NCBI GenBank assembly: GCA_030427935.1
Contig: JAUICI010000005.1
Span: 1-59,586, forward strand
DNA: 59,586 nt
Direction of reading: 5' to 3'
Origin: Bacteroidia bacterium
GTDB lineage: Bacteria; Bacteroidota; Bacteroidia; Flavobacteriales_D; Crocinitomicaceae
Each line of letters begins with the position of its first letter. Position 1 is the stretch's first letter. The position numbers were made by a program, and so were the translations under genes. The notes under the pieces are model-generated. The model saw nothing but the letters and a program-made list of their open reading frames with translations. It did not search any database and was not told the origin of the DNA. Below are positions 1 to 59,586 of the stretch, piece after piece.

Positions 1-2
1 GA

Positions 3-293
3 ATGGTTTTAAAAGGGATCTATAATAAAATGAAGAGAAAGATTGATAAAGCCGCGGCACAACTGACAAAAACATTGGGCGACCTTGTTGGCAAATTCAT
101 TGGGAAAAAATATACGAATTTGGACAAAATTAAATTCGTGCCTTCCTTCGATTACTGTGCTGCAGGAACAAATATTGTCATTAGTTCAGCAGAAGTGCCA
201 GATAGTTTGAGTTCTATAAAAAAAATCTTTTACCATCACATGCCTTTGATGTATTACCAAAGAATGAAAGCTGATTTTAAGCTTGAAGATTAA
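3..293 (+). CDS. C-terminal part of an unidentified protein (5' end outside window)
   Basis: An open frame of 96 codons runs from the left edge to a stop at 291-293. The first ATG lies at base 3, so the true start is probably outside the window and the visible part is a C-terminus. The N-terminal portion is basic and helix-like. The middle reads 'VPSFDYCAAGTNIVISS' and the end has 'YHHMPLMYY'. A hydrophobic strand followed near the end by His and Tyr recalls the closing segment of class 3 lipases, but no GxSxG motif is visible, so this is only a guess. The stop overlaps by 4 bp the end of the TPR gene on the other strand. Confidence 0.55.
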   Translation: MVLKGIYNKMKRKIDKAAAQLTKTLGDLVGKFIGKKYTNLDKIKFVPSFDYCAAGTNIVISSAEVPDSLSSIKKIFYHHMPLMYYQRMKADFKLED

Positions 294-700
294 TTGGCCA
301 TGGAAAAACAAGCAGAAGCCAATTTAGATTCACCTAAGGCCATATAACAACTCCCCATCCCCATATAGGCTTCTTTTGATTCGGGTAAAAGTTTAACAAA
401 TGCTTTAAAATCTTTCAAAGCCGCGTCGAAATTGCCTTGAGCTAGATTGATTTTCGCTTGGTACAATTTAGACTCTTGGAAGACCTCTTTACTTCGAACA
501 ATTAGATTGAGAATCTCTTGGGACTTTTTATAGTTCTTTAAATGAAAATTGGATTTCAATTGAATGATGAGTAAATCCATGTCTTTAGGATTTAGCTTCG
601 CACAAAGATTCGCATCATTCAATGCCTCTTGAAACATTTGCAGATTCAAATACTCTTTTGCGCGATCCAGACGAATACCAAAATCATCTGGATGACTCAT
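290..700 (-). CDS. Small TPR-repeat protein
   Basis: A 136-residue protein with no signal peptide or membrane segment. It consists of about three to four tetratricopeptide-like helical pairs: 'AKEYLNLQMFQEALNDANLCAKLNP', 'SKLYQAKINLAQGNFDAALKDFKAFVKLLP' (given here in part) and 'AYMGMGSCYMALGESKLASACF' show the usual G/A/Y/P spacing. TPRs mediate protein-protein contacts, so a scaffold or chaperone-like role is likely, but the partner cannot be read from sequence. I place the start at the ATG at 700; a TTG one codon upstream is possible. The gene starts only about 11 bp after the stop of the S46 peptidase gene and is probably co-transcribed with it. Confidence 0.8.
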   Translation of the reverse strand: MSHPDDFGIRLDRAKEYLNLQMFQEALNDANLCAKLNPKDMDLLIIQLKSNFHLKNYKKSQEILNLIVRSKEVFQESKLYQAKINLAQGNFDAALKDFKAFVKLLPESKEAYMGMGSCYMALGESKLASACFSMAN

Positions 701-711
701 CAATTCTTTTG

Positions 712-2898
712 TTAATCTTCTGATTTCAGTGGCTGCTCGTTCTTGATCAATTTTTTTTTAGAAACCGTTACGAGCTTCATCTCTTTAATCAAGTGTTCTG
801 CACCAGAAAACTTATCAATAACCCATAAAACATAGCGAATATCTACTGTGATGTTTCTACAAACATTCGGATCAAACATGAAGTCACTCATGGTACTTTC
901 CCAGGATCGATCAAAATTAATTCCGATAAGATTTCCGTTTTCATCAATCACAGGAGATCCTGAATTTCCTCCTGTTGTATGATTCGAACCGGTAAAACAA
1001 GTCCACAACTCTCCATCTTGAGCATAATTTCCATAATCTTTCTTTTTAATCGCCTGGATCATTTTATCCGACAATTCAAAATCTGGATTTCCAGTCATGT
1101 ATTTTTGATAAATCCCATCCAAGGTTGTATGAGGTTTATATTCCATCCCATCTCGTGGAGCTGAACCTTCCAATTTCCCCCAAGTAATTCGCATGGTTCC
1201 ATTTGCATCTGGCCAATGATTTTTGTCAGGAAACATTTCCAATTTACCTGCAAGATAAATCTTCATTTGCTCATTCATTCCCGTGTAGTAATGTCTCAAA
1301 TTGGTCAATAATCTTGTCTGAAAAACATCTTCAATATCCTGATACAGCAGGAACCCTGGATCTTTCTCTATTTTTTTGAATGATTTTGAATTCGCTTTTT
1401 CAATGAAATCAATCAGTTTCTCTTGATCAACAAGTATGGAGGAAGAATAGATTTTGTCGCTCACTTTGGCAACCTCTTCCTTTTGTAAAGCATAAGGCAA
1501 ATATTCCTTTGGAATTAGGTTGATAAACTCAGGAGTTAACACATTAAAGATCTTTCGGTCCGTTTCTAGGTCATAATTCTTGAAAAGGCCTTTCACTTTA
1601 CCTATCGCTCTTTCTTTTGCCTTTTTAATTTTCTCTTCATCTTCACTTTCAAGTGCGACTCTCAAGTTCTTCATATAGGAAGCATTCTTGAGAAATTCCG
1701 GACCATAGCCGTAATAACAATATTCATTTAAAAGGATATAAGCCTCATCATAGGTTTGATACATTCTTTGCAAATCGCTAAACAAGGTCAGTGCATTGGC
1801 ATATTTTTTCCACTCCGACTTGGAATTGGCTTTTTTCATGTACTCGTCTTCGTAGGCCTCCTTAATCGAGATCGCATCAATATTTGTAAGTCCAATAAGC
1901 TGACCTTTCCATTTCTTCCAAGCATTTGCAATTCGCGCTTGTTTGGCTGCATATTTCAAATTCAATTCATTATTTGATCGCATTGCTGCCTTGATTACGC
2001 TCATGGTTTTATCTCTCATAGCGATACGCATGGGTCTTTCTGTTTTCATGATATATTGCAATCTAGCTGCTGAAATATACTCTTCAGTTCTTCCTGGGAA
2101 GCCATAAACCATGGTAAAATCTCCTTCTTGCTTTGGAAGTAGGGATATTGGAAAGTAATGTAGCGGTTTGTAAGGCACATTATCCTTGCTTGCTTCAGCC
2201 GGTTTATTGTCTTTTCCTACATAAATTCTAAATACTGAGAAGTCTCCTGTATGTCTTGGCCAAACCCAATTATCCGTATCTCCACCAAATTTCCCGATTT
2301 CATTTGGAGGTGTTCCAACCAATCGAATATCCTTAAAAACTTCTTTTACGATAATGAAATATGAATTTCCGTAGTCATAAGACTCAATCTCGGCTTCATA
2401 ATGGGTGTCTTCTGTTGCAGCCTTGATGATTTTACCATAATTCTCTCGAATTTTCATTTGGTATTGAGCAGATTCCATTCCTTCGGTCAAACCTTCCATA
2501 ACTTCAGATGTCACATCGTCAATTCGGACAATTCGAGTGGCAGTCATTCCCTGATTCATCAACTCTTCGTCCAAGGACTTTGCCCAAAAGCCATTTTTCA
2601 AATAATCTTTTTCCACGGTAGAGTGGGATTGGATTGCCCCAAAACCACAGTGGTGATTGGTCAGCAACAAGCCTTTTTCAGAAACAATTTCAGAAGTACA
2701 GCCCCCATTAAAATGAATTACCGCATCTTTCAAACTACTTGAATTGATATTATAGATTTGATCTGCAGTCAACTTTAAACCATCAGCTTTCATTTGCGGA
2801 TAGTACATCTTAATCAGACTAGGAATCCACATACCCTCATGGGCGAAAGTAAAGACGGTAAACAAGCTTAGAATAAGGGTGGCAAATAATTTCTTCAT
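712..2898 (-). CDS. dpp11: S46 family dipeptidyl-peptidase, DPP11-like (Asp/Glu specific)
   Basis: A 728-residue exported serine exopeptidase with an N-terminal signal peptide of about 19 residues. S46 enzymes remove dipeptides from oligopeptides in the periplasm, which feeds amino acids to Bacteroidota. The catalytic His lies in 'TNHHCG' (residues 82-83) and the nucleophile is Ser646 in 'GGNSGSPV'. Length and the whole C-terminal block fit the family. Eighteen residues after the Ser lies Arg664 in 'INFDRSW'. In characterised S46 enzymes the equivalent position (673) is Arg in DPP11, which prefers acidic P1 residues, and Gly in DPP7. That supports an Asp/Glu-Xaa specificity (inference). A 'TATCTTTG' -7 element lies upstream. 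The TPR gene follows closely. Confidence 0.93.
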   Translation of the reverse strand: MKKLFATLILSLFTVFTFAHEGMWIPSLIKMYYPQMKADGLKLTADQIYNINSSSLKDAVIHFNGGCTSEIVSEKGLLLTNHHCGFGAIQSHSTVEKDYLKNGFWAKSLDEELMNQGMTATRIVRIDDVTSEVMEGLTEGMESAQYQMKIRENYGKIIKAATEDTHYEAEIESYDYGNSYFIIVKEVFKDIRLVGTPPNEIGKFGGDTDNWVWPRHTGDFSVFRIYVGKDNKPAEASKDNVPYKPLHYFPISLLPKQEGDFTMVYGFPGRTEEYISAARLQYIMKTERPMRIAMRDKTMSVIKAAMRSNNELNLKYAAKQARIANAWKKWKGQLIGLTNIDAISIKEAYEDEYMKKANSKSEWKKYANALTLFSDLQRMYQTYDEAYILLNEYCYYGYGPEFLKNASYMKNLRVALESEDEEKIKKAKERAIGKVKGLFKNYDLETDRKIFNVLTPEFINLIPKEYLPYALQKEEVAKVSDKIYSSSILVDQEKLIDFIEKANSKSFKKIEKDPGFLLYQDIEDVFQTRLLTNLRHYYTGMNEQMKIYLAGKLEMFPDKNHWPDANGTMRITWGKLEGSAPRDGMEYKPHTTLDGIYQKYMTGNPDFELSDKMIQAIKKKDYGNYAQDGELWTCFTGSNHTTGGNSGSPVIDENGNLIGINFDRSWESTMSDFMFDPNVCRNITVDIRYVLWVIDKFSGAEHLIKEMKLVTVSKKKLIKNEQPLKSED

Positions 2899-2920
2899 AT
2901 TTCGAATTTTAATAGAATCT

Positions 2921-2928
2921 CAAAGATA
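2921..2928 (-). promoter_or_regulatory. Bacteroidota-type -7 element for the S46 peptidase gene
   Basis: On the minus strand the bases read TATCTTTG, an exact match to the Bacteroidota -7 consensus TAnnTTTG. It lies 22 bp before the ATG at 2898. I see no good -33 TTG at 17-23 bp, so the call rests on the -7 box alone. Confidence 0.4.
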
Positions 2929-3055
2929 ATAATCTGTTAGGAAATCCTGTCATTAGGTCAGAATTTACAGGAATCAGAGATCAAAAATGATTCCAAATGA
3001 GTCATTTACAATTAGGTCGAATAAACGAAATGTTTTTTATTTGCAGAGCTACAGT

Positions 3056-5836
3056 ATGGGCATTCGTTCAATCATAGGAGTTCTTGTCTGTTTTCTTACC
3101 ATTATCGTAAGGGGTCAGAACCCATCTTATCAACATTTAGGTGAGAGTGAGCTTTCTGGAATTGATATCTACAGTATTTTACAAGATCAAAACAAGAATA
3201 TTTGGCTAACCTCCAACAGAGGAGTCATCAAATATGATGGCTACGATTTTAAGTTTCTCAATGCAGATCATTTAAAAGCACTTTCTTCCTTTGGAATCAA
3301 GGAAAACTCCAAAGGGGAATTGTTTTGTTTTAATCTTTTTGGACAAATCTTAAAAATCGAAAACGACTCCATTTTGGTGCATTATGAGTTACCCGATTCA
3401 TTAGTGTTTAGTCGCTACGATTTTGAAATAAAGGATGATGATGCTTTACTACTTAGGAGCAAAAGATATATTGAGATTGATGAAGACAAGCAGCTAACCA
3501 CTTATGAACCTAAAGTGCCAGAGAAGGCATTCAACTCGGTTTTTAATGCCCATATGCAATGTTACAACATTATCGAAAAGGAGCCTACCAATACTTATTA
3601 CACTCCTAATTTTTACGCGGTTTACAAATGGGATGGACAAAATTTTCATGAAAAAAGAATGAATCGAAGTCATATTCCCGTGTATTCAATGTCAAACCTG
3701 GCATACCGAACGCTTCAGGGGAATTACTATTTCACATTGAGAAAAGGAGGAATGTACGCATTTGATTCTTTGGGAACCCCCATTTTTAACGGCGCGCATT
3801 TGTTTCGAAAATATCAGATATCTGGGTTTCTTGAAGACTATGAAGGAAATATGTGGTTGACCACCTTAGGGAAAGGGATTCTACTGGTTCAAAATGACAA
3901 AAACATTAGTTTCAATGAGCATCCAATCATTGACAGACAAAATATCATTTTTGTAAAATACAATTCGCAGGGAGATGTATTCCTGGGGTCTGAAAATGGA
4001 AACATTCTTAGGGTAACTAAAAACAACGAAATCTCAGAGGTATTTTCAAATGGTTCGGTAAATATTCATTTTATCGATTTCTACGAAAACAAATTAATTA
4101 CAAATGGAGGGATGACGGTTGAGCTTGTCGACCTTGACCGTAATATTTCTAAAAGTTTGGTCTCCATTGCGGCTGTTAAAGATTGTAGAAAAATTGGGAG
4201 TAATACTTATTTAGTAGCTACTTCTCTTGGGGTTTATGGATTTTCGATCAAGTCGGATCAAATAAGTGATTTTATTTCTAAAAAAGAACTCGGTAGATGT
4301 AATGCAATTTTACCCTTGAATGGCCTAAATAAATACATGGTCTCTTCGGTAAAAGGACTTTACTTGGTGGACGGAGAAAAGGTAGAAGAAATCAACTATC
4401 AAGATCAAAAATTCATTAGTTCAGATTTGGCAAAATATCAGAATCAGGTTTTCATTTCAACAACAACAAAAGGGATTTATGCTTACAAAAACGGAGAAAT
4501 TGTACAACATATCTCAACTTCTCAAGGATTAAAGAGCAATCGGGTTCAAAAAATTGTTTGCTCTGATAACTTATTATTCATCGCCACTTCTGATGGCATG
4601 CAAATTTTCGACATTGAGAAAAACATCTTTGTTTACGCATATTTATCCAATGCATTAAACGGAAAAAGAATTATAGATTTCGATGTATTTAACAGAGAGA
4701 TTTTTGTAGTTACCAATCAGGAAATTCAGAAAATGAATTTGGACCAGTTGAAAAAGGAATCTGGTGTTCCTCATATCTCACTGACCAAAATATTCATGAA
4801 TGATGGTTTGATTGACCAAGCCTCGAACAACACCTTTGATCACGACCAGAATAAATTCGAATTTCATTTTAAATCGGGGTCTTATGGGCATAATGGTCAA
4901 CTTCGATACGAATATCGTTTGCTACCCGTAGAGAAAGAATGGGAGAAAGCTGACTTCTTTAGTAACCGCACAAAATATGCTTCTTTGAAACCGGGTGAAT
5001 ACATTTTCCAGGTTAAAGCCATTAATCAATATGGAGAAGAAAGTGCTCTTTTGGAATATCCTTTTATCATCGAAAAACCCTATTGGGAAACTTGGTGGTT
5101 TTATTTGATCATTAGTCTTTTCATTACCACTTTAATTTTGATTACCTGGCGGATTCAACTTAAAAGAATTCAGAAGAAAAATGAAAAAGAAAAGGAATTC
5201 ATTGGTTCCAAATTAACCGCATTGAAGCTACAAATGAACCCACACTTTATCTTTAATGCTTTAAATTCAATTCAGGATCTCATTCTTAAAAAAGACACCG
5301 AAAACTCGTACGATTATATTGTGAAGTTCTCTAATTTGGTGCGAAGAATCCTAAATTATTCCGACCAAGACTTCATTGAAATTGAAGAAGAGATTGAAAT
5401 ATTGCAATTGTATCTCGAATTAGAAGATCTTCGATTTATCAATGATTTTACTTTTGAAATTAAAAATACAATTGAAGAAGACATCAAAATTCCTTCCATG
5501 TTGATTCAGCCTTTTGTAGAGAATAGTGTAAAACATGGTTTATTGCACAAAGAGGGAGAAAAGACTCTTAAGGTTCGTTTTCAAAAAGATAAGGAGACGG
5601 TTATTTGTACAATTGAAGATAATGGTATTGGGATTAAAAAATCGAAGGAGATTAATGCTCGTAAAAGCAAAAAGCACAAAAGTATCTCCATCGAGTCCAT
5701 TCGGAATCGAATTGAAATACTAAAAGAATACTATAAATCCGATTTGGGTATTGAATTTGTTAGTTTATTTGACGACGAAGGAAATCCAAGAGGAACAAAA
5801 GTGATCATAAAACTGCCGTTTGAAAACACATACTAG
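3056..5836 (+). CDS. LytS-type sensor histidine kinase with beta-propeller sensor and Y_Y_Y domain
   Basis: A transmembrane sensor kinase. I choose the ATG at 3056 because it begins directly with a signal-peptide-like hydrophobic stretch ending 'IVRGQ'; an ATG at 2987 would add 23 polar residues. The periplasmic part has repeated 'IWLTSNRGVIKYDG' and 'MWLTTLGKGILLV' blades of the two-component-regulator propeller type, then a Y_Y_Y immunoglobulin-like domain ('YEYRLLPVEKEWEKA ... YASLKPGEYIFQVKA'). One membrane span sits near residue 680 ('WWFYLIISLFITTLILI'). The cytoplasmic part is a His_kinase domain with 'MNPHFIFNALNSIQ' (phospho-acceptor near His730) and an HATPase with 'DNGIGI'. The LytTR regulator follows after 2 bp, so the pair is a two-component system. 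The signal is unknown. Confidence 0.93.
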   Translation: MGIRSIIGVLVCFLTIIVRGQNPSYQHLGESELSGIDIYSILQDQNKNIWLTSNRGVIKYDGYDFKFLNADHLKALSSFGIKENSKGELFCFNLFGQILKIENDSILVHYELPDSLVFSRYDFEIKDDDALLLRSKRYIEIDEDKQLTTYEPKVPEKAFNSVFNAHMQCYNIIEKEPTNTYYTPNFYAVYKWDGQNFHEKRMNRSHIPVYSMSNLAYRTLQGNYYFTLRKGGMYAFDSLGTPIFNGAHLFRKYQISGFLEDYEGNMWLTTLGKGILLVQNDKNISFNEHPIIDRQNIIFVKYNSQGDVFLGSENGNILRVTKNNEISEVFSNGSVNIHFIDFYENKLITNGGMTVELVDLDRNISKSLVSIAAVKDCRKIGSNTYLVATSLGVYGFSIKSDQISDFISKKELGRCNAILPLNGLNKYMVSSVKGLYLVDGEKVEEINYQDQKFISSDLAKYQNQVFISTTTKGIYAYKNGEIVQHISTSQGLKSNRVQKIVCSDNLLFIATSDGMQIFDIEKNIFVYAYLSNALNGKRIIDFDVFNREIFVVTNQEIQKMNLDQLKKESGVPHISLTKIFMNDGLIDQASNNTFDHDQNKFEFHFKSGSYGHNGQLRYEYRLLPVEKEWEKADFFSNRTKYASLKPGEYIFQVKAINQYGEESALLEYPFIIEKPYWETWWFYLIISLFITTLILITWRIQLKRIQKKNEKEKEFIGSKLTALKLQMNPHFIFNALNSIQDLILKKDTENSYDYIVKFSNLVRRILNYSDQDFIEIEEEIEILQLYLELEDLRFINDFTFEIKNTIEEDIKIPSMLIQPFVENSVKHGLLHKEGEKTLKVRFQKDKETVICTIEDNGIGIKKSKEINARKSKKHKSISIESIRNRIEILKEYYKSDLGIEFVSLFDDEGNPRGTKVIIKLPFENTY

Positions 5837-5838
5837 AA

Positions 5839-6585
5839 ATGACAAAAACCGTAAACGCCATACTTGTTGATGATGAGGAAAGAGCTCGAAATGTGCTCTC
5901 TACCCTTCTTGCTACAAACTGTCCACAAGTTAATCTGATGGATCAATGCAAGAATGTAAAAGAAGCTGTTGAAAGCATCAAAAAGAATAAGCCAGATGTC
6001 GTTTTTTTGGATATTGAAATGCCCGAACACGCCGGTTATGAGATCATTCATTTTTTTGATGAAATTCATTTCGAAATCATTTTTGTTACAGCCTACGACC
6101 AATACGCAATTAAGGCTTTTGAAATGTCGGCTTTGGATTATTTGCTCAAACCTATAGAGATCAAAAGACTCAAGGAGGCTGTATCCAAATTGGAAGAAAA
6201 GTTGGGGAGTCGAAAGCTTGAAGAAAACTATCGACTTTTACTTGAAAACATGGAAAAAGAGTCGATCGACAAAATTGTGATCCCCCACAATAGGGAACAA
6301 GTCATCTTGCCTTTGGAAAAAATTGTAGCTATTGAAGCTAAGGAATCATACAGTATCATACATACCAATGAAAGCAAGAATTACATGGTCAGCAGAAATT
6401 TAAAACATTTTGAATCTTTGTTGGAAGACACTTCTTTTTTCAGATCGCATAAATCTTGGCTCATCAATATGGATAAAGTTCAATCTTACTCTAAAAAACA
6501 ATTGGAAATTACTCTGGAGGGTGGACTTTCCACTAAACTTTCAAAATATAAAAAGCCGAACTTCGAAAATGCCTTTTCATCTTAG
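5839..6585 (+). CDS. LytTR-family response regulator
   Basis: A 248-residue regulator with an N-terminal receiver domain and a C-terminal LytTR DNA-binding domain. The receiver has the acidic pair 'DDEE', phospho-acceptor Asp58 in 'VVFLDIEMP', Thr in 'FVTAYDQ' and Lys in 'LLKPI'. The LytTR part (from about residue 140) includes 'IVAIEAKESYSIIHT' and 'FFRSHKSWLINMDKV', both typical of the family. It starts 2 bp after the upstream kinase stop and is therefore its cognate partner, probably translationally coupled. LytTR proteins usually bind direct repeats near their targets; none could be assigned with confidence here. Confidence 0.95.
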   Translation: MTKTVNAILVDDEERARNVLSTLLATNCPQVNLMDQCKNVKEAVESIKKNKPDVVFLDIEMPEHAGYEIIHFFDEIHFEIIFVTAYDQYAIKAFEMSALDYLLKPIEIKRLKEAVSKLEEKLGSRKLEENYRLLLENMEKESIDKIVIPHNREQVILPLEKIVAIEAKESYSIIHTNESKNYMVSRNLKHFESLLEDTSFFRSHKSWLINMDKVQSYSKKQLEITLEGGLSTKLSKYKKPNFENAFSS

Positions 6586-6621
6586 GCCAAATTACTTTGG
6601 GAGAATAATTTGACTTAAATT

Positions 6622-6650
6622 GGATATAGCTATAAATATCCTTATTTTTT
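6622..6650 (+). terminator. Possible weak terminator after the LytS/LytTR pair
   Basis: GGATAT at 6622-6627 can pair with ATATCC at 6636-6641 across an 8-base loop. A T-rich run follows (6642-6650). The stem is short and AT-rich, so it may be a weak terminator or an operator for the downstream kinase. Confidence 0.3.
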
Positions 6651-6671
6651 CCTTCGATTAATTTTTTAACC

Positions 6672-8105
6672 GTGTCAAAAGAGGATATCGAAAAGCTAAA
6701 AAAGCAAATTGCTCAGCTTAAGGAAGAAAATAAAAGGCTGCGTGAAGGGCATACTAGTTTTGTTACTTATGGTCCAACGGTGAATGTTCCTGAAGAATTT
6801 AGGCCACCTTTCGATAAGGCAGAAGAACTGGTTCGAAAATATTTTCAAAGTATTATTGCACGACCTTCGGAAGGAAATATAGAAATCGAAGGTGAGCGAT
6901 ACGTTCTCCTCAGAGCCAGCTCATTATCAGTCGATTTTTTCAATAAAATTAAAGATTTATATAGCGATAAAGGGGAGACGAAATCCTATACAATAGGAAG
7001 AAATTTTCTTTTTGATATATCGCATGTTCTTGGAATTGAAGATGCTAAAAATTTCCATAAAAAATTAAATCTTAAAGATCCCATCGAAAAACTTTCTGCG
7101 GGACCCATTCATTTTGCTTACACTGGATGGGCATTTGTAGATATAGACCCTAGCTCTAACCCTTCAGCGGATGAAAATTTTTACATGAAATATGATCATC
7201 CATTTTCATTTGAAGCGGACTCTTGGATCCAGGAAAATAAAAAAGCAGAATTTCCTGTTTGCGTTATGAATGCAGGCTATTCCTCTGGTTGGTGTGAAGA
7301 ATCATTCGGTATTCCATTAACTGCGGTTGAAATATCCTGCAGAGCGAAAGGAGATGATGCTTGTACCTTTATCATGGCGCCTCCGGAAAAGATTAAAGAT
7401 TATTTACCTCCTATTGATGAAAAATTGAAAGAGGCGGAATATGAAATCCCAGCCTTTTTTGAAAGAAAGAAAACAGAAGAACAATTAAAGGCGTCCGTCG
7501 AAGAGAAGGAAGTGCTTTTGAAGGAAGTCCATCATCGGGTGAAGAACAATCTACAGGTGATTTCAAGTTTATTAAACCTTCAATCCTATTTCATCACGGA
7601 CGAGAAAACCAAGAATATTTTTAGAGATACTAAAAATCGTATCAAGACTTTGGCATTGGTGCATGAACGCTTATTTAATTCTCAGGACATTGAATATGTG
7701 AACCTCAGTGAATACATCAAATCCATCGTTGATCTTTTAAGTTTCTCCTACGATAAGGAATATATCGAAATCGAATACAATTTCGACCCCGAAATCACTG
7801 GAAAATTTAGCATTGAAAAAGCCATCCCCGTAGGCTTATTGGTAAATGAAGTGGTTTCAAATTCTTTCAAATATGCCTTTCCAAACATTTCAAGCGGAAA
7901 AATAACTTGTAGTATTCTGAAAGTAAATGACGGAAAGGAATTGATCATTAATGATGATGGAATCGGCTTACCTGAAGATTTAGTTATCGGAGAAACAAAC
8001 TCCTTGGGAATGGAATTAATTCAATCGCTTTCCTCCCAAATGGAAGGCGAACTGGAAATCGACCGAGAAAAAGAAAAAGGAGTCGAATACCGCATAAAGT
8101 TCTGA
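6672..8105 (+). CDS. V4R-domain HisKA_2 sensor histidine kinase
   Basis: A soluble 477-residue kinase with a GTG start at 6672; no in-frame ATG lies nearby. A short coiled coil (residues 1-25) precedes an approximately 240-residue sensor part related to the XylR N-terminal/V4R (4-vinyl reductase) domain. The closing V4R signature is clear: 'AVEISCRAKGDDACTFIMAPPE' has the E-x-x-C-x-A-x-GD-x-x-C-x-F pattern (its first few residues are shared by the family). V4R domains bind small hydrophobic ligands or serve as input domains. A coiled linker leads to 'LLKEVHHRVKNNLQVISSL', the HisKA_2 dimerisation box with the phospho-acceptor around His287, then an HATPase with 'NEVVSNSFKYAFP' and 'DDGIGLP'. 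There is no membrane segment. No response regulator follows, so its partner lies elsewhere or is the upstream LytTR protein (less likely). Confidence 0.88.
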   Translation: MSKEDIEKLKKQIAQLKEENKRLREGHTSFVTYGPTVNVPEEFRPPFDKAEELVRKYFQSIIARPSEGNIEIEGERYVLLRASSLSVDFFNKIKDLYSDKGETKSYTIGRNFLFDISHVLGIEDAKNFHKKLNLKDPIEKLSAGPIHFAYTGWAFVDIDPSSNPSADENFYMKYDHPFSFEADSWIQENKKAEFPVCVMNAGYSSGWCEESFGIPLTAVEISCRAKGDDACTFIMAPPEKIKDYLPPIDEKLKEAEYEIPAFFERKKTEEQLKASVEEKEVLLKEVHHRVKNNLQVISSLLNLQSYFITDEKTKNIFRDTKNRIKTLALVHERLFNSQDIEYVNLSEYIKSIVDLLSFSYDKEYIEIEYNFDPEITGKFSIEKAIPVGLLVNEVVSNSFKYAFPNISSGKITCSILKVNDGKELIINDDGIGLPEDLVIGETNSLGMELIQSLSSQMEGELEIDREKEKGVEYRIKF

Positions 8106-8140
8106 TTTGTAATTTGTAATTCGTTCAACTTCGCTGCGTT

Positions 8141-8233
8141 CCTTCGCCTAAGGCTATGGCCGTCGGAGAAAGCTACATTGAATAACCAAACCCCTCCCCC
8201 ATCTTTCATTCGCCGTAGCTTCAGCGAAGGAGA
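8141..8233. repeat. Pair of inverted copies of a short dispersed repeat
   Basis: Copy A (8141-8166, forward) begins CCTTCGCCTAAGGCTATGG. Copy B (8209-8233, on the minus strand) reads CTCCTTCGCTGAAGCTACGG. The two face each other and could form an imperfect hairpin. A third relative, CTCCTTCGCTAAAGCTTCGG, is part of the ssrA terminator near 34526. The gap 8106-8352 shows no gene. Confidence 0.55.
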
Positions 8234-8235
8234 AC

Positions 8236-8292
8236 TTCATTCTTCATTCTTCATTTTTAATTTTTAATTCTTAATTCTTAATTCTTAATTCA
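8236..8292. repeat. AT-rich simple tandem repeats
   Basis: Imperfect 7-8 bp units of the ATTCTTCA and ATTCTTA type run across this stretch, in the gap between the V4R kinase and the next exported protein. This looks like slippage-prone filler. No regulatory role can be read from it. Confidence 0.6.
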
Positions 8293-8352
8293 AATTAAAC
8301 CTTTCTCATTTTGATTTGTCCAAGAATAAGAAACCCATAAAAACATTGAACT

Positions 8353-8763
8353 ATGAGAAACATTTTGAGCATTGCACTAGCCACTTTACTTTTTATAGGA
8401 CTATCGAGTTTTGAAACTTCGAAAAAGATCCAACCAAGAGATTGGGTTCATTTGGGGAGTCGCAAAATCAATTGGGGAGTTGAAAAAGATGTAATTGTTG
8501 TAGGTCCAAATGCACGTGGGTTTACGAAATTGAAAATAAAAGTAACTGGTGGAGCTGTCAACATGCGAAAAATGGTTGTTACTTATGGAAATGGAGACAA
8601 AGACAATATCCCATTAAAATTCAATTTCAGCAAAGGAGCTGAATCCAGAGTGATCGATCTTAAAGGAGGTAAAAGACAGATTAAAACCATTTCATTCTGG
8701 TACGACACAAAAAATGGAAGCAAACAGAAAGCGACTGTCCATGTTGCCGGAAAAAAAGCTTAG
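8353..8763 (+). CDS. Small secreted protein, possibly DUF2541-like
   Basis: A 136-residue protein with a typical N-terminal signal peptide of about 20 residues and no lipobox cysteine. The mature part is rich in beta-strand-like segments with Lys and Gly: 'FTKLKIKVTGGAVNMRKMVVTYGNGD', of which the 'KLKIKVTGG' and 'VVTYGNGD' motifs stand out, and then 'QIKTISFWYDT'. That pattern (an exported, small beta protein in which a residue-level 'strength of modification' motif is followed by 'I..I.F') resembles DUF2541 proteins such as YaaI. The resemblance is from memory and uncertain. A strong terminator follows the stop. Confidence 0.6.
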   Translation: MRNILSIALATLLFIGLSSFETSKKIQPRDWVHLGSRKINWGVEKDVIVVGPNARGFTKLKIKVTGGAVNMRKMVVTYGNGDKDNIPLKFNFSKGAESRVIDLKGGKRQIKTISFWYDTKNGSKQKATVHVAGKKA

Positions 8764-8814
8764 CAACAAGTCCCGCAAGGGCATTCAACATAAATTCGTG
8801 ACAAAAGCAACAAG

Positions 8815-8840
8815 AAAAGCATCCTTTGGGGTGCTTTTTT
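8815..8840 (+). terminator. Rho-independent terminator, probably bidirectional
   Basis: AAAAGCATCC (8815-8824) pairs with GGGTGCTTTT (8829-8838) across a TTTG loop, giving a 10-bp stem with one G-T pair, followed by more T. It lies between two convergent genes and has A residues on the other side, so it can serve both strands. Confidence 0.75.
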
Positions 8841-9597
8841 ATTCCCCTAATGCTTTGCCTACAGAAGGTAAAAAGAACCAAATCAGTACAAAAATTCCCA
8901 CTAGGGGTGTTAGTTTATCCATTAGTGGAGCCGTCCCCATCTCTGGACCATTGTTTCCATCTTCTGGGTTCCCAGATGGACTGACAAACATTCTACTGAA
9001 ATTATAGATTGCGGTTGCATAAGGGAGAATCATTAAATACCTGAAGAGGTCTAGATTATTATTGAAAGAGTAACTAACAAAATCATAAAAACCAAACAAA
9101 ATAATCAGTGTAAATACCAAAGCGATCAAAAAGGAACCGACTCTGTGGGCTGTAGTAATATCTGCACGCCTGCCAATTGTACCTACAATCAACCCAAACA
9201 TAAAACCGAAAATCTCGACCATGGACCATTCGATCAGCTCAACAGCAATACCAGTTCCGAACAATATAAAAATTAGGGTTAATTCGAACGGAACCAACAT
9301 TACTTGAATGAGTGCTTTCTTTTTATTTACGGGTAGCTGGTAATTATTAATGACCATTCCCACATACATCGTCAAAAACAGCCAAGCAGAAAATCGAAAC
9401 CATCCTGTGCTCTCAAAATAATAGCTATTCAAAAAAACACCCAAAGAAGGGATTGCGAATAGATAAAAAATATGGAAATACATCAAACTTTTGTGGTAGG
9501 CCGGAAGATCATTGGGATATAAATTGGCTCTATAATACTCTTTACCCTTTTTGTCTTTAAATACAAAAGAGGGCTTGGAAGTTTTTTCTTCAGTCAT
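8839..9597 (-). CDS. Multi-pass membrane protein of unknown function
   Basis: A 252-residue protein with a charged N-terminal tail of about 35 residues followed by six or seven hydrophobic segments, for example 'FHIFYLFAIPSLGVFL', 'FSAWLFLTMYVGMVI' and 'VGSFLIALVFTLIILFGFY'. A polar loop near residues 205-225 is rich in Gly, Asn and Pro ('SPSGNPEDGNNGPEMG'). I do not recognise the family. No transport or enzyme motif is visible. The gene converges on the small secreted protein gene and shares its terminator. It diverges from the lipoprotein gene at 9698. Confidence 0.7.
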   Translation of the reverse strand: MTEEKTSKPSFVFKDKKGKEYYRANLYPNDLPAYHKSLMYFHIFYLFAIPSLGVFLNSYYFESTGWFRFSAWLFLTMYVGMVINNYQLPVNKKKALIQVMLVPFELTLIFILFGTGIAVELIEWSMVEIFGFMFGLIVGTIGRRADITTAHRVGSFLIALVFTLIILFGFYDFVSYSFNNNLDLFRYLMILPYATAIYNFSRMFVSPSGNPEDGNNGPEMGTAPLMDKLTPLVGIFVLIWFFLPSVGKALGE

Positions 9598-9697
9598 GTG
9601 TAAATTATATCTTTATCTCAAACAAGATAAGAAATCTGCTTGGTATTCTAATTCAAGGAAAACAAACTATATAAATAAATTTCGATACACTAATTCC

Positions 9698-10399
9698 ATG
9701 AAGATTAACTTCTCATACTATTTCATAATCCTGTTTCTAATCTACAGTTGCACCCATGAAAACAAGAAAGCTGTCTCACCCAACTCCAAAAAATCCAAGA
9801 CGAAGAAAGAGCAAAAAGAAAAACCTGATCTAGGTGAAATCAAAAACGGCACCTATTCGAATAATTACTTTGAATTTAGTTTGGAAATTGATTCTAGTTG
9901 GACAATTCAAAGTCCCGAAACTGTTAAAAAGAGAGCCTTGAGTAAAAGTGAACGAATTCCTTTTGAATCAGCTTATCAGAAAATAAAGTATGAGGAAATG
10001 TTGAATCAGTCGATACCTCTTCTTCGACTAACTAAAGGAAAAAACAATGAACTCATTATACTCGCTGAGTCGCAAGAGGATTATCAAAATTTAGGAATCT
10101 ATAATAGTTCAGCATATATCAAACAGCTTAAAAAGAATCTTGGGCAAAGTCAGGTCGTCATGGAAGGGGAAAAGAAACCAAGCAAAACCTTTGTACAACC
10201 TTATTATTTTCACTCCATTGAAACAATAATTGAAATAAAGGATCATCTTATTCATCAAAGCTATTTTGTGGTTTTTATAAAGGACTATATTCTTTCTTTT
10301 ATTTTGATAGCGGATAATGATCGTTCCAGATTGGACTTTAAAAAAATGGTTCAAGAAATTCAGTTTCATACGGATCAACCGAAATATCCTGGATTGTAA
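9698..10399 (+). CDS. Lipoprotein of unknown function
   Basis: A 233-residue lipoprotein. I choose the ATG at 9698 because it opens a lipoprotein signal peptide, 'FIILFLIYSCTHE', with the lipobox Cys near residue 17. The longer in-frame extension to 9551 overlaps the divergent gene and is not credible. After the Cys comes a Lys/Ser-rich linker. The remaining 180 residues ('YFEFSLEIDSSWTIQSPE ...') look like a mixed alpha/beta domain similar to PsbP-like or 'stress' lipoproteins seen in Bacteroidota, but I cannot name it. The following WG-repeat gene has its own promoter, part of which overlaps this stop codon. Confidence 0.75.
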   Translation: MKINFSYYFIILFLIYSCTHENKKAVSPNSKKSKTKKEQKEKPDLGEIKNGTYSNNYFEFSLEIDSSWTIQSPETVKKRALSKSERIPFESAYQKIKYEEMLNQSIPLLRLTKGKNNELIILAESQEDYQNLGIYNSSAYIKQLKKNLGQSQVVMEGEKKPSKTFVQPYYFHSIETIIEIKDHLIHQSYFVVFIKDYILSFILIADNDRSRLDFKKMVQEIQFHTDQPKYPGL

Positions 10400-10424
10400 A
10401 TCTATAGTTTTAGTAGTAAGTTTG
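10394..10424 (+). promoter_or_regulatory. Bacteroidota -33/-7 promoter for the WG-repeat gene
   Basis: TTG at 10394-10396 and TAAGTTTG at 10417-10424 are separated by 20 bp, matching the Bacteroidota primary sigma consensus (-33 TTG, -7 TAnnTTTG). The gene starts 17 bp downstream at 10442. The -33 box overlaps the last codons of the upstream lipoprotein gene. Confidence 0.5.
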
Positions 10425-10441
10425 ACTAAAATTCAAACTCT

Positions 10442-12784
10442 ATGAATAAACTCGTTTTCACACTTATTCTTTTTCTAATTACTTCAATTGCCCAAAGTCA
10501 AGAGATCAAAAAAGCAGATTTAGACATTATTCGAAATTACCGAACGAATAAAATGGGTCTTTTAAATAGATCCACAAAAGACACCTTAATCCCGTGTAAA
10601 TATGATCGTTTGAAAATTTCCAAAAATGTGAATTTCGCGATGGTCTCGAAAGGAAATCTTTATGGCGCTGTAGATTTGAAAGGAAATGAGATCTTGCCTT
10701 TGGAGTACAGTTCGATTTCAGATCAAGGAAATTTCATTCTCGTTGTCTCACAAGTTGATTTATTTGGACTTTATGCAATAACCGGGGATGAAATAATTCC
10801 AGAACGCTATGCCTATCTCGGCAAAGTTTCAGAAGGAAAATTAAGAGCAAACGAAGGAGGAAAAGCCTATTATGGACAAGGGATTTTTTCAGGAGAATCT
10901 GTAGAAGTTACCGGGGGAAAATGGTCCTTTCTAGACACCAATGGAAGAGTCATTTCAAGATTGAATCTAACTTATGCCAGAGATTTTAAGGATGGAATTG
11001 CAAGTGTTTATGTTGGTGGAAAAAATGATGATTGGGTTTACGGAGGAAACTGGACCTATTTAAAAAGCAATGGAACCTTAATCATGAACGGGGTTAAAGA
11101 CATTTCCAGACCTATAGACGGCTTATTTGCTGCAACTTGCAACACACCCAAAGGAGTTAAAAATGAAAAGAAATTCCTAAAAAACAATGAACCTCCTTTT
11201 GATGGAGTCATTGATAAAAAGGGTCAAGTCGTACTTCCTTTTCAATTTTCCGATGTTCAAATTTATTCGCAAGACTTCATTAAATGTGAACGCCAGATAA
11301 AAAATAAAGACGGAAAGGAAGATTACATCATAGAAATCTATAATTCGGAAGGAAAAAAAATAGTTGAAAACCCCATTGAAGAAATTAAGTCCCATGAGAA
11401 ATACGTGAAAATAAAGAGTAATGGACTTTGGGGGATTTACACCAGAAAAGGTAGAGAAATATTGCCCCCAGAGTACGATATCATTTGGGAATTTAATGCC
11501 TTTTTAAATCAGAAAAAAACCTATTTGCAAGTTGGGAAAACCGAAAACGATCAAACTAAGTTTGGTTTATTCGACTGGAATGGAAATAACATTTTGCCCA
11601 TAGCGTACGATAATATCTGGAATCAAAGCGACTACCGTGGAATCATTCTCACCAAAAAAGGAAGGAACCATTCTAGCTACATCAACTGGGAAAAAGTCTT
11701 ATCCATGGACTGCGACACTCTTTTTATAGCTAATCCAAAGCGTGTTTTCAAAGACACTCTTTTTCAAGTTGAATTGGCTAATCAATCTTTAATTGTGGAC
11801 CTAAAAGGGCAAAAACTATTTGACATGCCGGGTACTAAAATTATCCACACGACAGAAATACTAGACAATAAGCAAAATGTGTTTGTAGCCGTAAAAGAAG
11901 GGAAACAAGGTTTGATTAGGATGGACAAAAGAATTTTGATTCCATTTAAGTTTGACAATATAGTTTCATGGACTTCTCTTGAAAATAACTATGATGTTTT
12001 GCAATACAAGTACAAAAAGAATTTAATCGAAGCCACATATGAAGGAAAGAAAACTGTAATTAACAGCAAGGGAGATATTCTGATGCCTCCTGTGAAGGGA
12101 GATTTTGAAATTAGTGTTGATCCTTATTCGTGGAAGATCAATAGACTAATGATTTCAAAAGTTGAAGACCAATGGCCGAACGATAGAAAATACGGAGGCA
12201 TGGACACTCTTGGGAACATCATCACGCTACCGAAATGGGATGCTCTATTTTTTCTTCCCAATAACCATTATGTGGCTCATTCTTACAGTAAAGAACCTAG
12301 ATGTGGCCTATTTAAAAATGGTCAAACCAATCCCGAGATAGAATTCGAGTGGTTTAGTATTGGAAGTGAGTTAAACCTCCAGAACATTACTGGAAATCTC
12401 TATACGGACAGCATCATGTTTTTCAAAATTAAAGACCAATGGTTTCCTTTCGATGTATATGCATCCAAACTGGGCACAAATCATTTCGATCGCATCCAAG
12501 ATGATGATTTTTATTGCGACATGAGTATCGTTGAAGTGGATGGTAAGAAAGGAATTATCGATCCCAAAGGAAATTATTTAGTTCAACCTTTATATGAGGA
12601 TTTAAGAAACCGAGCTGCTTGCGTCATAAATAGTGATTACCACACAAAAAACGGACAAGAGTATGCAGCTAAACTAAATGGAAGATGGGGCGGAATTACA
12701 ACCAAAGGGAAAAAGCTCACAGAATTTAAATTTGAATCTCCGGAAGCCGTTTGGAAAAGTGATGGCGATTTTTTTAAATGGTAG
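10442..12784 (+). CDS. WG-repeat exported protein
   Basis: A 780-residue protein with an N-terminal signal peptide (cleavage likely after 'SIAQS'). The mature protein is built of WG-type repeats, each with the shape 'x-G-L/I-x-D-x-x-G-x-x-I-L-P-x-x-Y-D/E': 'YGAVDLKGNEILPLEYSSI', 'FGLYAITGDEIIPERYAYL', 'WGIYTRKGREILPPEYDII', 'FGLFDWNGNNILPIAYDNI' and 'KGIIDPKGNYLVQPLYEDL'. At least ten repeats are discernible. WG repeats form beta-rich solenoids or propellers and are common in exported Bacteroidota proteins, but a molecular function has not been established. No catalytic motif is visible. The gene has its own promoter and appears to be monocistronic. Confidence 0.88.
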   Translation: MNKLVFTLILFLITSIAQSQEIKKADLDIIRNYRTNKMGLLNRSTKDTLIPCKYDRLKISKNVNFAMVSKGNLYGAVDLKGNEILPLEYSSISDQGNFILVVSQVDLFGLYAITGDEIIPERYAYLGKVSEGKLRANEGGKAYYGQGIFSGESVEVTGGKWSFLDTNGRVISRLNLTYARDFKDGIASVYVGGKNDDWVYGGNWTYLKSNGTLIMNGVKDISRPIDGLFAATCNTPKGVKNEKKFLKNNEPPFDGVIDKKGQVVLPFQFSDVQIYSQDFIKCERQIKNKDGKEDYIIEIYNSEGKKIVENPIEEIKSHEKYVKIKSNGLWGIYTRKGREILPPEYDIIWEFNAFLNQKKTYLQVGKTENDQTKFGLFDWNGNNILPIAYDNIWNQSDYRGIILTKKGRNHSSYINWEKVLSMDCDTLFIANPKRVFKDTLFQVELANQSLIVDLKGQKLFDMPGTKIIHTTEILDNKQNVFVAVKEGKQGLIRMDKRILIPFKFDNIVSWTSLENNYDVLQYKYKKNLIEATYEGKKTVINSKGDILMPPVKGDFEISVDPYSWKINRLMISKVEDQWPNDRKYGGMDTLGNIITLPKWDALFFLPNNHYVAHSYSKEPRCGLFKNGQTNPEIEFEWFSIGSELNLQNITGNLYTDSIMFFKIKDQWFPFDVYASKLGTNHFDRIQDDDFYCDMSIVEVDGKKGIIDPKGNYLVQPLYEDLRNRAACVINSDYHTKNGQEYAAKLNGRWGGITTKGKKLTEFKFESPEAVWKSDGDFFKW

Positions 12785-12850
12785 TTGCTTATCTTTTGAT
12801 CTTTTAAGACAAACATTTCCATTGAACTGCTGTTTATCTAAAAACAAAAT

Positions 12851-13255
12851 ATGAAAACACTCATCATTTCCTGCTGTTTATTTTTCTGTTCTATGGGCTT
12901 CTCTCAAACTGAAGCTGAAAAAGTAGTTCAGGGAAGCTTAGATGCCTATAATGCGCATGATTTCGAAAAATTCATGAGTTTCTTCTCGGAAGATATTGAA
13001 ATGTATGAATTACATGAGTCTGAACCGAGCGTAAAGGGAATTGAAGAAGTGCGAAAAAGATATAAAGACTATTTTGATGCTTCTCCTGAACTGCATTCGA
13101 AAATCAAAAATCGAATGGTGTTTGGTAATAAGGTCATCGACTACGAATACATTACCGGAGCAAGAGGGAGTAAAGAACCTTACGAACTCATCTTCATGTA
13201 TGAAGTTGAAAACGGCAAAATTGTTCGTACAACTGCGATCAGAAAAGAGAAATAG
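12851..13255 (+). CDS. Exported SnoaL-like (NTF2-fold) protein
   Basis: A 134-residue protein with a signal peptide of about 19 residues ('SCCLFFCSMGFSQ'). The mature part has the NTF2/SnoaL pattern: 'VVQGSLDAYNAHDFEKFMSFF' (shown in part), 'DIEMYEL', 'GIEEVRKRYKDYF' and 'YELIFMYEVENGKIVRTTAI'. This fold is used by isomerases and polyketide cyclases but also by many binding proteins with no known activity. The conserved pocket residues are not diagnostic. The gene is followed within 5 bp by the end of the convergent TetR gene. Confidence 0.85.
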   Translation: MKTLIISCCLFFCSMGFSQTEAEKVVQGSLDAYNAHDFEKFMSFFSEDIEMYELHESEPSVKGIEEVRKRYKDYFDASPELHSKIKNRMVFGNKVIDYEYITGARGSKEPYELIFMYEVENGKIVRTTAIRKEK

Positions 13256-13260
13256 AATTC

Positions 13261-13881
13261 CTAAAACAATTTTTGAATTAAGGCATATTCTTCCCGACCC
13301 TTCAAAGTGAGATAGGGAAAGATGATCTCGAAGAGTAGTCCTTGATAATGTTTAACTGGGTCTGAGATTTCTTTTTTCAACAATTCCTGAGCATTTATCC
13401 AATTATCCCCAAGTATATTCATCCGTTCATACAATCGCTCATATTCAGATTCAAAGACTTCTGCTCGAATCACTCCTAATTGCATCAAATGCGCAAACAC
13501 TTGCTGAAATTGAAGTTTTCTTTGATTTTGCAATTGTTGATAATGCCCAGACATGTTTTGAAATGAACTCATGATCAAATAGAAATCCCGCATTAAAAAT
13601 CGATATTTATACAGCAAGCGCATGGTTATCCCGCTTGATTGATACATATCCAACAAAAGCGAAGCCGAATTCGTCATACCTTCGAATGCCACATTCAGCT
13701 CCTCAACCAACTGAAAATATAAAGCTTCAATAAGATCTTCTTTCTTTCTAAAATGATAATTGAGGTTGCCCTGACTCATGCCCAACTCTTGTGAAATTGT
13801 CCTTAGTGAAGTGGAAGAATAACCTCTTTGATTAAAAATCTCCAAAGACTTTTCTAATATTTTTTGCTTCGTATTTTTCAT
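13261..13881 (-). CDS. TetR/AcrR-family transcriptional repressor
   Basis: A 206-residue regulator. The N-terminal HTH is typical: 'ILEKSLEIFNQRGYSSTSL', then 'TISQELGMSQGNLNYHFRKKEDL'. The rest is a helical ligand-binding and dimerisation domain of usual TetR size. It is transcribed divergently from the flavin monooxygenase gene, and the 53-bp region between the two start codons holds a 41-bp two-tier palindrome. The simplest model is that it represses both itself and the monooxygenase and is released by a substrate or product of that enzyme (inference). The ligand cannot be predicted. Confidence 0.93.
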   Translation of the reverse strand: MKNTKQKILEKSLEIFNQRGYSSTSLRTISQELGMSQGNLNYHFRKKEDLIEALYFQLVEELNVAFEGMTNSASLLLDMYQSSGITMRLLYKYRFLMRDFYLIMSSFQNMSGHYQQLQNQRKLQFQQVFAHLMQLGVIRAEVFESEYERLYERMNILGDNWINAQELLKKEISDPVKHYQGLLFEIIFPYLTLKGREEYALIQKLF

Positions 13882-13922
13882 TTTAGTAGATTTAACCTAA
13901 TTATTAGGTCTATTTTACTAAA
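13882..13922. promoter_or_regulatory. Two-tier palindromic operator between tetR-type gene and monooxygenase
   Basis: The stretch is symmetric about base 13902. The inner arms ACCTAAT (13895-13901) and ATTAGGT (13903-13909) are perfect inverted repeats. The outer arms TTTAGTA (13882-13888) and TACTAAA (13916-13922) are also perfect, and both tiers share one centre. This is the expected form of a TetR-family operator and occupies almost all of the intergenic region, so binding would block both divergent promoters. Confidence 0.8.
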
Positions 13923-13934
13923 ATACAAATAAAA

Positions 13935-15053
13935 ATGAAAATATCGATCATTGGAGGAGGGATTACAGGGCTAACAACAGCCATCGCTTTAAATCGAAAA
14001 GGAATTAATGCTCGAGTATTTGAAGCCGCTGAAGAGATGAATGAAATTGGAGCCGGTGTCTGGTTACAACCAAACGCAATGCGCGTCTTGGATCTTTTAG
14101 GCTTAAAAGAAACCATCCTTCAAAATGGAGCTGCCATCAATAAAATGGAGATCACCAATCAAAAGCTAAAACCATTCAAAGAAATCAAAGCGAAAACTGT
14201 GGAAGATGAATATGGAAATCGCACAATCGGTATTCATCGAGGGCTTTTACAAAAATTACTTTTCGAAGAAGCTTCTAAAAAAAGTGAAATTTTTCTGGGA
14301 CATAAACTTGAGTCAATAGAAGCAAAAGAAAATAAATCTATTTTGAATTTCGAAAAACAAACCATTGAATCCGATATTATCCTAGGTTGCGATGGCATCC
14401 ACTCAAATGTTCGAAAAACAATTTTCCCAAAAACGGAGCTCCGAAACTCGGGACAAATTTGTTGGCGAGGTATTGCTGAATTTGAGCTCCCTTCTCATCT
14501 AAAAGAACTGGGGAAAGAATGCTGGGGGAATCAAATACGCTTTGGTTTTTCGGAAATTGCTCCTGGAAAAGTCTATTGGTTTGGAGTCGCAAAAAACAAT
14601 GGAGAAACCTCAAAACTACAACTACAAGATCTCCCAAAATTCCTTAAAGAATTCGATCCCCTTATTTCTGAAATCATCAAAAACACCACCTCCATTCACA
14701 CCGGAACGCTTTCTGATTTAAAACGATTGGAGAAATGGTCAAACAACACTACTTGTCTGCTCGGAGATGCTGCTCATGCTACCACCCCAAACATGGGACA
14801 AGGGGCATGCCAAGGAATTGAAGACGCCTATTACATAGCAGAACTTTTAAGCAAAAATCAAGCTCAATTAGCTTTCGAACAATTTGAGAAGCTTAGAAGA
14901 AAAAAAGTCGATTATGTCGTCAATAATTCTTGGCGATTTGGAAAAATGGCGCACTCAAAAATGGGTCAATCACTCATGATCATGCTAATGAAAACGACGC
15001 CACAATCTGTTTTAGATAAGACTATGAAGAAATTGTATCGTGTGGATTTTTAG
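13935..15053 (+). CDS. FAD-dependent group A monooxygenase (PHBH/zeaxanthin epoxidase-like)
   Basis: A 372-residue soluble flavoprotein. The N-terminal Rossmann fingerprint 'IIGGGITGLTTAIAL' with Glu in 'VFEA' binds FAD. 'DIILGCDGIHSNVRK' is the DG motif and 'CLLGDAAHATTPNMGQGAC' is the GD motif that contacts the FAD pyrophosphate and ribose. 'GQGACQGIEDAYYIAELL' is typical of the salicylate hydroxylase and zeaxanthin epoxidase branch. Such enzymes hydroxylate or epoxidise a ring using NAD(P)H and oxygen; some (TetX type) inactivate tetracyclines. The substrate cannot be assigned. The divergent TetR-family gene and shared palindrome suggest induction by a xenobiotic or metabolite. Confidence 0.9.
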   Translation: MKISIIGGGITGLTTAIALNRKGINARVFEAAEEMNEIGAGVWLQPNAMRVLDLLGLKETILQNGAAINKMEITNQKLKPFKEIKAKTVEDEYGNRTIGIHRGLLQKLLFEEASKKSEIFLGHKLESIEAKENKSILNFEKQTIESDIILGCDGIHSNVRKTIFPKTELRNSGQICWRGIAEFELPSHLKELGKECWGNQIRFGFSEIAPGKVYWFGVAKNNGETSKLQLQDLPKFLKEFDPLISEIIKNTTSIHTGTLSDLKRLEKWSNNTTCLLGDAAHATTPNMGQGACQGIEDAYYIAELLSKNQAQLAFEQFEKLRRKKVDYVVNNSWRFGKMAHSKMGQSLMIMLMKTTPQSVLDKTMKKLYRVDF

Positions 15054-15057
15054 AGTT

Positions 15058-15094
15058 TTGGATATTTGGATATTTGGATATTTGGATATTTGGA
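15058..15094. repeat. Octamer tandem repeat (TTGGATAT)n
   Basis: About four and a half head-to-tail copies of TTGGATAT fill most of the 48-bp gap between two convergent genes. The complementary repeat ATATCCAA occurs at 36484-36511 in another convergent gap. Confidence 0.85.
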
Positions 15095-15101
15095 AGTTCG
15101 A

Positions 15102-17159
15102 TTAAATTCGGATTCCAATAACACACACATCATCTATTTGCTCGAAACTGGACGTATTCCCTTCCTTATCTTCCCAGCTCATCCATTTATCTAGAAATCT
15201 GGCTAACTCGTTTCCTTGGTCTAGCATTTGCTTATCGTGAATACTGTGCAGCAACTTTTTGAAATTGGATGTTTTAATTTTCTTTCCTTTATCACCTCCA
15301 AATTGATCCGCATAACCATCAGAAAACATATAAATCGCATCTCCTTCTTTCAAGTCGATGGATTTTTGGGTAAACGGAACCGCTTTTTCGAATCTGCCAA
15401 TGGGTTGTTTATCCGCTTTTAGTTCAATTAAATAAGAATCACTTCCTTCAAATGGAAGTACAATCACACCCTCTTTCTCCTGAAATTCATCGGGGTTTCC
15501 TTTTCGGAAAATATATATGGAATTATGAGCCCCAGCATAAGAAAGACTGTTAAAAGAACCCGCATCTTCATGAAGTTGAATCAGAGAAATATCCATTCCA
15601 TCATTGAGGTTTTTATTTTTTTCAAAAGTCTCCACAACCAAGTCCCGAACTCGATCTAATATTTTTGCCGGTTCCTGAATATTATATTCTTTCACCACCT
15701 TATTCAAGGCTTCATGACACACCATGGACACCATGGCTCCTGGGACACCATGCCCTGTACAATCAGCTGCCGCAAATAGGACAGTATTTTGTTTCGAGGA
15801 ACGAGGAGCGAGGTTTTCACTCGGTACACGCAACTCGACACTCGCTGCTGTTTCCATCCAATAAAAAGCCCCACTTACAATATCTTTTGGTTTAAAGAGA
15901 ATAAAAGAATCTTCGAAAGTGCTTTTAAAATTTTCTCGGGGAGGCAGCATAGCACTTTGAATCAATTTAGAGTATTCCAAACTGTCTTCAATATTGCTCA
16001 AGGCTTCTTCCAAATTGAGACTTTTAATCTCTACTTCTTTCTTCTGCGCCTTAATTGTTGCGTTCAGTTTTCGTGTTCTGAAGTAAACAAACAAAATGAA
16101 AACCAATAACAAAACTACAATTAGAATAACACCCCACATCTGAACTATACGGTTTTGTGCTTCTGCTTTTTCTAGTTTTTCTTCTTTGATTTCGGCTTCC
16201 TGATTAGCTATGGTTTTCTCTTTTTCAGCCAGCTCCAATCGAGCCTCCATTTGCTTTACTTTCTGAATTTTCTGTAAATCAAAAATTTCATTTTGAACCT
16301 CCACTTCCTTTTTGAAGTAAGAAAAAGCCTCTTGATAGCGCCCTTGCTCCTCAAAAGCTTTCACCAATTCTTGAAGCGCCTCTAACTCTTCGTATATTAA
16401 CTCATTCTCTTGTGAAAAGACATAACTTTCTCTTGCGTATTTTTCTGCAACATCAAACTGCTTGTTCATTCTATACGCTTGGGCCATCAGCATCAAACAA
16501 GTTGCTTTACTGTCGGTCATTTTCAAATCCTCGGCAACTTTTAAACCTTGAGAAAGTTTGACTGCTGCCAATTCATACTTACCTGCATACCGATAATAGG
16601 CACCCAAATTTTGATAGAAAAAATAATGGTCTTCTGGCTCAAAATGAGGTTTTAAAGTCTCCAATTCATCTAAGGTAATTTTAAAACTATCAAGCTTGGT
16701 TTCACTCCTAAAATCCAGGGATAAATTATTTAGGTTGGCGACTAATCCGTAATAATCTTTTACCCTTCTTTGAATTTCAATCAGATCTAATAAATATTTA
16801 TGAGCAGCTTGTTTCTCTCCCATTTTATCTAATAGAAGTGCTTTTCTCCCCATGGCATGAATCAAACCGGCACTATCTCCTTTTGCTTGATAAAATTCCA
16901 ATGCTTTGTTAATTTCAATATTGGCCCGCTCAAAGTCAGTGACCAAAATATAATAACGCGCTTTACATGTGGCTATTCGACCTGTATACTCTGAATTATT
17001 ATTCTTTTTGGCCAAGTTCTCTGCCTCCTGACAATATTCAAGAGATTTTGCCGGAGTTTCATTATAGACCTCACCAGCTTTCCGGATAAGCTCATTGATT
17101 TCCTGGGCATTGGAAAACAATATGAAAAACAGGTGTATTAAAAGTAAAAGATACCTCAT
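15102..17159 (-). CDS. TPR-membrane-SpoIIE (PP2C) phosphatase with a missing metal ligand
   Basis: A 685-residue protein. I start at the ATG at 17159, which opens a signal peptide ('LLLLIHLFFILFSNAQ'); the extension to 17375 would run into the divergent START gene. Residues 20-310 are TPR repeats, followed by a coiled coil, one membrane span near residue 345 ('GVILIVVLLLVFILFVYF') and a cytoplasmic SpoIIE-type PP2C domain. Later PP2C motifs are intact: 'AAADCTGHGVPGAM', 'YMFSDGYADQFGG' and 'DDVCVIGI'. The first motif, however, reads 'SGAFYW' where the family has 'SGDFYW': Ala431 replaces the metal-binding Asp. Directly after it lies a roughly 20-residue insertion encoded by an unusually GC-rich stretch. 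Activity may be lost or altered. A related gene without this change lies at 26142-28793. Confidence 0.9.
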   Translation of the reverse strand: MRYLLLLIHLFFILFSNAQEINELIRKAGEVYNETPAKSLEYCQEAENLAKKNNNSEYTGRIATCKARYYILVTDFERANIEINKALEFYQAKGDSAGLIHAMGRKALLLDKMGEKQAAHKYLLDLIEIQRRVKDYYGLVANLNNLSLDFRSETKLDSFKITLDELETLKPHFEPEDHYFFYQNLGAYYRYAGKYELAAVKLSQGLKVAEDLKMTDSKATCLMLMAQAYRMNKQFDVAEKYARESYVFSQENELIYEELEALQELVKAFEEQGRYQEAFSYFKKEVEVQNEIFDLQKIQKVKQMEARLELAEKEKTIANQEAEIKEEKLEKAEAQNRIVQMWGVILIVVLLLVFILFVYFRTRKLNATIKAQKKEVEIKSLNLEEALSNIEDSLEYSKLIQSAMLPPRENFKSTFEDSFILFKPKDIVSGAFYWMETAASVELRVPSENLAPRSSKQNTVLFAAADCTGHGVPGAMVSMVCHEALNKVVKEYNIQEPAKILDRVRDLVVETFEKNKNLNDGMDISLIQLHEDAGSFNSLSYAGAHNSIYIFRKGNPDEFQEKEGVIVLPFEGSDSYLIELKADKQPIGRFEKAVPFTQKSIDLKEGDAIYMFSDGYADQFGGDKGKKIKTSNFKKLLHSIHDKQMLDQGNELARFLDKWMSWEDKEGNTSSFEQIDDVCVIGIRI
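15794..15853. repeat. GC-rich in-frame insertion inside the phosphatase gene
   Basis: About 60 bp that are distinctly richer in G and C than the surroundings. They contain short internal repeats: CGAGGA, ACGAGGA and GCGAGG in tandem, then three ACTCG units. Translated on the minus strand they give the residues between 'WMETA' and 'QNTVLFAAAD', which the paralogous phosphatase at 26142-28793 lacks in large part. It looks like a short dispersed element that entered in frame. Confidence 0.55.
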
Positions 17160-17244
17160 TGTAATTACTCGAAAGATAAGAGAATTTACTTGAGGAAAAA
17201 ATCTCAAAATTTCGTATTTTAATAGTCTGAAATAAAACACACAC

Positions 17245-17868
17245 ATGAAATTCATTATCGCTTTAATTACACCTTTTATACTATTCGGTGCGAATTCAGA
17301 ACCAAGTAATACAGCACATCCTTCTGCTGAAGAATGGAAATTGGCCAAAAACAAGAATGGGGTTGTCGTTTTCACAAGGCAAGCTGAAGGGTCTAAAATA
17401 AAAGAATTTCAAGCCATTGTTAAAATCAAAACTAGCATGGCCGCCCTTCAAAAAATGATTGAAAATGCAGAAGGATATGTGAATTGGCAACCAAATATTT
17501 CAAACTCAAAGACGATAAAGAAAATTAATGAGAATGAAAGCTATATTTATTACGCCATGGATGTTCCTTGGCCAATTCAGAATCGTGACATCGTAGTTAG
17601 TCGGAAGAAAACAAATATGAAATCAGGTGAAGTTCTATATCGCTTGAAGTCTAAACCGGACTATATTGATCAAAAAGAAAAATACATTCGAATTCGAGAC
17701 GCACATGGATTCTGGAAACTAACTCCTCAATCTGGCGGACTAATTAAAGTGGTTTATCAATCTTATGGTGACCCGGCAGGAAGTATTCCTACCGGTGTAA
17801 TCAATATGTTTATAGTAGATGGACCCTATAAAACCATGCTGAATCTTAAAAACAAGTTAGAAGAATAA
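17245..17868 (+). CDS. Exported START-domain lipid-binding-like protein
   Basis: A 207-residue protein with an N-terminal signal peptide and a single START/SRPBCC domain. Signature stretches are 'NGVVVFTRQAEGSKIKEF', 'YVNWQPNISNSKTIKKI', 'YYAMDVPWPIQNRDIVV' (the P-W-P...RD motif of START proteins) and 'VVYQSYGDPAGSIPTGVIN'. START domains hold a lipid or hydrophobic ligand in a deep pocket. In bacteria they are often periplasmic and have no known ligand. The gene diverges from the SpoIIE phosphatase gene and is followed after 35 bp by the ClpP-like lipoprotein gene, with which it may form an operon. Confidence 0.88.
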   Translation: MKFIIALITPFILFGANSEPSNTAHPSAEEWKLAKNKNGVVVFTRQAEGSKIKEFQAIVKIKTSMAALQKMIENAEGYVNWQPNISNSKTIKKINENESYIYYAMDVPWPIQNRDIVVSRKKTNMKSGEVLYRLKSKPDYIDQKEKYIRIRDAHGFWKLTPQSGGLIKVVYQSYGDPAGSIPTGVINMFIVDGPYKTMLNLKNKLEE

Positions 17869-17903
17869 TTTTATCTAAATTTCTACTCATTAAAACAATT
17901 ACC

Positions 17904-18497
17904 ATGAGCAAAAAAGTATTAGCCATTTTCATTTTAGCCATCCCCTTTCTGTTCTTCTCTTGCAACAAAGACAATGATGGGAGACAATTTGGAATATTTA
18001 AAGTTTTAGATGATGACCAAACCATAGAAATGCAAGGCGAAATTGGAAGCTCTTCTCTAAATGATTTTAACGAGTTAGTGGAGGCTTTTCCAAATGTAAA
18101 CAAGATTAATATTATCGATTGTGGAGGCTCTACAGATGACGATGTCAACCTCCAATTATCGGCTGCTGTTCACCAAAAAGGAATGGCCATTCATATTGCT
18201 GATAATGGAGAAATCGCATCGGGTGGGACTGACTTTTTCCTTGCCGGAACCACAAGAACGAAAGGAACAAACACGCGTATTGGCGTTCATTCATGGTCGG
18301 ATGGATCAAACGAGGCCACGGACTTTCCAGTTGGCGATCCCAACCACACTCCTTACATTAACTATTATGTTTCCGTTGGCTTTACCCAGCAAGAGGCGGA
18401 AGACTTTTATTATTTTACCATTAATGCAGCACCAGCAAATAGCATGCACTGGATGACAGATAATGAGATTGCTCTTTATGGTATTTTGACGCCTTGA
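17904..18497 (+). CDS. Lipoprotein with a ClpP-like serine protease fold
   Basis: A 197-residue lipoprotein with lipobox 'LFFSC' (Cys20). The mature domain follows the ClpP/crotonase layout: a strand and oxyanion loop 'NIIDCGGSTDDD' (compare 'INSPGGS' in ClpP), an alpha helix 'VNLQLSAAVHQKG', a strand, then 'GEIASGGTDFFLAG' in place of the ClpP 'GQAASMGA' nucleophile elbow, giving candidate nucleophile Ser106. 'TRIGVHSW' provides candidate His129, 23 residues later (25 in ClpP). The end 'WMTDNEIALYGIL' resembles the ClpP 'EEA..YGLID' tail. It lacks the N-terminal axial loop region and would lie outside the cytoplasm, so it cannot partner with a Clp ATPase. It may be a stand-alone peptidase or a binding protein (inference). 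Confidence 0.75.
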   Translation: MSKKVLAIFILAIPFLFFSCNKDNDGRQFGIFKVLDDDQTIEMQGEIGSSSLNDFNELVEAFPNVNKINIIDCGGSTDDDVNLQLSAAVHQKGMAIHIADNGEIASGGTDFFLAGTTRTKGTNTRIGVHSWSDGSNEATDFPVGDPNHTPYINYYVSVGFTQQEAEDFYYFTINAAPANSMHWMTDNEIALYGILTP

Positions 18498-18644
18498 TAA
18501 CTTAAAGAAATAATGTTGATTCTTTAAGAAAGAACATCATACCAATCTCTTATTTTAAACGGATATTGTATCCTTTTCAGCTCCTTTCAACGGCTAGAAA
18601 AGAATGAAAATGTGGAAATCTACTAAGTTTTGCATCTTGGATTT

Positions 18645-19334
18645 ATGAGAGGAATTATTTTCGTTATCTTACTGTTTAATTTATCCGCACTTGATCAAGG
18701 ACATTACAAGACCTTGGTTATTGACACGCTTATTGACCCAGGAAACCATTTTGGCATCAATTGTTCCGACCTTAAATCCACATTTTACCCAATGGAATTA
18801 GAAGATAAATTAATCCATAAAGACTTCACAAAACACCCCAATCTAATTACTTCGCTTCCGATTTATGACGATGACCAGAAATTTCAAATAAGCATTGACA
18901 ATGAAGATGGAATCCTAGAATTGTTTCTGCCTGATTCTAACTCAATAGATACCATTCGAATATCAAAACTTAAACTCTTGCGAAACCCGTTTTACGATAC
19001 GATTTTTCACGATAGAGTGGAATGGATTGATTCAGATTCTGGCATTGTTCAACCTCCCATTAAAACCAGCCACAAATTCAAAGTCATTAAAAAGGGAAAA
19101 AACAAAATCTCACATTTGGATCATATCCAAATTCACATAAATAGCAAGATGTATTTAGTCCAATTGGAAAGCAAAAGAAGTTACGCTGGTCAGGTCACAC
19201 ATTACCATGGCTACAAACCAAAAAAATACAGAGACGATAGAGAAAACTATAAAGGGAAAAAGAAAATAAAAATTTGGGGTTCCATCATCGAAAATAAATA
19301 CAGCTACTATGGTAAACTTGAACTCACTGAATAA
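18645..19334 (+). CDS. Secreted protein of unknown function
   Basis: A 229-residue protein. I use the ATG at 18645, which opens a short signal peptide ('GIIFVILLFNLSALDQG'); a TTG five codons upstream is less likely. The mature part is rich in charged residues and predicted strands ('FQISIDNEDGILELFLPD', 'DHIQIHINSKMYLVQLESK'). The C-terminal third is strongly basic with many Lys and Tyr ('GYKPKKYRDDRENYKGKKK'). I do not recognise a family. The micro-lipoprotein gene follows after 7 bp. Confidence 0.65.
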   Translation: MRGIIFVILLFNLSALDQGHYKTLVIDTLIDPGNHFGINCSDLKSTFYPMELEDKLIHKDFTKHPNLITSLPIYDDDQKFQISIDNEDGILELFLPDSNSIDTIRISKLKLLRNPFYDTIFHDRVEWIDSDSGIVQPPIKTSHKFKVIKKGKNKISHLDHIQIHINSKMYLVQLESKRSYAGQVTHYHGYKPKKYRDDRENYKGKKKIKIWGSIIENKYSYYGKLELTE

Positions 19335-19341
19335 CACATAC

Positions 19342-19419
19342 ATGCTTATACTGCTAATTGGCTTCCTTTTCAGTTCCTGCGCAAAAGTCTTAACTGCGGA
19401 TAAAGTAAAGACAAAATAA
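19342..19419 (+). CDS. Possible 25-residue micro-lipoprotein
   Basis: The ATG at 19342 begins 25 codons that encode a perfect minimal lipoprotein signal: a hydrophobic core 'MLILLIGFLFSSC' with lipobox 'FSSC' and Cys13, followed by only 12 residues ('AKVLTADKVKTK'). It starts 7 bp after the previous stop and is co-directional, so it could be translated from the same message. Small lipoproteins of this size exist (entericidin type). It could also be chance, because no family is known. Confidence 0.4.
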   Translation: MLILLIGFLFSSCAKVLTADKVKTK

Positions 19420-19459
19420 CCACTCCACCCCTCAACCATTGAACCTCTAATCCAAAACC

Positions 19460-21253
19460 CTACTTCTCCACCTCAAAATACTCCCCCTCCCACTTCAATT
19501 TCAATTCAGGAACATCAGACTTTGTCAATTCCTTAACCAATCTCAAAGCGTTCTTTCTTTCATCGATTACAGGTCCACCTTCCCCAAATTGGCGAGTAGA
19601 AATGACTTTTCCTCTTACAAAAGTTCCATCATTTTTGATTTCAATATCAAAAATAGGCGCCATTCCGGAAACCCCACTTAAATTGAATCGATGGTAAGTA
19701 CAGAAATTACCCATGGAATAGGTGATGAATCGGTCTTTGTAGACATCAATGGCTCTCGTAACGTGCGGACCATGACCAAAAACAATATCCGCTCCATTAT
19801 CGATCATTAAATGGGCAAACTCGTATACATTTCCTCTGTTTTCCCCATAAAAAATCTCGGTCTTCTTTGGCATATGCTGATGCTTGCTTCCTTCGGCTCC
19901 ACCGTGAAAGGAAACCACTACAACATCACACATCTTATCTAATTCTTTTACCAGTTTAGTTGCAACCGGATAATTATTAATTCTTACCGTTCCGGTATTT
20001 GGCGAAAATGAAATCAGTCCATATTTCAGACCGTTTACTGTCATCGTATCCCATGGTCTGGAAAGCAACCCTGAGAAGCAAAATCCTTTTTCTCCTAGAA
20101 CTTTTGTGGTATTTCTTCTTCCGGATTCTCCAAAATCCCCAACGTGATTATTGGCCACGGAGATCAAATCAAATCCAGCTTCTTTTAACTCATCCACATA
20201 CTTTTCTGGCATTCGGAAAGCATAACAAATACTAGGATTCGAACAATGCTTCACATCTCCACCTTTGTTTAAAACTGTTCCCTCTAGATTTCCGAAAGTA
20301 CAATCGGCATTTTGCAAATACTCTTTTACAGGATCCAACAATTTCTGATTTGCTGGAGGCAAGTACGATTCATTCGGAAAATTAGTCCCCAACATCATGT
20401 CTCCTACTCCAACTACATGATAGGTCCTGTTCCTTTCAGCTTCTGCTATGGAATCCAATCGTGCTTGTTCTCTGGCTTTTCTTAATGAATCCAATCTCAC
20501 TTGCTCTCTAAACTCCAATAATTTCTTGTATTCGGTTTTTAAGATAGATTGTATACGCTCGTCATACTTAAGATTTACTTCCCCATCCAAATAGTTCTCA
20601 GCCGCCATTAACTGAATCATTTTATACTCGAGTTGAATCATTCTAAATGTGGCTAACTGCTCAACGAAATTGGCAGACTCCATTTGCTCTGGAGCTAGAT
20701 ACATGGCATGAATAGCTAGAATCAAATCACGATCTTTCGCTACTAGTTTTTTTGTTGACCCAACTATTTGGGCATCTTTTCCTGGGTCGTATTTGTCCTT
20801 ATTGAATTGATATTTCTTCTTGGACTGCGGCATCGTAATGATAGAACCATATTCCCCAACTGAAGTATCTCTTTTCTTGGCCAAATGATCCATATTCTTT
20901 CTAAAAAAGACCGGATCAAAACCTTTGTCGGCCCAACATTTTTCTGAGATATACTGAACCAATTTCACTTCTTTATCGGTGAACTCTTTCAGCTTTTTCA
21001 TGGATGAAAGAATGATATTACTCTGTATGCTCCCAGGGTTGATGGCCTCTAATTTTTTCAATACTTCATTGTACTGGATATCCAGTTGATCCAAAGAATT
21101 ATTGGCGGCTTGCTCCAGATCTTTTGCATTTGCGATGCCGCTTTCATTCAGATAATTTTCTACATATGGTGAATTTTGAGCGAAAGCATTTCCTAAAAAC
21201 AAGAAAAGCCCCATAAAAAGGGACTTTCCAAAAATATTTTTAATCGTTCTCAT
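19460..21253 (-). CDS. CapA-family metallophosphatase-like exported protein
   Basis: A 597-residue exported protein with signal peptide 'LFLFLGNAFAQ'. The N-terminal half (residues 25-280) is helical and ends in a charged coiled coil ('EQVRLDSLRKAREQARLDSI'). The C-terminal half is a CapA (poly-gamma-glutamate synthesis) domain of the calcineurin-like fold, with 'GVGDMMLGTNF', 'GNLEGTVLN', 'VANNHVGDFG', 'VSFHGGAEG' and 'FGHGPHVTRA'. CapA proteins act in capsule or wall polymer handling. This one begins within the stop codon of the M23 peptidase gene upstream (TAATG overlap), so the pair is translationally coupled and probably acts together on the cell wall (inference). Confidence 0.9.
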   Translation of the reverse strand: MRTIKNIFGKSLFMGLFLFLGNAFAQNSPYVENYLNESGIANAKDLEQAANNSLDQLDIQYNEVLKKLEAINPGSIQSNIILSSMKKLKEFTDKEVKLVQYISEKCWADKGFDPVFFRKNMDHLAKKRDTSVGEYGSIITMPQSKKKYQFNKDKYDPGKDAQIVGSTKKLVAKDRDLILAIHAMYLAPEQMESANFVEQLATFRMIQLEYKMIQLMAAENYLDGEVNLKYDERIQSILKTEYKKLLEFREQVRLDSLRKAREQARLDSIAEAERNRTYHVVGVGDMMLGTNFPNESYLPPANQKLLDPVKEYLQNADCTFGNLEGTVLNKGGDVKHCSNPSICYAFRMPEKYVDELKEAGFDLISVANNHVGDFGESGRRNTTKVLGEKGFCFSGLLSRPWDTMTVNGLKYGLISFSPNTGTVRINNYPVATKLVKELDKMCDVVVVSFHGGAEGSKHQHMPKKTEIFYGENRGNVYEFAHLMIDNGADIVFGHGPHVTRAIDVYKDRFITYSMGNFCTYHRFNLSGVSGMAPIFDIEIKNDGTFVRGKVISTRQFGEGGPVIDERKNALRLVKELTKSDVPELKLKWEGEYFEVEK

Positions 21254-22221
21254 TAGTCAAATGATTGATTTGTTTGGTTCGACATTTGAATCAATCTCTC
21301 ATAATCTTCCGGTGAAAGATCTGAATGGTAATAATGTACCGGATTCACTTTTTGTCCATTTTTCTCCACTTCGTAATGCAAATGGTTTGCCGTAGATTTT
21401 CCAGTTGACCCAACAAACCCGATGAGGTCTCCTCTTTTTACTTTCTGACCAACCTTAACATTGAATTTACTCAAATGCGCATATCTGGTTTTATATCCAA
21501 ATCCGTGATTGATAATTACCGATTTACCATACCCCCAAGCTTTCACTTCACATGCTTCTACTACACCGTTTCCAGTTGCATATACATCCGTTCCTTTCTC
21601 AGCCGTGAAATCCATTCCCCAGTGCATTCTTTTGGTTTTGTAGATCGGATCAATTCTCCAACCATAACCTGAGGCCATTCTTCTCAAATCCTTATTATTT
21701 ACAGGCTGAATTGCAGGCAGACAAGCCAACATTTTTTCCTTCTCTTTTGCCAGTTTACTCAACTCATCAAAAGACAAAGATTGGGCATACAATTTCTTCT
21801 TTACCATGTCGATCTTACGAGCCGTTTCCTTCATGATATCCGAAGCTTCATATCCATCCAAAGCCTCATATTTTTCAGAACCTCCAGTTCCAACATCTCT
21901 CATCTCGGTAGGAAATTGCTCGGCGTTAAAGATCACACGATAAATTCCGTCGTCTTTCTCTTTCAAATAATCTAAAACCTTAAGATTTAATTCGGATTCT
22001 TCTTGTAATCGAACCATTTCGGCTTTCAACTTATCATTTTCTCTTTCGAGATCCGATTTACTTGTTGATTTAAAAAATGGGGCAATCAAAAAAGCTAAAA
22101 CAACTGAAGTGATCAACGTTGGTCCCACAAACAAGGCCACCTTCACCAATCTTTCCTGCCAGCTCACTTCTACTTTCTCATAAGAAAGTGTCTTGGGGTT
22201 GTATTTATACTTCTCTTTCAT
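21253..22221 (-). CDS. M23-family peptidoglycan endopeptidase
   Basis: A 322-residue membrane-anchored protein. One span near residues 30-50 ('VALFVGPTLITSVVLAFLI') is followed by a coiled coil ('SDLERENDKLKAEMVRL') and an M23 LytM domain. Zinc ligands are visible in 'HWGMDFTAEKG' (His and Asp) and 'HLHYEV' (His), with a further His in 'RYAHLS'. The enzyme would cut peptide cross-links in peptidoglycan, as in cell-shape and division factors of Bacteroidota. I choose the ATG at 22221 because the -7 promoter box covers 22249-22256 and would lie inside a longer reading frame. CapA follows with a one-base stop/start overlap. Confidence 0.92.
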   Translation of the reverse strand: MKEKYKYNPKTLSYEKVEVSWQERLVKVALFVGPTLITSVVLAFLIAPFFKSTSKSDLERENDKLKAEMVRLQEESELNLKVLDYLKEKDDGIYRVIFNAEQFPTEMRDVGTGGSEKYEALDGYEASDIMKETARKIDMVKKKLYAQSLSFDELSKLAKEKEKMLACLPAIQPVNNKDLRRMASGYGWRIDPIYKTKRMHWGMDFTAEKGTDVYATGNGVVEACEVKAWGYGKSVIINHGFGYKTRYAHLSKFNVKVGQKVKRGDLIGFVGSTGKSTANHLHYEVEKNGQKVNPVHYYHSDLSPEDYERLIQMSNQTNQSFD

Positions 22222-22248
22222 AACAAACGATTTCTTCGTTTTCCGAGG

Positions 22249-22256
22249 CAAATTTA
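22249..22256 (-). promoter_or_regulatory. -7 element for the M23/CapA operon
   Basis: On the minus strand the bases are TAAATTTG, an exact TAnnTTTG match, 27 bp before the chosen ATG. It helps decide the start codon. Confidence 0.4.
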
Positions 22257-22267
22257 CCGAATTAATC

Positions 22268-22275
22268 TATTTTTG
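22268..22275 (+). promoter_or_regulatory. -7 element for alaS
   Basis: TATTTTTG matches the Bacteroidota -7 consensus and lies 47 bp upstream of the alaS ATG. No clear -33 TTG is visible. Confidence 0.35.
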
Positions 22276-22322
22276 CAATTCCTTTAACAGGTATTAACAA
22301 TTATCGGAAACTCTGTAACCAT

Positions 22323-24941
22323 ATGAAAACCGAGGAAATAAGACGGAAATTTTTAGAATATTTTGAATCCAAAAATCACCAAATCGTGGACTCTGCTCCC
22401 ATGGTGATCAAAAATGACCCTACACTGATGTTTACCAACGCCGGTATGAATCAGTTTAAAGAATATTTTCTAGGAAATACAGAGGCCAAGGATAAAAGAG
22501 TCGCCGACACACAAAAATGTTTGCGTGTATCCGGGAAACATAACGACCTCGAAGAAGTTGGTGTAGACACCTACCACCACACCATGTTTGAAATGCTTGG
22601 AAACTGGTCTTTCGGCGATTATTTCAAAGAAGAAGCCATTGATTGGGCTTGGGACTTACTGACCAACGTATTCAAATTGGATAAAGAAAGACTTTATATC
22701 ACCGTATTTGAAGGAGATGAGAAAGATGGAGTTCCAGTTGATCAAGAATCAATTGATTTCTGGAAAAAACACGTTCCAGAAGAGCGCATTCTAAAATGTG
22801 ATAAAAAAGATAATTTCTGGGAAATGGGTGATCAAGGACCATGTGGACCTTGCTCCGAAATTCATATGGACATTCGTTCAGAAGAGGAAATTGCTAAAAT
22901 TCCGGGAAGAGACATGGTCAATCAAGACCATCCTCAGGTAATTGAGATTTGGAATCTGGTTTTCATGCAATTCAATAGAAAAGCAGATGCTTCACTGGAA
23001 CCACTTCCAGAAAAACATGTAGATACCGGAATGGGACTTGAGAGATTGGCTATGGTCATTCAAGGAGTCACTTCCAATTACGATACGGATATTTTCCAAG
23101 CCTTGATTAGTGACCTTGAGACGATTTCAGGAAAGAAATATGGTGAAAACGAAAAAACAGACATTGCTTTTAGAGTAATTTCTGATCATATTCGTGCGAT
23201 TGCTTTTTCAATTACAGACGGACAATTACCTTCCAATACGGGAGCAGGTTATGTAATCCGAAGAATCTTGAGAAGAGCCATTCGATATGGATATCAAACA
23301 CTAGAATTAAAAGAACCTTTCATCAATAAATTAGTTCCGACTTTGGTTTCGACCATGGGAGGAAATTTCACAGAATTAAAGACTCAGCAAGACATCATAA
23401 CCAAAGTAATATTGGAGGAAGAACAATCTTTTTTCAGAACCTTAGAGCAAGGTTTAAGACTGATTAATGATCTGATTCAAAAGACAAAGAATGAAGGCTC
23501 AAAGACTTTATCGGGAGAAAAAGTTTTTGAATTGTATGATACTTTCGGATTCCCTGTGGATTTGACTTCCTTGATTGCTCGAGAAAATGATTTAGAAGTG
23601 GATGAGGCAGGTTTTGAGACTGAATTGCAAAAGCAAAAAGACCGATCAAGACAAGCGACTTCGATTGAATCAGGTGATTGGACAGAATTAATTCCAAATC
23701 AAGAAGAGGAATTTACTGGATACGATTCTACGCAAGAATCCATCAAAATAGTTCGATACCGTCAAGTCAAACAAAAGAAAAAAGAATTCTTCCAAATGGT
23801 TTTCGACAAGACCCCTTTCTATGCTGAAGGAGGTGGACAAGTTGGAGATTCAGGTTATATAGAAGTCAATGGTGAAAAGACTTTCATTTTTGACACCAAA
23901 AGAGAAAACAATTTGATTGTACACTTCGCCGAAAAATTACCTTCAAATTTAGAAGGAGAATTTTCAGCTGTTGTGAATGCAGACAAAAGAAAACTAACCG
24001 CTCGAAACCATACGGCAACCCATTTATTGCATTATGCTTTAAGATCAGTTCTTGGTGAGCATGTGGAACAGAAAGGATCTTTGGTGAATTCGGAATACTT
24101 GAGATTCGATTTCTCTCACTTTTCTAAAATGGAAGATGAAGAAATTGAAAAAGTGGAAGGTATGGTCAATCAGATGATTGAAGAAGCCATTGGCCTAGAA
24201 GAATACAGATCCATCGCCATTGAAGAAGCTAAAGCAAAAGGAGCGATGGCTTTGTTTGGTGAAAAATATGGAGACACCGTTCGGATGATTCAGTTTGGAG
24301 ATTCTAGAGAATTATGCGGTGGAATCCACGTTCAAAACACCTCAGAAATTCGTTTATTTAAAATCAAATCGGAATCTGCAATTGCGGCTGGTATTCGAAG
24401 AGTAGAAGCAATCACATCTGAAAAAGCCATTGCATTCTTTGAAGAAGCAGAGCAAGTCAAATCCGAAATTGCCGAACTGATGAAAAACCCAAAAGACTTG
24501 GTGAAATCGGTTCAAGAACTGATGGATAAGAATACGGCGCTTTCAAAAGAAATTGAAAAATTGAAATCTGAAAAAGCAGGCGCATTCAAAAAAGAATTGG
24601 CAACAAAAATTGAGGATATCAATGGCATCAATTTCTTGGGCATCAAAACAGATTTGGATGCTGGATCGATCAAAAATATTCTTTTCCAATTAAAAGCGGA
24701 AAAGGACAACTTGTTTGCAATCATTGGAACAGAAGACAATGGCAAAGCCGTTCTTTCGATTGCAATATCTGATGATCTAGTCGCATCAAAAGAAATGGAT
24801 GCTGGAAAAATCGTGAGAGATCTAGCTGGAAAGCACATCCAAGGGGGTGGCGGAGGCCAAAAATTCTTCGCAACTGCTGGTGGAAGAAATGCTGATGGAT
24901 TGCAACCTGCTATTGAGGAAGCGAAAAATTTGTTAAATTAG
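22323..24941 (+). CDS. alaS: Alanine-tRNA ligase
   Basis: A full-length 872-residue AlaRS that charges tRNA-Ala with alanine. The class II catalytic core is at the N-terminus ('DPTLMFTNAGMNQFK', 'GDQGPCGPCSEIH', 'VDTGMGLERLAMVIQG'). The editing domain has the zinc-binding 'HTATHLLHYALR' and 'CGGIHVQNT' motifs. The C-terminal oligomerisation/C-Ala region ends with the Gly-rich 'GGGGGQKFFATAGG'. Nothing is missing or unusual. It diverges from the M23/CapA pair and has its own -7 box. Confidence 0.98.
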   Translation: MKTEEIRRKFLEYFESKNHQIVDSAPMVIKNDPTLMFTNAGMNQFKEYFLGNTEAKDKRVADTQKCLRVSGKHNDLEEVGVDTYHHTMFEMLGNWSFGDYFKEEAIDWAWDLLTNVFKLDKERLYITVFEGDEKDGVPVDQESIDFWKKHVPEERILKCDKKDNFWEMGDQGPCGPCSEIHMDIRSEEEIAKIPGRDMVNQDHPQVIEIWNLVFMQFNRKADASLEPLPEKHVDTGMGLERLAMVIQGVTSNYDTDIFQALISDLETISGKKYGENEKTDIAFRVISDHIRAIAFSITDGQLPSNTGAGYVIRRILRRAIRYGYQTLELKEPFINKLVPTLVSTMGGNFTELKTQQDIITKVILEEEQSFFRTLEQGLRLINDLIQKTKNEGSKTLSGEKVFELYDTFGFPVDLTSLIARENDLEVDEAGFETELQKQKDRSRQATSIESGDWTELIPNQEEEFTGYDSTQESIKIVRYRQVKQKKKEFFQMVFDKTPFYAEGGGQVGDSGYIEVNGEKTFIFDTKRENNLIVHFAEKLPSNLEGEFSAVVNADKRKLTARNHTATHLLHYALRSVLGEHVEQKGSLVNSEYLRFDFSHFSKMEDEEIEKVEGMVNQMIEEAIGLEEYRSIAIEEAKAKGAMALFGEKYGDTVRMIQFGDSRELCGGIHVQNTSEIRLFKIKSESAIAAGIRRVEAITSEKAIAFFEEAEQVKSEIAELMKNPKDLVKSVQELMDKNTALSKEIEKLKSEKAGAFKKELATKIEDINGINFLGIKTDLDAGSIKNILFQLKAEKDNLFAIIGTEDNGKAVLSIAISDDLVASKEMDAGKIVRDLAGKHIQGGGGGQKFFATAGGRNADGLQPAIEEAKNLLN

Positions 24942-25000
24942 AGAAAATCAATACGAATCTGAATTTCAATACCTTATTGATTCGAACTAAAAAACAAATC

Positions 25001-25441
25001 ATGAAAAAATCATTCATTCTATCCCTAACTACACTCTTCCTGATGAGCTTTTCATGTGAAAAATGGGCCAAGCACACAGACGATAGTGTAACGACTTATT
25101 ATTCCAAAGACTTTAAAACCACAAATAATGTTTATCTAGGTGTAGCTTCAAGCGAACTGGACGAACTTTATTTTCATTTTTATGAGGATGAGGATAAATC
25201 TGACGCATACAAATTCGTTGGAGAAGTAGATGGTGACTATGTATACCATGAAGGCACTTATTCGAAAACCGGAAATCTTGTTGAATTTATTCCAGACGAC
25301 AGCTCACAGCCTAGTTTCGATGGTGAATTTTCTGAAAATGGAAAAATACTCACGATTAATTATCCAGGAGTGAATGAAACTCGAGTTCAGGTTAGCTTCA
25401 TCTTCAAAAAGAAAGAGTTCGATTACAGTTGTGGATGCTAG
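25001..25441 (+). CDS. Lipoprotein of unknown function
   Basis: A 146-residue lipoprotein. The ATG at 25001 opens 'FILSLTTLFLMSFSC', with the lipobox Cys near residue 19; an alternative ATG-less extension upstream was not used. The mature domain looks like a small beta-sheet protein with 'VYHEGTYSKTGNLVEFIPD' and 'GEFSENGKILTINYP', a pattern seen in lipocalin-like or 'META-like' Bacteroidota lipoproteins. A Cys-rich end, 'DYSCGC', is unusual and may form a disulfide. A strong terminator follows, so the gene is probably a single transcript or the end of the alaS message. Confidence 0.7.
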   Translation: MKKSFILSLTTLFLMSFSCEKWAKHTDDSVTTYYSKDFKTTNNVYLGVASSELDELYFHFYEDEDKSDAYKFVGEVDGDYVYHEGTYSKTGNLVEFIPDDSSQPSFDGEFSENGKILTINYPGVNETRVQVSFIFKKKEFDYSCGC

Positions 25442-25468
25442 AATGATTCTTCATTTCAATAATTTTTA

Positions 25469-25496
25469 AACCGGAGTTCAAGCTCCGGTTTTTTTA
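25469..25496 (+). terminator. Rho-independent terminator
   Basis: AACCGGAG (25469-25476) pairs with CTCCGGTT (25483-25490) around a TTCAAG loop, followed by a T-run. A perfect 8-bp stem. Confidence 0.9.
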
Positions 25497-25532
25497 TTTG
25501 ATTATTTTTACCTTTTACAAAACGACTTTACA

Positions 25533-26138
25533 ATGAGACTTTTAGTGATTGCTATTTTTAGTTTCTGCTCTACTTTTCTGATTGCAGACTCCCCAATTAC
25601 AAGTACAGGATTTGGAGAAGCCTATGCCGATGTACCCATGGTAAAAAAGGCAATAGATTCGGATGGTGAACTAACAGACGAATATTGCAACTTCATCTTT
25701 GACAAAAAAAATGATTTTGGAGCTCGAATAGCCGTGGTAAGTGCTCTTGGTTGGAAATTTGATGGGAAAACCAATTTCGATTTTGCTTTAGAATACTTAA
25801 TTCGAATGAAAAAAGTTAAAAAGTCGAATTATTTGAAAAAATTAAGTGGCGAAGACCTTATTTGTCTCGCCTATCTAAAAGCACTCGATAATTATTTTAA
25901 GGTTGATGAAGCCCTTCAAATTGCCGAAGCCGGAAAAAAGAAAGCGAAAAGTTCCTATACGGCTCATATCATTCACGCACTAATTGCAGCACAGGCTAAT
26001 TTTGATAAAAACTGGTGCGACTGCTGGAAATTTTGTGACAATGTTAGACAATCCAAAAGTTTAAATGAAGATTTAAATTCGAAAGCACAAAAGATCATTT
26101 TTGATTATATGGATCTTTACAAGGAATACTGCAAATAA
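25533..26138 (+). CDS. Exported protein of unknown function
   Basis: A 201-residue protein with a signal peptide ('LVIAIFSFCSTFLIADS'). The rest is mainly helical and recalls a tandem-helix (TPR- or Sel1-like) arrangement, with 'ALEYLIRMKKVKKSNYL' and 'LKALDNYFKVDEALQIAEAG'. A cluster 'NWCDCWKFCDN' has three cysteines in six residues, which could form a disulfide or bind a metal. I do not recognise a family. It sits 3 bp upstream of the broken TPR-PP2C-LuxR gene and is very likely co-transcribed with it, so it may be a periplasmic partner (inference). Confidence 0.7.
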   Translation: MRLLVIAIFSFCSTFLIADSPITSTGFGEAYADVPMVKKAIDSDGELTDEYCNFIFDKKNDFGARIAVVSALGWKFDGKTNFDFALEYLIRMKKVKKSNYLKKLSGEDLICLAYLKALDNYFKVDEALQIAEAGKKKAKSSYTAHIIHALIAAQANFDKNWCDCWKFCDNVRQSKSLNEDLNSKAQKIIFDYMDLYKEYCK

Positions 26139-26141
26139 TTT

Positions 26142-28793
26142 ATGATTCGTACACTTGTTCTTTTTCTATTCTTAATTGCTTTAGGCGCCCAATTAAAAGC
26201 CCAAAACAAGAACTATTTCTTGATTGATAAAGAAGTAGATACTACGGAGATGCATGAAAGAGACCTGAAATACCTCAGAGAAGGCTTGGATCTCTTTCAA
26301 AAAGAAAAAGACCCACTCAAGAAGATCAAAGCACTTTCTGAAATGCTTGACCAACTTTACGATGAACGTTACTGGGTAGAATATGCAGATTATTTGTTCG
26401 ACTATGTTGAAAAAGAATTCAAGTCAGAACAAGACCCTAAAAGGAAAAAAGAACTGAAAAAATATTATGCCTTCTCTTACCTCAACAAGGGTTACTATAC
26501 AGACATTATTGGCAATTACAAAGATTCAAGAAAGCTTTACCGTATTTGTCTGAAGATGTTTACCGAACTAAATGACGAAGAGAACGTTGCAACAAGCTTA
26601 AACAATATCGGTTTTACCTTCAAGGAGGAAGGAAATTTGGATTCTGCACTATTCTACTTCAAAGAAAGCATCAAATGGAATGTTGAAAATGAAGAAGAAC
26701 ATTCCGTTCATTTCAATAATATCGGATATATCTATGACCTAAAAGGCGACATCATTTCAGCCTATGAATACTATGATAAAGCAAGAAAAATTCAGGAAAA
26801 AGATCCTGGAAGATAAAACTATCTAACCACGTCATTAACCAATTTGGCCGTCATCCTTGCAACCTTAGGAGACACGGCTACTTGTTTACAATATTACGAT
26901 CGAGCCATTGAGATTAATAAAGAGTTAGGAGACAATTTAGAATTAACGAGAAATTACCTCAATAAATCTATCGTTCTGCAAAATTCAGGACGTTATAATG
27001 AGGCAAAAAGTCTGAATCTTAAAGCTCTAAAACTGAGTAAAAGCACTGGTAGTTACTTAGATCATGGTGAAGCCGCAATTGAATACGCATGTTTACTTCA
27101 CAAAACTGGACATACAGATAGCTGTTATTTTTATTTGAATACGGTTTTGCTCGATACCGCTTTTCAAGGATATAAACCAATATTGAAAGATGCCTACACC
27201 CAAATCGCAGTTTGTCTTTTGGAAGAAAAGAAATTAAACCAAGCTTTCGATTATGCCCAAAAAGCTTACGACATGAGTAAAGAAGCTGAGGACAAAGAGG
27301 ATGAATCCACTGCAAGTAAAATCCTATATAAAATCTATCTTCAAAGAGGAAATTACCAAAAAGCATTGAAATTTTATCGGCATCACAAGGAACTCATGGA
27401 GCAGATTCAAAACATGAGTAACCAAAAAGAAATCCTTACTCGTGAATATCAAAAACTACTTCTTTTACAAAAAGAAAAAGACAGTTTAAATGCAAGTTTA
27501 GCCGAAGAACAATCCAAAAAAGAACTTTTGGAGAAAGACTTGGAGATCACAAAGTCGAGAAACCAAATTTTCTATCTCTCAGGAGCAGGAATTTTTGCCT
27601 TAATCGTCATATTTCTTCTTTATCGAAACAACAAACAAAAACAAAAAGACAAGGAAGTAATATTGTCTCAGAAAGAAGAAATAACGGTTGAAAGAGATAA
27701 AGCCAACGAAAACTACCTTATTGCAGAGGAAAAAAAGATTCAACTTCAAGAGAGAAATAAAGAAATTTTGGATTCTATTAAATACGCCAAAAGACTTCAA
27801 GAGGCGGTTCTTCCTCCTCAAAAATTAGTAAAAGAGTGGCTTACCAATAGTTTCATCATTTATAAACCAAAGGAAATCGTTTCGGGAGATTTTTACTGGA
27901 TGGAAACCACAACGATTAAAGACAGCGACAAATCTACCAATATCACATTCTTCGCCGCAGCCGATTGTACGGGACATGGAGTTCCTGGAGCCATGGTCAG
28001 CGTCATCTGCGCAGGAGCCTTAAATAGAGCGGTAAATGAATACAAACTATCCGACGTAGGAGAAATTCTCAATAAGGTTTCTGAAATTGTTGTAGAAAGC
28101 TTTAAACAAAGTGGAGAACGGGTTGCTGACGGCATGGATATCGCCCTTTGTGGATTAGACATTGGTCGTAAAAAACTCTTTTTCACGGGTGCCAATAATC
28201 CTTTGTGGGTGATTACTTCTGAAAACAAATTAAATACGGAAAGTACTTATAAATCTTTCAATCTTGAAGACCATCCAAATCGCTTTTTGCATGAAATAAA
28301 AGGAACCAAACAACATATTGGTCTCAATGATAATCAAAAAGAATTTCAAACAAGCGAAGTGCAATTGCAACCTGGAGATGGAATATTTGTATTCTCCGAC
28401 GGTCTGGCTGATCAATTTGGTGGAAGTCGAGGAAAGAAATTTAAATACCAGCAATTTCGAGAGATTCTGATTGAAAACTTCGACCAAAACATGGATCAAC
28501 TTAGAGATATCATCAATGAAAAATTTGAATCATGGAAAGGCGACATGGAACAAGTGGATGATATTTGCGTGATTGGTGTAAAAATAAATGGAAAAGAAAG
28601 AAACAATTTCACAAAAAGAGAAATCGAAGTTTTGGAGTATTTGCTTGAAGGACTCCCATCAAAATTGATTGCCGACAAGATGCATATTAGCGTCCACACC
28701 GTTGATACATACAGGAGAAGGCTACTAGCAAAAACCAACACCTACAATACCACTGAGCTCATCAACTATTGTAAAAGAAAAGAAATCGTATAA
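26142..28793 (+). pseudogene. TPR-membrane-PP2C-LuxR protein interrupted by one in-frame stop
   Basis: A single reading frame of 884 codons with one internal TAA at 26814-26816. The part before (224 codons) and after (about 659 codons) keep the same frame and both belong to one TPR domain: 'ISAYEYYDKARKIQEKDPGR', stop, 'NYLTTSLTNLAVILATLGD'. Order: signal peptide, about ten TPRs (residues 25-430), coiled coil, membrane span ('IFYLSGAGIFALIVIFLLY'), coiled coil, SpoIIE-type PP2C domain with intact 'SGDFYWME', 'AAADCTGHGVPGAM' and 'FSDGLADQFGG', then a LuxR-type HTH ('FTKREIEVLEYLLEGLPSK ... ISVHTVDTYRRRLLAK'). A single base change from AAA, CAA or GAA would give the stop. It may be a pseudogene, a read-through product or a sequencing error. 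Confidence 0.85.
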
Positions 28794-28864
28794 TTTTTTC
28801 ATTTTGTTCAAACTTTCGGGTGACTTACTTGTTAGATGATTAAACAAAATAAAATTTGAACATC

Positions 28865-29331
28865 ATGAGAACGCTTATTGCAATTATTGTACTGGGTATC
28901 ACCTTTCAAGCTTTTGGACAATCACCCTATCAAAAAAAGATTCGTACTTTATTTACAAAAGTCCATTATTCAAAAGATTTCAATACGGAATTATGGGAAC
29001 TTACAAAGTCAACTAAAATTGACAACCCAACCGTTTATGCATACAAATGCTTGTACTATATCATGAACGCTAAATATGTTTTTTGGGCGCATAATAAAAT
29101 GGAAACTTCAAAACTGGAAGAAGCAAATTAGACAAAGCCATTGAAAAATATCCTGGAAATGCCGATTTACGTTTGGTGCGCTATGCCGTGCAGAAAAACG
29201 CTCCGAAATTCCTCAAATACTACAAAAACATTGAAGAAGATAAGCAAGTATTATTGGATTACAGAAAGCAAAATGCCTCAGATCCTGATTTGAATGGATT
29301 AATAGACGGAGTACTTGCCAAATTCCCTTAA
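28865..29331 (+). pseudogene. Small exported protein with a one-base frameshift
   Basis: The ATG at 28865 opens a signal peptide ('LIAIIVLGITFQAFGQ'). The frame ends early in 'KLEEAN' (stop 29129-29131). A second frame continues directly with 'LDKAIEKYPGNADLRLVRY' and runs to a stop at 29329-29331. The join sits where GCAAATTAGAC would read through if one T were added. The combined product of about 155 residues resembles a common Bacteroidota family of small exported proteins in which 'DKAI..YP.N..LR..R......P.FL.Y...I..DK' is conserved (from memory, no accession claimed). It is either a real 1-bp deletion or an assembly indel. It follows the stop-interrupted gene by 71 bp. Confidence 0.7.
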
Positions 29332-29332
29332 G

Positions 29333-29980
29333 ATGCACACCCTGAGTAAAAGATTCACATTTCCAACATACAGCTTAATCGCTCTTGGAATTATTCTGAT
29401 TCTGCACATTGTGGGCTTATATCAGATAATTGTCAATAAGCGCATAGAGCTTATGGAAGCATCCCATATCATTATTCTGATTAGTTCAGTTTTATGTTTG
29501 ATTCCTGAGTTTCTAAAATCCAACAAAATTGCATTTCCTTATAGTGCCGTCTTCTTAATCGGGTTAACCGCCGAAATGGTTGGCGTGAATACAGGCTGGT
29601 TATTTGGTGACTATGTTTACAGTGATTCTCTAGGACTTAAATTGATTCATACTCCAGTAATCATAGGTTTATTATGGTTATCCCTGAGTATTGGAATTCA
29701 GTCCATTTTAAAAATGACGCCCTTGAAAAAATGGCCAATCATTATTTTGGGCGCCTTGTTTATGATGCTATTCGATGTTTTACTTGAACCAGTAGCCATA
29801 CATTTCAACCTTTGGACATGGGACGGTCCACATGTTCCCATTTACAATTATATCTGCTGGTTCGTTTTTGCCTTCATTATGCAAATCATTTTATTCAACT
29901 CGACAGACTCGAAGAGTTTGTTTCGCTATTTGTTTATCGTGAATCTGCTCTTTTTTGCCGGACTTACATTGTCTATCTGA
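29333..29980 (+). CDS. CruF/DUF422-type carotenoid biosynthesis membrane protein
   Basis: A 215-residue multi-pass membrane protein with six or seven spans. I choose the ATG at 29333, one base after the stop of the frameshifted gene. The family signature is clear: 'AEMVGVNTGWLFGDYVYSD' (in part), 'LGLKLIHTPVIIGLLWL', then 'FDVLLEPVAIHFNLWTW' and 'VPIYNYICWFVFAF'. Members are 1',2'-hydratases acting on acyclic carotenoid ends (CruF, bacterioruberin-type) or related carotenoid synthesis proteins. The exact reaction cannot be read from sequence. The CarH-like regulator follows after 39 bp on the same strand, which supports light-controlled pigment synthesis. Confidence 0.82.
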   Translation: MHTLSKRFTFPTYSLIALGIILILHIVGLYQIIVNKRIELMEASHIIILISSVLCLIPEFLKSNKIAFPYSAVFLIGLTAEMVGVNTGWLFGDYVYSDSLGLKLIHTPVIIGLLWLSLSIGIQSILKMTPLKKWPIIILGALFMMLFDVLLEPVAIHFNLWTWDGPHVPIYNYICWFVFAFIMQIILFNSTDSKSLFRYLFIVNLLFFAGLTLSI

Positions 29981-30019
29981 AACTTTGTTTAATTTTATCG
30001 CCGGTTGATTTAACAGTTT

Positions 30020-30898
30020 ATGGGGAACTATTCTATTAAAGAGCTTGAAAAACTATCAGGCATCAAGTCACATACTTTGAGAATTTGGGAACAGAGATAC
30101 AATCTATTCACCCCAAAACGAACGGAGACCAATATTCGATATTACGACGACGAAGACGTTCGGAAACTTCTGCAAATTCAGGTTTTACAAGATTTAGGGT
30201 ATAAGATTTCAAAAATAGTTGGAATGTCCGATGAAGAAAAAAATGAAATCTTAACCGTATCGAAAAACAAGGAGTTAAATGCGGAAGAAACGGATTTGAT
30301 CTACATAAACAAACTGATTGAAGCCGGCATGTTTTTGAATGAAGTGCAATTCAATTCCACTTTGGATGAAGTCATCGAAACCATTGGCTTGAAAAATGCT
30401 TTTCAAACAGTACTCTACAAAGTATTAATTCGAGTAGGTTTATTGTGGGAAGTTGGAGAATTTAGTCCCGCTCAGGAGCATTTCACTTCATGCCTGATTC
30501 GAGACCGAATCATTGTGGAAACAGCCAAATTGGAAAAAGGAACCGGTAAAAAATTCATTCTATGGCTTCCTGAGTCAGAAGAACATGAAATAGGCCTTCT
30601 CTTCATCAATTTTCTACTTCGCTATTTCAAACATGAAGTCATCTATTTGGGTCCACGTGTGCCTTATGATAGCTTAAAACAAACCATCGACATGATACAA
30701 CCCGATGGCATCTACTCCTTTGTAGTCTCGAGAAAAAATACAGATGATTTCATTCAACTTAAAGATCGAATCAGTCAAGAATATCCAAACCTGAACTGTT
30801 TTTGGTCGGGAGCGGCATCTAAAGAATCTGGAGAAGAATCTTCAAATCAACATAAGATGATCCACTCGATCGAAGATTTCTTCAGTGATGTTTTGTAA
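30020..30898 (+). CDS. CarH-like MerR-family B12-dependent photoreceptor regulator
   Basis: A 292-residue protein. Residues 1-70 are a MerR-type winged helix ('YSIKELEKLSGIKSHTLRIW', 'RYYDDEDVRKLLQIQVLQ'). Next comes a helical bundle and a cobalamin-binding Rossmann domain. Two hallmarks of CarH are present: W-x9-EH (Trp143, Glu153, His154 in 'LWEVGEFSPAQEHF') and E-x-H-x-x-G with His189 ('EEHEIG'), the likely lower axial ligand. The W-to-His spacing of 46 equals that of Thermus CarH (131 to 177). The residue after Trp143, His132 in Thermus CarH, is Glu144 here, so the photoproduct may differ. CarH binds DNA as a tetramer in the dark and is released by light. Target: probably carotenoid genes such as the neighbour at 29333. 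Confidence 0.9.
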   Translation: MGNYSIKELEKLSGIKSHTLRIWEQRYNLFTPKRTETNIRYYDDEDVRKLLQIQVLQDLGYKISKIVGMSDEEKNEILTVSKNKELNAEETDLIYINKLIEAGMFLNEVQFNSTLDEVIETIGLKNAFQTVLYKVLIRVGLLWEVGEFSPAQEHFTSCLIRDRIIVETAKLEKGTGKKFILWLPESEEHEIGLLFINFLLRYFKHEVIYLGPRVPYDSLKQTIDMIQPDGIYSFVVSRKNTDDFIQLKDRISQEYPNLNCFWSGAASKESGEESSNQHKMIHSIEDFFSDVL

Positions 30899-30909
30899 GT
30901 ATCTAAGGA

Positions 30910-31956
30910 TTATTTTGTCTTCAACCAATCTCTAAGCTGATCTCTTTGCATAGTGAAAGTCAATGCATCCACGCACTTATAATAATTCCCTTTATTCGAA
31001 CACTTGTCGTAAAACATTTTAGCGATTTCCATTTTGTCATTATCCGACATAAATAGCTTCATGACTTCAACAACTTGTTCGGAAGTTAAACACTTATTCT
31101 TTGCAAAAAAACGACTGTGATCCAACATGTCATTCGTAAAATGTTTTCCTTTGATCGACTGCAAAATATCTTTAAAATCGGCATCTGATGTCGTACAAGC
31201 AACAGAATTATTCAATTGTTTTTGGCAATGCTCTAACCACTTAGATTGATGCGTTGCAGAACCAAACAAAACAACTGCTGAAGCATAATTTTCAAGATCA
31301 TAACACTTTTCATAAAGCGTCTTGAGCGCGATTAATTTATCATCTTGGCTCTGAATCAAACTAGCTATTTTCATAATCTGTGCCATGCTCAAACAATAAT
31401 ACTTCTGATTCTGTTTGATATAGTTCATTTGATCCGCTCCGGTTCTCGTATTTACTTGGTGAGCAAAAGTCATGAACACCTGATCTGTTACCACTGTTGC
31501 ACAGCCTTTTTGACCGTTATAATTTAAATGAGATGGATAAGTGTAATTCGGAAAAGTAACTGAAGGCGTCACAGGTGGTGGCGGAGGTGGTGGCGTATTT
31601 CCTTGATGAATCATTTCAAGATAATCATGCAATTGAAAAACCTTTGAAAATGAATTGAAAGCATCATAAATCTCATAGCGATTCGGATAATCGGCTAATT
31701 TTTGGCCAGCAATTTTACAAAATTCCAATTTTTTATCATCCTGATTAAACAACAATGCAACTCTTTTTATCTGATTTGCTGACAAACATTGACCACTAAA
31801 AAGAACAATAGACTTATTCAATTTATAACTATCAGATGATTGAGCCAATACCTGATTGTATTTTGGAATAAAAAAGTTCTCCGAGATCGCATTACATTGT
31901 TGCGCCATTACCAAGGGACTTAAAAATGCTATCAGTAAAATCAATAAAGTCTTCAT
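30910..31956 (-). CDS. Exported DUF4476-domain protein
   Basis: A 348-residue protein with signal peptide 'LILLIAFLSPLVMAQ'. It carries three repeated helical units that match DUF4476: around residues 20-115 ('LSANQIKRVALLFNQDDKK'), 150-240 ('LSMAQIMKIASLIQSQDDK') and 255-345 ('LTSEQVVEVMKLFMSDNDK'). The repeats are joined by a Pro-rich linker ('TPPPPPPPVTP', residues about 122-132). Each unit has a pair of Cys residues. DUF4476 is frequent in Bacteroidota; the function is unknown. The gene is convergent with the CarH-like gene. Confidence 0.85.
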   Translation of the reverse strand: MKTLLILLIAFLSPLVMAQQCNAISENFFIPKYNQVLAQSSDSYKLNKSIVLFSGQCLSANQIKRVALLFNQDDKKLEFCKIAGQKLADYPNRYEIYDAFNSFSKVFQLHDYLEMIHQGNTPPPPPPPVTPSVTFPNYTYPSHLNYNGQKGCATVVTDQVFMTFAHQVNTRTGADQMNYIKQNQKYYCLSMAQIMKIASLIQSQDDKLIALKTLYEKCYDLENYASAVVLFGSATHQSKWLEHCQKQLNNSVACTTSDADFKDILQSIKGKHFTNDMLDHSRFFAKNKCLTSEQVVEVMKLFMSDNDKMEIAKMFYDKCSNKGNYYKCVDALTFTMQRDQLRDWLKTK

Positions 31957-32020
31957 AATCAGAATTTTTATGTTTTCAAATATAATTTATTATCTCTAGC
32001 TCACGAATTATGCCAGAAAC

Positions 32021-32045
32021 AAAAAATCCCTCACATGGAGGGATT
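32021..32045 (-). terminator. Rho-independent terminator
   Basis: On the minus strand AATCCCTC and GAGGGATT pair around a five-base loop and are followed by T residues. It lies just after the stop of the gene 32074-32469. Confidence 0.8.
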
Positions 32046-32073
32046 CGAATCTTTTATAGGAATTTCAAAAACT

Positions 32074-32469
32074 CTATTTCTTGAACATGACGTCTTGATA
32101 ACCCTTGTCGAAACCACCTAAAGTATGACTTCCGATAATCGTCATCAGTTCACCATCTCTCCAAACCAACTTAAACATCATTGGATCGGCTTTAATCTTA
32201 GATTCACTGTGATAAGTTCCTTCCCAAACTTTAACGGCGTTTACTTTCAAATAATCACCCTCTTCTACAAGGTTAAGGGAGATTTTATATCCTCCACCTT
32301 CACCCGTGTATTTAAAATCACCTTCCAATTCACCTGGAGGTCCATAAATTTCTAGTTCATACTGACCTTCACCTCTCTGGTACTTATAAGTCCCTCTCCA
32401 ATCTTGTGAGTACGAAATCGCGCTCATTCCAACGATGGCTAGGAATAATGTCAAAAATTTTGCTGTCAT
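32074..32469 (-). CDS. Small exported protein of unknown function
   Basis: A 131-residue protein. I choose the ATG at 32469, which opens 'FLTLFLAIVGMSAISYSQ', a clear signal peptide; the longer frame to 32586 would overlap the divergent gene. The mature part is beta-rich with aromatic Gly repeats: 'WRGTYKYQRGEGQYELEIYG', 'GDFKYTGEGGGYKISLNLV', 'GTYHSESKIKADPMMFKLVW'. The last segment, with G-T-Y and a hydrophobic strand, is lipocalin-like. I cannot name a family. It diverges from the PQQ-like gene. Confidence 0.7.
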   Translation of the reverse strand: MTAKFLTLFLAIVGMSAISYSQDWRGTYKYQRGEGQYELEIYGPPGELEGDFKYTGEGGGYKISLNLVEEGDYLKVNAVKVWEGTYHSESKIKADPMMFKLVWRDGELMTIIGSHTLGGFDKGYQDVMFKK

Positions 32470-32568
32470 TTTAATTGAATTAATGTTTTGTCTAAAGATA
32501 CAATCCCTTTTTTTATGGATGATGAAGAATTTCATAAATTGCTGATTTTTATTCAGGAATGAATAAAC

Positions 32569-34167
32569 ATGAACCGACTTTTTCAAATATTGCTACTATT
32601 TTCGCTCATTGCATTTTTTTGGCTGTTTGCAATAGGTGAAATGGAAGAAACAAAACTTCCCAAAAAATCCTTTGAAGCAGATTCAACCGTCCAGACAATC
32701 ACAAGCGCTGAATTTTTACCAAAACCTAATTTGGATTACGATTTTCGCTGGCAAAACTTAGTCATTAGTCAATCAAAGTCGACTTTTAAGGGTTTCTCAA
32801 AAAAGTATACAGACAAGAACGAAAATATTCTATGCTTTCGAGGGAACCACTTTAGAGATGCTCCAACAAGAGGAAACCTTCAAAGAAAACCCAAATCTGT
32901 TACATTGGATTGGATCTTTAAAACAAGAAAAGACACATCCAACACCCAACATGAAAGATGGGGAGGCGGCACAGGCTGGACTGGACAAGCCCTTTTAATT
33001 CGTTGGTCAGAAGAAATGAAAAAACAACTTGGAATTCGGGATCAAAAATTCTTGTCCAACTCCAAAGCAAGAGAAGTCATCGTGGGATCCTTGTCTGGTC
33101 ATGTCTATTACCTGAATTTTGAAACTGGCGACACCACACGAACTCCAACACTCCTTGACGGACCAATTAAAGGAACCGTCTCCGCCGATCCACGACTAAA
33201 TGGCTTATTATATGTTGGTCAAGGCATAAGCACAGGAAGAAGATTCGGCTCTTACATCATCGACATGACCAAAAACGAAGTCATTCGACATCAGTCGGGA
33301 AGAGACCCGGATGCTGACAGGAGTTGGGGAGCTTTTGACAGCAATCCTTTGATCGATAAAAATTCAGGAACGGTCTTCTGGCCTTCTGAAAATGGCATCA
33401 TTTATTCATTCAAATCTAAAAGCAGGAATGAAGTTAAACTCGAATCCAAACTGAAATATTCAAAAAATGTGATGATGCGCTATGGACTCGAAGCCAGCAT
33501 GGCAGCTACAGGCAGATTTGGATTTTTTGCTGATAATAGTGGTAATGTCTTTTGCATGGATTTAGTCGACAAAACCCCCGTATGGAACCAAAATAACTAT
33601 GACGATACAGATGCTTCCTTAGTCTTAGAGCAAACTACCAATGACTTGTTTTTGTATACAGGAAATGAAGTGGATTTTCGAGCTCCAGAAGCTGTTTCCA
33701 TATTTCGAAAATTAAACGCGCGAAATGGAAAAGAAATCTGGCGAGTTAGTCGAAACTGCAGAGGAACCAAAATTGCAGACAGAACCAATTCCGGAGGAAT
33801 ATTAGCCACACCACTTCTTGGAAAGAAAAACTGTAAAGACATGGCCTATGTCATCTTTTCAAGAATGAATGAAAAGAATCAGTCCGAACTAGTGGCTGTA
33901 AATCGCAAAACAGGGAAAGAAGTATTCTCCTTCATGATGAAAGCCTATTCTTGGGCTTCGCCAATTGATCTGTATGATACAAGAGGTAATATGTATATCT
34001 TCTTCACGGATGTTCGTGGTCACATTTACCTCATTAATGGGAAAAATGGTGAATTAATCTACTCGGAAAAAACAAATTACACCTTTGAATCTTCTCCCAT
34101 CGCCTTTGATAATCGAATTGTTGTAGGCGTTAGAGGGAATAAGATTTTGAGTTTTTTGGTTGATTGA
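32569..34167 (+). CDS. PQQ-like beta-propeller protein
   Basis: A 532-residue protein anchored by one N-terminal span ('FQILLLFSLIAFFWLFAIG'). The rest reads as propeller blades of the PQQ/BamB type: 'SVTLDWIFKTRKD', 'EVIVGSLSGHVYYLNFETGD', 'FGFFADNSGNVFCMDLVDK', 'SELVAVNRKTGKEVFSFM' and 'GHIYLINGKNGELIYSEK'. The N-terminal 'FRGNHFRDAPTRG' recalls enzymes of the quinoprotein group, but a PQQ-coordinating site cannot be confirmed. It is likely a periplasmic binding or scaffold protein. Convergent with the GIY-YIG gene. Confidence 0.8.
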   Translation: MNRLFQILLLFSLIAFFWLFAIGEMEETKLPKKSFEADSTVQTITSAEFLPKPNLDYDFRWQNLVISQSKSTFKGFSKKYTDKNENILCFRGNHFRDAPTRGNLQRKPKSVTLDWIFKTRKDTSNTQHERWGGGTGWTGQALLIRWSEEMKKQLGIRDQKFLSNSKAREVIVGSLSGHVYYLNFETGDTTRTPTLLDGPIKGTVSADPRLNGLLYVGQGISTGRRFGSYIIDMTKNEVIRHQSGRDPDADRSWGAFDSNPLIDKNSGTVFWPSENGIIYSFKSKSRNEVKLESKLKYSKNVMMRYGLEASMAATGRFGFFADNSGNVFCMDLVDKTPVWNQNNYDDTDASLVLEQTTNDLFLYTGNEVDFRAPEAVSIFRKLNARNGKEIWRVSRNCRGTKIADRTNSGGILATPLLGKKNCKDMAYVIFSRMNEKNQSELVAVNRKTGKEVFSFMMKAYSWASPIDLYDTRGNMYIFFTDVRGHIYLINGKNGELIYSEKTNYTFESSPIAFDNRIVVGVRGNKILSFLVD

Positions 34168-34170
34168 TTC

Positions 34171-34425
34171 CTATAGTAGCCTTTTATTTCTAAATGCATG
34201 GCCACTTCCTGACTTTAGATACTTTTCAAATTTTAGAGCAACATATTTGTCGGTGAAGTTGAACCAAGATACTAATTCAAAAGGTCGATAAATTTTTGTT
34301 GAATTTACACTTCCTTTCTTATGTTCTTGAAGTCTTCCTCCAAGGTGTGATGTAAAACCAACATAATACTTATTATTTGAAAGTTTTAGAACATAAACTG
34401 TCCAAAATGATTTAGGTATTTCCAT
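34171..34425 (-). CDS. Small GIY-YIG nuclease-superfamily protein
   Basis: An 84-residue protein with the compact GIY-YIG fold: 'WTVYVLKLSNNKYYVGFTS' (the 'VYV..' and 'YVG' strands), 'RLQEHKKG', 'STKIYRPFELV' and the catalytic Glu in 'ALKFEKYLKSGSG'. This is the UPF0213/YhbQ-like group found in many Bacteroidota genomes, often several copies per genome. These are thought to be nucleases of unknown target, with roles in repair or RNA handling only proposed. Confidence 0.9.
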   Translation of the reverse strand: MEIPKSFWTVYVLKLSNNKYYVGFTSHLGGRLQEHKKGSVNSTKIYRPFELVSWFNFTDKYVALKFEKYLKSGSGHAFRNKRLL

Positions 34426-34462
34426 AATTATTTGATTTAGGTAAAATCAAAAATATAAAAAT

Positions 34463-34477
34463 GCGGACAGTGTCCGC
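34463..34477. repeat. Short perfect palindrome
   Basis: GCGGACA, a central G, then TGTCCGC. It is GC-rich in an AT-rich gap between the GIY-YIG gene start and the ssrA terminator. It could be a binding site or a terminator stem, but no T-run follows. Confidence 0.4.
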
Positions 34478-34516
34478 CGAAGCCTATAGAAGCTTTTGCA
34501 ACAAAATAAGAAAGAT

Positions 34517-34550
34517 AAAAAAGCCCTCCTTCGCTAAAGCTTCGGAGGGC
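34517..34550 (-). terminator. Rho-independent terminator of ssrA
   Basis: On the minus strand GCCCTCC and GGAGGGC (34523-34550) form the outer stem, with a smaller GC/TTTA/GC hairpin inside, followed by six T residues. The hairpin is also a copy of the dispersed repeat seen at 8141-8233. Confidence 0.85.
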
Positions 34551-34555
34551 GTAGG

Positions 34556-34956
34556 TGGAGCTGGAGGGGATCGAACCCTCGTCCAAACGACGATCCATTA
34601 AGCTTTCTACATGTTTATTTTGCGATTAGTTTTCGATTAGAGCACGGACACAAACACCCAAACCCTAACTTAGCTTCTAAAAGTTTCGCCTTTCAACCGA
34701 AGCCATATCCAGACTAGTTTGATGAAATGAAACTCCAAAATCCGGCACTATCAAACAAAGTAGCCGGGGGAGTTACTTGTCCCTCCTACTGTACTTCAGA
34801 GTGGATTAAGCCTTATTCTCTTAGAGAATTAGGCAGCAAGTGCGTAATTATAATCGTTGTCGACTATAGTTTGAGACATATGTTTTAAGAGCCACACCTC
34901 AACGCTCTACATGCTTACTTAACAAACGCTATCGCAGTCAAATCCAAGTCAGCCCC
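34556..34956 (-). ncRNA. ssrA: Transfer-messenger RNA (tmRNA)
   Basis: A 401-nt one-piece tmRNA. The 5' end GGGGCUGACUUGGAUUUGAC pairs with the 3' CAGCUCC through seven pairs. The discriminator A is followed by CC-U in the genome, so CCA is completed after transcription. The T-loop GGUUCGAUCC is present near the 3' end. The tag frame begins after the UAGUC element, at base 34861: codons GAC AAC GAU UAU AAU UAC encode DNDYNY, then ALAA and a UAA stop (34829-34831). The tag is DNDYNYALAA, preceded by the charged alanine. It is the rescue RNA that frees ribosomes stalled on broken messages and marks the product for degradation. Confidence 0.97.
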
Positions 34957-34976
34957 AAATTTCAAAAAACGGACAA

Positions 34977-34984
34977 CAAAGATA
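34977..34984 (-). promoter_or_regulatory. -7 element for ssrA
   Basis: On the minus strand the bases are TATCTTTG, an exact match to TAnnTTTG, 21 bp upstream of the mature tmRNA 5' end. That allows a short leader to be removed by RNase P. Confidence 0.5.
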
Positions 34985-35035
34985 CGAAGCTTTTTCCGTA
35001 TCCGCATTATTTGAAATACTTTTACATCAATTCCA

Positions 35036-36397
35036 ATGAAACAAATCCTAGATAAATACATTTTTAAAGAGGTTAACAATGCTCCTTTGATCGTTTTTCG
35101 AATCATTTTCGGAAGCCTCATGTTTTTTAGTCTATTGAGATTTTGGTTAAATGGATGGATTGAAGAATTCTTCATCCAACCCGAATTTCATTTTAAATAT
35201 TACGGGTTTCAATGGGTGCCTGAATTCAATGAGTTCGGGATTTATTTAACTTTTTTTGTCGGACTAATTAGCTCCCTATTCATTGCCTTAGGTTTACTTT
35301 ACAGAATAAGTGCAATCTTATTTTTTCTTTCCTACACCTATTTGGAACTCATCGATTCCGCACTCTATCTAAATCATTATTATCTGATTTCATTAATCGG
35401 GCTGATACTCATATTTCTACCCGCTCATGAAAGATTTGGTTTGGACTCTAAACTTGGTATCACTAAAAAAAGAAACCAAACGGCTGCGTGGACGATCAAT
35501 ATCATTCGGTTTCAACTAATCATCCTGTATTTCTTTGCTGGAATTGCGAAAATTCAGTCAGACTGGCTTTTGGAAGCTCAACCCCTAAAAATGTGGCTCA
35601 ATGTACATTCCGATATGCCTGTTGTTGGATCTATTTTAACAATGGAATGGACTGCTTATTTTTTCGCTTGGTTTGGCTGCATTTATGATCTTTTAATTGG
35701 CTTTCTTTTATTGCTTCCCGGTACACGCAAATGGGCTTATGTTTTTGTCGTATTGTTCCACTTAGCCACTGGGTTTTTGTTTAATATCGGGCTCTTTCCT
35801 TATATCATGATTGCTCTGACACTTGTCTTTTTTGGAGCTTCATTTCATGATAAGGTGCTTAAATTATTAGGAGAAAAAAAGGCTATTCTAAAAAGTACGG
35901 CCTATTCCTGGAAAAATTGGGTTTTGATTCCGATTGGATTCTATTGTCTATTCCAAATCACTTTTCCCTTGAGACATTTGCTTCATGAAGGCAATGTGTT
36001 TTGGACAGAAGAAGGTTACCGCTTTTCCTGGCGTGTAAAACTCGTAACCAAAAATGGAAATGCCCAATTCTACGTCGAGGATCGAGAAACAAAAAGACGC
36101 ATCGAAATCAAAAACAGCGATTACCTTTCTGCGATTCAAGAAAAGAAGATGTCAGTCAAACCCGAATTAATCCTTCAATTTGCTCATCACTTGGCAGAGG
36201 AATTCAGAGACACCATCATTCAAGCTGGAAATAAGGAATTTCATTTGGTCAAACCTAAAATTTATGCTGAAGTAAATGTAAGTTTGAATGGCCGAGCATC
36301 ACACCCGTTGATTGACCCAAATATCGATCTATCTCAAATCAATCCAGACCAAATCTCTTCTATCCTCATCAACAAATATCATCCCTTTACCAAATAA
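35036..36397 (+). CDS. HTTM-domain protein (vitamin K-dependent gamma-carboxylase homologue)
   Basis: A 453-residue membrane protein. Residues 1-300 hold the HTTM domain with eight or so spans ('IVFRIIFGSLMFFSLLRFW', 'LYLNHYYLISLIGLILIF', 'IRFQLIILYFFAGIAKI', 'LLIGFLLLLP'). The motif 'NHYYLISLI' with His and 'YFFAGIAK' with Lys matches the family. The C-terminal 130 residues are a soluble beta-rich part ('FYVEDRETKRRIEI') as in VKGC. Human gamma-carboxylase converts Glu to Gla using vitamin K hydroquinone. Bacterial members are widespread, but their substrates are not well known. In other Bacteroidota HTTM genes often sit near imelysin/TonB-receptor loci (from memory); such an operon lies 8 kb downstream. 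A bidirectional terminator follows. Confidence 0.85.
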   Translation: MKQILDKYIFKEVNNAPLIVFRIIFGSLMFFSLLRFWLNGWIEEFFIQPEFHFKYYGFQWVPEFNEFGIYLTFFVGLISSLFIALGLLYRISAILFFLSYTYLELIDSALYLNHYYLISLIGLILIFLPAHERFGLDSKLGITKKRNQTAAWTINIIRFQLIILYFFAGIAKIQSDWLLEAQPLKMWLNVHSDMPVVGSILTMEWTAYFFAWFGCIYDLLIGFLLLLPGTRKWAYVFVVLFHLATGFLFNIGLFPYIMIALTLVFFGASFHDKVLKLLGEKKAILKSTAYSWKNWVLIPIGFYCLFQITFPLRHLLHEGNVFWTEEGYRFSWRVKLVTKNGNAQFYVEDRETKRRIEIKNSDYLSAIQEKKMSVKPELILQFAHHLAEEFRDTIIQAGNKEFHLVKPKIYAEVNVSLNGRASHPLIDPNIDLSQINPDQISSILINKYHPFTK

Positions 36398-36425
36398 AAA
36401 AGGGAGAACGAGGTCTCCCTTTTTA
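36396..36425. terminator. Bidirectional rho-independent terminator
   Basis: GGGAGA (36402-36407) pairs with TCTCCC (36414-36419), flanked by A residues on the left and T residues on the right that extend the stem. It lies between the convergent HTTM and M13 genes. Confidence 0.8.
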
Positions 36426-36483
36426 AGATTTTTAGAATCTAGACTTCAGACTATAGACTAAACTCTAGTCTTGACTTCCAGAC

Positions 36484-36511
36484 ATCCAAATATCCAAATA
36501 TCCAAATATCT
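36484..36511. repeat. Octamer tandem repeat (ATATCCAA)n
   Basis: Three and a half copies of ATATCCAA, the reverse complement of the TTGGATAT repeat at 15058-15094, in the gap between convergent genes. The flanking 40 bp contain imperfect AGACTT/AGACTA repeats. Confidence 0.8.
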
Positions 36512-36530
36512 AAAAATCCAGTAATCCAAT

Positions 36531-38588
36531 CTACCAGATTTTCGCTGCTTCTTCAAATGGATTTCTCATCGGATCTCCTTCTTTTACATCAAAAGCCGCC
36601 CAAAATTCTGGACAATTTTTTAATGGTCCATTGACTCTGTACATTCCAGGCGAATGGTAATCCGTTGCAATTCTATTCTTTAATTCTTCATCCGTATAGT
36701 TAATCTTCCAAAGCTGTGCTACCGCAATGAAGAACTGTTGATCTGGTGTAAATCCATCCACCATTTTTCCTTCTTTGTACTCATCGGTTTTCGTATATGC
36801 ATAATACGCCATCGTGATTCCACCGAGATCCGCAATATTCTCTCCCATGGTCAGCCTTGGATCGACACATACGTCTCCAAATGGACAAAACTGCTCGTAT
36901 GTTCTTCCAAGCTTTTCCGTTCTTTCTTTGAATTTCTCAACATCTTCGTCAGACCACCAGTTGGATAAAGATCCGTCTGCAGCAAACTTTGCTCCTTGAT
37001 CATCAAATCCATGTGTAAACTCATGTCCGATTACCATTCCCATTCTTCCGTAATTCACGGCATCCGAAGCATGCTCATCAAAGAATGGTGGTTGCATGAT
37101 TCCAGCCGGAAATACAATCTCGTTATACAAAGGATGGTAATAAGCATTTACCATGTGCGGAGGCATACCCCACTCTTTTGGATCTTTTGGTTTACCTAGT
37201 TTTTCATGATTCTTCTTTGTTGCATACAAAGTGATGTTTCTAAGGTTTTGAACATAGTTATCCGAAGTGATTTCCAATCCAGAATAGTCTCTCCATTCTT
37301 CTGGGAAGCCTAATTTTCTTCCAAATGATTCCAATTTATGAAGCGCTCTTTCTTTTGTTTCATCAGACATCCAATCCAAAGTATTCAATCGATCTCTAAA
37401 AGCTTCCATGATGTTATCTACCATCACATTCACCTTCTTTTTCGCATTTTCCGAAAAATGTTTTTCAACAAACAAAGATCCTAAGGCATGTGAAATATAA
37501 TTGAAGGTCAAACTAGAAATTGCCCGTTTCCAATCTTCTTTCATTTCTTTTTGCCCTTTTAAAGTAGTGGAATAAAAAGCAAAATTCTGATTCACAAAAT
37601 CCGCCGTAAGCGCATTGGCATAAGTATTGATGACACACCAATTCAAATAGTTTTTCCAGGTTTCAACTGGATAATCCAATAGAGCATCCATTCCTTCGAA
37701 ATACTTAGGATTGCTAACGATAATGGTATCAAAATCACCTATTCCATTTTCTGCATAGTAAGCATCCCAATCAAAAGAGGAGGTCATTGCAGCAAAATCA
37801 GCTTTAGAGAATTTATTGTAGGAAGCAAATGGATCTCTTTGTTCCTGCGGTGTTTTACAAACCTGCGCAATTTTCGTTTCGAAATTCAAAACATCTTGAC
37901 CAATTCCTTTATTCATTCCAGCCAAATCAAACATTTTGTCGATATGAGCGACATAAGCATCTCGGATTTCAGCTTTATCCTTATCAAAATAGTAGTTTTT
38001 GTTTGGAAGATTCAATCCACCCTGACCTGCATTTAGAACGTTGATCGTCGGGTCTTTCAAATCCAATTCAACCCCAATCCCGAACATGGTTCCAACACCC
38101 ATGGCATGTAATGATGAAATGGCTTTAACAAGAGATTTCTTATCAGAAATTCCATTTACAACATCCAATTCTCCTTGTATAGGTTGAATCCCCAATTCAT
38201 TTCTCTTGTCCATATTCATGAACGAGCTGTAGAAATCTCCAACCAACTGACTATGGCTTCCTTTCGATCCAGGGTTTTCACTAGCGTTTTCAAGGATTAC
38301 CTTCAGTTTTTCCTTATTGGCTTCATCCAATTCATTAAAACTTCCCCAACGAGATTCTGTTGATGGAACTGGATTGTTTTTAATCCAATTATTGTTGCAA
38401 TACAAAAAGAAATCATCTTGAGGTCGAATTGTACTGTCTATATAAGACAATTCATTTTTCATGGCTTCTTTCTTCGCGCCATTTTCTGAAGTGGTCTCTT
38501 TTTTCTTATCCTCCTTTTCCTCTTTTGTCCCGCAAGACACCAAGATTGAGGCTGAGATAGTAGCTAAAATTAAGTAACTCTTTTTCAT
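36531..38588 (-). CDS. M13-family zinc metallopeptidase lipoprotein
   Basis: A 685-residue lipoprotein (lipobox 'ASILVSC') of the neprilysin/PepO family. The N-terminal domain starts with 'DSTIRPQDDFFLYCNNNW', typical of M13. The catalytic part has 'VIGHEFTHGFDDQG' (zinc His pair and Glu, near residue 517) and 'ENIADLGGITMAYYA' (third ligand Glu near residue 580), and the C-terminal 'HSPGMYRVNGPLKNCPEF' and final 'W' are complete. It hydrolyses oligopeptides outside the cytoplasm, in line with the S46 peptidase elsewhere in the window. Acidic and Lys-rich linker residues follow the lipobox. It is not joined to neighbours in an obvious operon, although the next gene upstream is only 35 bp away. 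Confidence 0.96.
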   Translation of the reverse strand: MKKSYLILATISASILVSCGTKEEKEDKKKETTSENGAKKEAMKNELSYIDSTIRPQDDFFLYCNNNWIKNNPVPSTESRWGSFNELDEANKEKLKVILENASENPGSKGSHSQLVGDFYSSFMNMDKRNELGIQPIQGELDVVNGISDKKSLVKAISSLHAMGVGTMFGIGVELDLKDPTINVLNAGQGGLNLPNKNYYFDKDKAEIRDAYVAHIDKMFDLAGMNKGIGQDVLNFETKIAQVCKTPQEQRDPFASYNKFSKADFAAMTSSFDWDAYYAENGIGDFDTIIVSNPKYFEGMDALLDYPVETWKNYLNWCVINTYANALTADFVNQNFAFYSTTLKGQKEMKEDWKRAISSLTFNYISHALGSLFVEKHFSENAKKKVNVMVDNIMEAFRDRLNTLDWMSDETKERALHKLESFGRKLGFPEEWRDYSGLEITSDNYVQNLRNITLYATKKNHEKLGKPKDPKEWGMPPHMVNAYYHPLYNEIVFPAGIMQPPFFDEHASDAVNYGRMGMVIGHEFTHGFDDQGAKFAADGSLSNWWSDEDVEKFKERTEKLGRTYEQFCPFGDVCVDPRLTMGENIADLGGITMAYYAYTKTDEYKEGKMVDGFTPDQQFFIAVAQLWKINYTDEELKNRIATDYHSPGMYRVNGPLKNCPEFWAAFDVKEGDPMRNPFEEAAKIW

Positions 38589-38623
38589 AAGACTATTTGA
38601 TTAAATTTCAGTATAAATATAAT

Positions 38624-39082
38624 TTATTCCTCTTTGGGGGTATACAACATTTCTATGTGCGGTATTCCATCTTCCAAATATTTCTTTCCAGTTGATACAA
38701 ATTTGTGTTGCCCATAGTACTTTTCAAGGTGCTCTTGAGCCGATATTCTAACGGGAACTTCTCCATATTCCGAAACGATAAATTCCTTTGATTTCTCCAT
38801 CATTTCATGGGCTATTCCTCTCCCTCTAATCTTCTCAGAAACAACAACCCTTCCTACCGAAACTTCGGCATAGGAAACCCCAGGACCAAGAATTCTTGTT
38901 GTTGCTAAAATCTTCCCTTGATCATCTCTCCCAATTTGATGAAAGGCAATTTTATCTTTTCCATCAAGTTCTTGATAAGGGCAGTTTTGTTCCACAACAA
39001 AAACCTCGATTCTCAACGAAACGAGGTCATGTAATTCGTCTAAAGACAAATCTTTATAATGTTTAAACTCCCAGTGAATCAT
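38624..39082 (-). CDS. elaA: ElaA-like GNAT acetyltransferase
   Basis: A 152-residue GNAT-fold protein. The diagnostic ElaA-family blocks are present: 'LRIEVFVVEQNCPYQELDGKD' (its start 'LRIEVFVVEQNCPYQ' is the family hallmark), acetyl-CoA loop 'GRVVVSEKIRGRGIAHEMM', and 'ISAQEHLEKYYGQ', 'DGIPHIEMLY'. ElaA proteins are predicted N-acetyltransferases, but their substrates are not established. The start ATG overlaps the carboxyltransferase stop by four bases (ATGA), so the two genes are co-translated. Confidence 0.9.
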   Translation of the reverse strand: MIHWEFKHYKDLSLDELHDLVSLRIEVFVVEQNCPYQELDGKDKIAFHQIGRDDQGKILATTRILGPGVSYAEVSVGRVVVSEKIRGRGIAHEMMEKSKEFIVSEYGEVPVRISAQEHLEKYYGQHKFVSTGKKYLEDGIPHIEMLYTPKEE

Positions 39083-40722
39083 GTTTGGATAACACCGACG
39101 TTATACGGTTTCTCTGCTTTTTTATGATTCGCCATTTCAATTCCCATGGAAATCCAATCTCTTGTCTCTACTGGATCGATAATAGCATCCACCCACAACC
39201 TTGAAGCGGCATAGTAAGGTGAAATTTGCTCATCGTATCGACTCTTAATCTTATCAAAAAGTTCCTTTTCAGCTTCTTCTGTAATTTCTTCTCCCTTCGC
39301 TTTCAAACTTGCAACTTCAATTTGAAGTAGTGTTTTTGCAGCAGCAGCACCAGACATTACAGCTAACTCGGCTGTTGGCCATGAAACAATCAGTCTTGGA
39401 TCATAAGCTTTTCCACACATGGCATAATTTCCTGCTCCGTAAGAATTCCCCATCACAATGGTAAATTTCGGAACAACTGAATTGGACATGGCATTCACCA
39501 TTTTTGCTCCATCCTTAATGATTCCAGCATGCTCCGATTTGGATCCAACCATGAATCCCGTTACATCCTGAAGGAAAACAAGCGGAATATTCTTCTGGTT
39601 GCAATTCATGATGAATCGTGCCGCTTTGTCAGCAGAATCATTGTAGATCACCCCTCCAAACTGCATTTCACCTTTTGCATTCTTCGAAAGCTCTCTTTGA
39701 TTCGCTACGATACCCACTGACCAACCATCAATTCTTGCATAGGCTGTAATGATCGATTGACCAAATCCTTTTTTATACTCCGTAAATTTTGAATCGTCCA
39801 CCAATCTCTTGATGATTTCTCGTGTATCATAAGGTTTCGATCTTTCTCTGGGAAGAATCCCGTAGATTTCCTTGATTTTATTTTTGGGTTCAGCACTTTC
39901 TTTTCTGTCAAATCCTGCATTTTCATGAGAACCAATTTTATCCATCAAATCACGAATCGTTTTCAAACACTCTTCATCATTTTCGGATTTGTAATCACAA
40001 ACACCAGAGATTTCAGTATGCGTTGTTGCGCCTCCTAAAGTTTCATTATCGATAGATTCTCCAATTGCAGCTTTTACCAAATAGGAACCTGCTAGAAAGA
40101 TGGTTCCCGTTTTGTTGACAATTAGAGATTCGTCAGACATAATCGGTAAATATGCACCTCCAGCAACGCATGAACCCATGACAGCTGCAATTTGAGGAAT
40201 GCCCATGGATGACATCACAGCATTGTTTCTGAAGATGCGACCAAAATGTTCTTTATCTGGGAAAATCTCATCCTGCATCGGTAAGAAAACACCTGCTGAA
40301 TCCACTAAATATATGATTGGAAGTCTGTTCTCAATTGCAATCTCCTGAGCTCTCAAATTTTTCTTTCCTGTTATTGGAAACCAAGCTCCAGCTTTCACAG
40401 TAGCGTCATTTGCTACAATGATGCATTGCTTTCCACTAACATATCCTATTTTGATCACCACACCACCGGAAGGACAACCTCCGTATTCTTCATACATTCC
40501 TTCTCCTGCAAATGCTCCAATCTCAAGTGTTTTGGTATCTGGATCAATCAAAGCCTCGATTCGCTCTCTCGCAGTTAGTTTTCCTTTTGAATGGTGTTTT
40601 TCGATTTTCTTCTTCCCTCCTCCTTGGTAAATTTTAGCAAGTTTACGTTCGAGGTTGGAAATCTTCAGACGCATGTCATCGTCATTCTTATTGAATTCCA
40701 AAGTTTTCGCACTAATAGCCAT
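39079..40722 (-). CDS. Acyl-CoA carboxylase, beta (carboxyltransferase) subunit
   Basis: A 547-residue carboxyltransferase of the biotin-dependent acyl-CoA carboxylase family. It carries the crotonase-like halves: 'GKLTARERIEALIDP', 'YLVDSAGVFLPMQDEIFP', 'GSCVAGGAYLPIMSDE', 'FLQDVTGFMVGSKSEHAG' and 'GNSYGAGNYAMCGKAYDPR'. The 'PMQDE' signature and overall pattern fit the methylcrotonyl-CoA carboxylase beta branch (leucine breakdown), but propionyl-CoA or geranyl-CoA use cannot be excluded. It needs a separate biotinylated alpha subunit, which is not in this window. I start at the ATG at 40722: the -7 box at 40747-40754 lies upstream of it and would be inside a longer frame. Confidence 0.95.
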   Translation of the reverse strand: MAISAKTLEFNKNDDDMRLKISNLERKLAKIYQGGGKKKIEKHHSKGKLTARERIEALIDPDTKTLEIGAFAGEGMYEEYGGCPSGGVVIKIGYVSGKQCIIVANDATVKAGAWFPITGKKNLRAQEIAIENRLPIIYLVDSAGVFLPMQDEIFPDKEHFGRIFRNNAVMSSMGIPQIAAVMGSCVAGGAYLPIMSDESLIVNKTGTIFLAGSYLVKAAIGESIDNETLGGATTHTEISGVCDYKSENDEECLKTIRDLMDKIGSHENAGFDRKESAEPKNKIKEIYGILPRERSKPYDTREIIKRLVDDSKFTEYKKGFGQSIITAYARIDGWSVGIVANQRELSKNAKGEMQFGGVIYNDSADKAARFIMNCNQKNIPLVFLQDVTGFMVGSKSEHAGIIKDGAKMVNAMSNSVVPKFTIVMGNSYGAGNYAMCGKAYDPRLIVSWPTAELAVMSGAAAAKTLLQIEVASLKAKGEEITEEAEKELFDKIKSRYDEQISPYYAASRLWVDAIIDPVETRDWISMGIEMANHKKAEKPYNVGVIQT

Positions 40723-40746
40723 TTCTAGATTTTTTTTTCGATTGCT

Positions 40747-40754
40747 CAAATATA
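40747..40754 (-). promoter_or_regulatory. -7 element for the carboxyltransferase gene
   Basis: On the minus strand the bases are TATATTTG, an exact match to TAnnTTTG, 25 bp before the ATG at 40722. It supports that start. Confidence 0.45.
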
Positions 40755-40870
40755 CATCATTTTAAAAAAATTGAATTTGCCATTTGTTCATTTAAATAAA
40801 TCAATCCACCCTTTATGTAAACAGATGTATCCAAAGGCATAAAAGGGATGTAAAAACCTAAATATTTCCC

Positions 40871-40878
40871 TATTTTTG
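40871..40878 (+). promoter_or_regulatory. -7 element almost abutting the barrel protein start
   Basis: TATTTTTG ends only 4 bp before the ATG at 40883, so a transcript starting about 5-7 bp downstream would have little or no leader. If real, this gene has a leaderless message. Confidence 0.35.
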
Positions 40879-40882
40879 TTTC

Positions 40883-41677
40883 ATGCGAAAGACTACGTTC
40901 ACATTTATTCTGGTTTTTATCCTTTCAGGAACTTCATTTGCCCAAATCGAAATTGGGAACAAAAAAGAAAAGGACCGCAAAAAGGAACAAAAGATGAAGG
41001 ATGAAGTTGAAGGAGAAATTGAGAAGAAAAAGAAAGAAAAAAAACCTTTAGCTGTCACAGGAAGAAATGTGTACTTGGGAACTTCTCTTGGTCAATCTTA
41101 CAGAACCCTTGTGCCTTCCGACAATATCTTTTCAAGACCTTTAGAGCAAAAGGTGGATGAAAAAATGGTTTTCTCCTATCGTGTAGCTGCTGGAATGCAA
41201 GTCGTACTTTGGAAACATTTCATGGTCGACTTTGGATTTTCCTATGTGGAACATGGTGAGCAATATGCTTTTGAAGATGATAGTTCTGACTCCACCTATT
41301 CTTACAGAAATAGATACCGCTATATTGGAGTTCCTATTACCGCAAACGCCATTTTCGGTGGAGAAAGAGTGCGTTTTTATTTCGGAGGTGGTTTCGTTCC
41401 CATGATGTTTATCAATCAAGGACAAGACCTCATCTATACAACCAAAGAAGGAACTCGAACCGAAGAAAACATCAATTTCAGAGACAATAAGTACAATCAA
41501 TTCAATATCATGGCCATCGGTCGACTCGGCATGCAATTTAATTTCACGAAACATGTCGGTTTTTATTTGGCACCTGAAATACGATATGTCATGCTCAACA
41601 CCTATGACGATCAATACAAACACAACCACCATCAGTGGGCTTGGGGTGTTGATTTTGGGTTTCTTTTGTATTTGTAG
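40883..41677 (+). CDS. Outer-membrane beta-barrel protein (PorT-like)
   Basis: A 264-residue exported protein with a signal peptide ('FTFILVFILSGTSFAQ'), a strongly charged Lys/Glu-rich linker (residues about 25-55), then a barrel of about 200 residues. Barrel-like alternating strands are 'RVAAGMQVVLWKHFMVDFGF', 'YIGVPITANAIF', 'VRFYFGGGFVPMMFI' and 'VGFYLAPEIRYVMLNTY', and it ends in 'WGVDFGFLLYL' with an aromatic/hydrophobic C-terminus. That fits the PorT/OmpW-like outer-membrane barrel family of Bacteroidota. PorT members can belong to the type IX secretion system, but this protein cannot be assigned to it with confidence. The UPF1-like helicase gene follows after 33 bp on the same strand. 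Confidence 0.8.
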   Translation: MRKTTFTFILVFILSGTSFAQIEIGNKKEKDRKKEQKMKDEVEGEIEKKKKEKKPLAVTGRNVYLGTSLGQSYRTLVPSDNIFSRPLEQKVDEKMVFSYRVAAGMQVVLWKHFMVDFGFSYVEHGEQYAFEDDSSDSTYSYRNRYRYIGVPITANAIFGGERVRFYFGGGFVPMMFINQGQDLIYTTKEGTRTEENINFRDNKYNQFNIMAIGRLGMQFNFTKHVGFYLAPEIRYVMLNTYDDQYKHNHHQWAWGVDFGFLLYL

Positions 41678-41709
41678 TTAATGGTTAAATTTGTTCTTTT
41701 TCTGGACAA

Positions 41710-44433
41710 ATGAAATATTCCAACCTAATCAATTACTACAGGAGCTGCTTTGAAATTGACAACAGAAATTTCATTGTCAATGATCTATTTAAATCCTCCA
41801 ATTACACTCATTTCCTTGAAAAGGAAGAATTGATTAACCGAGAGTCTCCAATTACTCCTATTCCGAAATCTGTTTTTACTGAATTAGAAAAGTTAAAATT
41901 TCGACACTCAGGAGAGGGCAAAATTTATTACTTCTCATATCTCTTGAGAGGAGAGACGATCGAATATAATCGTAAGATAAAATTATTCTCTCCTCTATAT
42001 TTATTTGAAGCAGAACTAATTTCAGATGAAGAATTCTGTTACGCAAAACTCAAATCACATATACCTGTAGTAAATCAAAATTGTTTCCGGCAATTTGTCA
42101 AGAGTCCTGAAGACAAAATTTACATTGAAAATGTATTTTCTACTCTAGAAGAGACTTCGCAGTATAGAGATATCCCTATTATTTTTGATGAATATTTCGA
42201 AGGAATAAACAATAGCTCATGCATGAATTTCCCAAATCTAACAAGGGAAGAAGAAGCTATTAAAATCTACAAAAGTAGAGCCAAAAAATATAAAACGGAA
42301 CACCAACTTATACCTGCTGGGGGTCTATGTTTTATGCGAGATAAAAGTGAAGTTAAAGGTGTTCTAAGTGAATTACATCATATCTCTTCTTCGGAAATTT
42401 ATGATACCGCAGTTCATGAAATTTTCGGAGAAGATAAGATCAGTCGATACGTTCCTGATAAATCTTTTCCAAGTTCGCATCTAAATGAAAGTCAACTGAA
42501 AGCTGTTGACAATGCAAAAAAATATGGACTATCATACATAATCGGGCCTCCAGGAACAGGAAAGTCTTTTACTGTTGCTTCAATTGCACTAGATTATCTA
42601 CTTCAAGGAAAAGCAGTTCTGATTGTCTCTAAAACAGATGAGGCTGTTGATGTAATTAAAGATATTCTGGAAAACAATTATGGTCTTCAGAATTCTATAT
42701 TCAGAACGGGCCGAAAAAACTACCTCTCTGAGATAAAAGAGAAACTGGACATCCTACTTAATAATGTTATTTCAGATAATTACATAAAAAGAACCGAATC
42801 TGAATATGATGATTTAATTAAACTCACAAAATCGTCCACCCGAACAAAAAAAACTGAAAAAGAGTTTATCCAACTTTCTAAAAAACTTAAGGAGCTTTCT
42901 AATCGATATTATGATCTGGAAGAAGAATCAGGCTTAATTAAAAAGATTCGATTTGAATTGTTAAAATTCAGATTTAATGGAAAGGATTCTATTTTTCATA
43001 AGCTAGAGAAGCTATACAAAGAAAATCGTCAAAATGAACTCTTGACAAAAAGACACATTGAGAGCTACTTGAATTGGAAAAAATTTAATCTTGTAGAGAA
43101 TGACCGACATACTATCATGGATGTAAAAAAATCCTTTTCTTCCAGAACAGCAAGCAAAAGGGAATTCTTACAAGAACGAATTGACTACTATCCTCTATTG
43201 AATGCATTTCCAATTTGGATGGTTAAACTAAAAGATATCTACAAATCCATTCCATTAAAGAAAAATTTGTTTGATCTTGTGATTATCGACGAAGCAACTC
43301 AGTGCGACATTGCTTCTACAATACCAATTCTATACAGAGCTGAAAAAGCCATTATTGCTGGCGACCCTAAACAAATCAGACATTTATCCTTTCTATCTAG
43401 GTCTAAACAAAAATCCCTTCAAGATTTTCATGAATTAAGTTCCTATGATCATCTTGATCAAGAGTTCTTTGATTACCGAGAAAATTCAATTATCGATGTA
43501 ATTTCAGAAAAAATAGACTCAAACGATCAAATCGCTTTTCTTAATGAACATTTTAGATCTTTGCCTGCGATAATTCAATTCAGCAATCAAGAGTTTTATT
43601 CAAATGCTCTTAAAATAATGACTACCAAACCAGAGCTTCAACCAACAGAAGGACTGCATTTCCATAGATTAAAAGGGAATCAAAACAAGGAAGGAATCAA
43701 TATTAAAGAAGCCGATTTAATCTGGAAAAAAATCAGAGCAATTATTGAAAATGAAGCTCTCTTGTCTTCAAGCCTTTCAACATCTATCGGGATTCTCTCT
43801 CCGTTCAGAAAACAAACAGATTATCTCGAAGAAAAATTACTAGAAATTTTCCCTTATGAAAGCATCCAAAAACATAACATAATGGTAGGTACTAGCTACG
43901 TTTTTCAAGGCAATGAAAGAGATACAATATTTATTTCTTTGGCATTAGACAACTCCTCTCATGCGATGGCTTTCAGCTACCTTAATAAACCCGAGCTTTT
44001 AAATGTTGCTATTACAAGAGCTAGATCTAACCAACATGTTTTGTTTTCATTTGATTATTCGAAAATCTCCCCCAAAAACAGAATTCGAAGATATTTTGAA
44101 TTCTACTCAGAATTAGGCTCTCAAAAAATTAATTCTGAATTTCAAGACGACTTCTTAGCTGAATTAATTGAATCTATTCAGAATCAAGTAGATAATTTGT
44201 GGCCTTCTTACTCTATGTCTGGAGTATTATTAGACCTTTTAGTCAAAAAAGAAGACAAGTATTTTGGTTTCGATCTTATTGGGTTTCCAGGTGACTTCGA
44301 GGAGATTTATTCCATCGAAAGATATAAAGTACTGCATCGAATTGGTATTTCAATTTACCCTATCTCCTACATTGAATGGAGAGAGAGGAGAAAAGAGACT
44401 GTGGATTCAATTAATAAATTCTTGTCTCGATAA
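41710..44433 (+). CDS. UPF1-like superfamily 1 helicase with degenerate nuclease-like tail
   Basis: A 907-residue protein with no signal peptide. Residues 1-270 are an unrecognised N-terminal domain. The SF1 helicase core has Walker A 'GPPGTGKSF' (Lys285), Walker B 'VIIDEATQCD' (Asp527-Glu528), 'AGDPKQIRHLSF', 'LNEHFRSLPAIIQFS', 'SYVFQGNERDTIFISL' and 'LLNVAITRARSNQHVL'. A roughly 240-residue helical insertion, probably coiled, separates Walker A and B. The last 70 residues ('LLDLLVKKEDKYFGFDLIGF ... YPISYIEW', in part) have the layout of the Vsr/PD-(D/E)XK domain found on many such helicases, but the usual 'E-C-D-G' is replaced by 'D-L-I-G', so catalysis is doubtful. It is a lone gene in an otherwise housekeeping region. 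Antiphage or RNA/DNA repair roles are possible. Confidence 0.88.
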   Translation: MKYSNLINYYRSCFEIDNRNFIVNDLFKSSNYTHFLEKEELINRESPITPIPKSVFTELEKLKFRHSGEGKIYYFSYLLRGETIEYNRKIKLFSPLYLFEAELISDEEFCYAKLKSHIPVVNQNCFRQFVKSPEDKIYIENVFSTLEETSQYRDIPIIFDEYFEGINNSSCMNFPNLTREEEAIKIYKSRAKKYKTEHQLIPAGGLCFMRDKSEVKGVLSELHHISSSEIYDTAVHEIFGEDKISRYVPDKSFPSSHLNESQLKAVDNAKKYGLSYIIGPPGTGKSFTVASIALDYLLQGKAVLIVSKTDEAVDVIKDILENNYGLQNSIFRTGRKNYLSEIKEKLDILLNNVISDNYIKRTESEYDDLIKLTKSSTRTKKTEKEFIQLSKKLKELSNRYYDLEEESGLIKKIRFELLKFRFNGKDSIFHKLEKLYKENRQNELLTKRHIESYLNWKKFNLVENDRHTIMDVKKSFSSRTASKREFLQERIDYYPLLNAFPIWMVKLKDIYKSIPLKKNLFDLVIIDEATQCDIASTIPILYRAEKAIIAGDPKQIRHLSFLSRSKQKSLQDFHELSSYDHLDQEFFDYRENSIIDVISEKIDSNDQIAFLNEHFRSLPAIIQFSNQEFYSNALKIMTTKPELQPTEGLHFHRLKGNQNKEGINIKEADLIWKKIRAIIENEALLSSSLSTSIGILSPFRKQTDYLEEKLLEIFPYESIQKHNIMVGTSYVFQGNERDTIFISLALDNSSHAMAFSYLNKPELLNVAITRARSNQHVLFSFDYSKISPKNRIRRYFEFYSELGSQKINSEFQDDFLAELIESIQNQVDNLWPSYSMSGVLLDLLVKKEDKYFGFDLIGFPGDFEEIYSIERYKVLHRIGISIYPISYIEWRERRKETVDSINKFLSR

Positions 44434-44475
44434 AGATCATCACCCCACTTTTTTCAGAATACCACATTTATGGTA

Positions 44476-44506
44476 TTGTCTCTTCTTTGACCTCAAAATA
44501 TATTTG
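44476..44506 (+). promoter_or_regulatory. -33/-7 promoter for the DUF4856-imelysin-TonB operon
   Basis: TTG at 44476-44478 and TATATTTG at 44499-44506 lie 20 bp apart, matching the Bacteroidota consensus, 34 bp upstream of the first gene. No Fur-like box is evident to the eye. Confidence 0.5.
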
Positions 44507-44540
44507 CGTCGTTATTTAAAATTATTCTAAATAAAAATAA

Positions 44541-45677
44541 ATGAGACACACTATATTTTATACACTAGTTGGAATGGCTGTTTTTACGGCTTCATGTAAG
44601 AAAGAAGGTTGTATGGATGAAACAGCTTCAAATTACAACCACGATGCGGAAAAGGACAATGGTTCATGCGAATTTAACGCGCCTTCCACTTATCTTTTCA
44701 CGGATGCTAACGGAAATTCAACTGTTTCTTATTCGGGTCAGACCGACAGATTAAATCAATTGGAGGAAATGGCTGCTTATGCGAAAGGGGCTAATTCAAT
44801 GAACGTATCCGCAACTGTTTTGAACGACATGTTCGCTAATACAGGTGATAATGGCGGCGGGAATTTCACTTTCTCTTCTTCCAAAAATTTAAAATCCAAA
44901 TGTTTTGTTTTGGACACCAATATGCTCATGAGTTTCTTTGACTCAATCGAAGTTGCAAGTAACGATTATACCATGACGGCAGCTAATGGTCAAGCCGGAA
45001 CCTTAACAAGTGGAACTTCTACTTATTTATTCTCAGCAAATGGTATTGAATATGCTCAGTTAATTGAAAAAGGAGTTATGGGAGCGGTATTTTATTACCA
45101 AATGAATTCGGTTTACTTGGGAGATGATAAAATGAATGTGGACAATTCAGTTGCTGTTGATGCAGCCGGAGGGAAATACTACACAGTTATGGAGCATCAT
45201 TTTGATGAAGCTTTTGGTTATTTCGGGGTTGAAACAAACTTCCCAACCAATACAACGGATATCAGATTCTGGGGAAAATACTGTAACTCCAGAAATGCCG
45301 ATTTGGGATCAAATGCAACTTTAATGAACGCTTTCCTTGAAGGAAGATATGCCATCACTCAAAATGATTACACAACTAGAGATGCGCAAAGAATCATTAT
45401 TCAGGAAAACATGGAGAAATTAACTGCAGCACAAGCGGTCAATTATTTAGATCAAGGAGTTTCTTATTTCGGAACGGATCAAGCGAAATTCTTGCATGTT
45501 GTTTCTGAAGCATGGGCATTTATCAATGCAATCAAATACTCTCCTGTTGCTACAAGAAAAATGAATACAACTGAAGTTGATGCGCTTCTAGCTCAATTCG
45601 GAACCAATTTCTGGAATTTATCAACGACTGACTTAAACACAATCAAAGCAACTCTAGTTTCAACTTATAATTTATAA
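44541..45677 (+). CDS. DUF4856 lipoprotein
   Basis: A 378-residue lipoprotein (lipobox 'AVFTASC'). After the lipobox comes a short Cys-rich segment 'GCMDETASNYNHDAEKDNGS' (the 'GC.D..A.NY...A..D.GSC' pattern widely used in Bacteroidota). The rest is a DUF4856 domain, for example 'STYLFTDANGNSTVSYSGQ' and 'RYAITQNDYTTRDAQRI'. DUF4856 proteins are typically encoded next to imelysin and TonB-dependent receptor genes and are thought to belong to an iron-related surface system. The gene is the first of a tightly packed operon. The next gene starts after 2 bp. Confidence 0.88.
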   Translation: MRHTIFYTLVGMAVFTASCKKEGCMDETASNYNHDAEKDNGSCEFNAPSTYLFTDANGNSTVSYSGQTDRLNQLEEMAAYAKGANSMNVSATVLNDMFANTGDNGGGNFTFSSSKNLKSKCFVLDTNMLMSFFDSIEVASNDYTMTAANGQAGTLTSGTSTYLFSANGIEYAQLIEKGVMGAVFYYQMNSVYLGDDKMNVDNSVAVDAAGGKYYTVMEHHFDEAFGYFGVETNFPTNTTDIRFWGKYCNSRNADLGSNATLMNAFLEGRYAITQNDYTTRDAQRIIIQENMEKLTAAQAVNYLDQGVSYFGTDQAKFLHVVSEAWAFINAIKYSPVATRKMNTTEVDALLAQFGTNFWNLSTTDLNTIKATLVSTYNL

Positions 45678-45679
45678 GA

Positions 45680-46762
45680 ATGAAAAATTTAGTTTTTGGA
45701 ATTACCATAAGTGCATTTGCTTTTCTGAGCTGCAAAGATCCTGACACTTCAAAAGAAGATTACAATCGGGCACCAATGCTAGAAAACATAGCAGACAATA
45801 TTATTATACCAAATTATGAAGCTCTCCAGAATCAACTGGGGAGCTTTCAAGCTTCTATAGACTCTTTGAATACCAATATGAATCAACAATGGCTAGATTC
45901 GGTTAAAACAAACTGGTTAGAAGCATGTAAAAAATGGCAACATTGTAAAGTTTTTGAGTTTGGTCCTGCTTCGGATATAGCTTTGAGAACTTCCATGAAT
46001 ACCTTCCCAACCGATACAGCACTGATTGAGTCAAATATCTCTTCAGGATCTTATACGCTTGGTGCAGTTGGAAATATTCAAGCCATCGGATTTCCTGCTT
46101 TTGATTATCTGCTTTATGCTGATTCGGATGCCAATACCTTAAATAGAGTCATGAATTCCCCAAACTTCAGACAGTACTTGGTGGATTTAGCTGATAAAAT
46201 GCTGACTGATGTAAACTTTGTTACTTCTCAATGGAATACATCTTATCGTAATTCATTTATTGCTTCTACTGGAACGGCAAGCGGAAGCTCGACAAATGAC
46301 CTCTACAACGAAATGGTTTATGATCTTGAGCTGATTAAAAACGCTAAATATGGAATTCCTCTAGGAAAAGACATTCTGGACGTTCCAAGACCTACTTATG
46401 TTGAAGCTTATTATTCGGGCTACTCCAATACTTTTGCTCTGGAAAACATGCATTCTATTGAAAATGTTTTTCTTGGCAGATCGATTGCTGGAACGGATGG
46501 AATAGGATTCGATGATTATTTGGATTACTGTGAAGCTAAAAGAGGTTCACAAGATTTATCAGTGGTCATTAAAAATCAGTTCAATACTATAAACACAGAG
46601 TTGACTGCACTTCCTAACCCACTTTCGGATGCATTGCTTTCGAATTATGCGCAAATCAATGATGTTTATTTCTCCATCAAGGACCAAGTATTGTACATGA
46701 AAACGGACATGTCATCCGCTCTCGGATTGATCATAGAATATTTCGATAACGACGGTGATTAA
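45680..46762 (+). CDS. Imelysin-family lipoprotein
   Basis: A 360-residue lipoprotein (lipobox 'AFAFLSC') with an imelysin (M75) domain. 'KTNWLEACKKWQHCKVFEFGP' is the W-x-x-A...W...E block in helix form, and 'IQAIGFPAFDYLLYADSD' matches the family 'G..EYLLF' segment. The usual GxHxxE motif of imelysins is not obvious, so peptidase activity is doubtful; most members are now viewed as iron or heme-related binding proteins. It starts 2 bp after the DUF4856 gene and is followed 2 bp later by the TonB-dependent receptor gene. Confidence 0.88.
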   Translation: MKNLVFGITISAFAFLSCKDPDTSKEDYNRAPMLENIADNIIIPNYEALQNQLGSFQASIDSLNTNMNQQWLDSVKTNWLEACKKWQHCKVFEFGPASDIALRTSMNTFPTDTALIESNISSGSYTLGAVGNIQAIGFPAFDYLLYADSDANTLNRVMNSPNFRQYLVDLADKMLTDVNFVTSQWNTSYRNSFIASTGTASGSSTNDLYNEMVYDLELIKNAKYGIPLGKDILDVPRPTYVEAYYSGYSNTFALENMHSIENVFLGRSIAGTDGIGFDDYLDYCEAKRGSQDLSVVIKNQFNTINTELTALPNPLSDALLSNYAQINDVYFSIKDQVLYMKTDMSSALGLIIEYFDNDGD

Positions 46763-46764
46763 AA

Positions 46765-49203
46765 TTGATACGGTTATTAGCATATAGCATTTGTTTTGTA
46801 GTTGGTTTTTCTGGATTAAGCCAGAATGTTGGAATCAAAGGTAAAATCAAGAGCTCCGAGGGTGAACCCATCCCAGGAGCTTTTGTCGTTTTAGATGATG
46901 AAAAGAAAACAACCAATGCAAAGGGCGAATACGCCTTCGAAAATGTGAGCTATGGAAAACATATTTTGAAGGTCCAAGCCTATGGATTCAATTCCTTAAT
47001 CCAACAGATCGAAGTCTCTAAAAAAGGGCAAACAAATTTTAATTTCGAACTTTCAGATTTTGGGGTTGAAATGGATTCGACAATCGTTGTTATTGCGAAA
47101 AACATGGAGGAAGAATTCGGAATTGGATATGCTCCACCTATTCGTGGTACGGTTATTTATGACGGAAAAAAGCACGAAATTTTAAAGATCGACCAACTTT
47201 CTGGAAACAAATCCTCGGGAACTGCTAGAGAACTCTATGCGAAGGTTCCTGGATTAAACATCTGGGAAAGTGATTCCTATGGTATCCAACTAGGAATTGG
47301 TGGAAGAGGACTAAGTCCAAATAGAACCGCTAATTTCAATACCAGACAAAACGGATATGATATCAGTGCGGATGCCTTAGGTTATCCCGAATCCTATTAT
47401 TCCCCGCCGACGGAGGCTTTGGATGCCATCGAAATTATTCGAGGAGCTGCTTCTTTGCAATATGGATCTCAATTTGGTGGATTACTGAACTTTAGAATCA
47501 AAAAACCAGCAAAAAAATATGTAGAGTTCACCACTCGAAATACAGGTGGAATGTATGGTTATTTCGGAACATTCAACCGCCTAACCGGGACCGCAAAAAA
47601 CTTTAGTTATAACACCTATTACCAATATAAAAGAGCGGACGGTTACCGCCCAAATTCAAAATTCAACCAGCACCAATTCTTCGCGAATTTGAATTATCAG
47701 TTTACTGAAAAAATCCGCTTAGGTTTAGAATATACCTATATGAACTATTTAGCCAAACAACCTGGTGGATTAACGGACCAAGAATTCGAAGAAGATCCAC
47801 GCCAATCGAACAGGAATCGCAACTGGTTTAAGGTAAACTGGAATTTAGTTGCCCTAAATTTTGACTGGGAATTTTCGAATGCGACGAAATTCAACCTTAG
47901 AGCTTTTTCCAATATTTCATCGCGCTCAGCTTTGGGATGGCTAGGAAGAATCGATCGACCAGACCTTGGAACGGAGCGGGATCTGATTCAAGGTCAGTTC
48001 AGAAATATTGGAGGTGAAGCTAGAATTCTCCATAAATATAAATTAGGCAAAAATTATGGGGCCTTTCTTTTTGGTGCAAGGGTCTATGTTGGCCACACAA
48101 ATAGTAAACAAGGTTTAGCAAACGATGGAGATGGACCCGATTTTGAATTTATCAATGCCGAGGAAGATTTGGCCGGATCAGATTACAACTTCCCATCTCA
48201 AAATTATGCCGCCTTTGCGGAAAATATTTTCTTCATCACAAAAGAAATCTCCATTACCCCAGGCGTTCGATTTGAATACATTACAACGGCATCCGAAGGC
48301 TATTGGAAACAGTATACGATTCATCCTTTAACAGGGGAAATCTTGAATGTTCAAACCAATACAGATACTTTGAAGAGAAGTCGACCCGTTTTTTTAGCTG
48401 GATTAGGTTTTAGTTATAAGCCATCTGGAGAAAAAATAAGAGGGAAATTAAATCTGTACGCCAATATTTCCCAAAATTATCGCGCCATTAACTTTTCTGA
48501 TATTCGAATTATAAATGAAAATATTCAAGTGGACCCAAATATTCAAGACGAGCGTGGGTTTAATGCAGATATTGGAATTCGAGGAATTGTAAATAAATGT
48601 TTCTACTACGATTTCAGTGTTTTCTACCTTCAATACAATGATAAAATTGGAGAGAAAGTAGTCGATAACCAACTTTATAAAATCCGAACGAATATTTCCG
48701 ATGCACGAAATATCGGAATGGAACTGTTTGCTGAATTTGACTTCCTGAAATGCTTCAAACCAGAAGGAAAATCAGGCTTATCTCTATTCACAAACATCTC
48801 TTATATTGATGCCAAATACCAATCTTCAGATGTAAGTGCTTTCAACGGTAATCGAATTGAAAATGTCCCGGAATACACGATCAGAGCGGGAATCAAATTT
48901 AAATACAAACGATTTACAACTTCAGTTCAATTCAACTATGTGGCTCAACAGTATACGGATGCGACCAATTCTGAATATACGCCCACGGCCATTTATGGTT
49001 TGATTCCGGCCTATTATGTCATGGATTTCTCCGCTTCTTATAGATTCAAAAAATGGTTTACCATTGAAGCAGGAGTCAACAACTTCACCAATAACCAATA
49101 CTTCACAAGAAGAGCGGTAAGCTACCCAGGTCCTGGAATAATTCCTTCCGATGGAATCTACACCTACTTAACCCTAGAATTCAAAATCGCGACAAAAAAA
49201 TAA
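46765..49203 (+). CDS. TonB-dependent receptor, FecA-like
   Basis: An 812-residue outer-membrane receptor. The start is a TTG at 46765, 2 bp after the imelysin stop; no in-frame ATG precedes the signal peptide ('LLAYSICFVVGFSGLSQ'), so the TTG is well supported. A carboxypeptidase-regulatory-like domain (residues 25-100: 'IKGKIKSSEGEPIPGAFVVL') precedes the plug with 'VPGLNIWESDSYGIQLGIGG' and 'ALDAIEIIRGAASLQYGSQF', then a 22-strand barrel ending in 'YLTLEFKIATKK'. The plug resembles ferric citrate and related receptors. With DUF4856 and imelysin partners the likely substrate is an iron complex (inference). There is no sign of an adjacent FecR/sigma pair. Confidence 0.93.
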   Translation: MIRLLAYSICFVVGFSGLSQNVGIKGKIKSSEGEPIPGAFVVLDDEKKTTNAKGEYAFENVSYGKHILKVQAYGFNSLIQQIEVSKKGQTNFNFELSDFGVEMDSTIVVIAKNMEEEFGIGYAPPIRGTVIYDGKKHEILKIDQLSGNKSSGTARELYAKVPGLNIWESDSYGIQLGIGGRGLSPNRTANFNTRQNGYDISADALGYPESYYSPPTEALDAIEIIRGAASLQYGSQFGGLLNFRIKKPAKKYVEFTTRNTGGMYGYFGTFNRLTGTAKNFSYNTYYQYKRADGYRPNSKFNQHQFFANLNYQFTEKIRLGLEYTYMNYLAKQPGGLTDQEFEEDPRQSNRNRNWFKVNWNLVALNFDWEFSNATKFNLRAFSNISSRSALGWLGRIDRPDLGTERDLIQGQFRNIGGEARILHKYKLGKNYGAFLFGARVYVGHTNSKQGLANDGDGPDFEFINAEEDLAGSDYNFPSQNYAAFAENIFFITKEISITPGVRFEYITTASEGYWKQYTIHPLTGEILNVQTNTDTLKRSRPVFLAGLGFSYKPSGEKIRGKLNLYANISQNYRAINFSDIRIINENIQVDPNIQDERGFNADIGIRGIVNKCFYYDFSVFYLQYNDKIGEKVVDNQLYKIRTNISDARNIGMELFAEFDFLKCFKPEGKSGLSLFTNISYIDAKYQSSDVSAFNGNRIENVPEYTIRAGIKFKYKRFTTSVQFNYVAQQYTDATNSEYTPTAIYGLIPAYYVMDFSASYRFKKWFTIEAGVNNFTNNQYFTRRAVSYPGPGIIPSDGIYTYLTLEFKIATKK

Positions 49204-49285
49204 CTCTCCCTTTTCCTGTTTACTTTTTCCCTTTTACTTCTTCAGACAATATGGATTTCAGCTATTTTTAGCATCTTAAATTAAG

Positions 49286-50587
49286 ATGAAAGCAGTACTT
49301 CTTTTCATATCCTTACTTATTTCTCTGAGCTCTTTTACCCAAATAAATATTTTTGGATCAGTTAAAAACGAGCAAGGAGAAGCCCTTGTTGGCGCCAATA
49401 TTTTTGAAACCATTCAAGAGAAAGGAGCTCCAAGTACTGAAAATGGACTGTATTCATTTGAAGTCAAAAAACAAGACCTCAACATGCGCATCAGTTTTAT
49501 TGGTTACACAACCCAAATCATCCGAATAAAAAAGGCCGACCTAAGTAAAAACTTCAAACTAGACATTGTTCTCAAGAAGAAAATTGAAGAATTTGGGACT
49601 GTTGAAGTCACTTCTTCTCCCGTTAAGAAAGTCATCTCCAAAGACAATCTTTTGATTCTCGATTTTGAATTTTACGGCGATAGCTTACTACTTCTCCAAA
49701 AAAGTCCCGAAAAAGGCTATTTTATTGAGATTAAAAATGAATACAAGGACCAAGGGATTAGACAAAAACTTCCTTTCAGACCAAAATCCATCGAATACGA
49801 CTGCTTTGGAAACATTCAAGTATTAGGAAAAGATAGTGTCTATCAATTGGCTTTTCAGGAAGAAGATTTCCACTTAGTCGATGCTTTCTCCATGCAAGAT
49901 TATGAAAAATTAATCCGTCCTTGTGTTGCTGAAAACACAGAAGATTATGTCTTCAAAGCAGAAGGAGAACACGGCAAGTCCATTATTTATTCTCTATTTT
50001 CAAAAGATACCTTAGACATGGCCAAAACTTACGAAATTTTGGATTTGGATGCCTGGAAAGTAGCTGCTCAATATTATATGGAAATCATTACTCTTTACCA
50101 TGCTTCAGTTTCTTATGGCGATAATATCATTTACGGAGGAATATGGGATGGCGACATGAAAAAACTGAATGAAAGCCCAAAACTCAATCAAATGATCATC
50201 TTTTATGACAAAATCCTCTCTCGACCACTTTATTCGCCCGTATTCAACCTCAACAATGACTTCATCCTATTTGACCACACCAATGGCAGAATAAAATATC
50301 TCAACAAACAAGGTGAAACCCCTATCAATTACCATGATTCGAAAAAATGGATTGATCTAATTCTAATGGATGAAGAGCAGAAAAGATTCGTTACTTTCTA
50401 TGAAAATAAAGGTCTGTACTCCGCTCACGAAATCAATATTCAAACCGGTAAAATTGAGAAAGGAATCACCCTCGAGGAAAATGCATATCCAGAAAACCTA
50501 AAACTGAAAGACGGCTTCATCTATTACCTATTCAAAGATCCAAATGATTTCTATGGAAATGTTTTGCTCAAGCAGAAAGTACTTTAG
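49286..50587 (+). CDS. Carboxypeptidase-regulatory-like domain protein of unknown function
   Basis: A 433-residue exported protein. After a signal peptide ('LLFISLLISLSSFTQ') there is a regulatory-like beta domain (residues 18-100: 'IFGSVKNEQGEALVGANIFE', 'LNMRISFIGYTTQIIRIKK') of the kind found at the start of TonB receptors, but no barrel follows. The rest ('LLILDFEFYGDSLLLLQKS', 'CFGNIQVLGKDSVYQLAF' and later blades such as 'FILFDHTNGRIKYLNKQG') looks like a beta-propeller. I do not recognise the family. Short spacing to the TonB receptor gene (82 bp) leaves co-transcription open. Confidence 0.75.
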   Translation: MKAVLLFISLLISLSSFTQINIFGSVKNEQGEALVGANIFETIQEKGAPSTENGLYSFEVKKQDLNMRISFIGYTTQIIRIKKADLSKNFKLDIVLKKKIEEFGTVEVTSSPVKKVISKDNLLILDFEFYGDSLLLLQKSPEKGYFIEIKNEYKDQGIRQKLPFRPKSIEYDCFGNIQVLGKDSVYQLAFQEEDFHLVDAFSMQDYEKLIRPCVAENTEDYVFKAEGEHGKSIIYSLFSKDTLDMAKTYEILDLDAWKVAAQYYMEIITLYHASVSYGDNIIYGGIWDGDMKKLNESPKLNQMIIFYDKILSRPLYSPVFNLNNDFILFDHTNGRIKYLNKQGETPINYHDSKKWIDLILMDEEQKRFVTFYENKGLYSAHEINIQTGKIEKGITLEENAYPENLKLKDGFIYYLFKDPNDFYGNVLLKQKVL

Positions 50588-50681
50588 GCAATCAACAATC
50601 CCTGTTTAATAAAACTACAGACCTCCCTTCATTCCACGTTTACCAATACCGTAATTTTAGGATGGGTAATAATGCGCAAAA

Positions 50682-51605
50682 ATGAAATTTGAGAATCCAA
50701 TTCAATTAAAAGAGCTTGCATCCTTTTTAGGACGGGACTTTGAAGGACCAGAAGACCATGAAGTTTCTGGTATAAATGAAATTCATAAAGTAGAATTTGG
50801 AGACATTGTTTTTGTGGATCATCCAAAGTATTTCTCAAAAGCTCTACAGTCTGCTGCTACCACGATATTGATTACAGAGAAAGTGGACTACCCAAAAGGA
50901 AAAGCCATTATTGTAAGCGACACTCCATTTGATGACTTCAATAAAATCATCAATAAATTTAGAACAAGAGAACCTTGGACTATAGGAGAAAACAAAAAAG
51001 AAATCCACCCAAGTGCTCAATTATTCCCAAATGTTTCTCTAGGAAATAATGTGCAAATTGGAGCAAACTCAAAAATTTGTGCTGGAGCTGTGATCTGCGA
51101 CAACACAATTATCGGAGAAAATGTCGTAATCGGCCCCAATGCAGTCATTGGTCATGACGCATTTTACTATAAAAAGAAGCCAGAAGGATACGATCGATTG
51201 GAAACTTGTGGAAGAACGATCATTGAAGACCAAGTGGAAATCGGAGCCTTGAGTACGATTGATTGTGGTGTTTCGGGTGACACCATCATTGGTGAAGGAA
51301 CTAAAATCGACAATCAAGTACATGTCGGCCATGATACTGTAGTGGGCAAAAAATGTTTGTTTGCGGCTCATGTAGGAATTGCTGGATGTGTGATAATTGA
51401 GGATAATGTCACCATGTGGGGACAAGTTGGTGTAGCCAGCGACGTGAGAATCGGTGAAGGTGCAATTTTGTTGGCTCAAAGCGGAACCAATAAAAATCTA
51501 GAAGGTGGTCGGGTTTATTTTGGAGCTCCAGCAATGGATGCACGACTTAAAATGAGAGAAATAGCAGCTGTAAAACAATTACCCTCTTTGCTGGAAAAAC
51601 TGTAA
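50682..51605 (+). CDS. lpxD: LpxD-like UDP-3-O-acyl-glucosamine N-acyltransferase
   Basis: A 307-residue left-handed beta-helix acyltransferase. The N-terminal uridine-binding part ('LGRDFEGPEDHEVSGINEIH', 'FGDIVFVDHPKYFSKAL') precedes hexapeptide repeats ('IGENVVIGPNAVIGHDAFYY', 'IGALSTIDCGVSGDTIIGEG') and the active-site segment 'KIDNQVHVGHDTVVGKKC', with the catalytic His in 'VGHD'. The reaction adds a hydroxyacyl chain to UDP-acyl-glucosamine in lipid A synthesis. It is shorter than E. coli LpxD (341). Bacteroidota often carry more than one LpxD-type gene, so this may be a paralogue with a different partner. The SpoIIE gene follows after 1 bp. Confidence 0.9.
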   Translation: MKFENPIQLKELASFLGRDFEGPEDHEVSGINEIHKVEFGDIVFVDHPKYFSKALQSAATTILITEKVDYPKGKAIIVSDTPFDDFNKIINKFRTREPWTIGENKKEIHPSAQLFPNVSLGNNVQIGANSKICAGAVICDNTIIGENVVIGPNAVIGHDAFYYKKKPEGYDRLETCGRTIIEDQVEIGALSTIDCGVSGDTIIGEGTKIDNQVHVGHDTVVGKKCLFAAHVGIAGCVIIEDNVTMWGQVGVASDVRIGEGAILLAQSGTNKNLEGGRVYFGAPAMDARLKMREIAAVKQLPSLLEKL

Positions 51606-51606
51606 G

Positions 51607-52842
51607 ATGCAAGAAGACGTAGTCAAAAATTTAGAAGAAAAGATCAAGCTTAAAGATTTTAAGCTGCATTCTCTATTAGAGATTACGAAATCGATCAATA
51701 CCAATCAGCCCATCAATCATTTAACTCGGATTTTTGAGTTTGTTTTAAGAGAACAATTAGGGATTGATAAATTCGTTCTCTTTTCCAAGGAAGATGATGA
51801 ATGGCAGATCTTTCTGAAAATTGGAATTAAAGGTAAAGTAAAAGACATATCTGTTGAAAAAGACCTACTCCGATTTGAAGATGTTACCGTAATCGAATCT
51901 TCACACAAGTCTTGTCTCAATCTGTTTGATGTCATCATACCCGTTTACCACAAAGGGGCTCCGCTCGCCTATTTGTTGATTGGAGGTTTGCTTCAAGATC
52001 GAGAAAAAATGGGGGCGATAATTCGAAATATGTCTTTCATTCAGACCTTGACGAGCATCATTGTGGTTGCCATCGAAAATAAGAGAATGGCAAATGAAAG
52101 CATCAAACAAGAAAGACTGAAAAAGGATCTTGAAATCGCTTCGGAATTACAAAAACAATTATTCCCAAATGATTTGCCTTCGAATCAAAGTCTAGATGTT
52201 TCAGCGAAATATCTGCCACGACATGAGATTGGTGGAGATTATTATGATTTTATTCAAATTAATGATCACGAATTCATGATTTGTATTGCCGATGTTTCTG
52301 GAAAAGGGATCTCCGCGGCGATGCTCATGGCGAATTTTCAAGCTACCATTCGAACTTTGTTTCACTACCAAAGTTTTGATCTGGAGGATTTGATTAAAGA
52401 ACTAAACCAAAAAGTGATCGATTCTTCAAATGGAGATAAATTCATCACCTTCTTCATTGCTAAATACAATGCAAAAACAAGAAGATTAAAATACATCAAT
52501 GCGGGTCATAACTACCCTTTATTGGTTTCGGGAAATAAAACCCAAGAACTTTCAGCTGGATGCCCTGGATTAGGTATGCTGGATGAATTACCCTTTCTGG
52601 AATCTCAGGAGATAGATATCAGTCCAAATACAACTATCGTACTCTATACGGATGGCGTAGTGGAACTGGAAAACAAAGAAGGAACACCTTTCGAAACTGA
52701 AAACTTAATTCGAATCATCAAAAATTTCTATCCCTTGAAAATGGAAGATTTGAATAATATTCTTTTCTCGAAACTGGAAGAATGGAAAGGAAAAAGAGAT
52801 TTCGTGGATGACACGGCAATCTTAACTTGCAGAATCTTTTGA
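51607..52842 (+). CDS. GAF-SpoIIE (RsbU-like) protein phosphatase
   Basis: A 411-residue soluble PP2C phosphatase. Residues 1-170 are a GAF-like sensor ('[20 protein letters not shown]' and '[15 protein letters not shown]'). A coiled segment '[17 protein letters not shown]' leads to the SpoIIE domain with all metal motifs intact: '[12 protein letters not shown]', '[16 protein letters not shown]', '[14 protein letters not shown]' and '[12 protein letters not shown]'. RsbU-type enzymes activate a STAS antagonist to free a sigma factor; no STAS or anti-sigma gene is nearby. It begins one base after the lpxD stop and is probably co-transcribed with it. Its 3' end overlaps the end of lptB on the other strand by 21 bp. 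Confidence 0.92.
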
Positions 52843-53586
52843 TCCTGTTGGAATGATATTCTTTTTCCGAAGTTCGAAATGCTGACCTAAATATACTTTT
52901 CTAACCGTTTCATCTGCTGCAAGCTCCTCAGACGTACCGGATTTCAAAATACTTCCTTCGAATAAGAGGTAGGATCGATCTGTAATAGATAAAGTCTCTT
53001 GCACATTGTGATCAGTAATCAAAATACCAATATTTCTCAATTTTAATTGTGCTACAATAGATTGAATGTCTTCTACCGCAATTGGATCGACTCCTGCAAA
53101 AGGTTCATCCAAGAGCACAAACTTCGGATCCGTTGCTAAAGCTCGAGCTATTTCGGTTCTTCTCTTTTCTCCACCAGATAATCGATTTCCGAGATTTTTT
53201 CGCACATGTGTCAAACTAAACTCTTCAAGAAGCATCTCCAATTTCTCTTTTCGCTCTTTTTTATTGAGTTTGGTCATTTCTAAAATGGCCATAATATTGT
53301 CTTCTACACTCAGCTTACGGAAAACAGACACTTCCTGAGGCAAATAACCAATTCCAAGCTGAGATCTTTTGTACATTGGAGTTTTTGTTATTTCCTGATC
53401 ATCAAGATAAACCTTTCCCTCATCTGGTTTAACCAAGCCTACGATCATATAAAAAGAAGTGGTTTTCCCTGCTCCGTTTGGCCCTAGCAAACCTACAATC
53501 TCTCCTTGCTTAACGGACACCGAAACTCCTTTTACAACTTGTCGCCCACTATATGTTTTCTTAATATTATCTGTTCTAAGCTCCAT
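52822..53586 (-). CDS. lptB: LPS export ABC transporter ATPase
   Basis: A 254-residue ABC ATPase. Walker A '[19 protein letters not shown]', signature '[15 protein letters not shown]', Walker B '[19 protein letters not shown]' and the D-loop/H-loop region '[17 protein letters not shown]' match LptB, which powers lipopolysaccharide transport from the inner to the outer membrane with LptF/G. The permease genes are not adjacent. The last 20 residues ('[18 protein letters not shown]') are an extra C-terminal tail that overlaps the SpoIIE gene in antisense. The DUF5686 barrel gene lies 2 bp upstream, so the two form an operon. Confidence 0.95.
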
Positions 53587-53588
53587 AT

Positions 53589-56066
53589 CTAAAAATCTAA
53601 TTGGAATCTAAATCGGACTCCGAAAGGTACTGCGTTTGGCTTATCCAAATGTGTCAGTCTCCAAACAAAATCAACGCGGATAAAATTAAGGATATTCTCC
53701 AAACCGACGCTGACCTCCATGTATGGTAACTTCTCTAATGTGTAAATATTGTCTGGTAACAACATTATTCTCGGATCAGGCTTTTGCAAATCCCCATAAA
53801 CCAATTTAAAGGTCCAAACGGTTCTTAACCTAGCTTTTCGAACAAAAGGAATTCGATCCCAAATTAACCCCATTAAATGATGCTCAAAATTGAATCCCAC
53901 GTAGCGATTACTCACAAATTCGAAGAAATTCATATTGTTGAAGGCATTGATTTGGTAATACAAAGATTGATTCCCTTCATGAATTTTCTGAAATGGATAA
54001 GGGATATTTCCTAAAATATAACCCGCATAGATATTGTATCGCAACCTACCAAGTATCCCAATCTTCGGACGATGGTCCAAGTCGACTTCAAATTTGTGAT
54101 AGGTATAATCTGAACCAAGGAAATCTTTCGCAGAGAATGTATATTTAAAACTCACAATAGGTTTTTTTGAACCAAGAGTTATTCGATCAAATTGCCCTGA
54201 AATAAAGCGTTCTCCCTGTCCATATCTTACCTGAAAAAACACTTCAGTAGTTTGTATTTTCTCAACATCTACAATATTTCCATGGTCGTCAACTTTTTTA
54301 TAATCTGAAATCCCCAATGGTTTATACTCCTTCCATTCTATTCCATTAAAAGTGATGAAACCATCAAACCAATCTCTTTCAAATGTAATTCCGACTTTAT
54401 TTACTGCGGTCAGCTTTGTTAAGGGTCCCGTTCGTAAAATAGTTCCCAATGTAGAACCCAGAGCTTTGGAGTCTTCAGCCTGACCTAATTGCTCAATGTC
54501 TGAACGAAAATATGCCGCCAACATGGATCTTTTTTTCGAATCGACTTTCCATCTAGCACCTATTCCAAACTTAAATTTCTCATCTCTTAAACCGTAGGCC
54601 AGATAGGACGATATCTCTAGTTTTTTCGAGAATTTATTGGAAGTTCGAATCGACCCCTCAAAACGCCAGCCTTCAACTTGATTAAAGCTCACAAAACGAT
54701 GAAAATGGCCCAGCTCGATGGGTCCTACTGGCCAATAACCAGAATACACTGCAGTACCCAAACTCTTCAAAAACTTGAAAGTTTTGTTTGTTTCAAGTGA
54801 ATCGGTCATTTGGATGATGCCTTTGTCTTTCTCATTCAGTTCCACATGGCGCTGCTTGTCCCAGAATTTCTTGCCTTTATCCTGTGCATCTGGATTCATG
54901 ACGACCTCGTCTGGCAGGGTCATGAAATTAGGTGGATTCTCATCTACAAACTTGAAATCCTTTCTTGTTGTCGTCTTAAACCCTTTGAATCCAAATAATT
55001 TAGACTTCTTTACAATATCAAAATTGGCTCTTACTTCCTCTTTGACTAACATCCATGCAACCGTATCAATCTTCTCATATTCCTGAATCACCCATATATC
55101 ATTGATATAATTGATGTTGATATCCGGAGAAAGTGCCGATTCAATTCTTTTTACCGCAAAATCCTTGGCATCAATAAACATGTCCCCAATAAAAACAGGC
55201 TCTCCTTTTCTTTTCGGGAAAAATTTAATTTGATAACATCTTGAACTGTCAATCATGACCGTATCAATCATGTAATAGCGATAATGGGCTTTCCCAAAAT
55301 TTGCAATTGGAGAAATAAAATCCTTATTGAAGAGCTTTAGGTAATTATCATAAACGTTCACATCAAAATACATGTCGCCCAGAAATTGACCCACTTGTAA
55401 ATTATCAACTCCAGTAACTCTACTGGCCTTTATCACCTCTTTCTCCTTTCTCGGATTCTTGTTGAAATAAAAATCAGAAAGGGTTTCTGTAAGCATGACG
55501 GGTAAGACAAATCCATTCTCTGTTGAATCCACATACTTATCCATATCCAACTTTTTCACTAATCCACGATTCTGGAATTTGTCCGTTAGATTGGTTAAAT
55601 CCATTTGAATCTTATTGTACAATTCGTACTGATAATACCCCAGTTCGCGCGGATCATTCTTCTTCTTATTCTTCAGAATCTTTTCGAGAACATAATATGC
55701 AGGATCAATATCGGGAGCTTTGACTTCAACCACATCAAGAATCTCATCTTCTGCAAAAAGGAAAATATCTCTTTTATTTATCCTACCCTTGTCTACATAA
55801 ATGGAGACCGGTTGATAACCCAAAAAAGAGAAAATTAAAGTATCCGTCGGCGATTTCGTTTTAACAGAATAATAGCCTGCAGTGTCCGACACTGTTCCAA
55901 TTGAGGTGCCTTGATATTGAATATTTACAAAAGGTAGCCTTTCTTTAGTTACCCCATCCCTGACAAATCCTTCAACTACCGTAACTTGTGAAAATGCATT
56001 CGGTAATTGAAAAATCGCAAAGAGCATTAGTAGTATAGAGAATGTATTCACACGCAACACAGGCAT
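53589..56066 (-). CDS. DUF5686 outer-membrane protein with regulatory-like domain
   Basis: An 825-residue exported protein. Signal peptide ('[19 protein letters not shown]'), then a carboxypeptidase-regulatory-like domain (residues 27-110: '[20 protein letters not shown]', '[15 protein letters not shown]'), then DUF5686 ('[20 protein letters not shown]', '[19 protein letters not shown]') and a C-terminal barrel ending '[13 protein letters not shown]'. DUF5686 proteins are frequent, often several per Bacteroidota genome, and their function is unclear. Placement directly before lptB (2-bp gap) may hint at a role in outer-membrane assembly (inference). Confidence 0.9.
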
Positions 56067-56108
56067 AAATATAGAGAAATAATCCTTAGCTCATTTAAGC
56101 TGAATTGA

Positions 56109-56891
56109 TTAGAGATTCTTTCTGTTTTTCTCTACTCTTGCTGATATTAAGATTCCTACTTCATATAGGATTAAAATAGGCACCGCCACAATTATCTGAC
56201 TAATAAAATCTGGCGGAGTAATAATCGCAGCCAAAATCAATACGATTACAATTGCATGCCTTCTATATTTTCTTAAAAATGCGGGGGTCATGATACCCAA
56301 CTTTGAAAAGATGAAAATCACCACCGGTAGCAAGAATAAAAGTCCCGTATAAAAAACCGTGGATACAATAGTTGTGAGATAGGAAGATATGGTGATGTTG
56401 TTTCGAATATCCCCACTCAATTGCCAATTCCCAAAGAACTGCACAGTCAAAGGAGCAATAATAAAGAAGCCAAAAAGAATTCCTAAAAAGAATAAAATCG
56501 AAACATAGAAAGTTATGCCGCTTACCGTTTTTGCTTCATTTTGACGCAGACCAGGTTTCACAAAGTTCCATAATTCCCAAAATATATAAGGAAAAGCACA
56601 GACTATACCCCCAACGATACTGATCATTAAAGTCAGTGAAAATTGCCCCGACATATTAATGTTCTGCACATTCAATTTGATTTCAGAAACACATATTCCG
56701 AATAAGTTGCACAGTAATTTATAAGTTGGGAAATCAGGAGACTTTAAGGTCATGAAGATATTATCCATTAACCATTCCCTGAAAATAAAGATCACAGTCG
56801 CGAATAGAACAATGGCAATGCTCGATCTCACCAACCTCCACCTCAATTCTTCGAGATGCTCTAAAAAGGACATATTATTCTCTTCCGCCAT
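56109..56891 (-). CDS. tatC: Twin-arginine translocase subunit
   Basis: A 260-residue protein with six membrane spans. The family opening 'NNMSFLEHLEELRWRLVRS' with Glu and Arg, the conserved 'FPYIFWELWNFVKPGLRQNE' region and 'KYRRHAIVIVLILAAIITPP' are all present. TatC binds twin-arginine signal peptides and recruits TatA to export folded proteins. No tatA or tatB lies in the window. The downstream DUF5686 gene is 42 bp away and could be co-transcribed. The length is typical for the family. Confidence 0.97.
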   Translation of the reverse strand: MAEENNMSFLEHLEELRWRLVRSSIAIVLFATVIFIFREWLMDNIFMTLKSPDFPTYKLLCNLFGICVSEIKLNVQNINMSGQFSLTLMISIVGGIVCAFPYIFWELWNFVKPGLRQNEAKTVSGITFYVSILFFLGILFGFFIIAPLTVQFFGNWQLSGDIRNNITISSYLTTIVSTVFYTGLLFLLPVVIFIFSKLGIMTPAFLRKYRRHAIVIVLILAAIITPPDFISQIIVAVPILILYEVGILISARVEKNRKNL

Positions 56892-57066
56892 AAGTCAGGA
56901 TGCAAAAGTAATCTATTGCTTGAAATCTGCCAATGTATTCCTAAGGATTTCGGATTTAAATGATCTTTTCAAAAGGTTAAAAAAATGGAAAATAATATTT
57001 CCTTGGGTTAAAGAAATGTAAAAATATTCCTTAAATTTAATATCATTTACTGAAAATCATTACACT

Positions 57067-59250
57067 GTGATTGAAAGCCTCGATTTAAAAGCATCGCTCA
57101 AAAAATATTTCGGTTTCGAGAAATTTAGAGGAAACCAAGAAGCCATTATCCAAAATGTTCTGGATGGTCAAAACACTTTTGTGATCATGCCTACTGGTGG
57201 TGGAAAATCCATGTGTTATCAGTTACCCGCTCTAATTCAAAGTGGTACGGCAATCGTAGTTTCACCACTAATTGCCTTGATGAAGAATCAGGTAGACTCA
57301 ATCCGACAAGTTTCAGAAGACAATTCCGTTGCGCATTTCTTGAATTCATCTTTGAATAAAACAGAATTGACACAAGTTAAATCGGATATTACTGCAGGAA
57401 AAACAAAACTTTTATATGTTGCCCCAGAATCCTTAACGAAAAAGGAAAACATTGACTTTTTTAATAATGTAGAGATCTCCTTTTTTGCCATTGATGAAGC
57501 TCACTGTATTTCAGAATGGGGACACGATTTCAGACCAGAATACAGAAGATTAAGAGAGATATTTCTTCAGATTTCTAAAGTTCCAATCATCGCATTAACC
57601 GCAACTGCTACTCCGAAAGTACAGTCAGATATTCAGAAAAACCTGAATATGACAGATGCGAAAGTCTTTAAAGCTTCCTTTAACAGAGATAATTTATTTT
57701 ATGAAGTAAGACCTAAGCGGGAAGTTGAAAAGGAAATCATCAAGTTTGTCAAACAAAGACCTGGAAAATCGGGAATCGTATATTGTCTTAGCCGGAAAAA
57801 GGTAGAAGAACTCGCAGAGGTATTGCAAGTTAACGGTATTAATGCCCTTGCTTATCACGCTGGAATGGATGCTTCAACTAGAGCCAAGCATCAAGACATG
57901 TTCCTCATGGAGGAAGTTGATATTATCGTGGCAACAATTGCATTTGGAATGGGGATTGACAAACCCGATGTGCGATTTGTTATCCATCACGACATTCCAA
58001 AAAGTATTGAAAGTTATTATCAGGAAACTGGAAGAGCCGGAAGAGATGGTGGTGAAGGTCATTGTCTAGCTTTCTATAGCTATAAAGACATTGAAAAATT
58101 AGAGAAATTTCTCCAGGGGAAACCTGTTTCAGAACAAGAGATTGGAAGACAACTCTTATTTGAAGTGACTTCCTATGCCGAAACTTCGGTTTGTAGAAGG
58201 AAATATATCCTTCATTATTTTGGCGAATTGTTTAAAGACACGGACTGCAGCTGCATGTGCGACAATTGCAAGGACCCTAAGGAAAAATATCAAGGAACTC
58301 AAGACCTTACACTTGCTTTGAATGCGGTGCAAGACATGAAGGAAACGCAAAAAGCGAAACATATTTGCAAATACTTATCTGGAATTGAAGCTACCGAAAT
58401 CAAAACGTATAAGCATGATCAATTGGCTGGCTTTGGCTCGGGCAAAGATAAAGACGAAACACATTGGAATGCGGTTCTTAGACAAGCATTGGTCAGAGGT
58501 TATTTAACGAAGGATATCGAAAGCTACGGAGTGATTCAAATTTCTCAAAAAGGAAAAGATTTTCTAGCCAATCCAACCGAAATTCAATTGGTACTTGAAA
58601 GGGATTATTCTTCTGAAATTGATAATGATATTGTTGTCAACCAAAAAGGTGGTGCATCGACAGATCAGACTCTTTTTACCATGTTAATGGACCTTCGAAA
58701 GAAAATTTCCAAATCGAAGGACATTCCTCCTTTTGTTATTTTCCAGGAACCTTCCATTAATGATATGGCAACTCAATATCCCCTAACACTTGAGGAACTT
58801 ACGAATATTCAAGGAGTAGGAATGGGTAAAGCCAAACGATACGGAAAAGAATTTGTTGAGTTGATTGCAAAGTACGTGGATGAAAACAATATCGATCGTC
58901 CGATGGACTATGTGGTGAAATCCATTGTCAACAAGTCGGGAATGAAAGTTCATCTGATTCAAAATATTGATAGAAAAATGCCTCTGGAAGATATCGGAAG
59001 CTCTCAAGGTAAAGAATTGGAGGAAATCATCGAAGAAATTGAAGCCATAGTCGCATCCGGGACAAAAGTAGATATCGACTACTATATTGATGAAATTTTA
59101 GATGATTCGCATCAAGAAGAAATCTATGATTATTTCTCAGAAGCTGAAACGGATGATATTGATGAAGCTTATGATGAGTTCGATGGAGATTATACAGAGG
59201 AAGAAATTCGTCTGATGCGTATCAAATTCATGAGCGAAATGGCCAATTAA
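57067..59250 (+). CDS. recQ: RecQ-family DNA helicase
   Basis: A 727-residue superfamily 2 helicase with a GTG start at 57067. Helicase motifs: 'VIMPTGGGKSMCYQLPAL' (Walker A), 'AIDEAHCISEWGHDFRPEY' (DEAH box with aromatic-rich loop), 'ALTATATPKV', 'VATIAFGMGIDKPDVR' and 'QETGRAGRDG'. A zinc-binding segment with 'CRRKYILHYFGE' and 'CSCMCDNCKDP', an RQC winged helix and an HRDC domain ('EPSINDMATQYPLTLEELTN') follow. A further C-terminal acidic extension of about 100 residues ('DIDEAYDEFDGDYTEEEI') is present. RecQ unwinds recombination and replication intermediates. Nothing unusual in the core. Confidence 0.97.
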   Translation: MIESLDLKASLKKYFGFEKFRGNQEAIIQNVLDGQNTFVIMPTGGGKSMCYQLPALIQSGTAIVVSPLIALMKNQVDSIRQVSEDNSVAHFLNSSLNKTELTQVKSDITAGKTKLLYVAPESLTKKENIDFFNNVEISFFAIDEAHCISEWGHDFRPEYRRLREIFLQISKVPIIALTATATPKVQSDIQKNLNMTDAKVFKASFNRDNLFYEVRPKREVEKEIIKFVKQRPGKSGIVYCLSRKKVEELAEVLQVNGINALAYHAGMDASTRAKHQDMFLMEEVDIIVATIAFGMGIDKPDVRFVIHHDIPKSIESYYQETGRAGRDGGEGHCLAFYSYKDIEKLEKFLQGKPVSEQEIGRQLLFEVTSYAETSVCRRKYILHYFGELFKDTDCSCMCDNCKDPKEKYQGTQDLTLALNAVQDMKETQKAKHICKYLSGIEATEIKTYKHDQLAGFGSGKDKDETHWNAVLRQALVRGYLTKDIESYGVIQISQKGKDFLANPTEIQLVLERDYSSEIDNDIVVNQKGGASTDQTLFTMLMDLRKKISKSKDIPPFVIFQEPSINDMATQYPLTLEELTNIQGVGMGKAKRYGKEFVELIAKYVDENNIDRPMDYVVKSIVNKSGMKVHLIQNIDRKMPLEDIGSSQGKELEEIIEEIEAIVASGTKVDIDYYIDEILDDSHQEEIYDYFSEAETDDIDEAYDEFDGDYTEEEIRLMRIKFMSEMAN

Positions 59251-59254
59251 ACCT

Positions 59255-59586
59255 TTACTTCATTCGATCCAGAACAATCTGAACCATCGTTAAAATACCC
59301 GAATAAAAACAGGCCTCGTCCACGTCAAATTTTGAACTGTGAACGCCATGTACAATACCTTTGGATTCATTTCGAACTCCTAATCTGAAAAAGCAACTCG
59401 GAATTTTTTGAGAGTAGAAAGCAAAATCTTCACCTGTTAAACGAATAGGTAAATCCACAACATTCTTTTCACCCAAGATTTTATTCGCACTTTTCTTAGC
59501 CATGTTCGTCAAATCCTCATGATTTTGTAAAAAGGGATACCCCTTCATGATATTTACCTCACATGTTGCTCCATTTGCTTGAGCTA
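59255..59586 (-). CDS. M20-family amidohydrolase (partial, N-terminus outside window)
   Basis: The visible 110 or so codons form the C-terminal end of an N-acyl-amino-acid amidohydrolase or M20 peptidase. 'RLTGEDFAFYSQKIPSCFFR' carries the conserved 'GEDFA.Y...PG' motif in which Glu-Asp bind or orient the metal, and 'HGVHSSKFDVDEACFYSGIL' holds the late His-x-x-x-F-D-x-D segment. The frame stays open through to the right edge with 'AQANGATCEVNI' before 'MKGYPFLQNH', so the gene continues beyond 59586. Its end lies 4 bp from the recQ stop (convergent). Confidence 0.92.
   Translation of the reverse strand, partial: AQANGATCEVNIMKGYPFLQNHEDLTNMAKKSANKILGEKNVVDLPIRLTGEDFAFYSQKIPSCFFRLGVRNESKGIVHGVHSSKFDVDEACFYSGILTMVQIVLDRMK

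Follow-up and report, generated by a model that had tools for sequence, protein, structure and literature searches.

The window, that is, the whole analysed stretch of 59,586 nucleotides from an environmental Bacteroidota bacterium, holds on its forward strand a frame of 884 codons (883 and a terminal TAA; 26142-28793) that is broken once, by an in-frame TAA at 26814-26816. The part 5' to the break (26142-26816) starts with ATG and encodes 224 amino acids: a putative signal peptide (hydropathy: residues 1-20 are hydrophobic) followed by the first tetratricopeptide (TPR) units identified by Pfam. The part 3' to it (26817-28793) encodes, according to the ORF list, Pfam and hydropathy, the rest of the TPR units, a single membrane helix (around codons 474-495, numbered from the ATG at 26142), a SpoIIE/PP2C-type phosphatase domain (PF07228, E 1e-17), and a LuxR-type helix-turn-helix (HTH; GerE, PF00196, E 6e-15). 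The mechanical ORF list begins its second entry not at the stop but at the first possible restart codon, TTG at 26844 (26844-28793, 649 aa); the first ATG past the stop is at 27273. Upstream lies an intact gene (25533-26138, forward strand, 201 aa) that matches no Pfam family and is syntenic in the one congeneric genome available for comparison. Directly downstream is a second broken gene, at about 28866-29331 on the same strand, also without a Pfam family and not mentioned in the earlier reading of this DNA: its first ~80 and last 75 residues lie in different frames, owing to a one-base indel in a short A run around 29100-29112, relative to a frame of 159 codons in the congener. Beyond it is an intact gene of the carotenoid biosynthesis protein family (29333-29980, forward strand; PF04240).

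The sequence-only reading had described a single TAA in an otherwise open frame whose two halves constitute one TPR array and one gene. Both propositions hold: the TAA is the sole internal stop, TPR matches lie on either side of it, and the congener's orthologue, at 66% identity, covers both halves in a single open frame of 882 codons, which rules out a chance join of two ORFs. (The congener, G001, is the only genome of the same genus that was compared; the locus, L031, is on its contig C11, record JAGQYP010000010, Crocinitomicaceae bacterium HKST-UBA68. Gene order around the locus is common to the two genomes over tens of kilobases.) Thus 26142-28793 is the two halves of one gene, with the TPR array, the membrane helix and the SpoIIE and GerE HTH domains all in one frame that runs across the stop here and is uninterrupted in the orthologues. 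An AlphaFold2 model of the read-through protein, built on a four-sequence alignment and of low overall confidence (mean pLDDT 65.5), is confident in the TPR region, where TPR-like helices continue across the stop position; the stop falls 4 residues into a helix (222-242), in a stretch with pLDDT of about 82-93.

Opposite the TAA, the congener has a sense codon, AAA (Lys). Comparing this codon in relatives had been proposed as a check, and the outcome fits the single-base change that had been suggested (AAA, CAA or GAA to TAA). L029, L030 and L032, which are more distantly related and likewise end in SpoIIE-GerE, are each a single frame, with residues and no stop at this position. No split version of the gene is found among these four relatives, and the refuting case named earlier, relatives with the halves as separate genes, is borne out in none of them; the split is therefore a derived state, seen in this genome alone among those compared. 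Queried with the N-terminal half, 240 genomes of the family give a match at E 1e-25 in only two cases, the window's genome and the congener. A second intact copy of the interrupted gene was not found in the window's genome.

What kind of protein has been interrupted? The phosphatase domain matches a solved putative serine phosphatase (6k4e, E 1e-27) and also, with E 6e-42, the C-terminal 260 positions of the SiaA model (NF038263). Identity as SiaA is nonetheless rejected: the score is 144 against a cut-off of 700, and the protein has instead a TPR sensor and a C-terminal LuxR-type HTH. A highly conserved HTH of this type, carried by the same membrane protein as the phosphatase, marks a Bacteroidota SpoIIE subfamily (L029, L030, L032, L033 and L034; 28608-28790 in the window) in which the sensors ahead of SpoIIE and HTH are either TPR or propeller. 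The L034 protein, for example, which is related to a 1280-aa paralogue in the window's genome, has Reg_prop, Y_Y_Y, SpoIIE and GerE domains. Our search of the literature found no paper on a Bacteroidetes SpoIIE phosphatase that combines tetratricopeptide and LuxR-type HTH domains.

Readthrough had been put forward as one option. The TAA would then be decoded, by a suppressor tRNA or thanks to its context, to yield a regulated amount of the full-length sensor. The intact, in-register downstream frame speaks for such a mechanism. The stop is, however, not conserved at this position in relatives (a sense codon in the congener, residues in the more distant proteins). In the window, TAA ends 21 of the 41 clear ORFs, more than any other normal stop; an alternative code with TAA reassigned is rejected for that reason. 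A suppressor tRNA is likewise rejected: Rfam finds 42 tRNA matches in the genome, and no UUA, CUA or UCA anticodon occurs among the tRNAs decoded by ARAGORN (two degenerate matches were left undecoded). Taken together, the use of TAA as the usual terminator, the lack of a UAA-reading tRNA among those decoded and the unconserved site make recoding unlikely, and we regard readthrough as very improbable.

(A note on the small RNAs and repeats of this genome: the two undecoded matches belong to an array on G000:C286, 33787-40196, that comprises 11 or more tRNA genes along with degenerate tRNA-like matches, and isoacceptors of them occur at other loci of the genome too. Within the window itself, Rfam matches a single feature, a tmRNA gene on the reverse strand at 34553-34956 (RF00023, E 5.7e-60). 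A dispersed short palindromic element with the core CTCCTTCGCTRAAGCTTCGG is present in 11 copies in this genome and in none in the congener; listed copies are at 34526-34545 (forward) and 8213-8232 (reverse) of the window, and at G000:C133:32781-32800 (reverse). One copy lies in frame inside the 1280-aa SpoIIE-GerE paralogue, where it encodes SFAEASAGR.)

Might the two halves instead have become two functional genes, a secreted TPR protein and a separately translated 3' part, started at TTG 26844 or ATG 27273, that keeps phosphatase and DNA-binding activity? The open 3' frame with its start-like codons, and the good conservation of its catalytic and HTH regions, speak for this idea. On the other hand, the gene is split in no relative, the products of restart would have no signal peptide, and the first possible start falls inside a TPR unit. 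Moreover, the openness of the 3' frame is accounted for by the recency of the break alone. We consider it very improbable that two working genes are present.

How recent is the break? The 883 codons contain no further stop or frameshift beyond the TAA at 26814, even though synonymous sites are saturated against the congener, and it is the frame's freedom from a second lesion that makes the break, if real, very young. A simple simulation with uniform random mutation of the frame puts a scale on this. With 0.01 neutral changes per site, the frame gains a mean of 1.4 stops, and 25% of runs stay free of new ones; with 0.02 the mean is 2.8, and 5% stay free; with 0.05 the mean is 7.3, and 0 of 200 runs escape. 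By this simple measure, the break dates back at most about 0.02 neutral changes per site.

Because the synonymous sites are saturated between the two genomes (pS 0.83; range 0.82-0.86), no dN/dS ratio is given for the interrupted gene. Nonsynonymous divergence (pN) is 0.29 for the N-terminal part, 0.31 for the remaining TPR part and 0.13 for the part comprising membrane helix, phosphatase and HTH, and the constraint that these figures record accumulated before the stop arose. Continuing selection on the downstream half, which had been raised as a possibility, gains no positive support: the constraint predates the stop, and the break is too young for anything that came after it to be measured. 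Relative-rate counts at sites where the outgroups L029 and L030 agree are balanced between this lineage and the congener in the two TPR parts (4 vs 4 and 3 vs 4), with no acceleration; in the output part the raw counts are 15 on this lineage vs 7 on the congener's. There is no firm independent sign of relaxed selection.

The main rival to a real mutation is an error of assembly or consensus: the gene would be intact in the organism, and the TAA and the neighbouring frameshift would both have been miscalled in a locally weak draft. The genome is a draft of 289 contigs; the two lesions are about 2.3 kb apart, as would be expected of a weak stretch of consensus; the neighbour's indel sits in a short A run; and the frame at 26142-28793 shows no other sign of decay. 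The open frames of 0.76 Mb of this genome were surveyed against those of 1.18 Mb from the congener, which gave about 310 orthologue-like pairs with about 122,000 aligned residues in all. This survey bears on the matter in two ways. It yields one real internal stop in this genome, the TAA at 26814, and across about 365 kb of aligned coding sequence a substitution error rate as low as about 6e-5 would be enough to produce a single nonsense change (by an arithmetic that assumes that ~1 in 20 random substitutions creates a stop). Conversely, the rest of the assembly looks clean in it: there is no other real internal stop, and the frameshift in the gene at 28866-29331 is joined by only one other, at about 6676 of G000:C133. 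The genes flanking the two broken ones (25533-26138 and 29333-29980) are also intact. On balance, we judge a consensus error to be a serious but rather unlikely explanation. (A further technical note on this survey: inspection by eye removed the other internal-stop flags, which fell ahead of start codons or in antisense frames; a frameshift flag on C268 was dropped as lying upstream of the likely start codon. The candidate on G000:C133, at about 6640-6735, is close to the 3' end of a gene that reads as a single frame in the congener, and lies at a run of G and A; both accepted frameshifts of this genome sit at short homopolymers.)

If broken genes were placed at random, the chance that one of the other two would lie directly beside the interrupted gene is about 1% (2 x 2 / 309, a post hoc calculation). 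Two adjacent broken genes mildly favour real decay; a locally poor consensus would look alike, since clustering of lesions is predicted both by decay of a shared unit and by a bad stretch of sequence.

We infer, with somewhat better than even confidence, that the locus carries an ordinary recent nonsense allele or pseudogene, created by the change of a lysine codon to TAA at 26814. The option of a recent pseudogene in the sequence-only reading is strengthened by the derived stop, the intact congener and the freedom from further lesions, while the base error that had been named beside it retains the lesser likelihood just given. Such alleles are well known: bacterial pseudogenes with a single nonsense change and in-frame stop polymorphisms have been surveyed (e.g., PMC7918605, PMC10580986). 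The present case resembles them in having one derived in-frame stop in a gene that is otherwise intact, with a sense codon in relatives and, at its young age, no further decay. It differs in being known from one assembly, so that it would fail the filter of one of these surveys (PMC7918605), which required a stop to be common to two or more genomes, and in having a broken gene next to it.

The consequences can be sketched from the anatomy of the protein. In the intact relatives, an exported TPR domain probably controls a cytoplasmic PP2C-type phosphatase and DNA-binding domain across the one membrane helix. If the organism itself carries the nonsense mutation in this membrane-bound sensor phosphatase gene, translation would end at codon 225 and an exported TPR fragment of 224 residues would be the only normal product; full-length protein would presumably be absent, and the membrane-anchored phosphatase-HTH output lost or nearly lost. 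Restart at TTG 26844 or ATG 27273 would generate a protein with no signal peptide and a truncated TPR array. Loss of function would be the simplest outcome, and the young loss-of-function allele could be either fixed or a strain polymorphism caught in the consensus. The adjacent broken gene at 28866-29331 may belong to the same dispensable unit. One can also imagine the stop as a natural switch allele, with some strains carrying one codon and some the other, and with low-level readthrough or restart maintaining a reduced or unregulated phosphatase-HTH output; we think this highly improbable.

Loss of this sensor may be tolerable because the genome retains the 1280-aa paralogue intact, a protein that differs in its propeller-like front part and shares the SpoIIE and HTH output; dozens of other SpoIIE-domain matches are present in the same genome. 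The interruption truly exists in the assembled sequence and is of a well-known kind; most likely, the feature at 26142-28793 is not a new kind of genetic element. A lone stop in a draft assembly is a reminder that such stops call for reads. If real, this one would add one more recently lost sensor among the dozens of related SpoIIE phosphatases of this genome. The greater biological interest lies with the intact subfamily, in which one and the same membrane protein combines a TPR sensor with a phosphatase and a DNA-binding domain of the LuxR type.
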